Shown here piece after piece: positions 1 to 64,000 of a stretch of DNA of 64,000 bases. The translations under genes were made by a program, and so were the position numbers. The stretch's first letter is position 1. Every line of letters starts with the position of its first letter. Source of the DNA: Hyphococcus sp. GTDB taxonomy: Bacteria > Pseudomonadota > Alphaproteobacteria > Caulobacterales > Parvularculaceae. The stretch spans positions 806,001-870,000 of the forward strand of contig JAJFGB010000009.1 in assembly GCA_021776335.1 (NCBI GenBank). Reading direction: 5' to 3'. The notes under the pieces were generated by a model. The model worked only from the letters and a program-made list of their open reading frames with translations, was not told where the DNA came from and searched no databases.

Positions 1-477
1 TCGCAAGCCGTTGCTGCAGCCCGTGCGATGACCAGTGAAAGAGATACGCTTATTGTCGTGACGGCTGACCACGGCCACACCATGGTGTTTCAGGGTTATC
101 CGCGAAAAGGAAATGACATATTGGGTCTTGCCAACACCCTTGACGACAATGGCGACAGCATGCCCCGGCATGGCAGGGACGGCAAACCTTACACGACGCT
201 CGGATACGGCAACGGCCCGGGAACTGTTTTCAAGCCAAACGCTGATCTTTCAGAGGGCCGCGCGGCGCCGGATGCGGTGGGTGTTCAAGACAAGAACTAT
301 CGTCAACAGGCTTTGATCCCGACAGGCAGTGAAACCCATGGCGGTCAGGACGTGACAATTTATGCGTCAGGTCCCCGCGCCTATCTGTTTGGCGGTGTGG
401 TTGAGCAAAATTATATTTTCCACGTCATCGACGACGCCCTGGAACTCAGAAAAAGGGCTGAAAAAGCAACACGCTAG
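1..477 (+). CDS. Alkaline phosphatase, C-terminal part (5' end outside window)
   Basis: The reading frame is open from base 1, so the start lies upstream of the window; an internal ATG at 28 is not the true start. The visible ~158 residues contain the Zn-binding TADHGH motif and a downstream ETHGGQDV motif, both typical of the PhoA/alkaline-phosphatase superfamily C-terminal half. These motifs carry the Asp/His and His metal ligands of the two-zinc centre. The enzyme hydrolyses phosphate monoesters and is normally periplasmic or extracellular; the signal peptide would be in the missing part. The gene ends with TAG about 100 bases before the next gene. Confidence 0.88.
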   Translation, partial: SQAVAAARAMTSERDTLIVVTADHGHTMVFQGYPRKGNDILGLANTLDDNGDSMPRHGRDGKPYTTLGYGNGPGTVFKPNADLSEGRAAPDAVGVQDKNYRQQALIPTGSETHGGQDVTIYASGPRAYLFGGVVEQNYIFHVIDDALELRKRAEKATR

Positions 478-576
478 GAGCAGATTCGACCACACGGCCA
501 TCGTTTTTAGGACATTTCAGTCTTTATTTACTGGCCTACGCCATACCTTAACTAAGGGAACGGCGGTGCGGGGCGT

Positions 577-1152
577 ATGAGTATTTCCAAGCTTGTTACT
601 AGTCGGTTGCGTGATTCCAGCACCTATATATTGGCATTTGGCGTTGGCACGCTGATCAACTTCTATGGGCAATTCCTGGTGCCAGTCTTTCGCGGAGACG
701 CAAACCCGCTCGATACGGTCATTGGACAATTTGAAAAGACCCCCCTTCTTTTCATTACGTCCGTCGTGATTGCCTATTTGTTTCCAATTTTTGTTGGGGT
801 TTTTTCCTCCGTGCGCGCGCAACACACGCTTCGAGACGCCGTCAGCAAGGCTGAATTTCCAGATAAAAAACCGGATCCGGTTTTTCGTACGGCAACGGAC
901 GTCCATGGCAGCATCGTTTCAGCCGGCGCCAGCACGGAAGCGTTCTTAAACGCACATGATTTTGCAACGGCCGCTGATGTGGTCGGCGCCGAGGCATGGC
1001 GCCGAATTCTCGACGCCAGCCAGCGCGGCGAGGCTTCGCAGTCAGCTGTCCAGATATTTGTCAAAGCCTGCAACGAAAAGTTTCTGGTCTCCCACGCGCC
1101 CGCCGATGATGGCGGCGTCAATCTTTATCTCACGCGAACGGCGGAGACATAA
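577..1152 (+). CDS. Membrane protein with two N-terminal helices and a PAS-like C-terminal domain
   Basis: The 191-residue product has two hydrophobic segments (about residues 15-40 and 53-76) and then a soluble domain of about 90 residues. That domain resembles the PAS-like N-terminus of the hybrid kinase encoded 16 bases downstream: both start with a Phe-Pro-x(4)-Pro-x-Pro-Val pattern followed by a VHG/SDG turn and an aromatic-rich end. No kinase or output domain is present. A reasonable inference is that it is a membrane partner or input subunit for the downstream kinase, perhaps derived from a split sensor. GGGGCGT precedes the ATG. The specific ligand is unknown. Confidence 0.65.
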   Translation: MSISKLVTSRLRDSSTYILAFGVGTLINFYGQFLVPVFRGDANPLDTVIGQFEKTPLLFITSVVIAYLFPIFVGVFSSVRAQHTLRDAVSKAEFPDKKPDPVFRTATDVHGSIVSAGASTEAFLNAHDFATAADVVGAEAWRRILDASQRGEASQSAVQIFVKACNEKFLVSHAPADDGGVNLYLTRTAET

Positions 1153-1168
1153 ATTCTAAGGCGATACC

Positions 1169-3166
1169 ATGAGCGTACAGAATAGTAGCTTTGATCTTGA
1201 GCAAACCGTTGAAAGCCTGTCGCGCTTTCCGGAAGAAAACCCCAATCCTGTCTTGCGTGTTTCATCGGATGGAATGCTGTTATACGCCAACACCGCATCA
1301 CGTGCGCTGCTTGATTTTTGGAAGATCGACACGCAGGAAAAACTGCCCGGTCACCTCGCCGCGCAAATCAGCAGTATTTTTGCACAAGAAAAACCGAAAA
1401 TTATCGAGGAAGAAATTGGCGAGTTGTTTTTTACGCTGAATTTCACGCCTGTTCCCGCGGCCGGATATCTAAATGTCTATGGCGCGGACATAACAGAAAC
1501 ACGAGAAATGCGGGACGCACGCGACAGCGCCGAAAAAGCTGACCGCACAAAGTCTGAGTTTCTCGCCAATATGAGTCATGAAATTCGCACGCCCATGAAT
1601 GGAATTATGGGCATGGCCGAACTTCTTTGCCGAACCAATCTCGACAATAAACAAAGAATGTTCGCCGACGTCATCAGCAAATCAAGCTCTGCTCTCTTGA
1701 CGATCATCAATGACATTCTGGATTTTTCGAAGCTTGATGCCGGCAAACTGCTATTGAGCCCGGCGCCGTTTTCTCTTGCCGATGCGATCGAGGATGTCGC
1801 TACGCTGCTTTCATCGAACATCGCAGATAGCGAACTTGAGTTGATCGTCCGGATAGATCCGGCGCTGCCGAAAATGTTCGTCGGCGATATCGGCCGCATC
1901 CGGCAAATCGCTACGAACATTATCGGCAATGCGATAAAGTTCACAGAGCACGGTTACGTTCTTGTGGATGTGACGGGTGAAGCCGCCGGCGCCGACAACT
2001 ACAGACTGCAGTTTCGTGTTCTCGACACAGGCATTGGCATTCCAAAAGAAGACCTAGGCAGAATTTTCGAAAAATTCTCACAGGTAGACGGCTCCGCGAC
2101 GCGCGTGCACGAGGGCACAGGGCTTGGTTTGGCGATCTCAACCTCATTGATAAAGCTGATGGGCGGCAAGATTGCAGTTGAAAGTGAAGTTGGCAAAGGC
2201 AGCGCCTTCACATACGACATTGAGCTGCCTGCGCATGCGGAAGAAGCGCCGCAAAAACGAGTTCCCGTAGACGTTTCCGGCGCACGCATATTAATTGTCG
2301 ATGACAATCACGTAAACCTGTCGATTCTGAATGAATTGTTGGAAGCGTGGCAGTTCCAAAGCACTTCCTGCGCTTCCGGCGCCGACGCGCTCAATTTGTT
2401 GCATTCGTCCGTGCAATTGAAAGCCAAACCGGATCTTGTGATTCTCGATTATCAGATGCCCAATATGAGTGGCGGTGATGTTGTTCAGGTGATGCGCGAT
2501 AATCATGCATTGAACGATATTCCTGTCATTATCCTGTCCTCGGTCGATACGGTGGAACATCAAGAGCAACTTGCTCAACTGACTGTTCAGGGCCACTTAA
2601 CAAAACCTGCGCGTTCGTCGCTTCTTTTGGAAACGATCATCAGCGTTCTTCAGGTGGCTGAAAAATCTATCCCGAAACCGCCGTCACAACCTTTGAAGGT
2701 CGATCCGCCGAAAGAGCCAACCCGATTAAGGCTGCCGACAATAACGACGCCAATTCAAAGTGGGGGCGCTGCGGATGTTGATATCCTTATCGCCGAGGAC
2801 AATGAGGTCAATCAGTTCGTTTATGAGCAGTCCGTTGGCGAGCTTGATTATACCTACAAAATCGCAAATGACGGCAAGGAAGCAGTTGCTTTTTTCCAGG
2901 CTCATCGCCCCAGAATAATTTTGATGGATATTTCGATGCCGGAAATGAACGGTCTTGAAGCGACAAAAATGATCCGGGATATGGAAGCACAGAGCGGGTC
3001 GCACACGCCGATCATAGCGGTGACAGCACACGCACTTACAGGTGATATGGAAAAATGCCTGGACGCAGGAATGGATGACTATTTATCCAAACCACTTTCG
3101 CCAGACCGGCTTGTTGAAAAAATCAGTGAATGGCTGACCAAAGCTGACCAACGCAAACGCGCCTAG
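1169..3166 (+). CDS. Hybrid sensor histidine kinase with PAS and two receiver domains
   Basis: A 665-residue cytosolic hybrid kinase with no membrane segment. Domains in order: PAS-like (about 15-110); HisKA with FLANMSHEIRTP and phospho-acceptor His137; HATPase_c with an intact N-box (Asn249/Asn254), DTGIGIP and GTGLGLAIS; REC1 (about 373-495, Asp427 in LDYQMP); REC2 (about 537-660, Asp587 in MDISMP, with a conserved KP). There is no HPt domain, so phosphotransfer would need a separate partner. The upstream membrane PAS-like gene is 16 bases away and probably co-transcribed. The stop codon overlaps that of the convergent ilvE by about 4 bases. Signal and target are unknown. Confidence 0.95.
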   Translation: MSVQNSSFDLEQTVESLSRFPEENPNPVLRVSSDGMLLYANTASRALLDFWKIDTQEKLPGHLAAQISSIFAQEKPKIIEEEIGELFFTLNFTPVPAAGYLNVYGADITETREMRDARDSAEKADRTKSEFLANMSHEIRTPMNGIMGMAELLCRTNLDNKQRMFADVISKSSSALLTIINDILDFSKLDAGKLLLSPAPFSLADAIEDVATLLSSNIADSELELIVRIDPALPKMFVGDIGRIRQIATNIIGNAIKFTEHGYVLVDVTGEAAGADNYRLQFRVLDTGIGIPKEDLGRIFEKFSQVDGSATRVHEGTGLGLAISTSLIKLMGGKIAVESEVGKGSAFTYDIELPAHAEEAPQKRVPVDVSGARILIVDDNHVNLSILNELLEAWQFQSTSCASGADALNLLHSSVQLKAKPDLVILDYQMPNMSGGDVVQVMRDNHALNDIPVIILSSVDTVEHQEQLAQLTVQGHLTKPARSSLLLETIISVLQVAEKSIPKPPSQPLKVDPPKEPTRLRLPTITTPIQSGGAADVDILIAEDNEVNQFVYEQSVGELDYTYKIANDGKEAVAFFQAHRPRIILMDISMPEMNGLEATKMIRDMEAQSGSHTPIIAVTAHALTGDMEKCLDAGMDDYLSKPLSPDRLVEKISEWLTKADQRKRA

Positions 3167-4086
3167 GCGACCGGATCAAGCCATCCCCATTCATCTTCTG
3201 TTTCTCCAGTAAACAGACCAAAGAACATTTCCTGCAGTTTGCTCGTAATGGGTCGGTCGCCGTTTCCAACCGAAAGCCTATCCACGGATCGCACTGGCGT
3301 GACTTCCGCCGCTGTCCCGGTCAGGAAAATTTCATCCGCCCCGTAAAGCAACTCACGTGGTATCGCCTGTTCAACGACTTCAAACCCTGCTTTGCGCGCC
3401 AGGACGCTAACCGTATCGCGCGTTATGCCGGCAAGGATTGATGACGCTGTTGGCGGGGTGATGATGCGGCCTTTGTGAACGACGAAGAGATTTTCACCGG
3501 CGCCCTCGCTGACTGTTCCGTCATGGGCAAGGCCAATGCCTTCGGCAAAGCCGTTTTCTTTGGCTTCCATTGAAATGAGGCGGCTGGAAAGGTAGTTGCC
3601 GCCCGCTTTAACGCCAGCAGGTACCGTTCCCGGTGCAAATCGGCGCCAGCTTGAGACCGCGACATCAATTCCATCGCTCTTGCCGTCTTCGCCGAGAAAG
3701 TTGTCCCAGGGAAAGGCGGCAACGGCGATGTCCGATGGAGCATTCGGCGAGGCCGGTCCCATTTCTCCATAGCCAAGATAGGCGACGGGCCGGATGTAAG
3801 CCGCCTCAAGATCGTTTTTGCGTACAACATCGCGGCAGACCTGCATCAAGGTTTCAACGGAGTAATCGATCTTGATGCGATAGACCCGCGCCGAAAAATG
3901 CAGGCGCTCGATATGTTCCTGATTGCGAAAGACGCAAACACCCTTATGCGCCGTATTATAGGCGCGCATGCCCTCAAACACGCTTGTGCCATAGTGCACT
4001 GCGTGGGTCAGAATGTGCGTTGTTGCATCCGCCCAGGGGATCATTTCCCCATTGCGCCAGATGAGCTTCACTTCCTGAATCGGCAT
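3163..4086 (-). CDS. ilvE: Branched-chain amino acid aminotransferase
   Basis: A 307-residue fold-type IV PLP aminotransferase. It shows the N-terminal HAVHYGTSVFEG motif, the PLP-lysine region GVKAGGNYLSSRL, and the EGAGENLFVV and FLTGTAAEVTPV motifs of IlvE. It transfers amino groups between glutamate and the keto acids of Leu, Ile and Val. Length matches the family. AAGGA lies 8-9 bases upstream of the ATG, and a 7-bp inverted repeat sits immediately upstream of that (separate entry). It is monocistronic here, convergent with the hybrid kinase gene and divergent from mazG. Confidence 0.95.
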   Translation of the reverse strand: MPIQEVKLIWRNGEMIPWADATTHILTHAVHYGTSVFEGMRAYNTAHKGVCVFRNQEHIERLHFSARVYRIKIDYSVETLMQVCRDVVRKNDLEAAYIRPVAYLGYGEMGPASPNAPSDIAVAAFPWDNFLGEDGKSDGIDVAVSSWRRFAPGTVPAGVKAGGNYLSSRLISMEAKENGFAEGIGLAHDGTVSEGAGENLFVVHKGRIITPPTASSILAGITRDTVSVLARKAGFEVVEQAIPRELLYGADEIFLTGTAAEVTPVRSVDRLSVGNGDRPITSKLQEMFFGLFTGETEDEWGWLDPVA

Positions 4087-4103
4087 AGTTCGAATTCCTT
4101 GTC

Positions 4104-4120
4104 TTCACGGTCTCCGTGAA
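4104..4120 (-). promoter_or_regulatory. Inverted repeat in the ilvE leader
   Basis: TTCACGG, a 3-base loop, then CCGTGAA form a perfect 7-bp inverted repeat 18-34 bases upstream of the ilvE ATG and just upstream of its Shine-Dalgarno AAGGA. It could be an operator or a small hairpin affecting translation. Function is inferred from position only. Confidence 0.4.
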
Positions 4121-4295
4121 TGGCTGACGATCTTTGAAAATGCAAGCGCTGCGGTCATCCGCCCGCATGACGCCGGAAAGCTGAAAATACCAATGAAACG
4201 CCCGCATTGCAGATTTTTACGTTCCGCGCCTGCTGGTCTTTGATCAAATGTCCCCCTATTCATTTTTCGTTGGCAGAAATCACCGGAACGGAAAT

Positions 4296-5129
4296 ATGTC
4301 TGAGAATAATTCTGACCGCCCCAGCGCGGGGGCGGAGAAAATCGATGCTCTTCTTCAAGTGATGGCGAACCTTCGCGACCCGGAAAGCGGCTGCCCTTGG
4401 GATCTGGAGCAGGATTTCCAGTCAATCGCTTCCTATACGGTAGAGGAAGCCTATGAGGTCGCCGACGCGATTGAGCGCCGGGATATGCTGGCGCTCAAGG
4501 ACGAACTTGGCGATCTGTTGTTCCAGACCGTATTTCACGCCCAGATCGCACAGGAAGCTGGTCTGTTCGGCTTTGGCGATGTCGCCGACGCCATCACAGA
4601 TAAAATGATCCGGCGTCATCCCCATGTGTTCGCCGATGCGGATTTTCGCAATGCAGAAGAGCAGACCAACGCCTGGGAAACGCAAAAAGCAGAAGAGCGC
4701 GCCAAAAAAGGCGAGGACAGTCTGTTGGCGGATGTTCCCCTCGGGCTGCCAGGGCTGACCCGCGCGGTGAAGCTGCAAAAACGCGCCGGACGTGTCGGAT
4801 TCGACTGGGCGAATGCGCAAGATGTCCTCGACAAAATTGCGGAAGAAACAACCGAGCTGAAAGACGCCATGCATGGCGGCGATCAAAAAGACATTCAAGA
4901 GGAGTTCGGCGATCTGCTTTTCGTTCTGGCAAACCTTTCACGTCACCTCAATGTGGATCCGGAAGCGGCGATCAGGCAGGCCAATGAAAAATTCATGCGT
5001 CGCTTCGGCCATATTGAAAAAACCCTGAAATCCGCTGGCCGCACAGCGGAGGAAGCCAGCCTTGCTGAAATGGAAGAGATCTGGATCGACGCCAAAAACC
5101 TTGAAAAATCCGGGCGCGAGAAAAGCTGA
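4296..5129 (+). CDS. mazG: Nucleoside triphosphate pyrophosphohydrolase MazG
   Basis: MazG hydrolyses NTPs and dNTPs to the monophosphate and PPi. Two MazG domains are visible: the first with EEAYEVADAI and DELGDLLFQ, the second with EETTELKDA and EEFGDLLFVL. These supply the paired EExxE/ExxD Mg-binding helices. The reading frame opens at 4248, but the ATG at 4296 is preferred because GGAACGGAAAT precedes it and homology starts just after. That gives 277 residues, near the family length. It is transcribed divergently from ilvE; about 310 bases separate it from cysK. Confidence 0.93.
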   Translation: MSENNSDRPSAGAEKIDALLQVMANLRDPESGCPWDLEQDFQSIASYTVEEAYEVADAIERRDMLALKDELGDLLFQTVFHAQIAQEAGLFGFGDVADAITDKMIRRHPHVFADADFRNAEEQTNAWETQKAEERAKKGEDSLLADVPLGLPGLTRAVKLQKRAGRVGFDWANAQDVLDKIAEETTELKDAMHGGDQKDIQEEFGDLLFVLANLSRHLNVDPEAAIRQANEKFMRRFGHIEKTLKSAGRTAEEASLAEMEEIWIDAKNLEKSGREKS

Positions 5130-5438
5130 GGCGTTTGTTGGCCCTCATCGAGGGCGGTGACATCACGTGACAGCATCTCGTCTGCGGGCCACCCACCTGC
5201 TGGAAACCGATTACCTTGCCTGCACGGTTGATTAGAAATTGTGCATCGTGATCGTGCCCTGATGCTGGCATCATCGACATCAGCGCCAATATGATATCCG
5301 CCAACGCCGCCTCATGTGATTGTGACCTCTTATGGCCGCCAATTCGGTTACGGATGGGGCGTCGGCTGAACACTGCTAACGACGTCTGCCTGAACAGCAT
5401 AATTACCAAAAGTCTTTTCGAGAGCCCGGAGAAATAGG
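5130..5438. other. Intergenic region between mazG and cysK
   Basis: About 309 bases with no convincing gene. An open minus-strand frame reads through it into mazG and has no recognisable family; its segment around 5170-5350 looks faintly protein-like. No terminator with a U-tract was seen. The last 20 bases carry the cysK ribosome binding site (GGAGAAATAGG). Confidence 0.5.
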
Positions 5439-6440
5439 ATGGAATTCAGTGACAATGTTCTCGATCGGATCGGCAACACGCCGCTGATCAAACTAAAACG
5501 GGCGTCTGAGGAGACCGGCTGCGCAATTTTGGGAAAGGCGGAATTTCTCAACCCCGGCCAGTCTGTCAAGGATCGCGCTGCATTGGGCATCATTCGCGAC
5601 GCGGAAGCGTCTGGCGCGCTGCGCCCCGGCGGGACAGTCGTCGAGGGCACGGCAGGCAACACTGGTATTGGTCTTGCGATGGTTGGCGCGGTCTTGGGAT
5701 ACAAAACCAAGATCGTCATGCCCCGGACCCAGAGTCAGGAAAAAAAAGACGCCATTCGGCTCTATGGCGCCGAGCTCGTTGAAGTTGATGCAGTCCCCTA
5801 TTCCAACCCCGACAACTACGTTCACTATTCTCGCCGGCTTGCTGAAGAGCTCGCTAAAACCCTCCCGAACGGCGCCCTTTGGGCCAATCAATTCGACAAT
5901 ACCGCCAACAGAGATATTCACACCCGCACGACAGGCCCGGAAATCTGGGACCAAACAGAGGGCCGTGTCGATGCCTTCACCTGCGCCGTGGGATCTGGCG
6001 GCACCATCGGCGGCGTCACTCTGGCGCTTAAAGAGCGCAACAAAGACATCAAATGCGCTGTCAGCGATCCCATGGGGTCAAAGATCTTCAGCTGGGTTAA
6101 ATCTGGTGTGTTTGAGACGACCGGCGGATCGATCACTGAGGGAATTGGTCAGGGTCGCGAGACCGCCAATCTCGAAGGCGTGCCGCTCGACGATGCTTTC
6201 CAGATCGCCGACCCGGAAATGCTGGATGTCATTTATAATCTGGTGATGGAAGAAGGTCTTTGCCTTGGCGGATCCTCAGGCATTAATATTGCCGGCGCTG
6301 TTCGGCTCGCAAAAGAGCTCGGTCCCGGCCATACCATCGTGACCATGTTGTGTGATTACGGTAATCGCTATACGGCGAAAATTTTCAACCCGGAATTCCT
6401 GCGTTCCAAGGATTTGCCGGTTCCACCCTGGATGATGTGA
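5439..6440 (+). CDS. cysK: Cysteine synthase A (O-acetylserine sulfhydrylase)
   Basis: A 333-residue fold-type II PLP enzyme making cysteine from O-acetylserine and sulfide. The N-terminal IGNTPLIKL motif, the PLP lysine in GQSVKDRAA, the substrate loop EGTAGNTGIG, and the C-terminal GGSSGIN phosphate-binding loop are all intact. GGAGAAATAGG stands before the ATG. The next gene (sulfurtransferase) starts one base after the stop, so the two are almost certainly co-transcribed. Together with metC and the SulP transporter this forms a sulfur amino-acid block. The rather long C-terminus is shared with CysK2-like variants, so exact substrate preference is uncertain. Confidence 0.92.
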   Translation: MEFSDNVLDRIGNTPLIKLKRASEETGCAILGKAEFLNPGQSVKDRAALGIIRDAEASGALRPGGTVVEGTAGNTGIGLAMVGAVLGYKTKIVMPRTQSQEKKDAIRLYGAELVEVDAVPYSNPDNYVHYSRRLAEELAKTLPNGALWANQFDNTANRDIHTRTTGPEIWDQTEGRVDAFTCAVGSGGTIGGVTLALKERNKDIKCAVSDPMGSKIFSWVKSGVFETTGGSITEGIGQGRETANLEGVPLDDAFQIADPEMLDVIYNLVMEEGLCLGGSSGINIAGAVRLAKELGPGHTIVTMLCDYGNRYTAKIFNPEFLRSKDLPVPPWMM

Positions 6441-6441
6441 T

Positions 6442-7314
6442 ATGACATCTTTTGATCCGCTCGTTTCCACTGATTGGTTGGCGGATCATCTTGGCGCGCC
6501 TGATCTTAAGGTGATTGACGGTTCGTGGCGCATGCCCGGCGATGGCAGCGCCATCGATCACTACAACAGTGAGCACATTGCGAGCGCCGTTTTCTTTGAC
6601 CTTGATGTAATCGCCGACACACAAAGCGGCCTTCCCCATATGCTGCCGCCCCGGCGATGTTTTGAGCAAGCAATCGGCACCATGGGCATTACGCAATCCG
6701 ATCATGTAATCGTCTATGATGAAAAGGGTATTTTCTCGGCGGCGCGGGTCTGGTGGACGTTTCGCGCCATGGGCCATCAACGCGTCGCGGTGCTTGATGG
6801 CGGCCTGCCGAAATGGCTGACGGAAAGCCGCCAGGTGACAGCCGATCAGTCGGCAATCTCTCCTGCAGCGTATAAGGCGTCGCCATGTCCCGCCGACTGG
6901 CGGCAATCGGCAGACGATATCCGTGTAGCGCTTGCCGGCGCGCATAGTACGGTGATCGACGCCCGCCCCGCGCCGCGTTTTGCCGGTGAAGCGCCAGAGC
7001 CCCGTGCTGGCCTCCGGTCGGGCCATATGCCCGGCGCCGTCAATATTCCTTTTCCGGCGATGATTGCGGAAGATGGAACCTTGCGTTCCAGTCGCGAACT
7101 ACGACACATATTCGCCGCTGTCGGCGTTGATTTATCGCAGCCGATCATCACAAGTTGTGGATCAGGTGTGACGGCCGCAATATTGTCGCTCGCACTTGAG
7201 GTGAGCGGCATCCGCCCACACGGACTTTATGACGGGTCCTGGGCTGAATGGGGAGATGAAGGCAATGACGACGCAGCATTCCCGGTTGAAAGCGGAAGCG
7301 GGAGCCCGGGCTGA
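6442..7314 (+). CDS. sseA: 3-mercaptopyruvate / thiosulfate sulfurtransferase
   Basis: Two rhodanese domains in 290 residues. The N-terminal inactive domain has VIDGSWRMP, and HIASAVFFDLD. The C-terminal catalytic domain has IDARPAPRF, GHMPGAVNIPF and the active-site loop SCGSGVTAAI, whose CGSGVTA form is characteristic of mercaptopyruvate sulfurtransferases rather than thiosulfate enzymes. It transfers sulfane sulfur from 3-mercaptopyruvate to acceptors. It starts one base after the cysK stop and overlaps the start of the downstream acetyltransferase by about 50 bases. Confidence 0.92.
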   Translation: MTSFDPLVSTDWLADHLGAPDLKVIDGSWRMPGDGSAIDHYNSEHIASAVFFDLDVIADTQSGLPHMLPPRRCFEQAIGTMGITQSDHVIVYDEKGIFSAARVWWTFRAMGHQRVAVLDGGLPKWLTESRQVTADQSAISPAAYKASPCPADWRQSADDIRVALAGAHSTVIDARPAPRFAGEAPEPRAGLRSGHMPGAVNIPFPAMIAEDGTLRSSRELRHIFAAVGVDLSQPIITSCGSGVTAAILSLALEVSGIRPHGLYDGSWAEWGDEGNDDAAFPVESGSGSPG

Positions 7315-7837
7315 CGTAACGATTACCTATCTTGAGCAGACCGAGCGCCCCATCTTGCCGCAACCGGCAAAACCGCCGCGTCGCAAGATAGCGTTGCTGC
7401 GTGCGGAACAAGCGCCGGTACATTTCTACCGTTATCTCTATCGCCTGGTTGGCGACCCTTACCATTGGGTCAGCAGGCGACGTATGGATGATGCGCAGAT
7501 TGCAGCGATCATCCATCATCCGGAAGTCTTTTTGTATGTTCTTTATGTCGACGGCGCCCCTGCCGGGATGGCAGAAATTGATGAGCGCAATCCCGAGGCG
7601 TCAGAGCTAAAGTTCTTCGGCCTGGCGCCTGATTTTACCGGGGGCGGGTTTGGTCGATATTTCATGACCAATATTCTCGATCTGGCGTGGTCTCACGCCC
7701 CCAAAAAACTGCGCCTCGAGACCTGCACGCTTGATCACCCGGCGGCGCTGCCGCTCTACCAAAAAGTAGGGTTTAAGGTTTTCGGGCGTCGCCAGGGCGT
7801 TGTCGAACTGATGGATCAGCCGCCAACACCGTGCTGA
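7265..7837 (+). CDS. GNAT family N-acetyltransferase
   Basis: About 190 residues with a GNAT fold: the LKFFGLAPDFTGGGFGRYFM stretch is motif A (acetyl-CoA pyrophosphate loop) and YQKVGFKVFGRR is motif B near the C-terminus. The substrate is not known. The frame is open from 7229, inside sseA; the ATG at 7265 is chosen for the preceding GAAGG, with ATG 7256 as an alternative. Either start overlaps the end of sseA, implying translational coupling with the cysK-sseA operon. Confidence 0.82.
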   Translation: MTTQHSRLKAEAGARADVTITYLEQTERPILPQPAKPPRRKIALLRAEQAPVHFYRYLYRLVGDPYHWVSRRRMDDAQIAAIIHHPEVFLYVLYVDGAPAGMAEIDERNPEASELKFFGLAPDFTGGGFGRYFMTNILDLAWSHAPKKLRLETCTLDHPAALPLYQKVGFKVFGRRQGVVELMDQPPTPC

Positions 7838-7907
7838 CAGACCTTAAAAGCGATCTCAATTTGGGCTACGATCCTGCCTAAGAAAATCAAGCGCTCCGGA
7901 CCGATAT

Positions 7908-9071
7908 ATGAAAGACAACACAAAACTCGTTGCCGCCGGCAGGCCCCATAAGCGGCCTGCCCATCCGGTCAACATGCCGGTTGAACGCGCCTCAACGATG
8001 CTGTTCCCGACTTATGACGATTATCTGGAGGGCGCCAAAAATATCACCTATGGGCGACTGGGCGTCTCCACCCATCGGGCGTTTGAAGAAGCGGTGACGG
8101 CCCTTGAAGGCGGTTATGAAACGCGGCTGGCGCCGTCCGGGCTTCAGGCGTGTACGGCGGCAATCCTCGCTTTTGTCTCTGCGGGCGATCATGTGCTGAT
8201 GACGGATTCCGCCTATGATCCCACGCGTAAATTTTGTGACCGGTTTTTAAAAAGATTTGGCGTCGAAACGACGTTTTATGATCCGTTGGCGACAAAACAG
8301 GAAATTGCTGCGCTGATGCGTCCGGTGACAAAAGTGATTTTCGCGGAGTCGCCGGGCTCCCTCACCTTCGAAGTGCAGGATTTGCCGGCGCTCGCGGAAG
8401 CGGCGCATGAGGGCGGCGCCAAGCTGATTGTTGATAATACCTGGAGTGGCGGATATTTCTGTAAACCCATCGGGCTTGGCGCCGATGTCAGCCTGCAGGC
8501 GGCGACGAAATATCTCGTGGGTCATGCGGATTGCCTTGTCGGTACGATTACCTCCGTGGACGAACAAACTGCATCGAAAATATATTACTCACTGCTTCAG
8601 ATCGGATCGAATGTTTCCGCTGATGACGCCTATCTCGCATTGCGCGGCATGCGCACGCTGTCGACGCGTCTTGAGCGCCATGAACGAAACGCCCTTGACC
8701 TCGCCAAATGGCTGGGCAAACGCACCGAGGTCGAGAGGGTCATTCACCCTGCCCTGAAATCCTGCCCCGGACATGCACATTGGAAGCGCGATTTTACCGG
8801 CTCGTCCGGCCTGTTCAGCGTCGTTCTGAAGCCGGTTCCCCTTCCCGCGATCAAGACTTTCTTCAACGCGTTCACGCTCTTTGGTATCGGTTTTTCCTGG
8901 GGCGGCTTTGAAAGCCTCGCGGTTCACGCTCACCCGGAAAAAGATCGCAGTGCAACCTCATGGATCGAAGAAGGACCTGTGGTCAGGTTTCATGCAGGGC
9001 TTGAGGATATTGATGATATGAAGATCGACCTGGAGCGCGCTTTTAATGCGATGGCTGGCGCGCTGAAATAA
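7908..9071 (+). CDS. metC: Cystathionine beta-lyase
   Basis: A 387-residue Cys/Met-metabolism PLP enzyme. It shows the N-terminal TYGRLGVSTHRAFEEA motif, the APSGLQA loop, SPGSLTFE, DNTWSGGYF (PLP-Asp) and the Schiff-base lysine in AATKYLVGHAD. The family eliminates cystathionine to homocysteine, ammonia and pyruvate; the WGGFESL C-terminal motif fits MetC. Seventy bases separate it from the GNAT gene and no SAM riboswitch-like fold was recognised there. The small PEGA lipoprotein follows 19 bases downstream. Confidence 0.92.
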   Translation: MKDNTKLVAAGRPHKRPAHPVNMPVERASTMLFPTYDDYLEGAKNITYGRLGVSTHRAFEEAVTALEGGYETRLAPSGLQACTAAILAFVSAGDHVLMTDSAYDPTRKFCDRFLKRFGVETTFYDPLATKQEIAALMRPVTKVIFAESPGSLTFEVQDLPALAEAAHEGGAKLIVDNTWSGGYFCKPIGLGADVSLQAATKYLVGHADCLVGTITSVDEQTASKIYYSLLQIGSNVSADDAYLALRGMRTLSTRLERHERNALDLAKWLGKRTEVERVIHPALKSCPGHAHWKRDFTGSSGLFSVVLKPVPLPAIKTFFNAFTLFGIGFSWGGFESLAVHAHPEKDRSATSWIEEGPVVRFHAGLEDIDDMKIDLERAFNAMAGALK

Positions 9072-9090
9072 CTGTATACGGAGATTAGTG

Positions 9091-9393
9091 ATGCGTTTTG
9101 TCATAATGACAGCCTTGGCTGTGATATTATCGGGATGTCTGACACTGGGCGGCGGCGGCCGTGAAATCCGCTCGGCCCCAACCGGCGCCCTCATCACGAT
9201 TGATGGATTTGGCGAGTGTGAAACACCATGCAAGATTAAGCTGGACCGCAAGCGCCGCATCCAGATCGCCAAGGCCGGTTATGTGACGCGGTATGTGGAT
9301 GTTGAACCGGGTGGCGGATCCATCACGATCCCGCTGGATCTCGCGGCGCCCACCGAAGAAGTGGACACGGAAACGCTGCCCGATCTTGAATAG
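9091..9393 (+). CDS. PEGA-domain lipoprotein
   Basis: A 100-residue protein with a lipoprotein signal (MRFVIMTALAVILSGC, lipobox LSGC). After it comes a single PEGA domain of about 65 residues, recognisable from ALITIDGFGECETPC and IQIAKAGYVTRYVDV. PEGA domains occur in surface and cell-envelope proteins; no enzymatic role is known. GGAG lies 7 bases before the ATG at 9091, which favours it over the GTG directly upstream. It follows metC closely and may be co-transcribed, without an obvious functional link. Confidence 0.82.
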   Translation: MRFVIMTALAVILSGCLTLGGGGREIRSAPTGALITIDGFGECETPCKIKLDRKRRIQIAKAGYVTRYVDVEPGGGSITIPLDLAAPTEEVDTETLPDLE

Positions 9394-9423
9394 ATTACCG
9401 GGCTGAAAATAACGTCGCCCACT

Positions 9424-11076
9424 CTAATGCCCGCCGCCAAAAATACCGGTTCGGACGGCATAATCGGCCGCCACCTGATAGTCAGGGTCATCGTCGGAAT
9501 CGACGAGCAACTGTCCTGCGCGGTTGAGCAGCTTGTGACAATCGCGTGTGAGATGGCGCAAACGCACCGTTTTACCCTGTGCTTCATATTTGGCGGCAAG
9601 GTCTTCAATTGCCCGAAGGGCGGACTGATCCACCACGCGGCTGCGTAAAAAATCGACGATCACCACGTCGGGATCGCCCGCCGGATCAAACAGTGTTGCA
9701 AAACCTTCTGTTGAACCGAAAAAGAGCGGGCCCTCTATTTCATAAACTTTGGCGCCGGGCTCTCTTATGCTGTCGCGTTCGATGATGCGAATTTGCTTGG
9801 CGTTATTCCAGGCGAAAGCGAGCGCCGAAACGATCACGCCAACCACAACAGCTGTCGCCAGATCATATTTAACCGTGATGGCTGTCACGAGGACAATGAC
9901 AAAGGCGTCCGTTAACGGAATTTTTCGCATGATCATGAGGCTGCGCCAGGCGAAGGTGCCGATCACAACCATAAACATAACGCCCACCAAAGCGCCGAGT
10001 GGAATTTGTTCAATCAGTCCTGAGCCGGCCAAAATGAAAAGAAGCAAAAAGAGCGCCGCTGCAATGCCCGACAAGCGCGTACGCCCCCCGGATTTCACGT
10101 TGATCATGGACTGGCCGATCATTGCGCAACCACCCATGCCGCCGAAAAAGCCGGTGGCGACGTTTGCGGCCCCCTGAGCGAGACACTCCTGGGAGGCGCC
10201 GCCGCGCTTGCCTGTTACCTCCCCCACCAGATTGAGGGTAAGCAAGCTCTCGATCAGCCCAATAGCCGCAAGGATCAGCGCATAGGGAAATATGATTGCC
10301 AGTGTTTCCAATGAGAGCGGCACAGCCGGAAGGTGAAATGGCGGCAAGCCGCCTTTGATACTCGCCAGATCGCCGACACGGGGAACATCGAGCCCAAGAG
10401 CCACCACAAGACCCGCTACAATGGCGATCCCGGCGAGCGGCGCCGGAACGGCCTTGGTGAGTTTCGGCGTCGCCCAGATGATCAGCATAGTGAGGGCTGT
10501 TAATCCCAGCATCAATATCAGCGGCAATCCGGTCAGCCAGACGCCGCCCGCCATGCCGTGACCCGCAGCTTTAGCCGATCCCGGGACCTGGAACTGGCTA
10601 AGCTGGGCCAGGAAAATAACGATGGCGAGACCGTTGACGAAACCCAGCATTACGGGGTGCGGCACAAGGCGAATAAATTTTCCAAGTCGAAAAACGCCAG
10701 CGACCAATTGCAACAATCCCATAAGGACGACCGTGGCGAACAGATATTCCACCCCATGATCAGCAACGAGCGCCACCATCACCACCGCAAGAGCGCCGGT
10801 CGCGCCGGAAATCATGCCCGGCCGGCCGCCAATAAGGGCGGTGATGAGGCCAACGATGAACGCCGCATACAACCCGACCAGCGGATGCACGCCTGCCACA
10901 AAAGCGAACGCTACTGCTTCGGGGACCAGCGCCAACGCGACGGTCAATCCTGCCAGCACTTCGGTGATGATGCGCCCGGGCGTGAAGCCTTTCAGGTCCG
11001 ATACGGCCGTCATCTCGGAGATGGAAAGGCGTTCAGCGAAGGTCGAGAAAATAGATCGGGCCATCAAAGCATCCAT
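9424..11076 (-). CDS. SulP family inorganic anion transporter with STAS domain
   Basis: The 550-residue membrane protein begins with the SulP signature region (VLAGLTVALALVPEAVAFAFVAGVHPLVGLYAAFIVG). It has about 11-12 hydrophobic segments and ends with a cytoplasmic STAS domain (about 440-540, KVYEIEGPLFFGST). SulP proteins carry sulfate, bicarbonate or other anions, usually with H+ or Na+. The nearby cysK, sseA and metC make sulfate plausible, but BicA-like bicarbonate transport cannot be excluded. It is convergent with the PEGA lipoprotein gene. No clear Shine-Dalgarno precedes the ATG, so the start is uncertain. Confidence 0.9.
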   Translation of the reverse strand: MDALMARSIFSTFAERLSISEMTAVSDLKGFTPGRIITEVLAGLTVALALVPEAVAFAFVAGVHPLVGLYAAFIVGLITALIGGRPGMISGATGALAVVMVALVADHGVEYLFATVVLMGLLQLVAGVFRLGKFIRLVPHPVMLGFVNGLAIVIFLAQLSQFQVPGSAKAAGHGMAGGVWLTGLPLILMLGLTALTMLIIWATPKLTKAVPAPLAGIAIVAGLVVALGLDVPRVGDLASIKGGLPPFHLPAVPLSLETLAIIFPYALILAAIGLIESLLTLNLVGEVTGKRGGASQECLAQGAANVATGFFGGMGGCAMIGQSMINVKSGGRTRLSGIAAALFLLLFILAGSGLIEQIPLGALVGVMFMVVIGTFAWRSLMIMRKIPLTDAFVIVLVTAITVKYDLATAVVVGVIVSALAFAWNNAKQIRIIERDSIREPGAKVYEIEGPLFFGSTEGFATLFDPAGDPDVVIVDFLRSRVVDQSALRAIEDLAAKYEAQGKTVRLRHLTRDCHKLLNRAGQLLVDSDDDPDYQVAADYAVRTGIFGGGH

Positions 11077-11241
11077 TGTGGGGAAGCGGTCACAACTGAC
11101 CGTGAGGAACGCTCATACAAGGTTTATGCTGCAATGCAACAAAATCATTTGGTAGTTTTAAAATGCTCTGTACAATGACGAAATGGAGCGCCCGCAAGTG
11201 TCTCTTGGAAGGCCGTTCTTAAATGGTTTTACCATAATAAG

Positions 11242-11318
11242 TGGCGACCCCGACAGGACTCGAACCTGTAACCCTCGGCTTCGAAGGCCGATGCTCTATC
11301 CAATTGAGCTACGGAGCC
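11242..11318 (-). tRNA. tRNA-Arg (anticodon TCG)
   Basis: A complete 77-base cloverleaf on the minus strand with encoded CCA. The acceptor stem GGCTCCG/CGGGGTC contains two G-U pairs; the anticodon stem TCGGC/GCCGA encloses loop CTTCGAA, giving anticodon TCG (reads CGA). The T-loop is GGTTCGAGTCC. It lies 34 bases from a second tRNA-Arg gene. Confidence 0.96.
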
Positions 11319-11351
11319 ACTCGCGTATTTCTTACAGGCTGATAGCTGGAA

Positions 11352-11428
11352 TGGCGACCCCGGCAGGATTCGAACCTGCGACCATTCGCTTAGAAGGCGA
11401 GCGCTCTATCCAGCTGAGCTACGGGGTC
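11352..11428 (-). tRNA. tRNA-Arg (anticodon TCT)
   Basis: A 77-base minus-strand cloverleaf with encoded CCA and a perfect acceptor stem GACCCCG/CGGGGTC. The anticodon loop CTTCTAA gives TCT (reads AGA). The T-arm is GGTTCGAATCC. It precedes tRNA-Arg-TCG in the direction of transcription and is probably co-transcribed with it. Confidence 0.96.
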
Positions 11429-11442
11429 GGACATTTGGTTAG

Positions 11443-11751
11443 TTAGTGGGTCCAGGGCTTGCGGCGTTGATAGGCAAAATTATCGGAATAAGCCTTCGGA
11501 TGCATCACGCGTTCATGGCCCTCTTCGACGCGATGGGCGAGCCCGTGTTTTTCAGCATAAGCGACCGCTTCATCACGGGAGGCAAAGGAAAGTCTCACTT
11601 GGCCGGCCGTGGTTTCGTCGGCGCTGGTCCAGCCCATAAGGGGATCGATCCGCCGGGCGGCTTCCGCCTCGAATTCGAGGACCCAATTTGCCGTTTTGGC
11701 CTTGCCGGACTGCATTGCCGTTTTGGCCGGTCTGAAAATGCGTGCAAACAT
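11443..11751 (-). CDS. ETC complex I subunit, NDUFS4-like
   Basis: The product (102 residues from the preferred start) belongs to the ETC complex I conserved-region family, the bacterial counterpart of mitochondrial NDUFS4, an 18-kDa accessory subunit of NADH:ubiquinone oxidoreductase. Diagnostic segments are ARIFRPAKTAMQSG, WVLEFEAE, GWTSADET and VRLSFASRDEAVAYAEKHGL. This subunit is typical of alphaproteobacteria. The frame extends to 11772, but AGGAAG lies just upstream of the ATG at 11751. It sits between tRNA genes and is unlinked to the nuo operon here. Confidence 0.9.
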   Translation of the reverse strand: MFARIFRPAKTAMQSGKAKTANWVLEFEAEAARRIDPLMGWTSADETTAGQVRLSFASRDEAVAYAEKHGLAHRVEEGHERVMHPKAYSDNFAYQRRKPWTH

Positions 11752-11784
11752 CCGCTCTTCCTGCCTCTGCAATGCCTCACCAAA

Positions 11785-11861
<77 letters not shown>

Positions 11862-11972
11862 ACATTGGTGCGAGCGCTGACATCGGGCATCTCGGCGCGA
11901 TTGTAAAGCCCCGGAATGGCCTTCTGTGGCATGCCCGATAGAGCCTTCCCCAGCGGTGTGCCGGTATCGAGC

Positions 11973-12455
11973 CTAGTCGGCTTTAAAGATCGGATGCTTA
12001 ACCGTGTCGCCCGCTTTGACGCCAAGGCGTTCAAAGGCGCCGCCATTGACCTCCAGCACTGCCGTCACATGCGCGCCCGAAGCAATGCTTTCGAGCGAGC
12101 GTGGCGTGGTGTTGGCGGCGATGCGCCGGATGACGCCCTTTCCGTCGATAAAGGCCATGTCGAGAGGGATCAGCGTGTTTTTCATCCACATGGAAATCGG
12201 CTGCGGATCGCCAAAATCAAAGAGCATGCCGGTCCCCGTCGCGAGTTCGGCGCGATACATCAACCCGACCCGGCGCTCCTCATTATCGTCGGCAAGCTCG
12301 ACCTGGAATTGGTGTTCGCCGGTCGCGGAAGAAATGACCACTGTGTCATCGGCCGCCCCGCCAAAGCCGGCAACGCGATCGCTTTGCGCGCAGGCCGTTG
12401 CAGCCAGGAAAAACCCTGTGATTTTTAAAAAAGTCAGAACACGAACAAAATACAT
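11973..12455 (-). CDS. DUF192 family exported protein
   Basis: The 160-residue protein begins with a signal peptide (LTFLKITGFFLAATACAQ; the Cys could be a weak lipobox). A DUF192 domain follows, recognisable from VELADDNEERRVGLMYRAEL, GMLFDFGDPQPISMWMKNT and IPLDMAFID. The family is widespread and periplasmic; its biochemical function is not established. It lies 11 bases downstream of the cold-shock gene on the same strand and is likely co-transcribed. No good Shine-Dalgarno is visible. Confidence 0.88.
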   Translation of the reverse strand: MYFVRVLTFLKITGFFLAATACAQSDRVAGFGGAADDTVVISSATGEHQFQVELADDNEERRVGLMYRAELATGTGMLFDFGDPQPISMWMKNTLIPLDMAFIDGKGVIRRIAANTTPRSLESIASGAHVTAVLEVNGGAFERLGVKAGDTVKHPIFKAD

Positions 12456-12466
12456 ACTGGTAATTC

Positions 12467-13012
12467 TTAGTTTTCAGGGTCGGGGCGCAATTCAATGGCG
12501 AGTTGACCTTTTGGTCCGCCCGCGAATGAAACTTGTACACGTTGCCCTTGAAGAAGCTCGCCCATACCGCTTCGGCGCAAGGTTTCCATGTGAACGAAAA
12601 TGTCTTCGGTGTCGTCGCCGCGCGTTAAAAATCCATATCCTTTCGCGCGGTTGAACCACTTCACCATTGCCCGCGTGAAATCTCCTGCCGGCGTTTGATC
12701 GGCGGTCGGCATTTCGGGAGGCAACGATGTCGCTGTGGTCTCGTCAATATTGATCAGCGTCAGCGCTTGCAGACCTTTGTGGCGGCGCACAACTTCGCAT
12801 TCTACCGTGGCGCCTTCGCGCGCCGTGCTCCGTCCTGCTGCCTTTAAGCATGATGAATGGATCAAAATATCACCATCGGTATCGTCGGTTATGATGAAAC
12901 CATAGCCCTTAGCCGGATCGAACCACTTCACAATCCCCTTGATTGTAAAGCTTTCTTCGTGATTGTCCGGCGGCTGATCGTTGCCGCTACTTTCGTCCAG
13001 TCGATCGTCCAT
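12467..13012 (-). CDS. Cold-shock protein with two CSD domains
   Basis: Two cold-shock domains in about 181 residues. The first has [19 protein letters not shown] and DILIHSS; the second has [17 protein letters not shown] and DIFVHMETL. Both keep the RNP1 (KGYGF) and RNP2 (FVH/LIH) nucleic-acid-binding motifs. Double-CSD proteins of this layout are typical of alphaproteobacteria and bind single-stranded nucleic acid, often in stationary phase or cold. The frame opens at 13093; the ATG at 13012 is chosen because conservation begins nearby, but the 5' region has no strong Shine-Dalgarno, so a start at 13048 is possible. Confidence 0.9.
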
Positions 13013-13210
13013 ACTATTCTTAAGCCCCCAGTCGCGCCCTGAGATCATATTATCATTAACTATAATGAACAGGCGCCGAAACGCCATTCCCATCTGGCAA
13101 CAGAATGCACTATTTTAGTATATGAGCAATCGAATTTCCCCGGTCGGTTGTAGTGATTAGATAACATTACGGGCAGTGTGAAATGCTGCACGCTTCATCT
13201 CGACCTGTTA

Positions 13211-13669
13211 TTAGGCGATTGTTTGAGATTCGAGATCAGATAGAAACTTTGAAATCAGCAATAAAAATACATCGAAATCGGATTTGATGTTTTCTATTGT
13301 CATGCCGCCGGCTGCGTTGCGGTCCATTTGAATTGCGATGTCGCCGTCCTGATCGATGTAAGCGCGCCCGAATACAACTTCGTTATTGAATTGGTTGAGA
13401 AGTTTCAATCCAACGTCGCTACCGCTGATACCGTTGAGCCACGTAATGTAAGTAATGTCGCCATCGGCGCCGCGGATTGCGACAACGATTGAGTATCCCT
13501 CTGCGTCGACGCGGATCTTATTTCGATCAATGTCGTGCGTCGCATATCCCTCTTCCGACATAATGCGCGAAATTTCGGAGGTTGAGATCGAGGCCGACTG
13601 GGCCTGCACGACCGGCGCAAAAGCCAATGTGATCGCAACAGCAATTGTAGAAAATAACACCCGCATCAT
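13211..13669 (-). CDS. Secreted YbjN-like protein
   Basis: A 152-residue protein with a Sec signal peptide (about residues 1-23, ending VVQAQS) followed by a YbjN domain. This fold is related to type III secretion chaperones, with alternating strands such as YSIVVAIRG, ITYITWLNG and AYIDQDGDIAIQMDRN. Bacterial YbjN-like proteins have been linked to stress and motility, but the role of exported versions is unclear. GAGGGG precedes two adjacent ATGs (13669 and 13666). It is upstream of the cold-shock gene on the same strand, about 200 bases away. Confidence 0.75.
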   Translation of the reverse strand: MMRVLFSTIAVAITLAFAPVVQAQSASISTSEISRIMSEEGYATHDIDRNKIRVDAEGYSIVVAIRGADGDITYITWLNGISGSDVGLKLLNQFNNEVVFGRAYIDQDGDIAIQMDRNAAGGMTIENIKSDFDVFLLLISKFLSDLESQTIA

Positions 13670-13804
13670 CTTACCCCTCGATCGCAAAACCCCAATATCC
13701 ATACCATATTAAACGGCAATGCGCCCCAAAATCAATTGCCGGGGTGGATTCTCAAAGCTTTAGAAAACGTACTTTCGCAATTGCAGCGAGAACGCAAGTC
13801 CAGT

Positions 13805-13879
13805 TGGTAGGCCCTAGGGGAATCGAACCCCTCTTTCCAGGTTGAAAACCTGGCGTCCTAACCGATAGACGAAGGGCCC
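13805..13879 (-). tRNA. tRNA-Glu (anticodon TTC)
   Basis: A 75-base minus-strand cloverleaf with encoded CCA. The anticodon stem CCAGG/CCTGG encloses TTTTCAA, giving TTC. The acceptor stem GGGCCCT/AGGGCCT has a G-U pair at 1-72. The T-arm GGTTCGATTCC is intact. Confidence 0.96.
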
Positions 13880-13981
13880 GGACCGGTCCGCCATGAGGTT
13901 GGCGAGGGCGCTGTATATGCGACACCCGGCGCGCCATGCAAGCCCCAAATGAGGCCGCCAGGGCTCAAACCCACTAATGGC

Positions 13982-15805
13982 TCAAATCCCTGCTTCGGCC
14001 AGCGCAGCGTCGGTAATCTGGAGCTGCCCGGCGGCGCCGCCGCGCCAGTCGTCAGCGCGCACCTTGCCGACCACATGAATGCGCCCGCCAGAGGTCAATA
14101 TTTCAGCGAGCGGCTCCCCTTCAGCCCGAAAAGCAATGGCGCGGACTTGATCACCAGTATCGCTGGTAAGGGTCAGGGAAAGATGGCCTTTGCCGACAAT
14201 TTTGGCATAAGCAGCGCGCATATTCGTCAAGGCGAATGCGGGTTCCGGATTGCCGGGCCCGTAGGGACCGGCGCTGGCGATGAGATCAGCAAACGGCTTG
14301 CTTACGGCGCTCGGCGCTATGACCGCATCGACATCAAGCGTTCGGTTCGCCAGGGCTGCGCGCACCTGCTCGCCCAGCGCGTTAATCAGAAACTGGCGAA
14401 ACGCACCGATTTTGCCGCTCTCCATAGCCATCCCTGCCGCCATTGCGTGGCCGCCGCCGGAGATCAAAATGCCGTCTTCTTTTGCTTGGGTCACCGCCGC
14501 GCCAAGATCAACGCCGCTGATTGAGCGACCCGATCCCTTGCCGATCTCGCCGTCCAGTCCAAGAACGATGACGGGCCTGTCATAGATCTCTTTTATTCGT
14601 CCGGCGACGATGCCGACGACGCCGGGATGCCAGTCCTCGCCCGCCGTTACGATGACGTCGTTTGCCTGGCGCTGATGCGTGACGATATCGCGGATGGCCG
14701 CCGCCTGAACCAGGGCTTCGATTTCCTGGCGTTCCGCATTCATAACGTGCAGTTTCTCGGCGAGTTCGAACCGGCGTTCCGCGTCCCTGGTTGTCATCAA
14801 CTCGAAGGCAAGGCGGGCATGGCCAATGCGCCCTGCCGCGTTGATCCGTGGTCCAAGTAAAAAGCCCAGATGATAGGTCGATGGCGCACCCTTGACGCCA
14901 GCCCGCTCGCCAAGGGCCGCCAGCCCTTCATTGCCGCCCGCGCCGAGCACTTTCAGGCCCTGGGCGACCAGGGTCCGCGTTAGACCGGTGATCGGCATGA
15001 CATCGCATACGAGGCCCAGCGCTGTCAGATCGAGAAGCCCCATCAAATCGGGTTCGTTGCGCGTTTTAAAAAAACCCGCTTTTCGCAAGGCGCGGTTGAG
15101 CGCGACGATGGCCATAAAGGCGACGCCCGCAGCGGACAGGCCGGTCAGGCCGGAAATATCATCAGGGCGGTTGGGATTGACCACTGCCGCGGCGCCTGCC
15201 GGCCCCGGCCCCGCCATCTGATGGTGGTCGATAATGACAATATCGAGCCCTTCGCTCACGGCTTGTTCAATGGGTTCATGGGCCGCTGCGCCGCAATCGA
15301 CTGTAACGATCAGTTTGACCCCGTCGTCTTTCAGCGATCGGAATGCCTCGATGGATGGACCGTAACCCTCACTGATGCGATCAGGCAGGTACACTGACAG
15401 CGGCATGCTCAACCAGTCGAAATAGGTCTTGAAAATTGCCGCCGCAGTCGTTCCGTCTACATCATAATCGCCGAAGACACCGACTTTTTCGCCCTCGCGG
15501 ATTGCTTTGGAGAGGCGCGCGGCTGCTCGGTCCATGTCTTTCAATATTAATGGATCGGGCATCTCCGAGCGCAGGGACGGCGACAAATAGGCATCCACTG
15601 TCTCATGTGTGATGCCGCGCGAGGCAAGCACCCGCGCGAGCAAAGGATTGACGCCATTTTTCTGCGCGATGGTCAGGGTTTCACGGTCATCTGCTGCACG
15701 CAATTGCCATCGCCGCCGAGACGCTGTTGCGCCCATTGCAGGCAGCGGGACGGTCGGGCCCATGGCGCCGGCGCCCTCATCAGCCTCAGCGAGATCTGAC
15801 GTCAT
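13982..15805 (-). CDS. recJ: Single-stranded-DNA-specific exonuclease RecJ
   Basis: About 607 residues of a DHH-family 5'-3' ssDNA exonuclease used in recombination and mismatch repair. Catalytic motifs are present in order: FGDYDVDGTTAA (motif I), IVTVDCGAAAHE (motif II), IIDHHQM (DHH, motif III) and, in the DHHA1 domain, SGGGHAMAAGMA. The C-terminal OB-fold region follows. The frame allows a TTG start at 15817; ATG 15805 is preferred but has GGGA too close to be ideal. The gene begins within 20 bases of the end of glpX, so the two are co-transcribed. Confidence 0.95.
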   Translation of the reverse strand: MTSDLAEADEGAGAMGPTVPLPAMGATASRRRWQLRAADDRETLTIAQKNGVNPLLARVLASRGITHETVDAYLSPSLRSEMPDPLILKDMDRAAARLSKAIREGEKVGVFGDYDVDGTTAAAIFKTYFDWLSMPLSVYLPDRISEGYGPSIEAFRSLKDDGVKLIVTVDCGAAAHEPIEQAVSEGLDIVIIDHHQMAGPGPAGAAAVVNPNRPDDISGLTGLSAAGVAFMAIVALNRALRKAGFFKTRNEPDLMGLLDLTALGLVCDVMPITGLTRTLVAQGLKVLGAGGNEGLAALGERAGVKGAPSTYHLGFLLGPRINAAGRIGHARLAFELMTTRDAERRFELAEKLHVMNAERQEIEALVQAAAIRDIVTHQRQANDVIVTAGEDWHPGVVGIVAGRIKEIYDRPVIVLGLDGEIGKGSGRSISGVDLGAAVTQAKEDGILISGGGHAMAAGMAMESGKIGAFRQFLINALGEQVRAALANRTLDVDAVIAPSAVSKPFADLIASAGPYGPGNPEPAFALTNMRAAYAKIVGKGHLSLTLTSDTGDQVRAIAFRAEGEPLAEILTSGGRIHVVGKVRADDWRGGAAGQLQITDAALAEAGI

Positions 15806-15820
15806 TCCCAAATTCAAGCC

Positions 15821-16780
15821 TTAACGTTTTGTTTTGGCGCGAATGTACCGCACTGTGCTCGTTTTCGACCGCATCACGACGGTGTGGGTGCCGACATATC
15901 CGGGCTGCCAGGTGACACCATCAAGCATGGTTCCGTTCGTAACGCCCGTCGCCGCAAATATCACGTCACCCGAAGCGAGATCGCGCAATCCGTATTTACG
16001 ATTGAGGTCAGGAATGCCGATGCGTTCAGCGCGCGCACGTTCATCATCGTTGCGAAATATCAGCCGGCCCTGCATCTGGCCGCCGACACAGCGTAATGCG
16101 GCCGCCGCGAGAACGCCTTCCGGCGCGCCGCCCTGTCCCACATAAAGATCAATCCCGGTTGAGGTTTCGGTCGTATGGAATACGCCTGCCACGTCACCGT
16201 CGGGGATCAGAAAAACCCTGGATCCCATCTTGCGGGCGCCGTCAATGAGCGGCTGGTGTCGCTCACGGTCGAGAATGCACAATGTAATTTCCGAGGTCGG
16301 AACGCCTTTTTCCTTGGCGATCGCATTGATATTATCTTCGACCGACGCATCGAGATCGATTATACCTTCGGGAAATCCCGGTCCGCAGGCAATTTTGTCC
16401 ATATAGACGTCCGGCGCATGCAATAGCGTGCCGCCCTGCGCCATTGCCACAACAGCAAGTGCATTGGACATGGCTTTGGCCGTCAGCGTCGTACCTTCCA
16501 GAGGGTCAAGTGCGATATCGATCTTTGGACCTTTGCCGGAACCGACTTTCTCACCGATATAAAGCATCGGCGCTTCATCGCGCTCGCCTTCGCCAATGAC
16601 GACGGTGCCGTCCATTTCAAGTTTGTTGAATGCTTCTCGCAGCGCCGTAACAGCCGCCTGATCGGCGCCTTCCTTGTCGCCGCGTCCGATCATGGTGGAC
16701 GCCGCGATCGCTGCGGCTTCGGTGCATCGACCGACTTCCATGGTCAACACGCGATCGAGATAAGTTTCATCAGCTGACAT
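15821..16780 (-). CDS. glpX: Class II fructose-1,6-bisphosphatase
   Basis: A 319-residue GlpX-type phosphatase converting fructose 1,6-bisphosphate to fructose 6-phosphate in gluconeogenesis. GEGERDEAPMLYIGE and ALDPLEGTTLTAKA are the metal- and substrate-binding motifs; GGAPEGVLAAAALRC and ATGVTNGTMLDGV are also diagnostic. AGGAACACTGATT precedes the ATG. It follows a small lipoprotein gene by 55 bases and is followed at once by recJ. Confidence 0.95.
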   Translation of the reverse strand: MSADETYLDRVLTMEVGRCTEAAAIAASTMIGRGDKEGADQAAVTALREAFNKLEMDGTVVIGEGERDEAPMLYIGEKVGSGKGPKIDIALDPLEGTTLTAKAMSNALAVVAMAQGGTLLHAPDVYMDKIACGPGFPEGIIDLDASVEDNINAIAKEKGVPTSEITLCILDRERHQPLIDGARKMGSRVFLIPDGDVAGVFHTTETSTGIDLYVGQGGAPEGVLAAAALRCVGGQMQGRLIFRNDDERARAERIGIPDLNRKYGLRDLASGDVIFAATGVTNGTMLDGVTWQPGYVGTHTVVMRSKTSTVRYIRAKTKR

Positions 16781-16835
16781 AATCAGTGTTCCTGTTTGTT
16801 CTTTAAGCGTTGTAATTATTGGAGTGCGCGGCGCA

Positions 16836-17300
16836 CTAGTTCTGCGATGGCGCTTCCAGTGGTTTCAAATCATTTCGTTCCTGCCTGATTGCGGCAGCGT
16901 CAAGATCCATCTGTTCCTTGAGCGCATCACGTTGCTCCGGCAAGAGCGCCCCAGCGGATTTTTCAGATTCCGCAGCCTCGCGATCTGCGTCAACGGCACT
17001 TTGTAATTCTTCGCGCGACGCAGTGAGTTCATCCATCCTGGCGCTCAGTTCTTGTGCCGGCAGTATTTTGGGGCGGTCACCCTCGCCGGGGGTTTGTGAC
17101 AATACGGGATACTCAGCGTCGGCGTCGATCTTGCGGTCTTCTTTGCGTTGCTGAATGGCCGGGTTCGGCGGCTGGTCCCCCGACAGGTCTTCATATTTGA
17201 TAAATCCAGGCGGGGCGAACCGCGCCAGCTCAAGCTGCGTGCAACCGGAGGCCGCCAGGGTTATGATTGCTGCAAGGATTGGCTGTTTTACACTTGGCAA
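16836..17300 (-). CDS. Lipoprotein of unknown function with coiled-coil C-terminus
   Basis: A 154-residue protein with a lipoprotein signal (IITLAASGCTQLELARFAPPG, Cys at about residue 20). The middle is Pro-rich; the charged, Ala/Glu-rich second half (about 85-145) is likely a coiled coil. No known domain was recognised. The start appears to be TTG, preceded by AGGATGTTCC. It is divergent from phaC and upstream of glpX-recJ on the same strand, but nothing ties it functionally to either. Confidence 0.7.
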   Translation of the reverse strand: MPSVKQPILAAIITLAASGCTQLELARFAPPGFIKYEDLSGDQPPNPAIQQRKEDRKIDADAEYPVLSQTPGEGDRPKILPAQELSARMDELTASREELQSAVDADREAAESEKSAGALLPEQRDALKEQMDLDAAAIRQERNDLKPLEAPSQN

Positions 17301-17353
17301 AGGAACATCCTATAAACTAAGGCTCTCGCACCCTTTAACCCTTATCTGGCCCC

Positions 17354-19291
17354 ATGACGCAAGCTGAAGACAAATCCGGCGGCGCTAAAAAATCCGCAAA
17401 ACACAAGAAAAAGAAAAAGAAAAAAGAAAAGCGGGCCAAGGCGGCAGCGCTTGGCGTCCATAAAGAGGCCCAAAAGCCCAAAGTGGATGTTGAAACTTCT
17501 CATGAAAACAAGCCGCTATACGAAGATTTTGAAGCGCTATCGAAGTATTTGACGGACGTTTCGGGTAAGAGTCAGGACGTGGTCCGCGAGTTTTTCGCCA
17601 AACAGGGCGATTTGCGTGGCGCCTCGGGAGAATTGCCTGCTGATCCGCTCAATGTCGGCGAAGCATTTCAGGAAATGATGAAAGGGCTGGCCGCCGACCC
17701 CGCCACCGTCATGCAGCGCCAGTTCAATCTTTGGGGCGACTACGCGAAATTGATGGCGTCCATGTCGCAGCAAATGTCCGGCGAGGATGTCAAGCCAACG
17801 ATAGAGCCCGAGACTGGTGACAAACGTTTCAGACACCCGGCCTGGCGTGAAAACCAGATGCTCGATTTCACCAAGCAATCCTATCTTATTTTTGCGCGCT
17901 GGCTTGAGACAACGGTTTCACAATTGGAAGGCATAGACGAACACGAAAAGAGCAAGGCGGAGTTCTACACGCGCCAATTTATAGACGCCTTCGCGCCTTC
18001 AAATTTTGCCATGCTTAATCCGGAAGTGGTCGAGGTCACCATTGAAAGCAAGGGCGAGAACCTTCTCAAAGGGTTGAAGAACCTGCTTGAGGATATTGAT
18101 CGCGGCCATGGTGAATTGGCGATCCGACAAGCTGACCTTGACCATTTTAAACTCGGTGAGAATATCGCGACGACGCCTGGCAAGGTGGTCTACCAGAACG
18201 ACATTATGCAGCTTATTCAATATGCGCCGACAACAGAAAAAGTTGCCAAGCGGCCGATGCTGATTTGTCCGCCGTGGATCAATAAATTTTATATTCTCGA
18301 CCTGCAGCCGAAAAACTCATTTATCAAATGGCTTGTCGATCAGGGACGCACCGTCTTTGTCGTTTCCTGGGTCAATCCCGGAACGGAGCTTCGCGACAAA
18401 ACGTTTGAGGACTATATCAAGGAAGGTCTTTTTGAGGCGCTCGATGCCGTTGAAAAAGCTACGGGTGAGAAAAAGATCGATACGATCGGCTATTGTATCG
18501 GCGGCACAATGCTTTCGACCGCGCTTGCCCTGATGGCGAAGAAAGGCGACGAACGTATTAATTCCGCAACCTTTTTCACTGCACAGGCTGACTTTACCGA
18601 GGCTGGCGATCTTCTGCTTTTTGTTGATGACGAACAGCTTGGCGCCATCGAGAAACAAATGGACGCCGCTGGCGGCGTTCTTGAGGGGCGCGCCATGGCG
18701 ACGACCTTCAATATGCTGCGCTCGAATGATCTGATCTGGTCGTTTGTTATCGACAATTACATGAAGGGCAAAAGCCCTGCAAAATTCGATCTCTTGTTCT
18801 GGAATTCCGACGCGACGCGGATGCCAAAAAAAGTGCATCTGTTTTATCTCAGGGAATTCTATCAGCATAATCGCCTTGCCAAAGGCGACATGATTATGGA
18901 TGGCGAAAATCTTGATCTCGGCGCCGTCAATATTCCTGTCTTCATGCAGGCGGGTGAAACTGATCACATAGCGCCTTACCGTTCGATCTATCGGACAGCA
19001 AAATTATTTGGCGGTGACGTCCAGTATATGCTTGCCGGATCAGGGCATATCGCCGGCGTCGTCAATCACCCGGACAAAAAGAAATATCACCATTCAACGA
19101 ACAGCGCCCTGCCCGCGACTATCGAAGAATGGCAATCCAATGCTCAACGTCACCCGGGTTCCTGGTGGTCCTATTGGCTGGAATGGCTGGGCGGTGTGAG
19201 CGCCGAAGAGGTTGATGCGCGCATTCCAGGTGATGGTGGTCTCACGCCCATAGAAGATGCGCCCGGCAGCTATGTGAATGTGAAAGCGTAA
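17354..19291 (+). CDS. phaC: Class I poly(3-hydroxyalkanoate) synthase
   Basis: A 645-residue alpha/beta-hydrolase-type polymerase joining (R)-3-hydroxyacyl-CoA into storage polyester on granules. The lipase-like box is GYCIGGT with the catalytic Cys at 381. The catalytic Asp and His lie in AGETDHIAPY and GSGHIAGVVNHP. PPWINKFYILDL and FVVSWVNPG are typical class I motifs. The first ~30 residues are unusual: a lysine-dominated run (about residues 12-27) encoded by an A-rich tract, absent from textbook synthases. No phaA/B, phasin or phaR lies in the window. It is divergent from the lipoprotein/glpX operon. Confidence 0.95.
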   Translation: MTQAEDKSGGAKKSAKHKKKKKKKEKRAKAAALGVHKEAQKPKVDVETSHENKPLYEDFEALSKYLTDVSGKSQDVVREFFAKQGDLRGASGELPADPLNVGEAFQEMMKGLAADPATVMQRQFNLWGDYAKLMASMSQQMSGEDVKPTIEPETGDKRFRHPAWRENQMLDFTKQSYLIFARWLETTVSQLEGIDEHEKSKAEFYTRQFIDAFAPSNFAMLNPEVVEVTIESKGENLLKGLKNLLEDIDRGHGELAIRQADLDHFKLGENIATTPGKVVYQNDIMQLIQYAPTTEKVAKRPMLICPPWINKFYILDLQPKNSFIKWLVDQGRTVFVVSWVNPGTELRDKTFEDYIKEGLFEALDAVEKATGEKKIDTIGYCIGGTMLSTALALMAKKGDERINSATFFTAQADFTEAGDLLLFVDDEQLGAIEKQMDAAGGVLEGRAMATTFNMLRSNDLIWSFVIDNYMKGKSPAKFDLLFWNSDATRMPKKVHLFYLREFYQHNRLAKGDMIMDGENLDLGAVNIPVFMQAGETDHIAPYRSIYRTAKLFGGDVQYMLAGSGHIAGVVNHPDKKKYHHSTNSALPATIEEWQSNAQRHPGSWWSYWLEWLGGVSAEEVDARIPGDGGLTPIEDAPGSYVNVKA

Positions 19292-19296
19292 CGAAT

Positions 19297-19311
19297 TTAA
19301 CGTTTCATTAA
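19297..19311 (+). promoter_or_regulatory. CtrA-type motif (TTAA-N7-TTAA)
   Basis: Exact TTAA-CGTTTCA-TTAA followed by CC, just after the phaC stop and about 138 bases before the small gene at 19449. It matches the binding consensus of the alphaproteobacterial cell-cycle regulator CtrA (TTAA-N7-TTAA). Occupancy is inferred from sequence only. Confidence 0.5.
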
Positions 19312-19448
19312 CCAATTCGAATCACCGTCTGAACATGATCAGAAAATCTGGAAGCAGGGTTTCCGGATAGATCACAATGACACATAGGAATCTGTAGCCG
19401 GGTTTGGATCAGGCGGATCTAACCCTGCTTAGGAATGAACCATAAAAC

Positions 19449-19706
19449 ATGCTGGGGGCCGGCGTGAGTAAATTAGATGTGACAACGCAGGAGCTATTCC
19501 AGCGTTTGGGAACAACCTCGCAATTGCGAAGGTCGCGCGCTGATGCGCTGTTTCGCCGATTGCGATTTGATAAGCAGGACCAGATTGCAGATGCGCTGAT
19601 GCGTGCGCCGCGACGCCTTGATGCAGCTGACGTTGACGGATCTCCGACAGGCGCTGTAAGGGCTGCCAAGCGAGCCCTTAAAAAGGCGATGAAAACTGCG
19701 CCCTAG
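19449..19706 (+). CDS. Small hypothetical protein
   Basis: An 85-residue basic protein, mostly predicted helical, rich in Arg, Ala and Leu, with no recognised domain. It may start at the GTG at 19464, which is preceded by GGGGGCC, rather than the ATG at 19449. A CtrA-type motif lies upstream. It is convergent with the glutaredoxin gene, whose stop is 5 bases away. Its reality rests on composition and position only. Confidence 0.45.
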   Translation: MLGAGVSKLDVTTQELFQRLGTTSQLRRSRADALFRRLRFDKQDQIADALMRAPRRLDAADVDGSPTGAVRAAKRALKKAMKTAP

Positions 19707-19711
19707 CTGTA

Positions 19712-20047
19712 TTATGCGGCGAGTTCGATGCCTTTTTCCTGAAGTAATGTCCGCAGCTCGCCCTTTTCAAACATCTCGCGAAGAATGTCGCAACCGCCGA
19801 CAAACTCACCTTTGACATAGAGCTGTGGGATGGTCGGCCAATCGGAAAATTCCTTGATGCCCTGGCGCAGCGCGTCGGTTTCCAAGACGTTTGCTGTATT
19901 ATAGTCGACGCCGAGATGATCAAGGATTTGAACGACAACAGATGAAAACCCACATTGAGGGAATTGCGGTGTGCCTTTCATGAACAACATGACCGGGCTG
20001 GCGTCGATTTTGGCTTTGATGTCGCTATGTGCGGCGGTATCACTCAT
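19712..20047 (-). CDS. grxD: Monothiol glutaredoxin, Grx4 type
   Basis: A 111-residue CGFS-type glutaredoxin. The signature [22 protein letters not shown] contains the single active-site Cys, and [19 protein letters not shown] supplies the glutathione-binding TIPQ/GGCD segments. These proteins bind and transfer [2Fe-2S] clusters with glutathione, often with BolA; no bolA is adjacent. AGGAG lies upstream of the ATG. The gene upstream on the same strand is an NAD-binding protein. Confidence 0.95.
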
Positions 20048-20076
20048 GTCCGAAAAACTCCTAAGTTGATGCCTAG

Positions 20077-20970
20077 CTAGGCGCCCGCCGCTGCATCGTC
20101 AAGGCTGCCAGTGTTATGGCTGGCGTCAATATCCCGCACCAGCGCTTCAAGACCCGCCGCCAGGCTCGTCTCGGTCAAAATCACATGCTGAGCCTGAGGC
20201 GTCTTGTCGAGGCCTGTACGGGCAAGCTGCGCCGATGATATCGGCAGTTTGAGGCCCAATTGCTCAATAAGCTTGAAAACAGGCGCAAAAGCCATGACAG
20301 GCAGAGGAACGATCAATGTCCGGGCCCGCCCGGCACGCGCTACTTCAAGAAATAGCGCGCGCTGGCTGATGGGCTCAGGCCCGGCGACGGCGCATAGCTG
20401 GGGATGACCCGCTTTGCCAAGAAGCGCTGCGACTGCGGTGCGGGCAAGCGCTTTATAATAGACCGGTTGCTGCAATGCCTTGCCCGCGCCCGGCAGCGGC
20501 GTAGCAGGAAGCCGCCGCATCAGTTTCATCAGGCGACTTAAATTTCCATCACCTGGATAACCATAAATCATGGTTGGCCTGAGGATGATCGCTTGCGGCG
20601 CGGCGGCAAGAAGGTCGGCCTCAGCTTTCAAGAGGCGCGTATAAACCTCTGCGCTGGGATCAATTGCCACGTTGTTACTGGAGAAAAAAACAGCGCGCTG
20701 GTCATCCCGCATCAAATTTGCAGCTGCGACTGCAACGCTTAATATTGGCGTGAAGACCACAGCATCTGCGTTTTTCAACAAACGTTCTGATTGTGCTGTA
20801 TCCGCGAGGTCAAGTTGCGCCGCGGCGGCCCCTAGTGAATTGAGTTTTTCACTAATGCCCTGGCGTGGTGTTCTGTAGGTTGCAGTGACATCGGCGCCCG
20901 TTGCCCGCAATATTCGGACAATTTCACATCCAAGAGCGCCGCCGGCGCCGACTACAAGAATCCTGTTCAT
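20077..20970 (-). CDS. NAD(P)-binding SDR / NmrA-like protein
   Basis: About 297 residues from the ATG at 20970 (the frame is open to 21021). It starts directly with the Rossmann motif [41 protein letters not shown] and [13 protein letters not shown] complete an atypical extended SDR resembling NDUFA9-like or sugar-epimerase-like proteins. The catalytic YxxxK is changed to YTRLLKAE, which still offers Tyr and Lys. Substrate unknown. It lies between the DUF2799 lipoprotein gene and grxD on the same strand. Confidence 0.75.
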
Positions 20971-21042
20971 GACAGGCGGTGTAGCGCCTGGTTGCTTTAA
21001 CGCAAAGCCATCCGGCGCCAATAGAGCTATCTATGCGGGGAG

Positions 21043-21705
21043 CTAATAGCTCGCGTTGGAAGGCATCGTCGCTGCATTCGGATATGGGCCATTATAGGCG
21101 ATATAGCTGCGATAGTCTGCGAGTTCGTCCTGAGCGCGAACCTGATCGCGATTGAGCGCAATGAGAGCCGTTTCAATATTGCCTTTTCGCTCCGAGAGGT
21201 GCTTGAGTTCGGCGAGCATGTGCAGGCGCTCTGCCGCTGGTGTCCCGGGTGCGATTAGCGTGACTTCCGTATGGGTGATCTGGTTTTCCACTTCGCGGAG
21301 GTCATAATGTGCTTTTTGAATTTGCGCTCGTGTCGACGCCACGGCGCCTTCGAGCAAATAGAGCTGGCGTCCGGCTTCAAAGGCCGCTGTGAACTCGCGT
21401 TCCTCCGGACCGCTGCATACGCCGCTATAGGCGCCGCCGCGTGCGCCGAGCGCGTATCCATTCGATGGTTGGCAGAATTCAACAAGGCCCATGTCGCGCC
21501 CCGTCATATAAGCGGCCATATTGACGGTGACGTTGGCTTTCTTTGCGCAGTTCTGTCGGCGTGATGTAACAGCGGAAACGGACGCGCCCCTGGCGCCGTC
21601 TTCATAGCCAACCGCTTGCCAGTCTGCGGTGAGGCACTCTTCCGCCGACATTGACGCGCAGCCGGAAAGCGCTAGCACGGCTAGAATTGTGGCTACAGGA
21701 CGCAT
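21043..21705 (-). CDS. DUF2799 lipoprotein
   Basis: A 220-residue lipoprotein (lipobox LSGC in MRPVATILAVLALSGCASM) with the DUF2799 pattern C-L-T-A-D-W-x(3)-G-Y-x-D-G and repeated Gly-rich motifs (FCQPSNGYALGARGG, YSGVC). A long alpha-helical, Glu/Ala-rich C-terminal segment (about 125-200) follows. Function is unknown; the family is envelope-associated. GGGGAAATCGTC precedes the ATG. A near-match to a CtrA motif lies 46-60 bases upstream of the start. Confidence 0.8.
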   Translation of the reverse strand: MRPVATILAVLALSGCASMSAEECLTADWQAVGYEDGARGASVSAVTSRRQNCAKKANVTVNMAAYMTGRDMGLVEFCQPSNGYALGARGGAYSGVCSGPEEREFTAAFEAGRQLYLLEGAVASTRAQIQKAHYDLREVENQITHTEVTLIAPGTPAAERLHMLAELKHLSERKGNIETALIALNRDQVRAQDELADYRSYIAYNGPYPNAATMPSNASY

Positions 21706-21750
21706 GACGATTTCCCCGCGAAGCTAGAGGAAAAATCTCCCGCATTGGCA

Positions 21751-21765
21751 TTAACACAGCGTTAG
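21751..21765 (-). promoter_or_regulatory. Near-consensus CtrA-type motif
   Basis: TTAA-CACAGCG-TTAG, one mismatch from TTAA-N7-TTAA, upstream of the DUF2799 lipoprotein gene at a promoter-like distance (46-60 bases from its ATG). Regulation is inferred only. Confidence 0.35.
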
Positions 21766-21832
21766 ATTGACCGGTGCAATTGATGCAAAACCCCGGTTCC
21801 CGGGCTCAAATAATTGCTATTTTAGGTGTTGT

Positions 21833-22798
21833 TCAACCCACCCTGTCAATTGGTTCGCCGGTTTCAAAAAAGGCGTCAATATTAGCAAGCAACCGCATCG
21901 CCATGCCGGCCCTGCTTTCGAGCGTTGCAGATGCAATATGCGGCAGGCAGTAAGCGTTAGGCAGTGATCGGAGTTCTTCCCGGATGGGTCCCGGCTCGGT
22001 TTCAAAGACATCGAGCCCTGCGGCAAAAACCCGTTTTGTTTTCAGGGCGTCGATCAGCGCCAATTCATCTATCACCGGCCCGCGCGAAATATTGATGATT
22101 ACGACAGAGGGTTTCATTTTTTCGATCGCAGCCTTGTCGATCAGATGATGTGTTTCTTCTTTGAGCGGACAATGAAGCGAGATGACATCCGCTGTTTTTA
22201 ACAGCTCGTCGAAACTGACTGCGGTTGCGCCAAATTCCTTGTCGATTTCTGGCGTTGGCCGGGGCGTTGTATAGATGATATTCATGTCGAAGCCTGTCGC
22301 CCGCCTTGCGACCGCTTTGCCCACATTACCCATGCCGACAATACCAAGCGTGCGTCCAGTGACGCGCTGGCCCCAGCTTTCCGGTGTCAGCATGCCGCGC
22401 CCCTCGCCGGTCTCGGCAATATCGAGACCTTCGCGGAAACGGCGACAGGCAGCGATAATTAACCCAATGGTCGTATCGGCCAGGCAGGCGGTGGTGACCT
22501 CTGGTGTATTGGAGATGGCAAGCCCGCGCGCGCGCGCCGCATCGAGGTCGATATGATCGACGCCAACACCGATCGACGCGATGAATTTTACACTGTCCGG
22601 CAGTGCGTTGATAAAGGCGGCGTCCATTTCGTCGAAGGCGGTCGCAAATATTGCAGCGGCGCCGTCAGCGATCGCCAAGAATGCCGCGCCATCAGCGATG
22701 TCGCTTTCGGGTTCGCGCACGTCATATTTGGCTTTTAGGGCGCCCGCCAGCGCGCCCGGTAATCGCCGCGGCGTGGCGATGATATGCTTATCCATCAT
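21833..22798 (-). CDS. D-isomer-specific 2-hydroxyacid dehydrogenase
   Basis: A 321-residue NAD(P)-dependent dehydrogenase of the glyoxylate/hydroxypyruvate-reductase type. Visible motifs are GVGVDHIDLDAARARG (substrate domain), LGIVGMGNVGKAVARRA (Rossmann GxGxxG), the catalytic Arg in NISRGPVID, the Glu in LDVFETEP and the His in LPHIASAT. The exact 2-oxoacid is not determined by sequence. Two adjacent ATG codons form the start. It is divergent from the paraoxonase-like gene. Confidence 0.92.
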   Translation of the reverse strand: MMDKHIIATPRRLPGALAGALKAKYDVREPESDIADGAAFLAIADGAAAIFATAFDEMDAAFINALPDSVKFIASIGVGVDHIDLDAARARGLAISNTPEVTTACLADTTIGLIIAACRRFREGLDIAETGEGRGMLTPESWGQRVTGRTLGIVGMGNVGKAVARRATGFDMNIIYTTPRPTPEIDKEFGATAVSFDELLKTADVISLHCPLKEETHHLIDKAAIEKMKPSVVIINISRGPVIDELALIDALKTKRVFAAGLDVFETEPGPIREELRSLPNAYCLPHIASATLESRAGMAMRLLANIDAFFETGEPIDRVG

Positions 22799-22913
22799 GA
22801 TCTTTTCACAGCGTTGGCGCTCTGATGCGCCGGCACAGTATAAGATGCTTGCGCCCTAACATCAATTTTGAGACGGTGCCCATCGGTTTTTTTGGGCGTT
22901 CTGGAGGGGTATT

Positions 22914-23972
22914 ATGCGGCAGGTTGTTTTTGTTCTGGTCACGGGTTTTTTTGCAGCGCTGGCCTGGTCCCTTGCGCATTCCATACCGTCATCAGGCGTC
23001 CTGGCTGATCTTGAGCCCAAGCTCGTTGATCAATGCCGCCGGATCGATGTGGCGCCGGGCACGGAAGACATCGCCATTGATTTGGAATTGAACCTTGCCT
23101 TTATTTCAGCGGCTGATCGGCGCGCCTGGTACAATGAAACGGAAAACGCCAGAACGAGTCCGAAAAATGGCATCTATACGCTGGCGCTGGACGGTTCGGA
23201 CACTGTGACACGCGTTTTGCCTGAGATCGAAAATTTCCTGCCTCACGGGATTAGTCTATGGACCGGTGAGAATGGCGATAAGCGTCTTTTCGTCATTAAT
23301 CATCCGTCAAATGGCGGCGAAATTGTTGAGATCTTTTCGGTTGGCGATGGCGGCGCCCTCACGCATCTCGAAAGTGTCTCCTTTACTGCCATGCACTCGC
23401 CGAACGACGTCGTTGCCGTTGGGCCGCGGCAGTTTTACGCGAGCAATGACCGTGGTTATGAGGAAGGGCTTATGGCGACGCTTGAATCCTATATGGCGCT
23501 GCCTTTCTCAAGTCTGGTCTATTTTGACGGCGACGATGGGCGGATCATTCAAAAGGGGATGACTTACGCCAATGGCATAAATCAGTCGCATGATGGTAAA
23601 ACGCTTTATGTCGCCGAAGTTCTAAAACGCAGAATTGCAGTTTTTGATCGCGATATAGCGACCGGCGCCTTGACGTGGCGCACGACCTTTAAAGCGAACA
23701 CTGCGCCTGACAATATTGATGTTGCCGCTGATGGCGCGTTGTGGATCGGTGGTCATTCCAAAATCTTTGATTTTCTTGCGCATGCCAAAGACGCATCAAA
23801 TATCGCCCCCTCCCATGTGGTGCGTATTGATCCTGCGACCGGGGCGTTTGAGGATATTTTTATTTCGCTCGATGGCGAAATCAATGGGTCATCGGTTGGC
23901 GCGGCGAGTGAGGATACGCTGATTGTTGGCGCTGTCTTCGACGGCCATGTGATGGTTTGTCCGCTGGGCTAG
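22914..23972 (+). CDS. Paraoxonase/arylesterase-family beta-propeller hydrolase
   Basis: A 352-residue protein with an N-terminal hydrophobic segment (about 4-22, signal anchor) and a six-bladed propeller resembling serum paraoxonase. EDIAIDLELNLAFIS, LPHGISLW, SPNDVVAVGPRQFYASND and APDNIDVAADGALWIGG correspond to PON calcium-ligand regions. PON enzymes hydrolyse lactones and aryl esters; acyl-homoserine-lactone quenching is a possibility, not shown. The first 25 residues resemble the retained PON signal helix. GGAGGGGTATT precedes the ATG. Confidence 0.85.
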   Translation: MRQVVFVLVTGFFAALAWSLAHSIPSSGVLADLEPKLVDQCRRIDVAPGTEDIAIDLELNLAFISAADRRAWYNETENARTSPKNGIYTLALDGSDTVTRVLPEIENFLPHGISLWTGENGDKRLFVINHPSNGGEIVEIFSVGDGGALTHLESVSFTAMHSPNDVVAVGPRQFYASNDRGYEEGLMATLESYMALPFSSLVYFDGDDGRIIQKGMTYANGINQSHDGKTLYVAEVLKRRIAVFDRDIATGALTWRTTFKANTAPDNIDVAADGALWIGGHSKIFDFLAHAKDASNIAPSHVVRIDPATGAFEDIFISLDGEINGSSVGAASEDTLIVGAVFDGHVMVCPLG

Positions 23973-24096
23973 CGCATTTCGGGAAACGCCCCAGGTTAAC
24001 CGTAAGACAAACGGGATTTTCGGCTTTGTTTATAATCATTTAACAAACGATTATCAGCCTCTGTTCATAGTAAAGCCCGGAACAGGGGCTCGAGAC

Positions 24097-25470
24097 ATGA
24101 TCATCCAGGCGCATATCGACAAGCAGGATCAACTGGATGCATTTCTCGGCGCTCGGCGCCGGCTGGAATGGGCGATCGCACGCGTCGCCACTGCGTTCGT
24201 TCTTTTATGTGCGCTGACAGCAATGGTTTTCCTCAATCTTTATACGGAGATAGCGGGCTTTGCACAAAACGCACTGGCTCGGCTCAATGCGCCTTTGTTG
24301 GATCAGGTTCTGGGCGCTGGCGCGGATGCGCCAAATGCGATCATTGGCATCGCGGGCGTCGGCATCACTGCTCTTTTGTGGTTTTGGTTTTATCGCGCCA
24401 GCCGCAAGCTGCGCCCGAAATCGCCACCAGAGGGTTTTGTCAAAGACGGTTTGTCGACGGGCAAAGCGGCGATTAATATATCCGATGAGTATTTCACCAT
24501 CAAAACGCCCCTCAAAACTCAGAGAACGATGTGGGCCGCATTCGACAAAGTTCAGGAAACAAAAAGCAGTTTCCTGTTTCGGTTCAAAAATGGCGACTAT
24601 GAGTTTTTGCCAAAAAATGCATTGCCGAAACAGGAAAATAAAGAAAAGCTGCTCGCGCGTATAGCCGGGCGTATCGAGCCGTCCCTCACATTAGCGGAAA
24701 AACACAGCACTGACAGCGTCGCGGTGCTGTATGAAGCATCTGCGGCCGACCATGATGAGTTCAGGGATTGGCGGCGTTCCGGCAAAGAAAGAAAACGGCC
24801 TCTGTTGCGCCGCCTCACCTTGTCAAAGCCGCTTATCCTCACTGGGTTTTGTTTGGCGGTGTTGTTGTCGGCGGCGGGTTTTTATGGCGCTGCCCTGCAG
24901 CAATCCAATTCATTGCTTATGATGGGGACTTTGTTCGCATTGGTTTCGGCCATTATATTGCTGACTAATTTTAACGGGCTCATGCAATTTGCACCGCATT
25001 TTCGAAGAAACAGCGAATGGCCATTCAACCAGACCAACCTGACAACAGTGACGCTTTCAAAATCAGCTGTTTTTCGCGAAAGCCGCGGCGCCAAGGAAGC
25101 ATTTGAGTGGGGCGCCTTCGAAAAAGTCATTGAACAAAAGCATACTGCCTACCTCGTCCTCAGCGCCTATGAAGCGCTTGCAGCGCCAAAACGCGCCTTT
25201 AGGGACGAACAACACTATCGTCAGTTTATTGACTTTTCACATGCACGTCTCGCTGCAGCCCAGAGAACCAGTAAAAGTAAGCGACAACGCCGTGTTCACA
25301 AAAGCGCTGTTCAATCAATGGCTGCAAAAGCGAATAACCCTACTCCGAAAATATCGCATCAATCCGACGTTGTGCAATCGGATGATATCCCGGCCGAGCC
25401 CGCTCATACACCGTCTCGGCCCATACGCGCTTTTCCTGATCAACGAGCTTTTGGTAAAGTCGGTAAATAA
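24097..25470 (+). CDS. Membrane protein with duplicated YcxB-like domains
   Basis: The 457-residue protein contains two similar halves. Each has a pair of membrane helices (about 28-52 and 84-101; about 247-265 and 273-291). Each pair is followed by a domain with the YcxB-like pattern: a GKAAINISDEYFTIKTPLKTQRTMWAAFDKVQE segment in the first half and a TTVTLSKSAVF...EWGAFEKVIEQKHTAYLVLS segment in the second. Function is unknown. Its basic, low-complexity C-terminal ~50 residues run antisense into the convergent peptidase gene for 131 bases, which may mean that a stop has been lost. Confidence 0.7.
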   Translation: MIIQAHIDKQDQLDAFLGARRRLEWAIARVATAFVLLCALTAMVFLNLYTEIAGFAQNALARLNAPLLDQVLGAGADAPNAIIGIAGVGITALLWFWFYRASRKLRPKSPPEGFVKDGLSTGKAAINISDEYFTIKTPLKTQRTMWAAFDKVQETKSSFLFRFKNGDYEFLPKNALPKQENKEKLLARIAGRIEPSLTLAEKHSTDSVAVLYEASAADHDEFRDWRRSGKERKRPLLRRLTLSKPLILTGFCLAVLLSAAGFYGAALQQSNSLLMMGTLFALVSAIILLTNFNGLMQFAPHFRRNSEWPFNQTNLTTVTLSKSAVFRESRGAKEAFEWGAFEKVIEQKHTAYLVLSAYEALAAPKRAFRDEQHYRQFIDFSHARLAAAQRTSKSKRQRRVHKSAVQSMAAKANNPTPKISHQSDVVQSDDIPAEPAHTPSRPIRAFPDQRAFGKVGK

Positions 25471-27256
25471 ACTTCCCGCGCCCGACACGCATCAAAAATG
25501 CATCCATGGGTTCAAACGCCGGCTCATACCCTGCCGGGATCGCTTTCATGTACCATGCGTAGGCAATTTCTGCGTTCTGTGAAGCGCTGAGCGCAAAACG
25601 GTCATCAAGCGCGGCGAAATTTTCAAGCGTGAGATCGCTCGGCAGCGTATTGATAAAGTGCAGCCATTCATGGGTCGTCCATGCGCTGGTCTCAATGCCG
25701 TCGAGATTGCCGGCGCCGAGCCAGGCGGCTTGCTGCGCAGAGACCCTGTCAAAGGCATCCGATTGCGGGTTCCCGATGGTGGCCGGCAGGCCCGGTTCAA
25801 ATATCCACGCATCGATTTCCGCTTTGGTGACGGCGTTCGGATAATTGGTCCACAGATTGTCTTCAAAATACACAAGAAAATCTTCGGTTGTGATGCTCTG
25901 AAAAGCGAAGTGATCGAAATATCCCTTGATGAATGCATCAAAGACCTCTCGCTCAAAGCGTTCTTCCAGAAATTTCAGGAAAAACATGCCGCCAGCATAG
26001 GAAACCTGACTGAAGGCGTCATCGGGATGCTCGAGGTCTGCTGGCATTTTAAGCGCGGTTAGTTCAGGCCGGTCTGCTTCTGCGACCGCACGCTTCAATG
26101 TCTCCAGATCGAGCGCGCGTTCCATTATTGCCCGGTCTTCACCATAGAGCGCTTCCATGACGCGGTTTTCCACATAGGACGTAAAGCCCTCATTGAGCCA
26201 GGCGTCGCGCCATGTGGCGTTGGTGACGAGATTGCCGGACCAGGAATGCGCCAGCTCATGGGCGACGACATTGGTGAGGCTTTTGTCGCCGGCAATGAGC
26301 GTTGGCGTCAGGAATGAAAGCCGTGGGTTCTCCATACCCCCGAATGGAAAGCTCGGCGGCAGAACAATCATGTCATAGCGCCCCCAGCGATAGGGCCCAT
26401 AGAGCGCTGCATTGGCGTCTTCCATAGCCGGGGTGTCAGCAAATTCCGCCGCTGAAGCGTCCAGAATATAATCTTCTGCGTAAACGCCAATATGATCGTT
26501 GATCGCTTTGAACTCGATATCTCCGACAACAATCGCCAACAGGTAAGACGGGATTGGCTGCGACATCTTGAATGAATAATCGCCATCGCGGCCGCCGCCT
26601 TCATCCTGACGTGCGCTCATCAGGGCAATCAATTCCGGCGGGGTTTGGATTCGCGCTGAATAAGTCATGCGCACAGCGGGGGTGTCCTGCAGCGGCGCCA
26701 TAGAGCGCGCGAGCATAGGTTGAAACTGGCTGAACAGGAACGGATGCTCTTTGCCGGCAGTCTGCTCGGGTGACAACCATTGTAGCCCTTCGGCCTCGGG
26801 GCTGGTGCTGTAGGTGACGCGTATTCTGTCTGCGCCGTCCGGCAAACTGATTTCAAGCCGTGAGCCAATGACCGGATCGTCTTCGCCGAGAGAAAATTCT
26901 GCTTCAACCCAGGCGTCATTTGAATGCGCTTCAATTTTACTGATCGACAGGTCGTTCGCGTCCAGCACCAGTGTCGTTGCCTCAGCATTCAGCCGCTCAA
27001 AATCAATCTCTGCGGCGCCCACGAGCACTTTTTCGTCAAACCTGACCTCAAGATCGAGATCTACATTCGTGACGCGCACGTCATTGTAATTAGCGTGTGT
27101 AAATGGGTCGATCGCCTCTTCCGGGGTCAGCTTCGCCCAGGTTGCTTCGCTGTTCATGCCTTCTGTTGGCTGCGTTGCGCCACCGCTTTCCTCACGCGAG
27201 CAACTGGCGAGTACTATAGAAAGGGCTAGGATGAGGGCAGAGAAGCGGTTGATCAT
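25340..27256 (-). CDS. M1 family metallopeptidase (leukotriene A4 hydrolase-like), lipoprotein
   Basis: A 638-residue zinc aminopeptidase. It has a lipoprotein signal (LILALSIVLASCSREE), the exopeptidase motif GGMENPRLSF, the zinc motif VAHELAHSW and the downstream ligand Glu in NEGFTSYVE. The C-terminal ARM-like helical region matches leukotriene A4 hydrolase/aminopeptidases. It removes N-terminal residues from peptides, here probably anchored to the outer or periplasmic membrane. Its 3' end overlaps the convergent YcxB-like gene by 131 bases. Confidence 0.93.
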   Translation of the reverse strand: MINRFSALILALSIVLASCSREESGGATQPTEGMNSEATWAKLTPEEAIDPFTHANYNDVRVTNVDLDLEVRFDEKVLVGAAEIDFERLNAEATTLVLDANDLSISKIEAHSNDAWVEAEFSLGEDDPVIGSRLEISLPDGADRIRVTYSTSPEAEGLQWLSPEQTAGKEHPFLFSQFQPMLARSMAPLQDTPAVRMTYSARIQTPPELIALMSARQDEGGGRDGDYSFKMSQPIPSYLLAIVVGDIEFKAINDHIGVYAEDYILDASAAEFADTPAMEDANAALYGPYRWGRYDMIVLPPSFPFGGMENPRLSFLTPTLIAGDKSLTNVVAHELAHSWSGNLVTNATWRDAWLNEGFTSYVENRVMEALYGEDRAIMERALDLETLKRAVAEADRPELTALKMPADLEHPDDAFSQVSYAGGMFFLKFLEERFEREVFDAFIKGYFDHFAFQSITTEDFLVYFEDNLWTNYPNAVTKAEIDAWIFEPGLPATIGNPQSDAFDRVSAQQAAWLGAGNLDGIETSAWTTHEWLHFINTLPSDLTLENFAALDDRFALSASQNAEIAYAWYMKAIPAGYEPAFEPMDAFLMRVGRGKFIYRLYQKLVDQEKRVWAETVYERARPGYHPIAQRRIDAIFSE

Positions 27257-27413
27257 AGGGTAATCCTCAAAAATACTGGAAAAGCGCGGCGCACCCTAGC
27301 GGCGCCGCCGTGAGGCGGCAAGGCGGTCCAGCTTCGCGAGAATTCATTGTACTGTCCCAATATGCTGCGCGTGCGATAGCGCTCTCCTGGACATTCGGCT
27401 AAAGACCTTCGCC

Positions 27414-28139
27414 ATGCGTTTCCCCCCTCTCCTCCGCGGTCGGTTAATCAAACGATATAAGCGGTTTCTCGCCGACATCTTATTGGATGACGGTCGTGAG
27501 ATAACGGCTCATTGCGCTAATCCCGGCTCCATGATGGGGGTCGCCATTAAGGATGCGCAGGTGTGGGTCAGCGAACATCAAGATGCCAAGAGGAAGCTGC
27601 CCTTCTCCTGGGCGTTTGTGGAAATCGGCAAAACACTCATTCCCGTCAATACCAGCAATCCCAACAAGATCGCCTATGAGGCGATTGAGGCTGGTGTCAT
27701 CCCAGAGTTGACCGGCTACGCAACGATCCGTCGCGAGGTGAAATATGGCGACGCCAGCCGCATCGATATTCTGCTGGAGGGCGCCGCATCTGATCGGATT
27801 GGATGCGACAAATCATGCTATGTGGAGGTCAAAAATGTGCATCTCTCGCGGCGGTCTGGCCTTGCTGAATTTCCAGATAGCGTCACCACACGCGGCGCCA
27901 AGCATCTAAGGGAGCTGGCGAAAATCGCCGCCGGCGGCGAGCGCGCAGTCATGCTTTTCATCGTGCAGCGCAGTGATTGCAAGGGTTTTGCCCCTGCTGC
28001 GGATATCGACCCGGCCTATGCTGAGGGGCTTAAGGCGGCTATGGCAGGCGGTGTTGAAACTCTCTGTTATGATTGCGAAGTTACGTTGAGCGAGGTAGTT
28101 CTTCGCCGTGCCCTGGAGATGAAGCTGGAAGATGCATGA
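27414..28139 (+). CDS. sfsA: DNA/RNA nuclease SfsA
   Basis: A 241-residue SfsA-family protein (sugar fermentation stimulation protein; the family contains a PD-(D/E)XK-like nuclease core). Diagnostic segments are KRYKRFLADILLDDGREITAHCANPGSM, VNTSNPNKIAYEAIEAG, SRIDILLEG, CYVEVKNVHLS, FPDSVTTRGAKHLREL and MLFIVQRSDC. The catalytic Asp, Glu and Lys lie in RIDILL and VEVKN. It is the first gene of a four-gene operon; its stop overlaps the map start (ATGA). Confidence 0.93.
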   Translation: MRFPPLLRGRLIKRYKRFLADILLDDGREITAHCANPGSMMGVAIKDAQVWVSEHQDAKRKLPFSWAFVEIGKTLIPVNTSNPNKIAYEAIEAGVIPELTGYATIRREVKYGDASRIDILLEGAASDRIGCDKSCYVEVKNVHLSRRSGLAEFPDSVTTRGAKHLRELAKIAAGGERAVMLFIVQRSDCKGFAPAADIDPAYAEGLKAAMAGGVETLCYDCEVTLSEVVLRRALEMKLEDA

Positions 28140-28984
28140 CTGACACCGCTATCGATTATGAACAAGAGCCTCGCGAAGGCGAAATCAAAATCCACACGAC
28201 AGAGGATTTTGACGGCATGCGCGAAGCCGGCCGGATCGCTGCTTCGTGTCTTGATATGTTGACCGAGCATGTTGCTCCGGGTGTTACGACACAATCCCTT
28301 GACGATCTTGTGCGCGCTTTTGTTTTCGATCATGGCGCTATTCCGGCGACGGTTGGGTATCGCGGTTATCGTCATTCCAGCTGCATCTCGCTCAATCATG
28401 TCATCTGCCACGGCATCCCGGGACCAAAGGTTTTAAAGAACGGCGACATCATGAATATCGACGTCACTGTAATTGTTGATGGCTGGCATGGCGACACCAG
28501 CCGCATGTATTTTGCCGGCGAGACGAAGGTAAAAGCGCAGCGTCTTGTTGATACGACCTATGATGCGCTGATGGCAGGTATCGAAACTGTCAAACCCGGT
28601 TCTAATCTGCGCGATATTGGCCGCGCTATTCAGACGCTGTCTGAAGGACAAGGGTTTTCCGTGGTGCGTGATTTTTGCGGGCATGGATTAGGCCGTGTCT
28701 TTCATGCGCCGCCTAATGTCGTTCACTATGCTGAATATAAGGATCGCTTTGGCGCCATTCACCGTGCATCGAATATCACGCTCCAGCAAGGCATGTTTTT
28801 TACGATCGAGCCGATGATCAATGACGGCAAGCCGGATGTGAAACTGTTAAAAGACGGGTGGACCGCGGTCTCGCGCGACAAATCGCTGTCGGCGCAGTTT
28901 GAACATTCGATTGGCGTTACCGAAACCGGTTATGAGATTTTTACCAAATCGCCGAAGGGGCTAAATAAGCCGCCTTATGCATAA
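28136..28984 (+). CDS. map: Type I methionine aminopeptidase
   Basis: A 282-residue metalloprotease that removes initiator Met from nascent proteins. Metal ligands are in place: Asp in [10 protein letters not shown] and GWHGDTSR, His in DFCGHGLGR, Glu in FFTIEPMIN and QFEHSIGVT. The frame opens at 28073, but the ATG at 28136, overlapping the sfsA stop as ATGA, fits length and coupling. Its stop overlaps the radC start (TAATG). Confidence 0.95.
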
Positions 28985-29688
28985 TGGCTGACGGTTCGCT
29001 GAAATCCGGCGGCATGACAGATCACGCTAAAGGCCACCGGACGCGTCTGCGGGCGCGATTTAAAAAAGCGGGTGTTGACGGTATTCAGGATTATGAGCTT
29101 TTGGAAATGGTGTTGTTTCGCGCCATTCCACGCCGTGACGTTAAGCCTCTCGCCAAGGAATTGATCGCGAAGTTCGGCGGCTTTGCGCAGGTGATCGCTG
29201 CGCCTGCGGAACGGCTGACGGAAATCAAGGGCGTATCAGACAATGTCGCGCAGGAACTGAAGATCGTTCATGCCGCCGCAGTCAAACTGTCTCAGGAACG
29301 TGTTCTCAAACGCCCTGTCCTGTCGTCATGGAATGACCTGATCGCTTATTGCCGTGCGGCGATGGCCGACGAAAAAACCGAGCTCTTTCGCATTCTTTTC
29401 CTCGATCGCAAAAATATCCTTATTGCCGATGAGGTGCAGCAGCGCGGCACGGTCGATCACACGCCGGTTTATCCGCGCGAGGTTGTCAAGCGCGCCCTGG
29501 AACTGAGCGCCTCGGCAATCATCCTTGTGCATAATCATCCCTCGGGTGATCCGACGCCGTCTCGCGCCGATATTGATATGACCAACCACATTGTTGAAGC
29601 CGCCAAAGCGCTTAATATCAGTGTTCATGATCATCTGATTATCGGTCACAAAGATCATGCGAGCTTTAAATCGATGGGACTTTTATGA
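28984..29688 (+). CDS. radC: RadC family JAB/MPN-domain protein
   Basis: A 234-residue RadC (UPF0758) protein. The N-terminal helix-hairpin-helix region ([16 protein letters not shown]) is followed by a JAB-type metalloprotease fold with the zinc motif [14 protein letters not shown] and an upstream Glu in DEVQQRG. Despite its name, a DNA-repair role is unproven. The gene starts on the map stop codon (TAATG) and ends overlapping the pfkB start (ATGA). Confidence 0.93.
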
Positions 29689-30620
29689 CACCGCGCATCA
29701 TTACGCTAACACCTAACCCGGCGCTGGATTATGCCGTCCAGGCAGATTTTGTGGAGCCGAACAGGAAATTACGCTGTCGCGACCCGCAAACCCATCCGGG
29801 CGGCGGTGGTATTAATGTGGCGCGCGCCGTTTCGCGCCTCGGTGGTGAAACCCTTGCGATCTTCACGGTCGCGGGCGTTTATGGCGACGCCTTGCTGCAC
29901 ACCGTTGCGGCGGAGAAAGTTCCCATGCTGGCGGTGCCGGTTTCCGGCGAAACAAGACTGGCGTTTCATATTCAAGAACATAAACACGATAATGAATACC
30001 GGTTTAACCTGCCGGGACCGACACTAACCGATGTTGACGCACAAAATCTGCTCGATGCTGTTCGCGACCACGCGCAGTCCGGCGATTATGTCGTCGGCAG
30101 CGGTAGCTTGCCGCCGGGCGCATCGGCAGATTTCTGGGCGCAAGCCGCGCGTGCCGCAAAGCACAAGGGCGCCCATTTTATTCTCGATTCCATTAGCGGT
30201 GTTCGCGAAGCGCTTGCTGAGGGCATATTTATGCTGCGACAGAATAAGCATGAATATCAGGTATTGGCGGAACGCGATCTCGAATGGCCGGGTGAAATTA
30301 CAGAGTTTGCCAAGGCTACTGTCATCGATGGCGGTGTTGAACGCATGGTCGTGACCCATGGCGGCGACGGATCAGTGATGGCGTCGCCCGGCGGCGCAGT
30401 TCGTGTCGGCGCGTTGAAAGTCAAAGCACATAGCGCCGTGGGCGCTGGCGATTCCTTTGTTGCTGCGCTGCTTGTCGCGCTTGCCCGTGGTGAGGGCGAC
30501 GAAAACGCCTTGCATTACGGTATGGCCGGCGCTGCTGCGACGCGCATGACTGAGGGAACGGCGCTGTTCGATCCGGCGGATGTGGAGCGGCTCTACAAGA
30601 CGGCATGTAATGCAAGCTGA
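29685..30620 (+). CDS. pfkB: 6-phosphofructokinase II (PfkB family)
   Basis: A 311-residue ribokinase-fold sugar kinase. The N-terminus ([28 protein letters not shown] and [18 protein letters not shown]) closely resembles E. coli Pfk-2. The anion hole and catalytic Asp are in [12 protein letters not shown]. Pfk-2 phosphorylates fructose 6-phosphate; 1-phosphofructokinase or tagatose-6-phosphate kinase activity is a related possibility. Last gene of the sfsA-map-radC-pfkB operon, ending just before a strong terminator. Confidence 0.88.
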
Positions 30621-30629
30621 AGATAACGG

Positions 30630-30675
30630 GGCCATCGGGTGATTAGAAGGAACCGCCCGATGGCCTGGTTTTTTT
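30630..30675 (+). terminator. Intrinsic terminator of the sfsA-map-radC-pfkB operon
   Basis: A perfect 10-bp stem, GGCCATCGGG pairing with CCCGATGGCC, with a 16-base loop, followed by TGG and a run of seven T. It lies 10 bases after the pfkB stop. It may also help separate the operon from the convergent barrel gene. Confidence 0.9.
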
Positions 30676-30719
30676 GCTGAGCATCGGCCTGCGTGCGAAG
30701 GCGCGCATACTGTTTATTT

Positions 30720-31487
30720 TTAGAAGCGGTAACGCAGCCCGCCGGTGACGGTGAAGCCGTCAATATCTTCTTCAAGAGTAGCGTTAAAGAGATCCGCGCC
30801 GCCGCCGATAAAACGCCGGTCAAGCTTTACATTTTGAATGCGAAAATAACGCCCTTCAGAATAAAGCTCGATATTATCGTTGAGCTCGTAGCTGGCGCCG
30901 ACCGCGAAATGGCCTGCAAAGGCCGTATCTTCACCGAAAACGCCGAATGTCGGCGCTGTGGCGCTTGCAGGAAAATAGCCCACATTAGAATTGACGACCG
31001 CAATGCCGAGTCCGCCGCCAATATAGGGAACAAAGCGCTGATCGGCGCTGAACCGGATATCCGAATAGTTATTCAAATAGAAAAAAAGCGCATCCTGATC
31101 GCCGCTAAAGGTCTGGGCGCCTCCATTGAATGAGCCGGCATTGATATCATTTTCGAGGTAGCTCACCTCAAGCTCCAGGCGCGGTTGGAAATAGCCGAGA
31201 TAGGTGAAAGGGAGCTGATAGCCGACAGCGCCGCCAAATGTGTAGCTGCTGGAATAATCAAGCGCCACATCTAGAGGAACGCCCGCAACACCGGTTGGGC
31301 CAGGAATGCCTGCGACCGGATCGCTGACGCCACCAAAATTTGTGTCGCTTAAAAACGACGCGCCGCCAAAGCCCGATACATAAAATGAGGACGGCGCCGG
31401 TTCCAGATTGAAGATGCCCTCTGCCTGAACTGGCAGCGACAACGCGGAAAGCGCAGCGGCGATTGATGAATACTTTAATACTGACAT
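30720..31487 (-). CDS. Outer-membrane beta-barrel protein
   Basis: A 255-residue protein with a signal peptide (cleavage about PVQA-E, residue 22), Gly- and aromatic-rich alternating strands (FYVSGFGGASFL, VPYIGGGLGIAVVN, GFTVTGGLRYRF) and a terminal Phe, the barrel-assembly signal. It resembles the small OmpA/Omp25-type barrels (8 strands likely). No ligand is known. AAAGGAAATC precedes the ATG. It lies downstream of the rhlE-like gene on the same strand but about 200 bases away. Confidence 0.82.
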   Translation of the reverse strand: MSVLKYSSIAAALSALSLPVQAEGIFNLEPAPSSFYVSGFGGASFLSDTNFGGVSDPVAGIPGPTGVAGVPLDVALDYSSSYTFGGAVGYQLPFTYLGYFQPRLELEVSYLENDINAGSFNGGAQTFSGDQDALFFYLNNYSDIRFSADQRFVPYIGGGLGIAVVNSNVGYFPASATAPTFGVFGEDTAFAGHFAVGASYELNDNIELYSEGRYFRIQNVKLDRRFIGGGADLFNATLEEDIDGFTVTGGLRYRF

Positions 31488-31584
31488 CCGACAGATTTCC
31501 TTTGCAATTTGAGCGCGTGCAAAACCAAAGCGCAGGGACGTGGTTACGCACTCCCAATGCGCAATGCAGCAAACATCGCTTCAC

Positions 31585-31600
31585 AATCACTCACGTGATT
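31585..31600. promoter_or_regulatory. Short palindrome upstream of the barrel gene
   Basis: AATCAC and GTGATT form a 6-bp inverted repeat with a 4-base spacer, about 100 bases upstream of the outer-membrane barrel gene start. Possibly an operator; support is positional only. Confidence 0.25.
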
Positions 31601-31606
31601 GCGAGA

Positions 31607-31634
31607 GACGCCGATGTCAGAAAACACCGGCGTC
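31607..31634 (-). terminator. Hairpin after the rhlE-like gene (weak terminator candidate)
   Basis: GACGCCGATG and CACCGGCGTC pair with one mismatch around an 8-base loop. It lies 54 bases past the helicase stop. There is no U-tract, so it may be a weak or Rho-assisted terminator, or just an mRNA 3' hairpin. Confidence 0.35.
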
Positions 31635-31687
31635 GCTTAAGCAAAGAATTAAATTTTATGTAATGTGATTGCGTTCAGCGCACGCGC

Positions 31688-33178
31688 CTAGGCGGCCGCT
31701 GATTTTCGCTTTGGTTTGTATCGTTTTGTTGGCCGCTTACCGCCATTGTTGTTGGCGCGGTTTTCATTAGCTGGCGCGCCGGGTTTTCCATGCTTGCGGC
31801 CTGGTTTGTGTTTCGTGTGCTTGGCGCCTGCATGATTTGCGTCAGTCGCGGTGCGCTTTTCGGATTGCCCCTCTGTCACGTCGCCGCGCCTTCCACGATG
31901 CTTTTTCTTGTTGCCGGAAGCGGGTTGATCGGCTGACTTCTCGCCATTGCGACCACGCCATTGCGATTTTCCGCGGCCGCCATTGTTTTGGCTGCTTCCG
32001 CGTCGGCCGCGGGTCTTGCCGTTACGGCCTGACATTGCTTTTTCTTCTTCGGTCAACGTGCCGCTTTCCACGCGGACTTTGATCCCCATCAATTTTTCGA
32101 CAGCGCGCAACAGGTGGAATTCGTCGGCGGAGCAAAATGCGACCGCCTCCCCTTCAGCGCCGGCGCGCGCAGTGCGGCCGATGCGGTGGACATAGTTTTC
32201 TGCAACTTCCGGCAGGTCAAAATTATAAACATGACTGACGCCGGAAATATCAATGCCGCGTGCAGCGACATCTGTTGCGACCAGCACGCGAATTTTTCCA
32301 GTGCGAAAAGCCTTGATCGCGCGGTCGCGCTGACCCTGGCTTTTGTTGCCATGGATAGAGTCCGTAGAAAAACCACAGGCCGCCAGCGTCTTCATCAGCT
32401 TTTCTGCGCCATGTTTTGTGCGTGAAAAAACCAATGAAAGATCACCCGGCCGTTGTGACAGGCATTTCTTCAGAAGGTCTGTCTTGCCTTTTTGTGGTGT
32501 GAAATGAACCGACTGGCTGATCTTGTCAGCAGCGCGGCCTGACGGCGCTGTTTCGATGCGTATTGGATCTGTCAAATAAGCGCGTGACAACGCTTCAACC
32601 TGTTTCGGCATGGTCGCTGAGAACAAAAGCGTTTGACGTGGCGATCCGAGAAGCTTCGCGATGGTTTTGAGCGAATGGATAAAACCAAGATCAAGCATCT
32701 GGTCTGCTTCATCGAGCACTAGAAACTTGGCCGTGTCGAGAAAGACCGCTTTGCGATCAACAAGATCGAGTAAACGTCCAGGCGTTGCGACCAGAATGTC
32801 CGTTCCGCGTTTGAGGTTATGAATCTGCCCGTTGATTGAGGCGCCGCCAACCACAACATTAATGCGCAAATGCGAGCCCCGGATATAATCCCGGAGATTG
32901 TTGGCGATCTGATTGGCCAGCTCCCGCGTTGGGGCAAGGATCAGCGAACGGATGGATTTTGGCGCGCGCTTCGTATGGTCAGCCAGGAGAAGATTGATCA
33001 GCGGCAAACCAAAGGCAGCCGTCTTTCCAGTGCCGGTCTGGGCCAGGCCCATCAAATCATGGCCATCGAGGATCAATGGGATCGCTTCACTCTGAATTGG
33101 GGTTGGCTGATCAAAACCAAGAGCCTCAACGGCTTTCAAAATACGGGGCGAAAGCCCGAGGGCTTCAAACTGTGTCAA
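31688..33178 (-). CDS. DEAD-box RNA helicase, RhlE type
   Basis: A 496-residue ATP-dependent RNA helicase. Motifs in order: GFDQPTPIQSEAIP (Q), AQTGTGKTAAF (I), PTRELANQIA (Ia), DEAD in VLDEADQML (II), SATMP (III), HRIGRTARAG (VI). After residue ~370 the tail is basic and low-complexity, rich in RGR, NNGG and KPGRKHGK, as in RhlE proteins that remodel ribosomal or degradosome RNA. The start is TTG (TTG ACA CAG), preceded by AAAGG. A structured leader lies upstream. Confidence 0.92.
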   Translation of the reverse strand: MTQFEALGLSPRILKAVEALGFDQPTPIQSEAIPLILDGHDLMGLAQTGTGKTAAFGLPLINLLLADHTKRAPKSIRSLILAPTRELANQIANNLRDYIRGSHLRINVVVGGASINGQIHNLKRGTDILVATPGRLLDLVDRKAVFLDTAKFLVLDEADQMLDLGFIHSLKTIAKLLGSPRQTLLFSATMPKQVEALSRAYLTDPIRIETAPSGRAADKISQSVHFTPQKGKTDLLKKCLSQRPGDLSLVFSRTKHGAEKLMKTLAACGFSTDSIHGNKSQGQRDRAIKAFRTGKIRVLVATDVAARGIDISGVSHVYNFDLPEVAENYVHRIGRTARAGAEGEAVAFCSADEFHLLRAVEKLMGIKVRVESGTLTEEEKAMSGRNGKTRGRRGSSQNNGGRGKSQWRGRNGEKSADQPASGNKKKHRGRRGDVTEGQSEKRTATDANHAGAKHTKHKPGRKHGKPGAPANENRANNNGGKRPTKRYKPKRKSAAA

Positions 33179-33622
33179 AATAACTACCTTTAAGCGGGTA
33201 GCTCCGGCCCCTTAGGCCGTTCCACCCGTCATGAATCGAAACGAACAAGCTTGCTGCAGCACCTTTATGGTCTGCAGGGCGTCCGTCTTATGCGGTTGCG
33301 ATCATGGGCTCGCCCCGGACTGAATTGTCGTTTGGGGCCGCCAGATCGTCAGAACCCCGCGTGATGTGGGAACTTGTTCTTTGCCCTTTTCCCGGCTGTT
33401 GGGCCAAGTGCAGGCGCTGCTTTGCCGTTCATTGCACCGGAAGGGAGCAACAAAATCGCTCGGGTTTTCGGGAGTGCGGGCTGCTCACGCGGCAGCCATA
33501 GGACATGCAGCGCGCTGTATCGGCGCTGTTTTCCCCAAAGTCAACCGGCTAAGCTGCCCGTTAATATCTTGGTAAGCTTTGGCGGCGGCTTTTGGCTGCC
33601 GATCGCAATTCGATGGTGACCC
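33179..33622 (-). other. Long leader region of the RhlE-type helicase gene
   Basis: About 444 bases without a credible gene; open frames on the plus strand here lack recognisable content. Transcribed with the helicase it would form a long 5' leader, ending with a compact hairpin next to the ribosome binding site (separate entry). No other element was recognised. A long leader is common in cold-regulated helicase genes; that this one is thermosensitive is inference. Confidence 0.5.
33195..33228 (-). promoter_or_regulatory. Two-level hairpin adjacent to the helicase ribosome binding site
   Basis: On the minus strand an outer stem CGGGT/ACCCG encloses an inner stem CGGCC/GGCCG with loop TAAGG, separated by a purine-rich internal loop (GGAA / GAGCT). 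It ends 6 bases before AAAGG, the presumed Shine-Dalgarno of the TTG-started helicase. Its position suggests translational control. Confidence 0.5.
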
Positions 33623-35413
33623 CTAGGGAGATTCTTCGCGTGCGGCGTCGATGTTGGCTGCTACCCGGACAATTTCAACAAACTCTGCGCGATCACCATA
33701 TGGGTCCTCGCCTTTGGCATTTTCTGCGAGGTCTATAATTGCGTCGTAGGAAAAGTCTTCCTCTCGATATGCTTCCTGCAGCTTTTGTCCAAATGCTGCA
33801 ACCGAGGCCGCAAATCGGGCGCCGGCGGGTGCGTTCGCAAGCGTATCAAACTGATCATCGACGCGGACGGGCGTGGAAATGAGATTGCTCTCATCGGCGT
33901 TGGGCAATTTATAACGGAGCTTTACAAAGGCGAATTCAGTTTTTGCTCCGGTAATCGCAGGCGCTTCCTGATAGCGCAGATCGTCTATCAGCCTCGCGTC
34001 CGACCCCACCAAAGCGATTTCATAAAGTGCGGTGACCGTATGGCCTGAACCAATGTCGCCAGCGTCAACCGCATCATTGTTAAAGTCTTCATCGTTTAAA
34101 AGCCGGGTCTCGTACCCAATGAGGCGATATTCTGAAACAATAGCCGGGTTAAACTCCACTTGAAATTTAAGATCGTGTGCAATTGGAAAGACGGTGGATC
34201 GAAATTCGCGGACAAGCACTTTTCTGGCTTCATTCAACGTATCGATGTAGGCAGCAGCGCCATTGCCTGCTTGCGCCAGGTGTTGGGCGATCACATCATT
34301 ATAGTTCCCTGAGCCAAAACCCAATATGGTGAGATAAATGCCGGTTTTTCGCTTGCGTGCAACGAAGTCTTCCAGCGAGTCTGCATCGACAACGCCGACA
34401 TTAAAGTCGCCGTCCGATGCTAGTATAATGCGATTGACTTTATCCGGTGAAAAGTTTTCCTCTGCGAGAGAATAAGCGAGTGCAATCCCGGCGCCGCCGG
34501 CGGTTGAGCCGCCTGCCTCCAGCCGGTTTAGCGCTTCTATTATTTTTATTTTTTCAGAGCCAGGCGTCGGACGGAGTACGACGCCGGCCGCTCCGGCGTA
34601 AACAACAATGGCGACCCTATCATCTTCGTCCAGCTCATCGAGCATCAACTCGACGGATTGTTTGACCAGCGGCAGTTTGTTTTGTGGTCGCATCGACCCC
34701 GATACATCAAGCAAAAAAACGATGTTTGCTGCGGGGGTCTCATCAGGCTCGATGTCAAAACCCTTGACGCCGATATGCATTAGCTTTGCGCCTTCACGCC
34801 AGGGCGATGGCGTCACCCATATTGTCGGCTTGAAGGGAGTGGCTGCACCATCCGCTTCTGCATAACCGTAATCGAAGTAATTTACATACTCCTCGACACG
34901 AACGGAATCAGAAGGAGGTAGACTGCAATCTTGACGAATATACTGGCGCATCACTGTATATGACGTTGTATCTACGTCAGCTGAGAATGTTGATACCGGA
35001 TCCTTCGCTGCCAGCCTGACGGCATTTGGATCGAAATTTTCATATTGTTCCGTATTTGCGACTTGACCGGCGCCGTCGGCTGGCAAAGTATTGAGGAATT
35101 GCTCAGATGCGACAGTATTGCCTATGGCGAGCTGCTCGGACGTGACTGTCGTAACTGGACTTGGCGCCGCCAATTGTGGACGTTGAACGCGCGTGCCGGT
35201 AACGATGATTTCATCTGCGTTGGGTATTGGCCTTCCGCACACATCATAAGTGATCTCATTGTCGCCTGGGCTGCTTTGCGCAGTTGGTGGGTGATTGCTT
35301 TGAGTGGCTGACAGATCGAGTCCGTGATCCCGCTTGCTATAAAGATCGGCAAAAAATAGCGACACGCCGCCCAATAGTATCAACGCAGCAAATATTGCGA
35401 TCGGCATTCTCAT
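33623..35413 (-). CDS. VWA-domain protein (YfbK-like) with TonB-plug-like segment
   Basis: A 596-residue membrane-anchored protein from the ATG at 35413, which has GGGAG upstream (the frame is open to 35461). One N-terminal helix (about 3-22) is followed by a segment (about 68-114) that reads like the start of a TonB-dependent receptor: EIIVTGTRVQRP, APSPVTTVTSEQL, FLNTLPADGAGQ. Then come a conserved N-terminal YfbK-type region (DVDTTSYTVMRQYI, RVEEYVNYFDY), a VWA domain with intact MIDAS DVSGSM, and a DUF3520-like C-terminus. Function is unknown; VWA domains bind proteins through metal. No receptor barrel follows the plug-like segment. Confidence 0.9.
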   Translation of the reverse strand: MRMPIAIFAALILLGGVSLFFADLYSKRDHGLDLSATQSNHPPTAQSSPGDNEITYDVCGRPIPNADEIIVTGTRVQRPQLAAPSPVTTVTSEQLAIGNTVASEQFLNTLPADGAGQVANTEQYENFDPNAVRLAAKDPVSTFSADVDTTSYTVMRQYIRQDCSLPPSDSVRVEEYVNYFDYGYAEADGAATPFKPTIWVTPSPWREGAKLMHIGVKGFDIEPDETPAANIVFLLDVSGSMRPQNKLPLVKQSVELMLDELDEDDRVAIVVYAGAAGVVLRPTPGSEKIKIIEALNRLEAGGSTAGGAGIALAYSLAEENFSPDKVNRIILASDGDFNVGVVDADSLEDFVARKRKTGIYLTILGFGSGNYNDVIAQHLAQAGNGAAAYIDTLNEARKVLVREFRSTVFPIAHDLKFQVEFNPAIVSEYRLIGYETRLLNDEDFNNDAVDAGDIGSGHTVTALYEIALVGSDARLIDDLRYQEAPAITGAKTEFAFVKLRYKLPNADESNLISTPVRVDDQFDTLANAPAGARFAASVAAFGQKLQEAYREEDFSYDAIIDLAENAKGEDPYGDRAEFVEIVRVAANIDAAREESP

Positions 35414-35558
35414 TTGACTCTCCCAACTCAGTTGGAGAGACGATAACCGATTATTGATCATTGTTCGAGCGCGGCGTCTCGCTCAATAATTGCCTATGCA
35501 AAAGAATAGTTTAATCAGCATAATCAAGGTGCACAAACGCTTCAGGCAATCAAACTTG

Positions 35559-36569
35559 TCATTCCCCGTAAATAGCGACCCAATTTTCGCTGGCGTTTTT
35601 GACGCCGCGAAACATGCCGGCGGAATTGAATGTCATCGCATAATCGCCGTTCGGCCCGAGAACAATAACGCCGCCATCGCCGCCAAGGTTTTGCAGTCTA
35701 TTGTGGATGACGTCGTCAGCCGCATCGTCAACGGTTTTACCGGCATATTCAACTTGTGCGCAGATATCGCGGGCGATCGTCAGGCGCATGAAATATTCGC
35801 CCCAGCCGGTCGAGGAGACAGCGCAGGAATTATTGTCGGCAAAGGTGCCGGCGCCGATAATTGGCGCATCGCCGACCCGGCCATAGCGCTTCAATGTCAT
35901 GCCGCCGGTTGACGTTCCGGCGGCGAGATTTCCATTAGCGTCAAGCGCCAGCGCGCCGACAGTGCCATATTTAAAGTCATGGGGCAGTGCGCTTTCATCC
36001 CTGCTCTTTTCCTTCGCAAGCGCTTCCTTATAGGCCCGCCATCGGTGGTTCGTGAAAAAATACTTTGGCTTTGCTGTTTCGAGGCCGCGTTCTTTTGCAA
36101 ATTTCTCCGCGCCTTCCCCTGCAAACATCACATGGCGAGAATTTTCCATCACTTCTCGCGCCAGTTTAATGGGGTTCTTAATCCGTGTGACGCCGGCGAC
36201 TGCGCCTGCGTTACGCGTGGCGCCGTCCATGATCGACGCATCGAGTTCATTCTTGCCGTCACGGGTAAATACCGCGCCTTTGCCTGCGTTAAAAAGCGGC
36301 GAGTCTTCCATGAGCACGATGGCCGCTGAGATTGCGTCGAGAGATGATCCGCCGCCCTCCAAAATAGCGTAACCGGCGTCAAGCGCTTCGGCCAGCTTTG
36401 CCTGGAACGCTGCTTCTTCTTCCGGCGTATAACGCCCCGGCGCCAGCGCGCCGGCGCCGCCATGAATGACGATTGTTATTGGTATTGCTTCGATTGAGTT
36501 TGCGGATTGCGCAAGGGCGCTGGCTGGCGCCATCACAGCGGCGGCTATTAGAGACAGATATTTCAACAT
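35559..36569 (-). CDS. Isoaspartyl peptidase / L-asparaginase, exported
   Basis: An N-terminal-nucleophile hydrolase of about 336 residues with a signal peptide (MLKYLSLIAAAVMAPASALAQ). IVIHGGAGAL, FNAGKGAVFT, ELDASIMDGA and the autoprocessing site ahead of Thr203 in KYGTVGALALD are all present, as is AGTSTGGMTLK. The enzyme self-cleaves into two subunits and hydrolyses beta-aspartyl dipeptides or asparagine. The chosen ATG has GGAGG about 10 bases upstream; the frame itself opens at 36638. Confidence 0.93.
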   Translation of the reverse strand: MLKYLSLIAAAVMAPASALAQSANSIEAIPITIVIHGGAGALAPGRYTPEEEAAFQAKLAEALDAGYAILEGGGSSLDAISAAIVLMEDSPLFNAGKGAVFTRDGKNELDASIMDGATRNAGAVAGVTRIKNPIKLAREVMENSRHVMFAGEGAEKFAKERGLETAKPKYFFTNHRWRAYKEALAKEKSRDESALPHDFKYGTVGALALDANGNLAAGTSTGGMTLKRYGRVGDAPIIGAGTFADNNSCAVSSTGWGEYFMRLTIARDICAQVEYAGKTVDDAADDVIHNRLQNLGGDGGVIVLGPNGDYAMTFNSAGMFRGVKNASENWVAIYGE

Positions 36570-36752
36570 GGATATACGCCCTCCAGGAGCGTGATCAGGG
36601 AAAGCGAATATTGGTTTCCCGGCTCGATCATACGACAAATCAACGAATCAAAAAAGCAGGATACGCGATTCAGGTAAAATGATCCTGCCATTGGCGCATT
36701 ATTGTCCGCCAATAGCCCGCTTGATCAAGGGCGGCTTGTGCAGCGGTGTTAT

Positions 36753-38474
36753 TTATTCGAGATCGGGTGTCAGCATTTTTTGCGCACGCCATTGCTCGAC
36801 GATGCGTTCGATGAAGCTGCTGTCTTCGATCTCGACGGACCAGCCATCGGTGAAGCTCGCCGTTAAACTGCGGGGTATGGCGTCCGCCGGCAATGCGTCA
36901 AAGCGAATGCGCGTCGGCATGGGAACCCCCTCGCCGACTGCAATCGCCTCGCCAAGTCCGAGCGATGGCAGACAGCTCATCAGACTTGTTGATGCATCGG
37001 GCACCGCTGCACGCAAGGCGTCCTGGTCCGCCTGATTAGCGAGACGCATGGCGAAGATCGTATTGCACTGTGAAAGGACCATCGGATCGAGTTCAGTTGG
37101 TCGCTGAGAGGCAAGCCACAGAGAGACGCCTGTTTTGCGGCCTTCCTTGGCGATCCGGATGAGCGAACGCCGCGTCGGTCCAAATCCATCAGCCGGATCT
37201 CGCGGCGCGTAACGATGCGCGTCTTCGCAGATAAGCGCGATCGGCGCTGCGCCATTGCTCCAAAGGCCAAACTCGAACGCCAGGCGCGAAACAACAGAGA
37301 CAACAACCTGCACGACTTCCGGCGGCAGTCCGCCAAGTTCGATAACGCTAACCGGTTGTCCGGCGGCCGGAATACGAAACAGCGCGCCTAGAAGTTCCGC
37401 CAACGTGTCCTGAACCGTCAAGCTGCCGAACATGAATGCGTAACGCGAATCCTGACTGATCGCCTGAAGCCGATTGCGCAGCCGCTTGTATGGCGCCGGA
37501 TTACGGTTGCTGTCGAGAGAGCCGAGTGTCTTGTCGATGAGCCCGATCAACTCGGAAAGGCGGTATGGCATCGGCGTGTCAACGGTAACGGCTGCCGCGT
37601 CGGCGCCGCGAAGTTTTGTGAGCCGGCTTGTCTGCGTCATGTTTTGTTTTTTAGCCGCTGGCACCAGGTCGCCAAGGATTTCGATCTCTTCGGAATAGTC
37701 CGACCGGCCTGGATAAAGCACCTCCACCAACTCATCGAAGGTCAACATCCAATATGGCAGGGTGAAATTAGACGTGTCGAAAACGACCGCACGATCCTCA
37801 AAGCTGCGTGAATATTCATTATGGGGATCGAGGATAACGACGTGGCCATGTGGAAACCGGGTCAGTACTGACCTCAGGAGCAACGCCATCGCACAGGACT
37901 TGCCGGCGCCGGTGGTGCCGAGAATAGCGCAATGCCGCGAGAAGATTTCGTCTACATTTATCGTGGCCGGAATATGCGTATCTTGTTTTACGGCGCCGAT
38001 ACGCACACTGGCAGGACCATTAGCTACAAAGAGTGAAGCGAGTTCGTCGCGGGTGGCAACGTGCACCTCGTCGCCAAGTGTTGGGTAGGAAGAAACACCA
38101 CGGCGAAACCGCGCCGGCGCGTTTACAGTGGGCTTTGTAAACTCACCGATCAATTCAACCTCAGTGATGCGAAGCGCTGGTGACGAACCATCAAGTGACG
38201 GCGCCGGTACGCTCATTGCTGAGATGAGCCCCAGCACGATCGTAGCGCCGACGTCGACGCTCATAATAGCGCCAAGCTGCGGGCGGGCCTCGCGATCATC
38301 ATTTGGGTTTTCCGGATCGAGCATTACCAAAGCATGTGAGCCGGTGATTGATATCACGGAGCCGACACTCGGTTTGTCCTGAAATGCGGAATCGATGGGT
38401 TCTGCGGTTGGCGCGGCGGCGCCTTTTTGCACGCCTACCCGTGATTGCTTCATTGCTGCATTAGGCGGCGTCAT
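36753..38474 (-). CDS. HerA-like ATPase (FtsK/HerA superfamily)
   Basis: A 573-residue protein with an N-terminal HAS-barrel-like region (about 35-150) and a RecA-like motor. Walker A is LGTTGAGKSCA (about 186-193 with this start), Walker B region VVILDPHNEYS, and the HerA-specific KEGRKTGVSLWLASQRP motif includes the arginine finger and Gln. HerA hexamers translocate dsDNA, usually with NurA or another nuclease; neither is nearby. Instead it is coupled to a histidine kinase: ATG 38474, preceded by GGAG, overlaps the kinase stop by 14 bases. Chromosome-segregation, repair or defence roles are all possible. Confidence 0.9.
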   Translation of the reverse strand: MTPPNAAMKQSRVGVQKGAAAPTAEPIDSAFQDKPSVGSVISITGSHALVMLDPENPNDDREARPQLGAIMSVDVGATIVLGLISAMSVPAPSLDGSSPALRITEVELIGEFTKPTVNAPARFRRGVSSYPTLGDEVHVATRDELASLFVANGPASVRIGAVKQDTHIPATINVDEIFSRHCAILGTTGAGKSCAMALLLRSVLTRFPHGHVVILDPHNEYSRSFEDRAVVFDTSNFTLPYWMLTFDELVEVLYPGRSDYSEEIEILGDLVPAAKKQNMTQTSRLTKLRGADAAAVTVDTPMPYRLSELIGLIDKTLGSLDSNRNPAPYKRLRNRLQAISQDSRYAFMFGSLTVQDTLAELLGALFRIPAAGQPVSVIELGGLPPEVVQVVVSVVSRLAFEFGLWSNGAAPIALICEDAHRYAPRDPADGFGPTRRSLIRIAKEGRKTGVSLWLASQRPTELDPMVLSQCNTIFAMRLANQADQDALRAAVPDASTSLMSCLPSLGLGEAIAVGEGVPMPTRIRFDALPADAIPRSLTASFTDGWSVEIEDSSFIERIVEQWRAQKMLTPDLE

Positions 38475-39345
38475 TGGCCATCTCCATGCTGACTTCGTCT
38501 TGAGTGTCCTGAGGTCGTGCACCGGCTTGCTCGGCTGACGGCGGCAGGATCATACGCACCAGGGTGCCCTGGCCTTTGCGGCTTTTGATCTGAAACTGGC
38601 CGCCCTGCATTTCTGCAAAAGTTTTCGCGACAGCATATCCAACGCCGGGCCCGGAAAATGACCGGTCAAGACCCCGGTGCAATTCCTTGAATGCTTCCAG
38701 CGCTTCGGCGATTTCTTCGCTGGTGTATCCGTCCCCGTCATCGCGAATGGCAATTTCCGCCCAGCCATCGGTGTCAATGCTGGTGCGTGCGAGAATGCGT
38801 CCGCCTTCACCACAGGACTTGATGGCAGCCTGCAGCAAATGATCGATCGTCTGGCAGGTTCGATCATGGTCGCTCCAGGCGAGAATCTCCGTGCCTTCAT
38901 CGCGGCGTTCCAATACTACGCCAGCGGCATCGGCGCGTATTTTCGCGCGGGCCAGCGCCGCTGACAACACCTCGCCAAGGTCGACAATATCGCCCTGCAT
39001 CTCGACAGCGCCGCTTTCGAGCGCTGCGACTTCTAAAATCGTATTGATGTGACCCAAAAGAAGATCTGCCGATTGCAGGATATAGTCGGCATATTCCCCT
39101 CTGCGCTCCTCATCCAGTTCATATTCGTCTGTGTTGCGCAGCATGGTCGCAAATCCGATGATTGCGTTGAGTGGTGTGCGCAATTCGTGATTCATGTTCG
39201 CCAGGAATTCAGACCGCGCCTTGATTGAAAGCTCCGCTTCAATGCGCGCAGCCCGCACCTCCAGGTCGGCGCGATGACGCACAAGCGCTTCGCCCATTCG
39301 CGAACCGAATTCCGCAAGCAGCGATCCATCTGGTTTTGTAAACAA
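38461..39345 (-). CDS. Cytosolic histidine kinase with degenerate N-box
   Basis: A 294-residue kinase with no membrane segment or sensor domain. HisKA is SEFLANMNHELRTPLNAI (His53). The ATPase domain retains a G1-like DDGDGYTSEE and a G2-like GPGVGYAVAKTF, but the N-box reads TIDHLLQAAIKSCGEGG: the Mg-ATP asparagine expected in NLLSNAIKF is replaced by Gln. It may therefore be a weak kinase, a phosphatase or a pseudo-kinase scaffold. Its gene overlaps that of the HerA ATPase by 14 bases. An exact CtrA-type motif lies about 205 bases upstream. Confidence 0.85.
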   Translation of the reverse strand: MFTKPDGSLLAEFGSRMGEALVRHRADLEVRAARIEAELSIKARSEFLANMNHELRTPLNAIIGFATMLRNTDEYELDEERRGEYADYILQSADLLLGHINTILEVAALESGAVEMQGDIVDLGEVLSAALARAKIRADAAGVVLERRDEGTEILAWSDHDRTCQTIDHLLQAAIKSCGEGGRILARTSIDTDGWAEIAIRDDGDGYTSEEIAEALEAFKELHRGLDRSFSGPGVGYAVAKTFAEMQGGQFQIKSRKGQGTLVRMILPPSAEQAGARPQDTQDEVSMEMANDAA

Positions 39346-39549
39346 TTTAAGCGCTCACACAGGGTTGGTATTTGCAAAAACCCTACTGCAAGAAGCGCTA
39401 ATACGCCGTTAAGCATTTACTCATGGGGTTGGTAAGAATTCGGCTAATGCACTCGGCCGTATGTTGATAAATTGGCTGTTTGGAAAGGAATTTAAACAAC
39501 AAATTGGAGTTGTGAGGAAAATCGCAGATCGCCGAAATCACCCCTGACG

Positions 39550-39564
39550 TTAATCACTCGTTAA
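39550..39564 (-). promoter_or_regulatory. CtrA-type motif upstream of the kinase-HerA operon
   Basis: Exact TTAA-N7-TTAA (spacer TCACTCG on the plus strand). It lies in the 261-base region between the antiporter stop and the kinase start, about 205 bases upstream of the kinase ATG. This region must contain the kinase-herA promoter. CtrA binding is inferred from consensus only. Confidence 0.5.
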
Positions 39565-39606
39565 CGATAGGAAGCCGGTTTGCCATGCGTGGTCTGTGCT
39601 TTCACG

Positions 39607-41481
39607 TCAAGCCACAGTTGTTTTGTCTTCGGTCTTGGCAGGCTTTGCTTTTTCGGGTTTGAGATCAGGCGATTTAGGAAGATAGGCCAGAACCGTATCG
39701 CCAATTTCGGGCTTTAGCGGGGCTTCCTGCGATGCAAACAAAAGCGCATCCCTGCGGATCACAAGAACAATCTCATAATCATCGCCAAGCTCTTCTAGAT
39801 AGCGTTCGGGCGGGTATTCCTCCGAAAGCTTGGTGCGCTGATAAACCCACCCGCTGTAATGGCGCCGCTGCAGTTCATCCAGCGGGGCGGCTGAGTGCAG
39901 GAACGTTCGGCCTTGAAGCGTATAAGAGAGCGCCTGCTTGTCTTCTTCTTCCTTGCCGCGCGCATTGACTTGAAAAATCGACGCGCGCCCAAGCTCCGGC
40001 GCAAGGTCTGTTGATACAAGCGCATTGTGCGCTTCATTGCCGCCAACCGCCAGGAGATACCCAAAGCGATTGAGATCAATATGGTGTTCGGTCACCTCTG
40101 ACAGGATCTCGCCATAATAAGTCGGCACATTGGCAAGCCGTGCAGGTTTTAGTCTTCGGTAGCTCGTATCTGCGACCAGCACAGATGTTTCAAGCTCTAT
40201 CAATTTTGCCGCGAGCGCGATTGACCATGGCGAGGCGCCGATAATCAAAACGCCGGGCTGTTCACGTGACGCCAGGCCAAGCGCCTTGGAAAGCGGTCCA
40301 ATAGAAAAGCCATGCAGCGTCACTGTCGCGAACACCATCGCAAAGGCCAGAGGGATCAGTTTGTCCGCATCAACGTAGCCTTCCGCCACCAGCGATGCGC
40401 CGAAGAAACTTGATACCGCCACCGCGACGATCCCGCGTGGCGCGATCCAGGCGACAAGCAAGCGTTCCTGCCAGGAAAGCCCGGCGCCGATCGTCGACAG
40501 AAATACAGTAACTGGACGCACAACAAACAGCATTGTGGCGATGAACCAGAACGCTGACCAGTCGAGTGCGCCGAGCGACTCAAAGGTTAGATTCGCAGTG
40601 AGCATGATGAAGACGCCTGAGACCAGCACAACTGTGATGTTTTCTTTAAACAGCCGCAGATCGTTAATGCTGGCGATGCGCGAATTCGCGATTGTAACGC
40701 CCATGGCGGTTACCGCCAAAAGGCCGGCCTCTTCCTGCAATAGATTTGTCGCCTCAAAACAAACGAGGACAAGCGTCAGCAACACGGGAGGTTTTAGATA
40801 TTCCGGCACCCAGCCGCGCCGAAACGCCATCGCCGCAAACCGCCCAAGGCCGAAGCCGAATATTCCTGCAAGGATTGAGGCGGCAATAAGAGAGCTGATA
40901 ATTTCCCCAGGCGATGCATGGTGATCGCCAAAAACCAGAAACTCATAGACAAGAACGGCAAGCAGCGCGCCGATGGGATCGTTGATAATGCCTTCCCATT
41001 TCAGCAGCGTGGCTGGGCGCTGGTCCAATCTCGACTGGCGCAAGAGCGGAATAATAACCGTCGGTCCGGTCACCACCATGATGCCGCCAAACAAAAGCGC
41101 CGTCTGCCACGAAAGGCCGCCGATCAGATAGGCGGCAACCGCGCCAAGACCCCAGGCGATCGGCGCACCGGGAAAAACAAGGCGCCGTACGCCCTTCATC
41201 AATCCGCGAATTTCAGAAAAATTGAGCGTCAGCCCGCCTTCGAATAAAATAACCGCGACGGCGATGGCGATGATCGGCCTGTAAAAATCACCGAAAAGAA
41301 ATTCTATTGGCGGGACGCCCGGCGCCGCATCGGGGCCCGAAAATATCTTGAAGACCGGCCCGGCGAGAACGCCCGCAATCGCCATCAATACAATGGCCGG
41401 GAAATTAAACCGCCAGGCAAGCCATTGGGCGCCAACGCCAAGTGCGCCGATAATCGCAAAAGCCAATACGAGATTATCCAT
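39607..41481 (-). CDS. CPA1-type cation:proton antiporter with TrkA-like regulatory domains
   Basis: A 624-residue protein with about 12-13 membrane helices (residues 1-390) containing CPA motifs such as GVLAGPVF, ILFEGGLTLNF, TGPTVIIPLLR and WEGIINDPIGALLAV (the ND pair). A cytoplasmic TrkA-N-like domain (VLIIGASPWSIALAAKLIE) and a TrkA-C-like domain (about 550-605) follow. These probably sense nucleotides. It exchanges Na+ or K+ for H+; ion selectivity is not predictable. It is the last gene of the prp-folE-echA run, 65 bases after the hydratase gene. Confidence 0.9.
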   Translation of the reverse strand: MDNLVLAFAIIGALGVGAQWLAWRFNFPAIVLMAIAGVLAGPVFKIFSGPDAAPGVPPIEFLFGDFYRPIIAIAVAVILFEGGLTLNFSEIRGLMKGVRRLVFPGAPIAWGLGAVAAYLIGGLSWQTALLFGGIMVVTGPTVIIPLLRQSRLDQRPATLLKWEGIINDPIGALLAVLVYEFLVFGDHHASPGEIISSLIAASILAGIFGFGLGRFAAMAFRRGWVPEYLKPPVLLTLVLVCFEATNLLQEEAGLLAVTAMGVTIANSRIASINDLRLFKENITVVLVSGVFIMLTANLTFESLGALDWSAFWFIATMLFVVRPVTVFLSTIGAGLSWQERLLVAWIAPRGIVAVAVSSFFGASLVAEGYVDADKLIPLAFAMVFATVTLHGFSIGPLSKALGLASREQPGVLIIGASPWSIALAAKLIELETSVLVADTSYRRLKPARLANVPTYYGEILSEVTEHHIDLNRFGYLLAVGGNEAHNALVSTDLAPELGRASIFQVNARGKEEEDKQALSYTLQGRTFLHSAAPLDELQRRHYSGWVYQRTKLSEEYPPERYLEELGDDYEIVLVIRRDALLFASQEAPLKPEIGDTVLAYLPKSPDLKPEKAKPAKTEDKTTVA

Positions 41482-41546
41482 TGGCGTTCCTTCTAAAGCA
41501 GGATCGTTTTGTTTGGATCATATTTGATCCCGCCCGGCTCGCCCGG

Positions 41547-42323
41547 TCACCGATGTTTGAAATTCGGTTTTCTCTTTTCCGTGAACGCCGCCATGCCTTC
41601 TTTTTGATCTTCAAAGGCGAAAACAGAGTGAAAAACGCGCCGCTCAAACCGGACACCCTCGGCGAGGGTCGTTTCATAAGCGCGGTTTACTGCTTCCTTG
41701 GTGAGCATCGTGATCGGGCGCGAAAACCCGGCAATTTGCTTGGCGACGCGGATGGCTTCTTCGCGCAGTTCGCCTTTCGGCACGATCCGGCTCACCAGGC
41801 CGCAGCGTTCAGCTTCTTCGGCATCCATCATGCGCCCAGTCAGGCACATTTCCATCGCCTTTGATTTGCCGATGAACCGCGCCAGACGCTGCGTGCCCCC
41901 GGCCCCCGGCATCGCGCCGATGGAAATTTCCGGCTGACCAAATTTTGCATTATCGCCCGCAATGATGAAATCGCACATCAGCGCGAGCTCGCAGCCGCCG
42001 CCAAGGGCGTAACCGGATACCGCGGCGATAATCGGTTTTCTTGTGTGTGCGGCTTGTTCCCAATTCGCTGTAATGAAATCTTCCTTGAAGACGTCGATAT
42101 AATCTTTGGATGCCATCTCTTTGATGTCAGCGCCGGCTGCAAAGGCTTTTTCAGAGCCGGTGATGATCAGGCATCCAACTGTATCATCTGCTTCAAATTT
42201 CTTTACCGCGTCGGTTAACTCATCCATCAACTTCCGATTGAACGCATTAAGCGCGTCGGGTCGGTTCAATGTGATAATACCGACACCGCCATCGGATTCC
42301 GTAAGGATGCATTCATATGCCAT
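41547..42323 (-). CDS. Enoyl-CoA hydratase
   Basis: A 258-residue crotonase-fold enzyme. The oxyanion-hole segments [11 protein letters not shown] and [16 protein letters not shown] carry one catalytic Glu; the second is in [21 protein letters not shown]. These features match short-chain enoyl-CoA hydratases (FadB/EchA type). AGGATAGAG precedes the ATG. It is 22 bases downstream of folE in the prp-containing run; hydration of unsaturated acyl-CoA could feed propionyl-CoA formation, which is inference. Confidence 0.93.
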
Positions 42324-42345
42324 CGTTCAATCTCTATCCTGTTTT

Positions 42346-42936
42346 TTAAAGGCCAATCAGCTTCATTACTTCTTCACGCGATTTCTCGTCATCGCGAAAG
42401 GCGCCCATCATTCGGCTGGTCGTCATGATCACGCCGGGTGTTTCTACGCCTCGGCAGGTCATACAGGCATGAGTCGCCTCGATCACCACAGCGACGCCGG
42501 CCGGTTCCAGCACTTTTTGAATGCAATCGGCTATTTCAGCCGTCAAACGCTCCTGAACCTGAAGGCGCTTTGCATAGGCGCGGACGACACGGGCCAGTTT
42601 GGAAATACCGACCACCTTATCGCGTGGCAAATAAGCGACGTGGGCCTTGCCGATGATCGGCGCCATGTGGTGTTCGCAGTGGGAGTGAAACGGTATTTCG
42701 CGCAACAGCACGATCTCATCATAGCCGCCGACCTGTTCGAAGGTGCGCTCAAGATAAGTTTCCGGGCACTGTTCGTAGCCTTGAAAATATTCAAGAAATG
42801 CGTCGACCACGCGGCGTGGCGTGTCAGCAAGGCCTTCACGGTCTGGATCGTCGCCAATCCATTTGATTAGTTCACGCACCGCTTCTTTCGCGCGTGCGCG
42901 CTCTTCATCGCTTCGGTCTCTTGCCTGTCCTGCCAT
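42346..42936 (-). CDS. folE: GTP cyclohydrolase I
   Basis: A 196-residue FolE catalysing GTP to dihydroneopterin triphosphate, the first step of folate synthesis. The zinc ligands are Cys and His in [11 protein letters not shown] and Cys in [27 protein letters not shown] and [10 protein letters not shown] are the substrate pocket motifs. AGGATC precedes the ATG, 8 bases after prpC, so it is inside the prp transcription unit although unrelated to propionate. Confidence 0.95.
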
Positions 42937-42944
42937 CTTTGATC

Positions 42945-44081
42945 CTACCTTTTATCCATCGGCGTCACGTCGCGCTGTGCCGGCCCTGTGTAATTTGAAA
43001 GTGGGCGAATAAGCTTGTTGTCGCCAAGCTGCTCGATGATATGGGCGGTCCAGCCTGTGATGCGGCTGACAACAAAGATCGGCGTGAACATCGGAATTTC
43101 AAAACCCATCAGATAGTATGCCGGCCCGGCCGGAAAATCGAGATTGGGATATATGCCCTTTTCGCCGACCATTGTCTCATCAAGAATCCGCGACATCTCC
43201 CAGTATTTCCTGGCTTCATCGCTGTCGATAATATCGACCATGTTCTTGTAAGCCTCGGTCATGGTCGGCACGCGGCTGTCGCCGGAGCGATAAACGCGGT
43301 GGCCGAAGCCCATGATTTTCTTTTTGGTGGCAAGCGCATCAAGCATCCACGCTTTCGCGTTCTCCGCTGTGCCGACATCTTGCAACATATACATGACGGC
43401 TTCATTGGCGCCGCCATGGAGAGGGCCTTTCAGCGAGCCAATGGCCCCGGTAACGGCGGAATAAATGCCGGACAGCGATGATGCGATCACCCGGGCGCTA
43501 AAAGTTGAGGCGTTGAATGAATGTTCGGCATAGAGCGTCATTGAAATGTCAAAGCATTTGACGATTTCAGGCGCCGGAACCTCGCCGAAGCACATGTGAA
43601 AGAAGTTTTCAGAAAAGCCGAGACTTGCGTCTGGCGCGATTGGCTCCTTGCCGTTGCGCAGCCGAAAGTCTGTCGCAACGATTTGCGGGATTTTGGCATA
43701 AAGACTAATCGCGCGCTCATAGAGCTTGTCTGTCGCGTGATCTTCGATTTCACTGTCTTCAAGCCCGAGAAAACTTATCGCTGTCCGCAGGGTCGCCATG
43801 GGATGAGCGCCCTTTGGAAATTTGCGCATGACATCGATGATATCTTCTGACAGACCGCGATTTGATTTTTCCTGGGCATTGAATGCCTCAAGCTGGCTTC
43901 GTGTGGGGAGTTCGCCATTCCAGATCAGATAGGCAACCTCTTCAAAACGGCACTGGGCTGCTAGATCTTGAACCGCATAGCCGCGATAGGTCAGCGAGTT
44001 CGTCTCCGGCATTACTTTCGACACTGCTGTGTCGTCGGTTACAACGCCCACAAGCCCGTATTTGATGTCAGTCTCGGCCAT
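42945..44081 (-). CDS. prpC: 2-methylcitrate synthase (citrate synthase family)
   Basis: A 378-residue citrate-synthase-fold enzyme. [49 protein letters not shown] and the active-site Asp/Arg region [16 protein letters not shown] fit the short PrpC/type II group. It condenses propionyl-CoA with oxaloacetate. AGGAGAAGATTGC precedes the ATG. Association with prpB and prpD in the same run supports methylcitrate rather than citrate synthase. Confidence 0.93.
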
Positions 44082-44092
44082 GCAATCTTCTC

Positions 44093-44434
44093 CTAGTCGG
44101 TCTTTTTTTGTTTCATCGAATATGCGCGCTCAACTTTTGCGACGCGTGTATTATAATCAGAATACCAGTTTTCAACGCCGCGGCGCTGGGCTTCCAAATG
44201 CTCTGCCTTTTGTTTCCAGTTTTTGATCGCCTCTTCAGACGCCCAATAGGAAACCGCGATGCCAAATCCGTCTTCATTGCGCGCCGATTCAAACCCAAGA
44301 TATCCGGGCATTGTCTTCGCCAGCGCCTCCATGCGCGCGGCCGTCTGGCCATAGCCTTCATCATCGCCGTCAGTCCGCTGCGCGGAGAAGATTACGGCGT
44401 AATAAGGCGGGTTTGGTGTCTTCGCTGCGGTCAT
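44093..44434 (-). CDS. ABM-family (antibiotic biosynthesis monooxygenase-like) protein
   Basis: A 113-residue dimeric alpha-beta-barrel (ABM/DUF3291-type) protein. YYAVIFSAQRTD, MPGYLGFESARNEDGFGIAVSYW and IKNWKQKAEHLEAQRRG are the characteristic strands and helix. Small ABM proteins include monooxygenases and heme-degrading enzymes, but many have no assigned reaction. It sits between the cupin gene and prpC; no clear Shine-Dalgarno is visible. Its role in propionate metabolism is unknown. Confidence 0.85.
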   Translation of the reverse strand: MTAAKTPNPPYYAVIFSAQRTDGDDEGYGQTAARMEALAKTMPGYLGFESARNEDGFGIAVSYWASEEAIKNWKQKAEHLEAQRRGVENWYSDYNTRVAKVERAYSMKQKKTD

Positions 44435-44534
44435 GTTGCAGTGCGTTATGCTATATTACCGACCGGAAAGAAAGGCCCGGCGGCTGTTGGATTTATGGCT
44501 AGAAAACAATCACTTAGGCGATCTTTGGGATGCG

Positions 44535-44906
44535 TCAGTCGCCGGTCGGCACAACCCCGGCGGCGGCCGCCATCAACACCACAACGCGGGCCGGCGCGCG
44601 GGTTCGGTGGACGACGCCTTTTGGGACCACATAGCCCTGGCCAGCGCCAAGTTCGTGGGTTTCGTCTTCAATATCGAGCAGCAGGTTTCCTTCGACAACG
44701 TAAAACAGCTCGTCTTCGTCATCATGCTTATGAAAGTGAAATTCGCCTTCCAAGACGCCGAGGCGCAGAACACTGTCATTGATTTGAACAAGGGTCTGAT
44801 TGAACCATTTGTCGTCATTGGCCGCGATGACATCCTTGATGTCAAACTTCGTCATTGGCGGATACTTGATATCGGTTTTGATGTTGTAAGTTTTATCGTT
44901 GCTCAT
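44535..44906 (-). CDS. Cupin-domain protein
   Basis: A 123-residue single-domain cupin. The metal-binding motif 1 is FHFHKHDDEDELFYVVEG and motif 2 is PKGVVHRTRAP, giving two His, one Glu and a third His. Such cupins can be metal-dependent enzymes or sensors; the substrate cannot be told. GGAGG lies 5 bases before ATG 44906. The gene is 25 bases downstream of prpB and about 100 bases upstream of the ABM gene. Confidence 0.88.
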   Translation of the reverse strand: MSNDKTYNIKTDIKYPPMTKFDIKDVIAANDDKWFNQTLVQINDSVLRLGVLEGEFHFHKHDDEDELFYVVEGNLLLDIEDETHELGAGQGYVVPKGVVHRTRAPARVVVLMAAAAGVVPTGD

Positions 44907-44931
44907 CACGGCCTCCGCTAATGGTGCGCAT

Positions 44932-45843
44932 TTACTCCGTTGGCGTATCGCTTACCTGGAAATTATAGATCGACTCATCGAATTTGTTGTAGTCGTGATA
45001 ACGCAGCAGGTCATAAAGGTCGCGGCGGTGCTGCATTTCGTCAAGAATGCCATTCTGATCGCCATCTTTCAGGATACGGTCAAGCCCTCGGTCACAGGCG
45101 CCCATTGCGAGACGCAAAGTCGTCACCGGATAAATCACGACATTGAAACCGAGGCTTTCCAATTCTTTTTTGTTCAGCAGGCGGCTTTTTCCAAACTCAG
45201 TCATATTAGCAAGAATTGGCACATCAAGCGCTGCGCGCACCGCTTCGAATTCTTTTTCTGATTTCATCGCCTCTGGAAAGATCATGTCGGCGCCAGCGTC
45301 CACATAAGCTTTCATGCGGTCGATGGCGCTGTCGAGCCCTTCAACGGCGCGCGCATCGGAACGCGCGATCAAAACGAAGTTGGGATCACGCTTAGCTTCC
45401 GCCGCAGCTTTTACCCGCTGGACCATGATGTCGGTCGGCACGATTTCCTTGCCGTCGAGATGGCCGCAGCGCTTCGGCATCACCTGGTCTTCAATATGGC
45501 ACCCGGAAAGACCCATCTCCTCCATTGTGCGCACCGTCCGCGCCGCCGCCATGGGTTCGCCAAACCCGGTGTCGATATCGATGAACGCCGGTAAATCCGT
45601 AACACGTGCGATCTGATGTCCGCGGTCTGCGAATTCACTCATGGTGGCGATGCCGATATCGGGTAAACAAAGATCGGCAGCCATCACGGCGCCTGATATA
45701 TAAACCCCGTCAAAACCCTTGGTCTCAATCATCTGCGCGCAGAGTGGATTAAACGCGCCGGGAAACTGCAACAGCTTGCCGGATGCCAGCCCTTTGCGAA
45801 ATTCAGCACGTTTTTCGGCAGGTGATTTTGTCGTGAAGAGCAT
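44932..45843 (-). CDS. prpB: 2-methylisocitrate lyase
   Basis: A 303-residue isocitrate-lyase-superfamily enzyme cleaving 2-methylisocitrate to pyruvate and succinate. QFPGAFNPLCAQMIE, the Mg-binding FIDIDTGFGEP, and the catalytic loop KRCGHLDGKE with its Cys and His are present. IARSDARAVEG and DMIFPEAM also fit PrpB. The ATG at 45843 follows AAAGAGAAAGAAC; the frame is open further upstream, into the thioesterase gene. Confidence 0.95.
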   Translation of the reverse strand: MLFTTKSPAEKRAEFRKGLASGKLLQFPGAFNPLCAQMIETKGFDGVYISGAVMAADLCLPDIGIATMSEFADRGHQIARVTDLPAFIDIDTGFGEPMAAARTVRTMEEMGLSGCHIEDQVMPKRCGHLDGKEIVPTDIMVQRVKAAAEAKRDPNFVLIARSDARAVEGLDSAIDRMKAYVDAGADMIFPEAMKSEKEFEAVRAALDVPILANMTEFGKSRLLNKKELESLGFNVVIYPVTTLRLAMGACDRGLDRILKDGDQNGILDEMQHRRDLYDLLRYHDYNKFDESIYNFQVSDTPTE

Positions 45844-45872
45844 CGTTTGTTCTTTCTCTTTGCTCAGGCGTC

Positions 45873-46325
45873 TTAAGAAGACGGCTGGTCTTCCTTGTCC
45901 ATCAGGCACATTTCCGTTGCAAGCATGGTTGCGACATGTGTCTCTTGATTGTGATCGATGGCATAAACGTCAGAGCGCACGATCACCAGCGTCCGGCCGG
46001 GTTTGATGACTTCTGCCCGCGCCAGTAATTTTGGCCCGCGGGCCGGCGCCAGCAGGTTCATCTTGAATTCCGCTGTTAATACCGTCGAGTTTTCGGGCAT
46101 GACCGAATAGGCGGCATAACCCGCTGCGTTATCCGCTAATGTCGTCGTGACGCCGGCGTGAAAAAACCCATGTTGCTGGGTCAGCGTTTCATCAAATGTG
46201 ACGGTCAGTTCGCAGGTTCCAAATCCAAGCGCGCGAAACTCAACCCCGAGTTTTTTCATGAAACCCTGCCGCGCAAAGCTGTCGCGCACGCGTTTTTCGA
46301 TTTCAGGTGATGGCGTGCGCGCCAT
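45873..46325 (-). CDS. PaaI-family hotdog thioesterase
   Basis: A 150-residue hotdog protein. HGFFHAGVTTTLADNAAGYAA is the active-site helix with the conserved HG and the acidic Asp. TVLTAEFKMNLLAPARG and GRTLVIVRSDVYA are core strands. It hydrolyses acyl-CoA thioesters; here it could limit propionyl-CoA or other toxic CoA esters, which is inference from operon position. It is immediately followed by prpB (29-base gap) and preceded by an NTF2-like gene with a one-base gap. Confidence 0.9.
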   Translation of the reverse strand: MARTPSPEIEKRVRDSFARQGFMKKLGVEFRALGFGTCELTVTFDETLTQQHGFFHAGVTTTLADNAAGYAAYSVMPENSTVLTAEFKMNLLAPARGPKLLARAEVIKPGRTLVIVRSDVYAIDHNQETHVATMLATEMCLMDKEDQPSS

Positions 46326-46326
46326 G

Positions 46327-46746
46327 TTATTTAAACTCTTTCAGCTTTGCGCCGACGCGCTTGCCCATTTCCTCACCCAGCGCCATCAATCCACTGGCGG
46401 GACGGATCATCACTTCGAATTCTCGGATCAAGCCATCATCGTCGAGTTTGATAAAGTCGGCGCCTTTTAGTTGCTTGCCGCCCACATGAGCGGAAAATTC
46501 CAACACAACATCTTTGCCATCTTCGGTCGCGAATTCACGGGCGTAGGTGAAATCCTCAAAGACATCGATCACCGTTGAGAGCGCCAGGACCAGGGCATCG
46601 CGCCCCTGATAGGGTGTGTGGGCCACAGGTGAGCGAAACACGGCGTCGGGATGGATGATGTCATTGAGGCCAGCGAAGTCCCGGTCGGCAATAATTGTAT
46701 GCCAATGCGCTAAGGTTGCTTTGGTGGATGCGGCCGCATTTTGCAT
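46327..46746 (-). CDS. NTF2-like (SnoaL-type) protein, second copy
   Basis: A 139-residue NTF2-fold protein: HWHTIIADRDFAGLNDIIHPDAVFRSPVAHTPYQGRDAL is the family start, and EFSAHVGGKQLKGADFIKLDDDGLIREFEVMIRP its sheet. Catalytic residues cannot be assigned. AGAGGCGGAAAA precedes ATG 46746; the reading frame itself opens slightly further upstream. The gene lies between a divergent NTF2-like paralogue and the thioesterase gene. Confidence 0.85.
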   Translation of the reverse strand: MQNAAASTKATLAHWHTIIADRDFAGLNDIIHPDAVFRSPVAHTPYQGRDALVLALSTVIDVFEDFTYAREFATEDGKDVVLEFSAHVGGKQLKGADFIKLDDDGLIREFEVMIRPASGLMALGEEMGKRVGAKLKEFK

Positions 46747-46757
46747 TTTTCCGCCTC

Positions 46758-47210
46758 TCAAGAGTCTTGTTCAATCTGCAGTTTTGAAATCAGCAGCGCC
46801 GGATCGTGCAACAGACCATCCGATATCAATTGACGCATGTGCGGACCGTCATAGTAGCGTTCTTCCACGATAAGGTTGCCATGCCAGCGCTGCCAACACA
46901 GGCCGTCTATCTGATTGGTTTTGTCATTGCCGTCAGTAAATTTCGTTAGGTTACGGAATACACAGATGCTGTTTTCTGCATCGATCTTGGTATCCTCGAT
47001 GCGGCCAGTGATAGACTTTGCCGCCTGTATAAATGGTTCCTGTTTAGCACGCCCTTCGCTCGCGCCGCTCGCAAAGAGGGTGTCATTTGCGTACATCATC
47101 ACGTCGTCGTCATAAAATGCGTCAAAAGCCGCAAGCGGCGCCCCGCCCTCAAGCATCTTTACCTGGGCCGTCACTTTTTCCGTCATCGTGCTGGGTGATT
47201 TGTCGGTCAC
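46758..47210 (-). CDS. NTF2-like (SnoaL-type) protein, first copy
   Basis: A 150-residue protein with an NTF2-like layout: QVKMLEGGAPLAAFDAFYDDDVMMYAND, GRAKQEPFIQAA, and a C-terminal Trp/Arg-rich sheet (LCWQRWHGNLIVEERYYDGPHMR). It is distant from the neighbouring NTF2-like protein, so this is unlikely to be a recent duplication. A second Met at 47186 is an alternative start. It directly follows prpD (18-base gap). Function unknown. Confidence 0.78.
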   Translation of the reverse strand: MTDKSPSTMTEKVTAQVKMLEGGAPLAAFDAFYDDDVMMYANDTLFASGASEGRAKQEPFIQAAKSITGRIEDTKIDAENSICVFRNLTKFTDGNDKTNQIDGLCWQRWHGNLIVEERYYDGPHMRQLISDGLLHDPALLISKLQIEQDS

Positions 47211-47228
47211 GATTTTCTGTTGCCCGTC

Positions 47229-48761
47229 CTAAAAGATCCCTTTTAGTTCATTTTCAACCAGGTAATCCGCAGGCGCGACAGGGTTGAGCGCTAACACCTG
47301 CGCTGCAGATAAATCAGGCAGCTGTTGAACCAGATCGAGGAACCGCTCGGATTCAGAGCGCTCCAGAATATCCTCGGTCAGCGTCCGGAATTTTTTGATA
47401 TATTCGGCGCGGCCGAACGGGCGTGCGCCGAAGGGATGCGCATTGGCGATGCCAAGCTCGTCCTCAATCACTGATCCATCTTCCATCGTCACGACGACGC
47501 GCGCGCCGAATGCTTTTTCATTCGGATCATGGGAGTGATAGCGCCGCGTCCATTCTGGATCTTCGATAGTTGAAATCTTGTGCCACAGCCGCACTGTGTC
47601 TTCGCGTTTGGCGCGTTCCGGCGCGTAGGAATTCACATGATGCCAGCCACCGTCCTGCAAGGCGACCGCAAAGATATACATGATCGAGTGGTCGAGCGTT
47701 TCCCGTGATGAATTGGGGTCCATCTTTTGCGGGTCGCCGGCGCCGGTGCCGATCACATAATGCGTGTGATGTGAGGTATGGAGAACGATGGACTTCACTT
47801 TGTCGAAATCACCGATCTTTTGGCCCATGCGGAACGCAAGATCGATCAGCGCCTGAGACTGATATTCCGCCGAATGTTCCTTGGTGTAGGTTTCCAAAAT
47901 AGCCCGTTTAGCCTCGCCTGCGCCGGGCAGCGGCACCTGATAGCTTGGTTCATAGGGGCTTTCGCCTTTGTCGCGCGCCGTGCGGCCATTGAGAATGAAG
48001 GAAATCACAGAATCTTCGCCCTCATAGATCGGGCTTGGCGCGCCCTCGCCCCGCATGCAGCGATCCACTGCCTCAATGGCGAGTTTGCCCGCAAATGCCG
48101 GTGCAAAAGCTTTCCATGATGAAATCTCGCCTTTTCGCGACTGGCGCGTGGTCACTGTTGTATGAAGGCCTTGCTGCACTGATTGAAAGATAGTTTCCGT
48201 ATCGAGACCAAGCAGCGTGCCGACGGCGGCTGTAGCCGACGGTCCGATATGGGCGATGTGATCGATCTTGTGTTCATGAAGACAGATCGCTTTGACAAGA
48301 TTCACCTGAATTTCGTAGCCTGTTGCGATGCCGCGCAACAATGCATGCCCATCACGTCCACATTGCTGTGCGACGGCGAGTACCGGCGGTATGTTATCGC
48401 CGGGATGGGAATAATCAGCGGCCAGAAATGTATCGTGAAAATCAAGCTCGCGCACGGCGGTGCCATTCGCCCAGGCCGCCCATTCAGCGCAGACCTTGTG
48501 ATCGGCCGGCGCCCCAAAGAGTGTCGCGCCGCCGGATCGCAAATGGGCATTCGCCATTGCGCGCGCTGATTTAATCGGACCGCGATTAAGCGATGCAATC
48601 GCAACGGATGCATTGTCGATAATGCGGTTGATGATCATGTCCGTTGCTTCGCTGTCGACTTCCACCGGGTCGGCGGCGACCGCTGCGATTTTCCAGGCAA
48701 GCTGGTCCTCGCGCTTTAGATTGTCTTTGGAGCGATGGGCGTGAACATCATGGGTGATCAT
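47229..48761 (-). CDS. prpD: 2-methylcitrate dehydratase
   Basis: A 510-residue PrpD/MmgE-family protein converting 2-methylcitrate to 2-methyl-cis-aconitate. [48 protein letters not shown]-like text around residue 165 and [15 protein letters not shown] are family landmarks. The ATG at 48761 follows AAGGACGCCCC; the frame is open to 48848. It is the first gene of the prp operon. No prpR or acyl-CoA ligase (prpE) is in the window. Confidence 0.94.
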
Positions 48762-48908
48762 GGGGCGTCCTTGTTGAAATGGCGGGTTTCGCGGGGCGCC
48801 GTTTTGGCGGCCGTCAGCGAGTTGCACCCTACCTGCCCCGACTGCCACAGGCTGTCAAAGCCGTCTCCCTGTGGAAAACGGCGTCATAACGCCTCTGGAA
48901 AACTTACC

Positions 48909-49652
48909 TTAGAAAAACAATAGCTTAACCGCCATCGCGATCAACGCGAGGTAGAATACCCGCTTGATCAGGGGCGCGCCCTTCTCGATTGTCGCATTGG
49001 CGCCGAGCCAGCCACCGACGCCATAACCGGCCGCTAATGCAAATCCCAGCGCCCATTCTATTTTCACCTGGCTGGCAAATACGCTGAGCGAAACAATCGA
49101 AAACACAAGCGCGACGAACACCTTGTGCATATTCACCCGCACCAGATCGAGCCCCATCACGCGATTAAGGATTGGCATTTGAATGAGGCCAACGCCAATC
49201 TGGATGAAGCCGCCCCAGAATCCGGCGCCAATAAAAAGAAGATGTCCGAGGATCAGATTGCGCGGCTTGCTCGTCTCCGAAGCGGGCTTTTGGCCTGCGC
49301 CGGTCATCATGATGATGAGAATGCCGAGCATGATCAGCGCCAGTGTGCGATCAAACCAGACGCCGTCGAGCTTGACGCCAAGATGGGCGCCGAAAAATGC
49401 GCCGACTGAAGCGCATGCCGCAAGTGATGCGCTCAATTTGAAATCGGAAAACCCTTTGCGGAAAAATCCCCACACCGCCATTAGATTCTGCGCAATAATA
49501 CCGATGCGATTGGTGCCGTTGGCAACGGGACCAGGCAATCCCAGAAACACCATGATTGGCACTGAGAGAATAGACCCGCCGCCGGCAAGCACATTGATCC
49601 AGCCTGACGCGACGCCGGCAGCGAATAAGATTGCAGCTTGTAGAGGGTCCAC
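48909..49652 (-). CDS. TauE/SafE-type sulfite or organosulfonate exporter
   Basis: A 247-residue membrane protein with about 8 helices in two repeated halves. ASGWINVLAGGGSILSVPIMVFLGLPGPVANGTNRIGII and GAGFWGGFIQIGVGLIQMPIL are the paired TauE/SafE motifs. The family exports sulfite, sulfoacetate or related anions. It starts with GTG, with GGAG 7 bases upstream. It lies between prpD and the epimerase gene on the same strand. Proximity to cysD-cysNC is suggestive of sulfur traffic but not decisive. Confidence 0.9.
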   Translation of the reverse strand: MDPLQAAILFAAGVASGWINVLAGGGSILSVPIMVFLGLPGPVANGTNRIGIIAQNLMAVWGFFRKGFSDFKLSASLAACASVGAFFGAHLGVKLDGVWFDRTLALIMLGILIIMMTGAGQKPASETSKPRNLILGHLLFIGAGFWGGFIQIGVGLIQMPILNRVMGLDLVRVNMHKVFVALVFSIVSLSVFASQVKIEWALGFALAAGYGVGGWLGANATIEKGAPLIKRVFYLALIAMAVKLLFF

Positions 49653-49737
49653 TGACGACTCCGTTGGAGTTTTACCGGCTAGGCGTTAACCGTGTGATCC
49701 TCTGATAGGGCAAGTGTGCAAGGTTTGAAATCATTGT

Positions 49738-51255
49738 TTACGTCGATCCGGCGTGATGAACTGTGTGTCCATAAATCCGCCATGGGCGTTTGCGCTGTTG
49801 TTCGCGGGCGCCGACAAGACGGCGCAGCGCTCGTTCAAGCGTCGGTTCGGCAAATTCAAATCCAGCGGCTTGCGCCTTGTCCGGTTTCACATTTTGTCCG
49901 CCGAGCAACAATTCATCTGCGAACCGCCCAAGAAGCAAACGCAGCGGCGCTGCCGGCACGCTGAATATCGCTGGTCGATGAAGCGCAGCCGCGAGGTTTT
50001 TTGTGAAGATGCGGTTGGTCACGGCGCCCGGGGCTGCGGCATTGACGGCGCCGTACAACGCCGGTGTTTTCATGATATGCACGATCAATCGTACGAGATC
50101 ATCGCGGGTGATCCAGGACATCATCTGCTTGCCGTTTCCAAAGGGGCCACCGAGACCGAATTCGAAAGGTGTCAGCATGCGTGCGAGCAAGCCGCCTTCA
50201 ACGCCGAGAACAAGTCCGATGCGCAGACGCACTGTGCGGACGCCCTGGATTTCCATCCTGCGCGCCGCTCTCTCGACGGCTTCACAGCTTTGGTGAGAAA
50301 AACTCGCCGTTTCTGGCGCATGGGTTTCCATCAAAGGCTCGGCGTCCCTGATGCCGTACCAGCCAATTGCAGAGGCGGCGATAAAACAATCCGGTTTTCG
50401 GTCGAGGCGCGCAGCAAGGGCGATCAAATCGTTGGTGAGATCAACACGGCTGTCGATGACGCGGTTTTTTTTGTGCGCCGTCCATAGCCCATTTGAAATG
50501 GATTCGCCCGCGAGATGGACGATGGCGTCAATTTTTTCATCACTAGCAATTTGATCCAAAGCGGTGATGAGCCGCAACGGCGCTGGTAAAATGTCCAGCG
50601 CCAGTTTCGGGCGGCGCGTCAGCACGGTCACCTCGTGACCGCCGGCAATCAGCGCTTCCACGAGGCGCGTTCCGACAAACCCCGTCCCGCCGGTGACAAG
50701 GACGCGTTGACGGTCGCCGAGGCCCATGGCCAATCGGTTGGCGGCTGGCGGTGTGATACGCGCCAACCGATCTGCGGCGGTAAGGTCACGCAAGCCGAAC
50801 AGCGCCGTGCCGATGCATGCAACAATACAGAGCCAGCTATAGATGCCGTAATAGGCGGGCGTGAGCGCCGTCGGATCACCTGCCCATCCCCACAGCACGG
50901 GCAGCATGAGCGCGAGGATGGCGCCGTAGTTTAGCGCCATGAGCGTGTGCAGCACCCTTTCGCTGGGCGGCAGGCGGCGGGAGCGGTCTTCCTCGACAAA
51001 ATCCCATAGGGTGATGAAGATTTCGACCGTCAGCGCAATGATCAGCATCGCAGCGATGACGCCTGTCGGCGTCGTCCATCCGATCATCAAGAAGATTATG
51101 CTGTAGAAGAAATTGCGGATGCCATGAAGCTTTATCTCTCGTCGTTGAGAGATGCGCCATGCCAGGCGTTCGGTGAGTTCATGATGAAAGAGCGTATCAG
51201 CGACGCCAAATACCATTTGTATGGCGATGAGCAACCAAAGCAGCGGGTCAGTCAT
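49738..51255 (-). CDS. TIGR01777-type SDR with N-terminal membrane domain
   Basis: A 505-residue two-part protein. Residues 1-160 hold about 4-5 membrane helices, with no recognised family. Residues ~180-500 are a TIGR01777 (SDR39U1/YfcH-like) nucleotide-dependent epimerase: VLVTGGTGFVGTRLVEALI, HLAGESISNGLWTAHKKNRVIDSR, ASAIGWYG, RIGLVLGVEGGLLARML and the DUF1731 tail. Substrate unknown. It overlaps the DUF4166 gene by 8 bases, with GGAGG upstream of the ATG, so the two are translationally coupled. Confidence 0.88.
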   Translation of the reverse strand: MTDPLLWLLIAIQMVFGVADTLFHHELTERLAWRISQRREIKLHGIRNFFYSIIFLMIGWTTPTGVIAAMLIIALTVEIFITLWDFVEEDRSRRLPPSERVLHTLMALNYGAILALMLPVLWGWAGDPTALTPAYYGIYSWLCIVACIGTALFGLRDLTAADRLARITPPAANRLAMGLGDRQRVLVTGGTGFVGTRLVEALIAGGHEVTVLTRRPKLALDILPAPLRLITALDQIASDEKIDAIVHLAGESISNGLWTAHKKNRVIDSRVDLTNDLIALAARLDRKPDCFIAASAIGWYGIRDAEPLMETHAPETASFSHQSCEAVERAARRMEIQGVRTVRLRIGLVLGVEGGLLARMLTPFEFGLGGPFGNGKQMMSWITRDDLVRLIVHIMKTPALYGAVNAAAPGAVTNRIFTKNLAAALHRPAIFSVPAAPLRLLLGRFADELLLGGQNVKPDKAQAAGFEFAEPTLERALRRLVGAREQQRKRPWRIYGHTVHHAGST

Positions 51256-51943
51256 GGTGGGCCTCCTCCATGTCGTGAAAGATTGTTGTCTGGGAAATGA
51301 TCACACCGAGATTCGGATGCGCGAGCGTCAATGTGAATGCAAACGCACCCTCGCCCATATCGTGATGACCGATCACCATGCGTCCGGGCGTCAGCAAGGC
51401 AGGCAGTTTTATGCGCAAGCCAAAAAACGTTAGAAAATAGTCGGCGCTGGAAAAGAATAATGCGCCATCGCTGACGGAGAGCTTGAGGGACATTGAAACG
51501 CCGCCGCCCACATGTTCCTCCAGACCCGTCTCGCCGGAAAATCGCTTCATGCTGTTGATGGCCTGGGGGAACAGTGCGCCCCGGCTGTAGAGCCTTGTCC
51601 AGATTTGACCGCCACTATCGGGAACGTCGGTGATAGCGACGATCGCTGGCCGTTGTTCAGACTTCCTGTTGAGCGGTAACGGCGCGCCAATCAGCCGGGC
51701 TGCGTGCGCGAGAATAGTCCCTGCTATTGTTTGCTTGAGTTCCGTTGTAACGCCGCGATAGAGAACGCTTTGCCCGGGGCCGGCCTTATAGGCAAAGCGT
51801 CGGCGCACGGCCGTGGGTAAAGCCATCCATTCATCAGGGCGAAGAAGGCGCTCGAAGCGATCATCAGGGATCAGTCCTGCGCCTCGTTGACGCGCGATGG
51901 CGGGTTTATTAACGGCATTTGCTAAAGGCTGAAACGCGGTCAT
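51248..51943 (-). CDS. DUF4166 protein
   Basis: A 231-residue protein of the DUF4166 family: FERLLRPDEWMALPTAVRRRFAYK, FPQAINSMKRFSGETGLEEHVGGGVSMSLKLSV and YFLTFFGLRIKLPALLTPGRMVIGHHDMGEGAFAFTLTLAHPNLGVIISQ. DUF4166 domains occur alone or fused to saccharopine-dehydrogenase-like proteins; the reaction is unknown. AAAGGAAAAAGCC precedes the ATG at 51943; the frame itself is open upstream into the regulator. It lies between the GbsR-type regulator and the TIGR01777 gene. Confidence 0.85.
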   Translation of the reverse strand: MTAFQPLANAVNKPAIARQRGAGLIPDDRFERLLRPDEWMALPTAVRRRFAYKAGPGQSVLYRGVTTELKQTIAGTILAHAARLIGAPLPLNRKSEQRPAIVAITDVPDSGGQIWTRLYSRGALFPQAINSMKRFSGETGLEEHVGGGVSMSLKLSVSDGALFFSSADYFLTFFGLRIKLPALLTPGRMVIGHHDMGEGAFAFTLTLAHPNLGVIISQTTIFHDMEEAHHD

Positions 51944-51990
51944 GGCTTTTTCCTTTGCCAGTCCTGTTGATCGTTTCGCTGGTTGCGGCG

Positions 51991-52566
51991 TTATTCTTTT
52001 TCTTTTTTTGTTTTGATGAAGGGCGTGAGCAAATCGACGGCGCGGGCGCCCAGTTTCAATAATGGCGCGATGGTTGATTTCGGCACTTTGTTCATTTGGT
52101 CGTACCACTCGTTCAGCGAGGAGATCAGTTCCTGCAAATCGCTGAGCCGCTTCACCGCCGTTTCAGATGACGCCGGGTCAGCCTTGACGTCGGTCAGGCA
52201 GGCATCAAGGACAGCTGCGGCTGGATCGAGTTCCCGGGTTTTGCGGATGGCGACGATGCGCGAAACCATCTCCCACATATCGCCCTCGGCCTCGAAATGG
52301 TCTCGGCGATCACCCATGACAGGGACACGTTTCACCAGGTCCCAGCCGAGAAGGTCCTTGATGGAGTTTGATACGTTTGACCGCGCAAGGCTAAGCGCTT
52401 CGGCAATCTCTTCCGCCGTCATCGGATGATCGCTGACGAGAAGCAGCGCATGGATCTGAGCAACAGATCGGTTGACACCCCACTGTCCGCCAAGGTCGCC
52501 CCAATGAAGAACGAACTGGCGGATCGCCGGGCTCATCTCGATAGTTTTTACGGTAATTTCTGTCAT
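51991..52566 (-). CDS. GbsR/MarR-type transcriptional regulator
   Basis: A 191-residue protein with a winged helix-turn-helix of the GbsR type: FVLHWGDLGGQWGVNRSVAQIHALLL, HPMTAEEIAEALSLARSNVSNSIKDLLGWDLVKRVPVMGDRRDHFEA. The C-terminal half is helical. It heads the DUF4166-TIGR01777 operon and probably represses it. The ATG at 52566 lies within a perfect 20-bp palindrome, and the promoter position implies a leaderless transcript (separate entries). The frame opens further upstream, at 52650, but that part is the control region. Confidence 0.88.
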   Translation of the reverse strand: MTEITVKTIEMSPAIRQFVLHWGDLGGQWGVNRSVAQIHALLLVSDHPMTAEEIAEALSLARSNVSNSIKDLLGWDLVKRVPVMGDRRDHFEAEGDMWEMVSRIVAIRKTRELDPAAAVLDACLTDVKADPASSETAVKRLSDLQELISSLNEWYDQMNKVPKSTIAPLLKLGARAVDLLTPFIKTKKEKE

Positions 52567-52575
52567 GACAGAAAT
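52556..52575. promoter_or_regulatory. Perfect 20-bp palindrome over the GbsR-type gene start codon
   Basis: ATTTCTGTCATGACAGAAAT reads identically on both strands and includes the ATG of the regulator gene. A third half-site, TACAGAAAT, lies 18 bases further upstream (52585-52593). It overlaps the -10 hexamer, so a bound dimer would block transcription. The natural ligand is the GbsR-type protein itself (autoregulation), by inference. Confidence 0.75.
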
Positions 52576-52601
52576 ATATGAAATTACAGAAATAAAGTCA
52601 A
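52566..52601 (-). promoter_or_regulatory. Near-consensus promoter giving a leaderless regulator mRNA
   Basis: On the minus strand TTGACT (52596-52601) and TATATT (52573-52578) are separated by 17 bases. Transcription would start 7 bases after the -10, at the A of the ATG at 52566. No Shine-Dalgarno precedes this ATG, consistent with leaderless translation. The start site is predicted, not measured. Confidence 0.65.
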
Positions 52602-52622
52602 GAGGTGTAAATTTCCAATTTA

Positions 52623-52636
52623 TGGGTACAATCCCA
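52623..52636. promoter_or_regulatory. Upstream copy of the cysD palindrome
   Basis: TGGGTACAATCCCA, an imperfect version of the 14-base palindrome at 52718. Centre-to-centre distance is 95 bases, close to nine helical turns. It could be an auxiliary operator for looping, or an activator site around -92 of cysD. Confidence 0.5.
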
Positions 52637-52709
52637 CGATTATGCGGCAATGGTTTAGTTTTTTCTTGATAATGGCCCGTAACTTGCTATTTGATACGAA
52701 ATTGAGTTC

Positions 52710-52731
52710 TATAAATGTGGGATAAATCCCA
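52710..52731 (+). promoter_or_regulatory. cysD -10 region and downstream palindrome
   Basis: TATAAA at 52710-52715 is a good -10. No matching -35 stands at the right distance, only weak candidates upstream. The palindrome TGGGATAAATCCCA (52718-52731) covers the predicted start site near 52722. This arrangement fits a regulated promoter with an operator at the start point. Confidence 0.55.
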
Positions 52732-52745
52732 ACAGTGGTGTGCAT

Positions 52746-53894
52746 ATGTCAGAAATCGATCAACTCGTCAGCCGCGCAGAGGACCTCGCCGCAAGCAAGG
52801 GCCTTTCGCTTTCAACGGTTTCACGCAAGCTATTCAATGACGGCAAGGGGCTAGCCCGCCTGAAAGCCGGCGGTCAGTGCACCCTGAAAACGCTGGAAAC
52901 GGCGCGGGCACGCCTTAAAGCGCTCGAAGCTGAGCCGTCACCCCTACCCGTTTCTTCCCCGGGGCAGGCAAAAACACCACCTGCTGCAATCGATGCGCGG
53001 GTGATGACTCACCTCGATCGGCTTGAAGCAGAGTCAATGCACATCATGCGTGAGGTCGCGGCCGAAGCGGAAAACCCGGTGATGCTTTATTCCGTCGGCA
53101 AAGATTCTGCGGTGATGCTGCATTTAGCGATGAAAGCGTTTTACCCGTCAAAGCCGCCCTTCCCGTTGATGCACGTAGACACCACCTGGAAATTCCAGGA
53201 GATGATCAAGTTTCGCGATGAGACGGCAAAACGGCTTGGTCTCGAGCTCATCGTCCATATCAATCAGGATGGCGTTGACCAGGGGATCGGCCCCTTCACC
53301 CATGGCAGTCAGATTCATACGGATGTGATGAAGACGCAGGGTCTGAAACAGGCGCTCGACAAGCATGGCTTCGACGCTGCCTTTGGCGGCGCACGGCGCG
53401 ACGAAGAAAAATCCCGCGCCAAGGAACGCATTTTTTCATTCCGTTCTGCGGAACATCGCTGGGACCCGAAAAATCAGCGTCCGGAGCTTTGGAACATTTA
53501 CAACACACGCATTCATGAACGCGAGTCGATCCGCGTCTTTCCCCTGTCAAACTGGACTGAACTCGATATATGGCAATATATCTATCGCGAAAATATTCCC
53601 ATTGTGCCGCTCTATTTTGCCGCCGAGCGCCCTGTCGTGAAGATGAACGGCACGGAAATCATGGTGGATGATGATCGTATGCCGCTTAACGGCGTTAAGC
53701 CCGCGATGGAAATGGTCCGCTTCCGCACGTTGGGCTGTTATCCCCTCACCGGCGCAGTGCGTTCCACGGCATCGACGCTGCCGGAAATCATTCAGGAAAT
53801 GCTCACGGCGCGAAATTCAGAACGTGAAGGCAGGGTGATCGATCACGACCAGGCAGCTTCCATGGAAAAGAAAAAACAAGAGGGGTATTTCTAA
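52746..53894 (+). CDS. cysD: Sulfate adenylyltransferase subunit 2 with N-terminal HTH-like extension
   Basis: The core (about residues 88-382 of this protein) is a standard Cys[37 protein letters not shown] (PP-loop SVGKDS), [34 protein letters not shown]. It forms APS from ATP and sulfate with CysN. Before it are ~85 extra residues: a 60-residue domain with a helix-turn-helix look ([20 protein letters not shown], then [16 protein letters not shown]), and a Pro-rich linker (about 64-80). CysD is normally ~300 residues, so this is a fusion. GTG 52740 is an alternative start; ATG 53004 could give a core-only form. cysNC follows immediately. Confidence 0.93.
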
Positions 53895-55799
53895 ATGGTC
53901 AACGCTCCTCTCACCGCCGACGACAATGTCATTGATTATCTTGCCGCCCATGAACGCAAAGGCCTGTTGCGGTTTATCACCTGCGGCAGCGTCGATGACG
54001 GCAAATCAACTTTAATCGGACGCCTGCTCTATGATTCGAAGCTGCTTTACGATGACCAAATCGCAGCGCTTGAAAGCGACACCAAAAAGCACGGGACGCA
54101 AGGCGAAAAGATCGACTTTGCATTACTCGTCGACGGTCTTGCCGCTGAACGTGAGCAAGGTATCACCATTGATGTCGCCTATCGGTTTTTCTCAACGGAA
54201 AAGCGCAAATTCATCGTCGCTGATACGCCGGGCCATGAGCAATATACGCGCAATATGGCGACCGGCGCCTCAACGGCCGATCTCGCGGTAATCCTGATTG
54301 ATGCGCGCAAAGGGATTTTGACCCAGACGCGCCGTCACAGCTTTATTGTTTCCCTGCTCGGCATTCGCAACGTCATTCTTGCTATCAATAAGATGGATCT
54401 TGTGGGCTATGACGAAGAAGTTTTTCGCAAGATCGAGGATGATTATCGCGCCTTCGCAAAGCCCCTGGGCTTTGAGACCATCGCGGCTATCCCGCTGTCG
54501 GCGCTTGAGGGCGACAACATCACCACCAGAAGTCGCAAGACGCCCTGGTATGATGGCGCGGCAATTCTGCCGTTTCTTGAAACAGTGAATGTCAGGAGCG
54601 ATCTCGCCGAGAAACCCTTCCGCCTGCCAGTGCAATGGGTGAACCGCCCTGACCTCGATTTCCGCGGCTTTTCCGGCACGATTGCCAGCGGTGCTGTGAA
54701 ACCCGGCGATGAAATCGTGGTTCTACCCTCCGCAAAGCGGTCCAGGGTTGCGCGCATCGTGACCATGGATGGTGATTTGAGCGAAGCCGGCCCCGATATG
54801 GCGGTGACCATAACGCTTGAAGACGAAATCGATATCTCACGCGGCGATGTGATTTGCGCCGGGCAGGCGCCCGCGGAACAAACCGATCAGTTCGCCGCGC
54901 ATCTTTTATGGATGGCCGAAGATAAACTCTTTCCCGGCCGGCAATATTTATTGAAGACTGCCAACCGGATTGTGCCGGCGACGGTGACCGAGCTGAAGCA
55001 CAAGATCAACGTCAACACGCTGGAACACATGTCCGGCAAGACGCTGGAGCTGAATGAAGTCGGTTATTGCAATTTGAACCTCGCACAGCCGATCGCGTTT
55101 GATTCCTACGAAGATAATCGTCGCACCGGCGCCTTTGTGCTGATCGACAAACGTTCAAACACAACAATCGGCGCGGGCATGATCGACTTTTCTTTGCGTC
55201 GGGCGCAAAATGTTCACTGGCAGGATCTTGATGTTAACAAAAAAGCGCGCGCCAGCGCCAAGCATCAGCGTCCCTGCGTCTTGTGGTTCACGGGTCTTTC
55301 AGGATCGGGCAAATCGACCGTCGCTAACCTCGTGGAAAAACGCCTCCATGATCTGGGCCGCCACACCTATACGCTTGATGGCGATAATGTGCGTCACGGC
55401 CTCAACAAGGATCTTGGCTTTACTGATGCTGATCGGGTCGAAAACATCCGCCGTGTCGGCGAGACCGCCAGACTAATGGCCGACGCTGGTCTCATCACAC
55501 TTGTTTCGTTTATCTCGCCATTCCAAAGCGAACGGCGCATGGCGCGCGAATTGATGCCCGAGGGTGAATTCATTGAGGTCTTTATCTCAACACCGCTGGA
55601 AGTCTGCGAGCAGCGCGACGTCAAAGGGCTCTACGCCAAGGCGCGGCGCGGTGAGATCAAGAACTTTACCGGCATCGACAGCGCCTATGAACCGCCGCAA
55701 AACGCCGAGATCGATGTTGATACGTCGGATATTCCCGCCGCTGATGCCGCCGACCGCATTGTCGAATTTCTGCAAGGAAACGGGTATCTGGAAGGCTGA
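53895..55799 (+). CDS. cysNC: Bifunctional CysN (ATP sulfurylase GTPase) and CysC (APS kinase)
   Basis: A 634-residue fusion. The CysN part (1-~430) is an EF-Tu-like GTPase: [21 protein letters not shown] (P-loop), [12 protein letters not shown] (G3), NKMDLVG (G4), then two beta-barrel domains. The CysC part (~455-634) is an adenylylsulfate kinase with [21 protein letters not shown] and [16 protein letters not shown]. Together with CysD it activates sulfate to PAPS. The gene begins at the base after the cysD stop, with GAGGGG upstream. CysNC fusions (NodQ-like) are common in alphaproteobacteria. Confidence 0.95.
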
Positions 55800-55856
55800 C
55801 GAGGCCTTTATGCGCTGGGCGCAAGGTTCTCTCAGCGCACATTTCGGTGACGCCGC

Positions 55857-58082
55857 TTAATTCGCCGCCGTCACCGTTATCGCCTGACGCGCAATGACGC
55901 GCTTGCCGCCGAGCACATAGCGCAACTCGTAATCGCCGGGCGTTGTCGGCGCCTGAAGCTGCGCCGGTGAGCCGTTGCGCGAATATTTATAATCCAAATA
56001 GTGTCCTTCAGCGGCGCCTGGCTCGGTGATCGTAATGTAGTCGCGATGGTAACCTGGGCCTGTCCAATCGACGTTCAGCGCGCCGCCGGCGGCGACACTT
56101 TGCGGGGCTGAGAGCGTGGCTTCAACATCATTGATTGTGACGGCGCTGCGCGTGATCACCTTTTTGCCGTCAAGCACATAGCGGAATTCATAGGCGCCGG
56201 GTTCCAGTGGTATATCGAGTTCGAGCGGATTGCCGTTTTTCGGATACGCATAATCCCCATATTTACTATCGGCGTCTGTCGGTTTCACAACGGTGACCCA
56301 GTCGCCGTTTTCGGCGGGCCCAGACCATTCGACGATCACGGTCTCGCCGACATTCGCCGTTTCAGGCGCGACAAGGCTCGCTTCGCCGGCAGTTATCGTG
56401 ATCGCCTTTCGCGCAATGACTTTTTTGCCGGCCTGGACATAACGCAGTTCGTATTCGCCGGCCTCAAGCGGCATGCGCAAGGTGAGTGGATTGCCGTTCT
56501 TCATATATTCATAATCCGTATAGGTATTTTCAGCGGCGGTTGGCGCTGTCACGGTCATCCAGTCGCCGTCGTCGCCCGGCCCGGTCCAGGAGATCGCGTG
56601 GCGCGTTCCAGCCATTGCGGTTGCCGGTCCGGTAATTGTCGCTTCGACGCTACTAACCGAAATGGCGCGCCGGGCGATCACTCTTTCACCGGCCTGCACA
56701 TAGCGCAATTCAAAATCGCCCGCCTCTAACGGCGCAGTTAGCGTTAGCGGATTTCCTTCGCGCGTATATTGATAGCTGAGATACGCGTTGTCGCGCGCAT
56801 TGGGTTTGACGATGGTGACCCAGTCGTCGTTATAACCCGGCCCCTGCCAAGTTACGTCGAAGGCAGCGCCAGCGGCGACATTGTCCGCAGCCTCAAGGCT
56901 GGCCTCAACAGCAACGGCGCTGATCGGCGCGCTGGCGAGGACAGTCGCGGGGCGGCCAAGCACATAACGCACTTCATAATTGCCGGCGTCTGACGGCATG
57001 CGCAGTGTCAACGGGTTGCCTTTGCGCGTATATTCGTAACTCATATAGGCATTGGCGTTGGCGCCTAGAGCCGTGATCGTCACATAGTCGCTCTCGCGAT
57101 TGGGTCCGGTCCAGTAAACGATAATTTCAGCGCTAACGGGCGCTGATGCTTCCGGAACTGTGCGGATCGTTGCCTCAAAGTTGAGTTCCAACGGCACCGT
57201 AACGGTTTTTTCCGCATCCGGCGGCAATGTGACGTTCTTCGCCGCGCCCGTCAGGCCGTCGGCGGGCCTTTCGACAAAAATGTCATAGGTTCCAGGCGGC
57301 AATTCCACAGTTGTTTCGCCCGCATCCTCGATTTCGAACAGGATCTCGCCGCCGCCCGCCTGTTGCACTTTCCAGCTCAGGCCGCTTTCGATGAGTGGGC
57401 CGCCGGAAAGTTCAGTCGCGCGCAGCGCGAACCCGGTCGTTTGCGCATCCGGTTCTTCAATGACGGTTTCCGCAAGCGCAGCTGACAACTCGGCCGCATT
57501 CGATGCATTGAGATAGCGCCCGCCCGTGTTCTCGGCGAGACACTGTAATTGCGCCTGGTCGCTCTCCACCGTTACATCAAAGCCGATGACATGCGCGGTA
57601 AAGTCTACCCCGGTTCGTTCGAGCTCGGCGCCGACGGCGCATGGATCGAGATTGCAGGTCTCGATGCCGTCGCTGATAAGGATGACGGTTGCCTTGTTCT
57701 CGGTCGATTTGAGTTTTTCCGCCGCGAATTTTACCGATGCGCTTAACGGTGTTTTTCCTTTGGGGTTAAGTTTGTTGACAGCAGCGCCAATGGCAGCGCG
57801 ATCGGCGCCGACCACAGCGATTTCTTCAATATCGGTACAGTCGCCCTTACGATTGTGCCCATAGGCGACAAGGCCGAGCTTCTTGTCGGCAGGGAGATCG
57901 GTCAAAAGCTCGTTGATGACCCGCTTGGCGGTGACGATCTTGGCTTCGCCGTCAATCTGACCCCACATCGAGCCTGACGCATCAAGGACCAGAATGACAT
58001 CATCTTCCGCATGGGCTGAAGCGAACGACAAGCTGATGATCGCTGCGAACGCAGCGGCGATGTTGAATAAACGTGCTGTCAT
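55857..58082 (-). CDS. Secreted VWA-domain protein with five ~87-residue repeats
   Basis: A 741-residue protein with a signal peptide (residues 1-25), a VWA domain (about 28-205, intact MIDAS DASGSM and distal Thr/Asp), and a short carbohydrate-binding-like region (about 215-300). Then come five tandem repeats of ~87 residues, each with a W-T/S/Q-GP core, a D-Y/W-V/M-T-I/V strand, a Y-x-Y-x(2)-x-GNPL-x-L turn and an ELRYV strand near the end. GGGGAAACC precedes the ATG. VWA modules bind proteins through a metal; the repeats look like beta-sandwich stalks. Its partner is unknown. Confidence 0.9.
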   Translation of the reverse strand: MTARLFNIAAAFAAIISLSFASAHAEDDVILVLDASGSMWGQIDGEAKIVTAKRVINELLTDLPADKKLGLVAYGHNRKGDCTDIEEIAVVGADRAAIGAAVNKLNPKGKTPLSASVKFAAEKLKSTENKATVILISDGIETCNLDPCAVGAELERTGVDFTAHVIGFDVTVESDQAQLQCLAENTGGRYLNASNAAELSAALAETVIEEPDAQTTGFALRATELSGGPLIESGLSWKVQQAGGGEILFEIEDAGETTVELPPGTYDIFVERPADGLTGAAKNVTLPPDAEKTVTVPLELNFEATIRTVPEASAPVSAEIIVYWTGPNRESDYVTITALGANANAYMSYEYTRKGNPLTLRMPSDAGNYEVRYVLGRPATVLASAPISAVAVEASLEAADNVAAGAAFDVTWQGPGYNDDWVTIVKPNARDNAYLSYQYTREGNPLTLTAPLEAGDFELRYVQAGERVIARRAISVSSVEATITGPATAMAGTRHAISWTGPGDDGDWMTVTAPTAAENTYTDYEYMKNGNPLTLRMPLEAGEYELRYVQAGKKVIARKAITITAGEASLVAPETANVGETVIVEWSGPAENGDWVTVVKPTDADSKYGDYAYPKNGNPLELDIPLEPGAYEFRYVLDGKKVITRSAVTINDVEATLSAPQSVAAGGALNVDWTGPGYHRDYITITEPGAAEGHYLDYKYSRNGSPAQLQAPTTPGDYELRYVLGGKRVIARQAITVTAAN
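55860..57173 (-). repeat. Five tandem ~260-bp repeats within the VWA gene
   Basis: Degenerate direct repeats coding the five C-terminal protein repeats (period about 260 bases, or 87 codons). The copies differ at many positions, so the duplication is old. The GNPLTLR-type turn recurs at about 55966, 56229, 56487, 56745 and 57010. Confidence 0.85.
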
Positions 58083-58325
58083 TGGTTTCCCCTAAATCCG
58101 ATACGCCCTGACACTGATTCCTAGCTGAGTCCCCTCCTTTTGGAAACTGCGCCGCTGACGCCGCCCAGTGCATTGTCAAATATTGCGGGTGACAGGGTAT
58201 CTGGAGGGCGTGAGGCCGTCTTGGGTCGTCCCGCCTGTAGAAAACCACCGTTCGTCTTGAAACCCGTTGAATGGCGCCGCTGACAACCATAAGTCTCGTC
58301 TCAGTCCAATTTACGGGAGCTTCGC

Positions 58326-59438
58326 GTGCTGAAATCGATTGCATTGATACTATCTGGATTCCTGGCGCCCCTCGCCGGCGCTGTTGCTTGTGCGGCGGCG
58401 CCAACCCGCTTTGACGGCAATACCCTCACGGAAGAACTGAAAGCAATACGCGCAGATACTGAAGCGGTTGGATTCGCGATCGGCATTATAGACAATGGTG
58501 AGCTGGTCTTTGCAAAAGGGTTCGGGGAAAAGGCGCTTGGCGGCGGCGAGCCGATAACAACGCAAACGGTTTTTCACTGGGCGTCGGTTTCAAAACCACT
58601 TGTGGCGACGGCAATGATGCAGCTCGCCGAACAGGGCAAACTCGATCTTGATGCGAAACTGGTCGATGTTCTGCCGGGTTATGAAGTGACGGAGCCGAAA
58701 CAAAAAGAAATCACGCTTCGCCAGATCCTGTTGCACACATCCGGCATGCCTGATGTGGAGGACTATGGATGGGACAAGCCGGAATTCGATGACGGCGCGC
58801 TGCAGCGGTGGGCGTTGAAAGAGTCGCCGCGGGCGCTGCTGTTCGAACCGGGCACAGCGCGCAAATATTCCAATGTTGGATTTGAAGTCCTTGGGGCCGT
58901 GATCGAACGTGTGTCCGGTAAAACTTTTGAGCAATATATGGCGGACAGTATTTTTGCGCCGCTGGAGATGAACGACGCGACATTCCTATATCCAGACGTC
59001 CCTGCATCATCGCGTACGCAAGGCCATGCTGGAAAGGCTGGCGCCAAGCAACCAGTCGCGTATTACCCGTATAATCGACGCCACGGTCCAAGTTCGACGC
59101 TTAACGCCAATATTGATGACATGGCGCTCTATGCACAGGCCCTGCTTAATGGCGGTTCTTTAGATGATGTGCGGGTTCTCAACGGCGATACGCTTAGTGA
59201 CATGTGGGCGCCGCGCTGGACGACGCGCGAGGAACCCTATCGCGCGGCAACTATGGGGTGGGTGCATGAAGACCGTAATGGGCGTCGTATGCTGCGCCAC
59301 TTTGGCTGGGATGACGGATTTCGCTCAGCGTTGTTGATTTTTCCGGACGAAGGTCAAGCAATCTTATTCGTCACCAATGATGAGGGCGCGCCGTTTTCGC
59401 AATTACTGCGCGCCGCCCTTGCAGCGCTTGAGAGTTAG
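58326..59438 (+). CDS. Serine hydrolase, class C beta-lactamase / AmpC-like family
   Basis: A 370-residue exported enzyme with a signal peptide (SIALILSGFLAPLAGAVACAA). The penicillin-recognising motifs are in order: SVSK (SxxK) in FHWASVSKPLV, YSN in RKYSNVGFEVLG, and HFG in RHFGWDDGF. This group includes esterases, DD-peptidases and beta-lactamases; the HFG third motif and overall length fit the esterase/EstB-like side. It starts with GTG, with GGGAG upstream. It is divergent from the VWA gene. Confidence 0.92.
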   Translation: MLKSIALILSGFLAPLAGAVACAAAPTRFDGNTLTEELKAIRADTEAVGFAIGIIDNGELVFAKGFGEKALGGGEPITTQTVFHWASVSKPLVATAMMQLAEQGKLDLDAKLVDVLPGYEVTEPKQKEITLRQILLHTSGMPDVEDYGWDKPEFDDGALQRWALKESPRALLFEPGTARKYSNVGFEVLGAVIERVSGKTFEQYMADSIFAPLEMNDATFLYPDVPASSRTQGHAGKAGAKQPVAYYPYNRRHGPSSTLNANIDDMALYAQALLNGGSLDDVRVLNGDTLSDMWAPRWTTREEPYRAATMGWVHEDRNGRRMLRHFGWDDGFRSALLIFPDEGQAILFVTNDEGAPFSQLLRAALAALES

Positions 59439-59531
59439 CGTGAATAGATCATCCTGCACGCTATTGCGAGAAAATGCGCTGGACAATGACCAATCGCATT
59501 CGCCCGTTGTCCCATATCGATTATTTGCCGG

Positions 59532-60995
59532 CTAACCGGACACCGGAATAAGCGTAAAACCGTTCAACGGCACAACAATAAACACTGGTGGGGACTGCAA
59601 TTCTGTCAATGCATCATTCACGTTGATACGTGGTTTTACGATTGAATTGCGGGTGTCGTTGACCGGTTGGCCGCTGGATTTTAGTGCAGCAAGGATGGTG
59701 TCAACCGATGCATTCGGGAAGGCTGCTTTTAAAACGGCGAATGCGCCGGCAACATGCGGCGTCGCCATTGATGTGCCGTTTTTGGAACCGAATCCATTGG
59801 TGGGAACTGACGATTGGATCGGCTCTCCGGGCGCCAGCAGGTCCAGAAATGTTGCGCTGTTTGAAAATGTTGAAACATTGTCAGCGAAATCAGTAGTGGA
59901 GCCAACGCTGATCGCATTTGGCGCACATGCAGGGCTGCTAATTGCATTAGTGTACCCGTTATTACCAGAGGCAACCACAACGGCAATGCCGGCATTATCT
60001 AAATTATCGATCGACGGGGATTGTGCTGCACCTGGGCAAGGAGCCGTGAATTGACCTCCGCCCAAACTCATATTTACCGAGGCGATATCGAGTTGTGTGT
60101 TAAGTGATAGCACGTGATCGAGTCCAGCAATCTGATCGCTAATGTAAGAAAGGGCACACGGAGTGCCTAGGCCGCCGCAATTTGCAGGCGAATCAAAGCG
60201 AGAGAACACTTGAATTGCCAAAATCGATGCGCCGCGCGCGACGCCGTCGAGGGCTGATCCTTCGTTCCCTGCCGCGATGCCAGCGACATGTGTGCCGTGA
60301 TCGCAGCCAGCTATGGCAGTGCTGCAATTGACCCCGGCGCCGGCGCCTGTTTGGGTTTCCAACCCATTAGGACAGACTGTCGTCGCTAAATCTGCAGGCA
60401 CGTTCGAAGAGAAACACGCCTCTGCTATAACCCGCCCTCCAAAAAAAGGATGTGACGTCTGCATACCCGTATCTAGAATTGCGACTGTCTGCCCGGCGCC
60501 CTCATGACCCAACGCCCAGACCTGGGGCATATCGATTATAGCTGTGCTCTCGAGAAGAGTCGGCCGCATTAATGCGTCTATGACAATGCGCTTTACGTTT
60601 GGGTTTCTGCCGAGCGCCAATATGTCAGATCGGCTGCCCTCAAACGCGACAAACGGCACATAGTCGTAGGTTCTCTTCACGCCGGTAGCGCGTGCGTCGA
60701 CGGAGAGAGATCTAAAGCCAGCCGAATTGAGAAACACGTTGCGGCCCGATTCAACAATATTTTGGCGAGCGCTCAAAGTCGCCCCCGTTTTTAGGGCGCG
60801 GTTCGGCATGGCAGGTGTGCTGAATTCAACAATGACCCGTATTTTATCTGTTGGCGCGACTGTTTCCAGTTGGTCAACAACAGCGGTCTCAATTTTGGTT
60901 GTTTGCGCGAAGGCTGGACTTCCGACTATCGCGCCAAAGGTTGCAAAAGAGGCGATAGCAAGAAAACGAAAGGCGCTACTTGTTCTCAATGTCAT
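59532..60995 (-). CDS. S8 subtilisin-like serine peptidase, secreted
   Basis: About 487 residues with a signal peptide (ending SPAFAQ) and an inhibitor-like propeptide (KIRVIVEFSTPAMPN region). The catalytic domain has Asp in VAILDTGMQTSHPFF, His in DHGTHVAGIAAG, the oxyanion Asn in VVASGNNGY and Ser in GTSMATPHVAG. Extra Cys pairs suggest disulphides. The ending (VPLNGFTLIPVSG) has no known sorting motif. GGAG is 7 bases upstream of ATG 60995; the frame opens slightly earlier. It is convergent with the serine hydrolase. Confidence 0.93.
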   Translation of the reverse strand: MTLRTSSAFRFLAIASFATFGAIVGSPAFAQTTKIETAVVDQLETVAPTDKIRVIVEFSTPAMPNRALKTGATLSARQNIVESGRNVFLNSAGFRSLSVDARATGVKRTYDYVPFVAFEGSRSDILALGRNPNVKRIVIDALMRPTLLESTAIIDMPQVWALGHEGAGQTVAILDTGMQTSHPFFGGRVIAEACFSSNVPADLATTVCPNGLETQTGAGAGVNCSTAIAGCDHGTHVAGIAAGNEGSALDGVARGASILAIQVFSRFDSPANCGGLGTPCALSYISDQIAGLDHVLSLNTQLDIASVNMSLGGGQFTAPCPGAAQSPSIDNLDNAGIAVVVASGNNGYTNAISSPACAPNAISVGSTTDFADNVSTFSNSATFLDLLAPGEPIQSSVPTNGFGSKNGTSMATPHVAGAFAVLKAAFPNASVDTILAALKSSGQPVNDTRNSIVKPRINVNDALTELQSPPVFIVVPLNGFTLIPVSG

Positions 60996-61095
60996 AACAT
61001 CACTCCAGTAATTGTGTGCGCATAATTTCAAAGACGCTGCGTGATGACAGCTCGGAATCGACAGGTCTCAAGGCAATGGCGACGCGCTGTTGATA

Positions 61096-61413
61096 TCAAT
61101 AGGCAATAACCGCCCATGACAGCTCTTCGCCGGACCCGTTGCATGTGCCGTTGCCGGAAATGTCCACTTCAGTGCCCGCTGTTTTCGCCGTTAATAAGCC
61201 GGAGACAAGAACTTCATAGTTCGAATGTGTTTTTAGCAAATGCCATCGATTTGTGGTCGTGCATGCGCCACCTCCATGCGCCACGGTAAAAAATTCGACT
61301 ACGTTAGTCTTCACAACAATCAGTGTAATTGTCGTTTTGCCGGATCGACCCGCAGCGTGCGCAGTCCCGCTTAAAAGCACGAAAGACAATAATACTGCAA
61401 AAATAAAGCGCAT
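61096..61413 (-). CDS. Small secreted Cys-containing protein
   Basis: A 105-residue protein with a clear signal peptide (MRFIFAVLLSFVLLSGTAHAA) and a Thr/Gly/Ser-rich mature part carrying two Cys, likely one disulphide. No family was recognised. AAGGAACATGCC precedes ATG 61413; the frame begins upstream at 61455. It lies just upstream of the S8 peptidase gene on the same strand, about 100 bases away, and could be a cargo or inhibitor, which is speculation. Confidence 0.65.
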   Translation of the reverse strand: MRFIFAVLLSFVLLSGTAHAAGRSGKTTITLIVVKTNVVEFFTVAHGGGACTTTNRWHLLKTHSNYEVLVSGLLTAKTAGTEVDISGNGTCNGSGEELSWAVIAY

Positions 61414-61788
61414 GGCATGTTCCTTCTGGGTTTTGACTGTGGTTTTGGAATACATAATACATCAATGCTTTCAAAATAAAAGCAACATCTGCTACGTGAA
61501 TATTGCTTCATGTACGTCAATCAAAATACGCAAGTGATCCCGCGTCTATTTATCAAGCATCGGATGTGAAACAATATGCACAATGTATGTTGCGCCGTTT
61601 TCGCAATCACTGTGCGCCGCACTCGCCTCATTGTCCGGTGAAACTAAGCCGACTGAATAGTTCGCTGAATTGATACCGCGTCCCGCTATTAACAGCGTTG
61701 CGCTCCACATTGACTACCTGACGGCAAATGAGCACTATTTCTCAGCGCGAAGGCGCTGGGGCGTCAGTACAGTTAGTAACAAAAACAG
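61414..61788. other. Divergent intergenic region
   Basis: About 375 bases between the small secreted-protein gene and the S41 peptidase gene. It must hold divergent promoters, but no consensus hexamers, palindromes or RNA elements stood out. The S41 gene starts at one of two adjacent ATG codons with no obvious Shine-Dalgarno. Confidence 0.5.
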
Positions 61789-63438
61789 ATGATGACAAAA
61801 GCTCTTCCACGCCGACTCGCCATTGCGCTGTTTGTTCTATTCGCCATCTTCATGGCGTCTGGATGCGGCGGCAGCAGTTCTCCCGCGCCGGCTCGTAATA
61901 CGCCGCCTCCAGCGCCGCCGCCGACAAGCAGCGGTCCAAGCTGGGCTGCGGGCGTTTTTGCCCCGGCAAGCCAGTTTAAGGATCGATGCCAGGTTGTTCG
62001 AACGGGCGCCGATTTTGAAGGCAATCCTTTTACCGACCGACCGGGATCTATAGCCGAGGAAAATTTCTGGTTGCGATCGTGGACAAATGACACTTATTTA
62101 TGGAACACCGAAGTGGTCGATCGTGACCCACGCAGTTTCAACAATCCGATAAATTATTTTGCAGTCCTGCGAACTACAGCGACGACGTCGTCGGGTAAAG
62201 ACAAGGATGATTTTCATTTTAGTCAGTTAACCGATGAATATCTGAGGGCGCGCAATTCGGCGCCGCAGTCGGGTTATGGCGCGAGACTTCGCGCATTTTC
62301 TTCAACCGTTCCACGTGATTTTCAGGTCCTCTATACCGAACCAAATTCACCGGCGTCGACTGTAGTTGCCGGCCAGGCGAATTTTATACGCGGAACAAAG
62401 ATTCTTGAAGTTGATGGCGTTGATCTGATCAATGCCACCGGCCAGGCGCAGGTCGATACTTTGAACAATGGCCTCTTTCCCGCAACGGCAGGAGAACTAC
62501 ATACATTTCTTGTGCAGGATCCGGGCAGCGCGCTTTCCCGGACGGTGATGATCATTTCGGCGGATATTGCACCCAAACCGGTCAATCGGATGAAGGTGAT
62601 CAACACGCCGTCAGGCGATGTCGGCTATATTCTGTTCAACACTTTCAGCCCGTTCGCTTCCGAAAAAGACATCGCCGATGCGATTACAGCCATGAAAACC
62701 GCCGGTGTAAACGATCTTGTCCTTGACCTTCGATATAATGGGGGCGGGCTTCTGGCGATCGCCTCACAGCTTGGCTACATGGTGGCGGGCAGCGCAAGAA
62801 CTAACGGCAAAACCTATGAGCGGCTTCAGTTCAATGCAGCTGCCGGCAACCGAAATCCAGTTACTGGCGCGATCAATAACCCGACGCCTTTCTTCAGCAC
62901 GGGCCTTGGGTTTTCTCTGGCCAATGGAACGCCGCTGGACAGTCTCGATCTGCCGCGCGTTTTTATCCTTTCGACGGACAGCACCTGCAGCGCAAGCGAA
63001 TCCGTCATCAACGGACTGCGCGGCGTTGACGTTGAGGTGATTTTGATTGGCGACACGACTTGCGGAAAACCGTTCGGCTTTTTTCCGGAGGACAATTGCG
63101 GCGAGACTTATTTCACGATCCAGTTCCGGGGCGTGAACGACAAGAATTTCGGAGATTATGCCGACGGTTTTGTTGCGGTGAATTCAAACGCTAGTTTTGG
63201 CGTGAGAATGTCAGGATGCGCTGTCAATGACGATCTCGGGCGCGAATTGGGCGATGAAAGCGAGGCTTTGCTCGCGGCAGCGCTGCAATATCGGCAGTCG
63301 GGAACCTGCCCAACGCCGCCGCCAATATCGGCGACAAGCAAGATTAGCTCGGTCAGAACCGACGGCGCGGCGCCTGCTATTCTGGCGCCCGTTGGAGATA
63401 TTTATGAGAGCAATCGTGATATGACTATGCCCAACTAG
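61789..63438 (+). CDS. S41 family C-terminal-processing peptidase, lipoprotein
   Basis: A 549-residue protein with a lipoprotein signal (FAIFMASGCGGSSS), a Pro-rich linker, an S41 N-terminal region, a PDZ-like domain (about 175-235: VLYTEPNSPASTVVAGQANFIRGTKILEVDG) and the peptidase domain. The catalytic Ser is in DSTCSASESVINGLRG and the Lys in DTTCGKPFG; DLVLDLRYNGGG is the family strand. These peptidases degrade or trim proteins in the periplasm. The following lipoprotein gene starts 16 bases after the stop. Confidence 0.92.
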   Translation: MMTKALPRRLAIALFVLFAIFMASGCGGSSSPAPARNTPPPAPPPTSSGPSWAAGVFAPASQFKDRCQVVRTGADFEGNPFTDRPGSIAEENFWLRSWTNDTYLWNTEVVDRDPRSFNNPINYFAVLRTTATTSSGKDKDDFHFSQLTDEYLRARNSAPQSGYGARLRAFSSTVPRDFQVLYTEPNSPASTVVAGQANFIRGTKILEVDGVDLINATGQAQVDTLNNGLFPATAGELHTFLVQDPGSALSRTVMIISADIAPKPVNRMKVINTPSGDVGYILFNTFSPFASEKDIADAITAMKTAGVNDLVLDLRYNGGGLLAIASQLGYMVAGSARTNGKTYERLQFNAAAGNRNPVTGAINNPTPFFSTGLGFSLANGTPLDSLDLPRVFILSTDSTCSASESVINGLRGVDVEVILIGDTTCGKPFGFFPEDNCGETYFTIQFRGVNDKNFGDYADGFVAVNSNASFGVRMSGCAVNDDLGRELGDESEALLAAALQYRQSGTCPTPPPISATSKISSVRTDGAAPAILAPVGDIYESNRDMTMPN

Positions 63439-63454
63439 ATGAAGGCAGCGATCA

Positions 63455-63826
63455 ATGAAGGTCTCTTTTCAAAGGGTTGGCATACTAATCTTGATAGGCG
63501 CCCTGATGACGAGCGCCTGCCAGTCGTATCAGACAAGAACTTACGCCGTCTTGGTAACCGCTGATAGCCAGACAATGGCTGCGGTGAAATCTGTTCTGGC
63601 GCGCGCCATGAACACCGCAAGCGTCGACATTGGACCCGGCGATCTTACCAAAACATCAGTGATTTCTGTATTGCCGCCGAGGCCAGGCCTGCATGAAGAC
63701 CGGAGCACCGTGATGCCGACGCTGTTTGATATCATCATCAAAGGGTCGACATGTTTTGTCGTCAGGCGCGACACCGGCGACGAACATGTGTTGAGCGGCA
63801 TCGCCTGTCGATTGCTGGACGAATAA
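63455..63826 (+). CDS. Small lipoprotein of unknown function
   Basis: A 123-residue protein with a lipoprotein-like signal (ILILIGALMTSACQS). The mature part has alternating strands and helices and no recognised domain. GAAGG lies upstream of the ATG at some distance. It directly follows the S41 peptidase gene and is probably co-transcribed; a role as substrate or accessory is unproven. Confidence 0.7.
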   Translation: MKVSFQRVGILILIGALMTSACQSYQTRTYAVLVTADSQTMAAVKSVLARAMNTASVDIGPGDLTKTSVISVLPPRPGLHEDRSTVMPTLFDIIIKGSTCFVVRRDTGDEHVLSGIACRLLDE

Positions 63827-63974
63827 GCCTCCATGCGCATTATTCGACCGATCCGGATATTACTGAACGGCTTAATCAGATGTTTTTCTGGACACTGGCG
63901 GATCGATAGACCGGGTGTATTGCATCCTCGGCTGACCACAGCCAGTCTGCTCCGGTTCGACAACGGGATTTAGC

Positions 63975-64000
63975 ATGAACATCAATGGCAAGCATTATCG
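63975..64000 (+). CDS. Start of a truncated gene, possibly methylthioribose-1-phosphate isomerase
   Basis: Only nine codons are visible (MNINGKHYR...), cut by the window end. The beginning resembles the N-terminus of MtnA-type isomerases (M-x-I/V-x-G-K-x-Y-R), and GGGA lies upstream. The identification is weak because of length. Confidence 0.35.

Follow-up and report, generated by a model that had tools for sequence, protein, structure and literature searches.

The sulfate adenylyltransferase subunit CysD of Hyphococcus sp. carries an N-terminal helix-turn-helix (HTH)-like domain, and this fusion protein, HTH-CysD, is probably a bifunctional trigger enzyme, which would bind a palindrome where its own cysD-cysNC operon begins and most likely act there as a repressor. 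The gene lies in a window of 64,000 nucleotides (assembly GCA_021776335.1, contig JAJFGB010000009.1, positions 806,001 to 870,000), to whose first letter all coordinates refer. The analysis gave an ordered HTH-like domain, a conserved fusion with conserved operators, operators that, among cysD genes, go only with the HTH-bearing ones, and no excess of exact sites elsewhere in the genomes. That the HTH domain binds the operator is what we infer from these sequence comparisons, and repression is proposed in view of the position of the proximal site, next to the start codon or over it. As a regulator HTH-CysD would most likely have a single target, namely its own promoter, and would be an autorepressor.

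The open reading frame of 382 amino acids at 52746-53894 on the plus strand was confirmed. It encodes, in this order, the HTH-like domain (residues 1-62; 52746..52931, plus strand), a flexible, disordered linker (residues 63-85; 52932..53000, plus strand) and a complete CysD, sulfate adenylyltransferase subunit 2 (residues 86-382 plus stop codon; 53001..53894, plus strand). The CysD part scores well above the cut-offs of two curated models, NF009214 (539 bits, cut-off 413) and TIGR02039 (502 bits, cut-off 397). The matches of the NCBIfam CysD models begin at residue 80-90 and extend to the C-terminal end, and the alignment with CysD from Pseudomonas syringae (1zun_A), the sole CysD among the PDB sequences matched, begins at residue 86 (E 1.6e-149, residues 86-382), which bears out the about 85 extra residues that the initial annotation had seen upstream of CysD. 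The P. syringae protein is the same catalytic subunit without HTH domain and linker. In 75 relatives in which the linker is measurable its length is 9-41 residues (median 24), and in the full-length AlphaFold2 model (mean pLDDT 77.4) residues 67-80 are disordered with pLDDT <50. Since the window genome has a single CysD match at E 1e-60 and a search of it for the Sat-type ATP sulfurylase PF01747 found none, HTH-CysD is probably the working sulfate-activating enzyme, for which its conserved core also speaks. Immediately downstream follows cysNC (53895..55799, plus strand; NF004035, 1062 bits) for subunit 1 of the sulfate adenylyltransferase fused to APS kinase. This arrangement is general: where a fused locus is followed by 400 bp or more of sequence, CysN is found downstream in 75 of 76 cases, and where 1900 bp or more follow, an APS-kinase domain is found in 65 of 68. 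Downstream of cysNC the minus strand (55857-58082) encodes a large protein that begins with a VWA-like part and contains several repeats of about 90 residues (by eye).

The extension had been described as a compact helical domain with the pattern of small HTH proteins, and structure prediction found it ordered and helical: residues 1-62 form four helices (3-18, 22-30, 35-40 and 47-62), with a mean pLDDT of 94.9 in an AlphaFold2 model of 65 residues built from 49 sequences. In these 49 sequences T24, S26-R27-K28, N31-D32-G33-K34, R38, G42-G43 and T49 are invariant. The HTH-like identity is upheld by the predicted four-helix fold; as to a name, profile searches of Pfam, NCBIfam and PDB sequences gave no named HTH family above cut-off. 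For example, the LacI HTH model PF00356 reached 12.1 bits against a cut-off of 27, and the profile of the HTH domain matched 3ctp in the PDB with E 0.068. In a fold comparison against the PDB the top matches were Cro/CI-like (HTH_3) regulators, the best E being 0.74, which is not significant, and the query TM at most 0.64 among the 50 matches listed. An enzyme and a DNA-binding-type domain are found in one chain as a complete CysD and a predicted HTH-like fold with weak fold matches. The domain also resembles the phage family phrog_7669, whose profile matches residues 2-57 (E 1.5e-6); in its library the function of this family is not described and enzyme fusions are not mentioned. A phage or plasmid origin of the domain was considered and rejected, no phage record having matched and only two weak plasmid matches having been obtained (E 0.003 and 0.5).

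The HTH-CysD fusion is found in a group of mostly marine alphaproteobacteria, of which many are represented by metagenome assemblies. CysD was matched in 60 of the 62 genomes in the family of the window genome, and in 44 of the 60 it is fused, meaning that the match starts no later than residue five of the fused query; the CysD matches of two genomes (G003 and G061) are too partial to be classed as fused or plain. Outside this family the fusion occurs in Sphingomonadales and in another family of the same order. An even draw of that order gave 52 of 249 genomes with the HTH domain, which was part of CysD frames in 48 of them and of other proteins in four (G240, G174, G227 and G215). When named genomes were scanned, the best 80 of 84 relatives were kept and all 80 were CysD fusions, because the search pattern favours the CysD-fused subtype. 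Among the genera are Marinicaulis, Parvularcula, Amphiplicatus, Hellea, Litorimonas, Algimonas and Robiginitomaculum, and four of the fused loci (L169, L172, L188 and L195) are from Sphingomonadales. A draw of 398 genomes from the phylum yielded 16 matches, every one in the class to which the window belongs. One genome of the window's own genus (G039) has a plain cysD (L089) which groups in the tree with the plain genes of genus g3, suggesting gene replacement or assembly contamination.

Two related palindromes had been noticed upstream of cysD, and both are there. The proximal candidate operator, TGTGGGATAAATCCCAAC at 52716-52733, contains the exact core TGGGA-N4-TCCCA, stands 12 bp before the start codon and is next to a TATAAAT at 52710-52716; the distal candidate, TATGGGTACAATCCCACG at 52621-52638, is an imperfect upstream palindrome of the kind that is repeated in relatives, and the distance from GGG to GGG is 95 bp. 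The palindrome consensus is CGTGGGA-N4-TCCCACG. The exact core is found only once in the 4.18-Mb window genome, at 52718-52731; it should be noted that genome-wide scans covered the exact core only, which the distal site of the window does not match. A sigma-70 scan of 52540-52760 gave no match on the plus strand and one on the minus strand, which is no more than in shuffled sequences.

Compared with plain cysD genes and with shuffles the palindromes are beyond chance, and the extension and the palindromes co-occur in relatives. Within 200 bp upstream the exact core, an untrained pattern, is present in 66 of 91 fused loci, in 0 of 56 plain cysD loci and in 0.11% of shuffles. The looser GGG-N6-CCC is present in 83/91 fused versus 1/56 plain upstreams, and the half-site GTGGGA/TCCCAC in 91/91 versus 4/56. 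The 91 fused loci are those distinct in their first 58 residues, but they share ancestry and the counts therefore overstate independence; the 56 plain ones are 16 loci of the family plus 40 of the order that were hand-picked from the listed plain genes. A matrix made from 39 of the fused loci found a site of at least 8 bits in 48 of the 52 others, in 2 of 56 plain loci and in 18 of 520 shuffles. Its four misses make up the whole set of fused loci from genus g8, among them those of Parvularcula lutaonensis and P. mediterranea. In these four loci there is no GGG-N6-CCC palindrome, and TTCCCACG is present as a direct repeat of two copies at a distance of 32-33 bp (hand-read); one of them (L066) has an additional palindrome with a spacer longer by two (hand count). 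Upstream of the fused genes the palindrome often occurs twice. With a matrix trained on these same loci, at least two sites of at least 7 bits were found in 65/91, the proximal site ended at most 22 bp from the start codon in 81/91, and among the 82 loci with a proximal site it touched or overlapped that codon in 37.

A wider regulon was looked for with the exact core only and rejected. In the 44 fused family genomes 27 of 47 exact sites are at cysD, and the other 20 compare with 41 sites of a reversed control pattern (hand tallies), so that exact sites away from cysD are no commoner than the control. As a side observation, several genomes (G018:C80, G024:C9, G042:C12, G014:C67 and G058:C372) have TGGGATTGATCCCA or its complement again at places other than cysD.

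Three lines of comparative evidence appear to tie the operator to the HTH domain rather than to cysD. One is the absence of the operator from plain genes given above. Another comes from a tree built of CysD cores, 82 from fused and 36 from plain proteins, in which the plain label needs four changes, at least two of which are forced by the starred branches. The two plain copies of one genome (L262 and L263 of G192) are inside the fused clade, at a fork with a fused gene supported 100/73 within a larger clade supported 99/99. Each of them stands closely behind another reading frame and has neither HTH domain nor operator; by the topology, this lineage is one that has lost the domain and the operators together. 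The third line are HTH homologues that are not part of a CysD. An operator of at least 8 bits was found at 9 of 32 of these, the other 23 being below, and its presence goes with the DGK motif of the domain (8/13 with the motif versus 1/19 without; Fisher p 9e-4, for a split that was chosen after the data had been seen and by a test that ignores relatedness). Among the operator-bearing homologues are the standalone L079, the 469-residue frame L111, whose function is not assigned, the shorter frames L113, L115 and L121, and L076, which is a fusion to another enzyme (see below). In a later sample of 14 further non-CysD homologues 12 were below 8 bits and two above (L358 with 9.3 and L365 with 25.9 bits), and a CysD fusion in this sample (L353) had an operator of 23.6 bits. 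Upstream of 9 of the 11 members of the large-genome family f174 in the later sample there is a wider inverted repeat, GGGCAG...CTGCCCA (by eye).

Other explanations of these findings have to be weighed. For an untranslated extension and a CysD that begins at 53004 it can be said that a methionine is kept there in 57 of 83 relatives readable at this position. In the other 26, however, it is Leu or Ile, the fold is predicted with confidence, and pN is lower than pS across the domain in 2775 of 2775 pairs (75 sequences; mean 0.284 versus 0.743). Moreover, an ATG is exactly at the domain start in 74 of the 91 distinct fused loci, and the remaining 17 have ATG, GTG or TTG at most 5 codons from it. 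The extension looks translated and constrained, and the selection pattern, the start codons at the domain start and the loss of the internal methionine rule out a start-codon artefact; a start at 53004 is hardly credible. Scarcely more probable is a role of the extension at the level of the enzyme, in localisation, in assembly with CysNC or in allostery, rather than in DNA binding. Accessory domains are frequent on enzyme subunits, but such a role leaves unexplained why the operator is associated with the domain, why both are missing from the plain copies of G192 and why operators stand before some standalone homologues.

Another possibility is that the palindromes belong to a different regulator, either the divergent GbsR-like protein or some sulfur regulator, and that the HTH-like domain does something else. 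A gene for a GbsR/CudC-like MarR regulator (51991..52566, minus strand; MarR_2 E 5.9e-11 for the open reading frame with the longer start) indeed diverges from cysD in the window, and a homologue is present in 25/80 named fused loci (the best 80 of 84 relatives). Yet of the 51 fused loci that have 1 kb or more of upstream sequence but lack a GbsR-like match (a count that includes L197), 48 carry the operator, and the three exceptions belong to genus g8. The GbsR-like neighbour was rejected as the operator binder because operators occur without its gene. It has a different palindrome, ATTTCTGTCATGACAGAAAT at 52556-52575, over its own start codon (by eye), which is possibly its own operator. Against any other regulator stand the absence of the exact core from all plain cysD upstreams, the same operator at some non-CysD HTH homologues and the lack of a surplus of exact sites elsewhere, and we regard this explanation as improbable. 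Only slightly less so is the idea that HTH-CysD does bind the operators, but activates or acts on translation initiation instead of repressing transcription. The second, distal site in 65/91 fused loci could be read in this way, as could the contact of the proximal site with the start codon in 37/82 loci, which leaves little room for a Shine-Dalgarno sequence. The core promoter and the start codon are, however, the classic place for a repressor site, and this is where the proximal site lies; beside this has to be listed that no plus-strand promoter was recognised in 52540-52760.

Autorepression by HTH-CysD, the preferred reading, would work as follows. As a dimer or higher oligomer HTH-CysD would bind CGTGGGA-N4-TCCCACG at its own promoter, and the two operator sites may be bridged by one oligomer. 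In the simplest feedback scheme, free or product-bound CysD would repress and CysD engaged with CysNC and substrate would not; ATP, APS, PAPS or the state of CysNC are conceivable signals. The spacings of the two sites lean to multiples of 10.5 bp, albeit by a weak statistic: in 56 two-site loci, forming 11 spacing clusters, the mean cosine is 0.39 (p ~0.04 versus uniform spacings), compared with 0.30 at a period of 9.5 bp and 0.21 at 11.5 bp. With all 25 distinct spacings p is 0.001, but spacings are inherited and hence non-independent, and in a Rayleigh scan of all 56 loci the strongest period is 11.25-11.5 bp rather than 10.5. Helical phasing of the two operators is therefore a hint only.

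Sulfur assimilation begins with the activation of sulfate. Among known bacterial enzymes with a second function in transcription, PutA has a ribbon-helix-helix as its DNA-binding part, and BirA and NadR carry HTH domains. PutA from Escherichia coli, a proline dehydrogenase, acts on operators between putA and putP to repress its own gene and is a single-target regulator (PMC8249747). Like HTH-CysD, for which autorepression is proposed, it is an enzyme with its own DNA-binding domain; the difference is that PutA responds to proline and that HTH-CysD joins an HTH-like domain to a biosynthetic subunit that uses ATP. BirA and NadR from E. coli, named trigger enzymes that are also transcription factors (PMC8249747), share with HTH-CysD that they are biosynthetic and use ATP. 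They differ in being other enzymes and, in E. coli, multi-target regulators (PMC8249747), and the likeness is one of function; no kinship of the HTH domains is claimed. With these reservations PutA, BirA and NadR may be taken as the closest working analogues. Within sulfate assimilation, the PAPS reductase A from Tuber melanosporum has a transcriptional role via an added peptide (PMC4848566); this is a different enzyme from a fungus, and its peptide is C-terminal and activating (PMC4848566). In Salmonella, sulfur assimilation is controlled by the LysR-type regulator CysB (PMC6277577). A precedent for HTH-CysD was not recognised in the literature searched, which was largely that outside subscription journals; a passage on CysD in PMC10853773 does not concern such a fusion. 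In HTH-CysD the repressor is apparently carried by the sulfate-activating enzyme itself, and its candidate operator is spelled out by comparative genomics. If true, this would add to the few trigger enzymes known in bacteria, and a single protein with a single promoter would suffice for a direct test of feedback from the state of the enzyme.

The finding also points to a reusable module of HTH domain plus operator on several proteins. We put somewhat less than even trust in the more general proposal that a small HTH family of alphaproteobacteria, along with the GTGGGA-type operator that belongs to it, was added as a plug-in for autoregulation to several unrelated proteins, making each of them a sensor of its own level or state; oligomeric CysD bridging two in-phase operators would then be a feedback loop of one protein. 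Besides CysD, the recipients would be the NAD+ synthetase of one genome, an uncharacterised protein of about 460-570 residues common in one large-genome family, and perhaps the AMP nucleosidase of one genome. In G240 the HTH domain is fused to a glutamine-dependent NAD+ synthetase (L076:2945-5302; Pfam CN_hydrolase and NAD_synthase), with CAAGGGATTTGTCCCTTG about 47 bp upstream; this is a single case, the sole match with such a long frame among 53 matches in 137 genomes of its family. In G430 an HTH relative is fused to an AMP nucleosidase (L118:1314-2963; Pfam AMNp_N and PNP_UDP_1), with no GTGGGA operator upstream; it is likewise a single case, from a genome that is 69% complete, and one other genome of the family was examined and gave no match. 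The HTH relatives L098, L099, L109-L112, L117 and L356-L368 are encoded in frames some 460-570 residues long, apart from L110, which is truncated at 306; those of family f174 are the ones with the GGGCAG...CTGCCCA inverted repeats upstream. For L109 there was no Pfam match, and those that were read have in common an uncharacterised part which is methyltransferase-like by eye.
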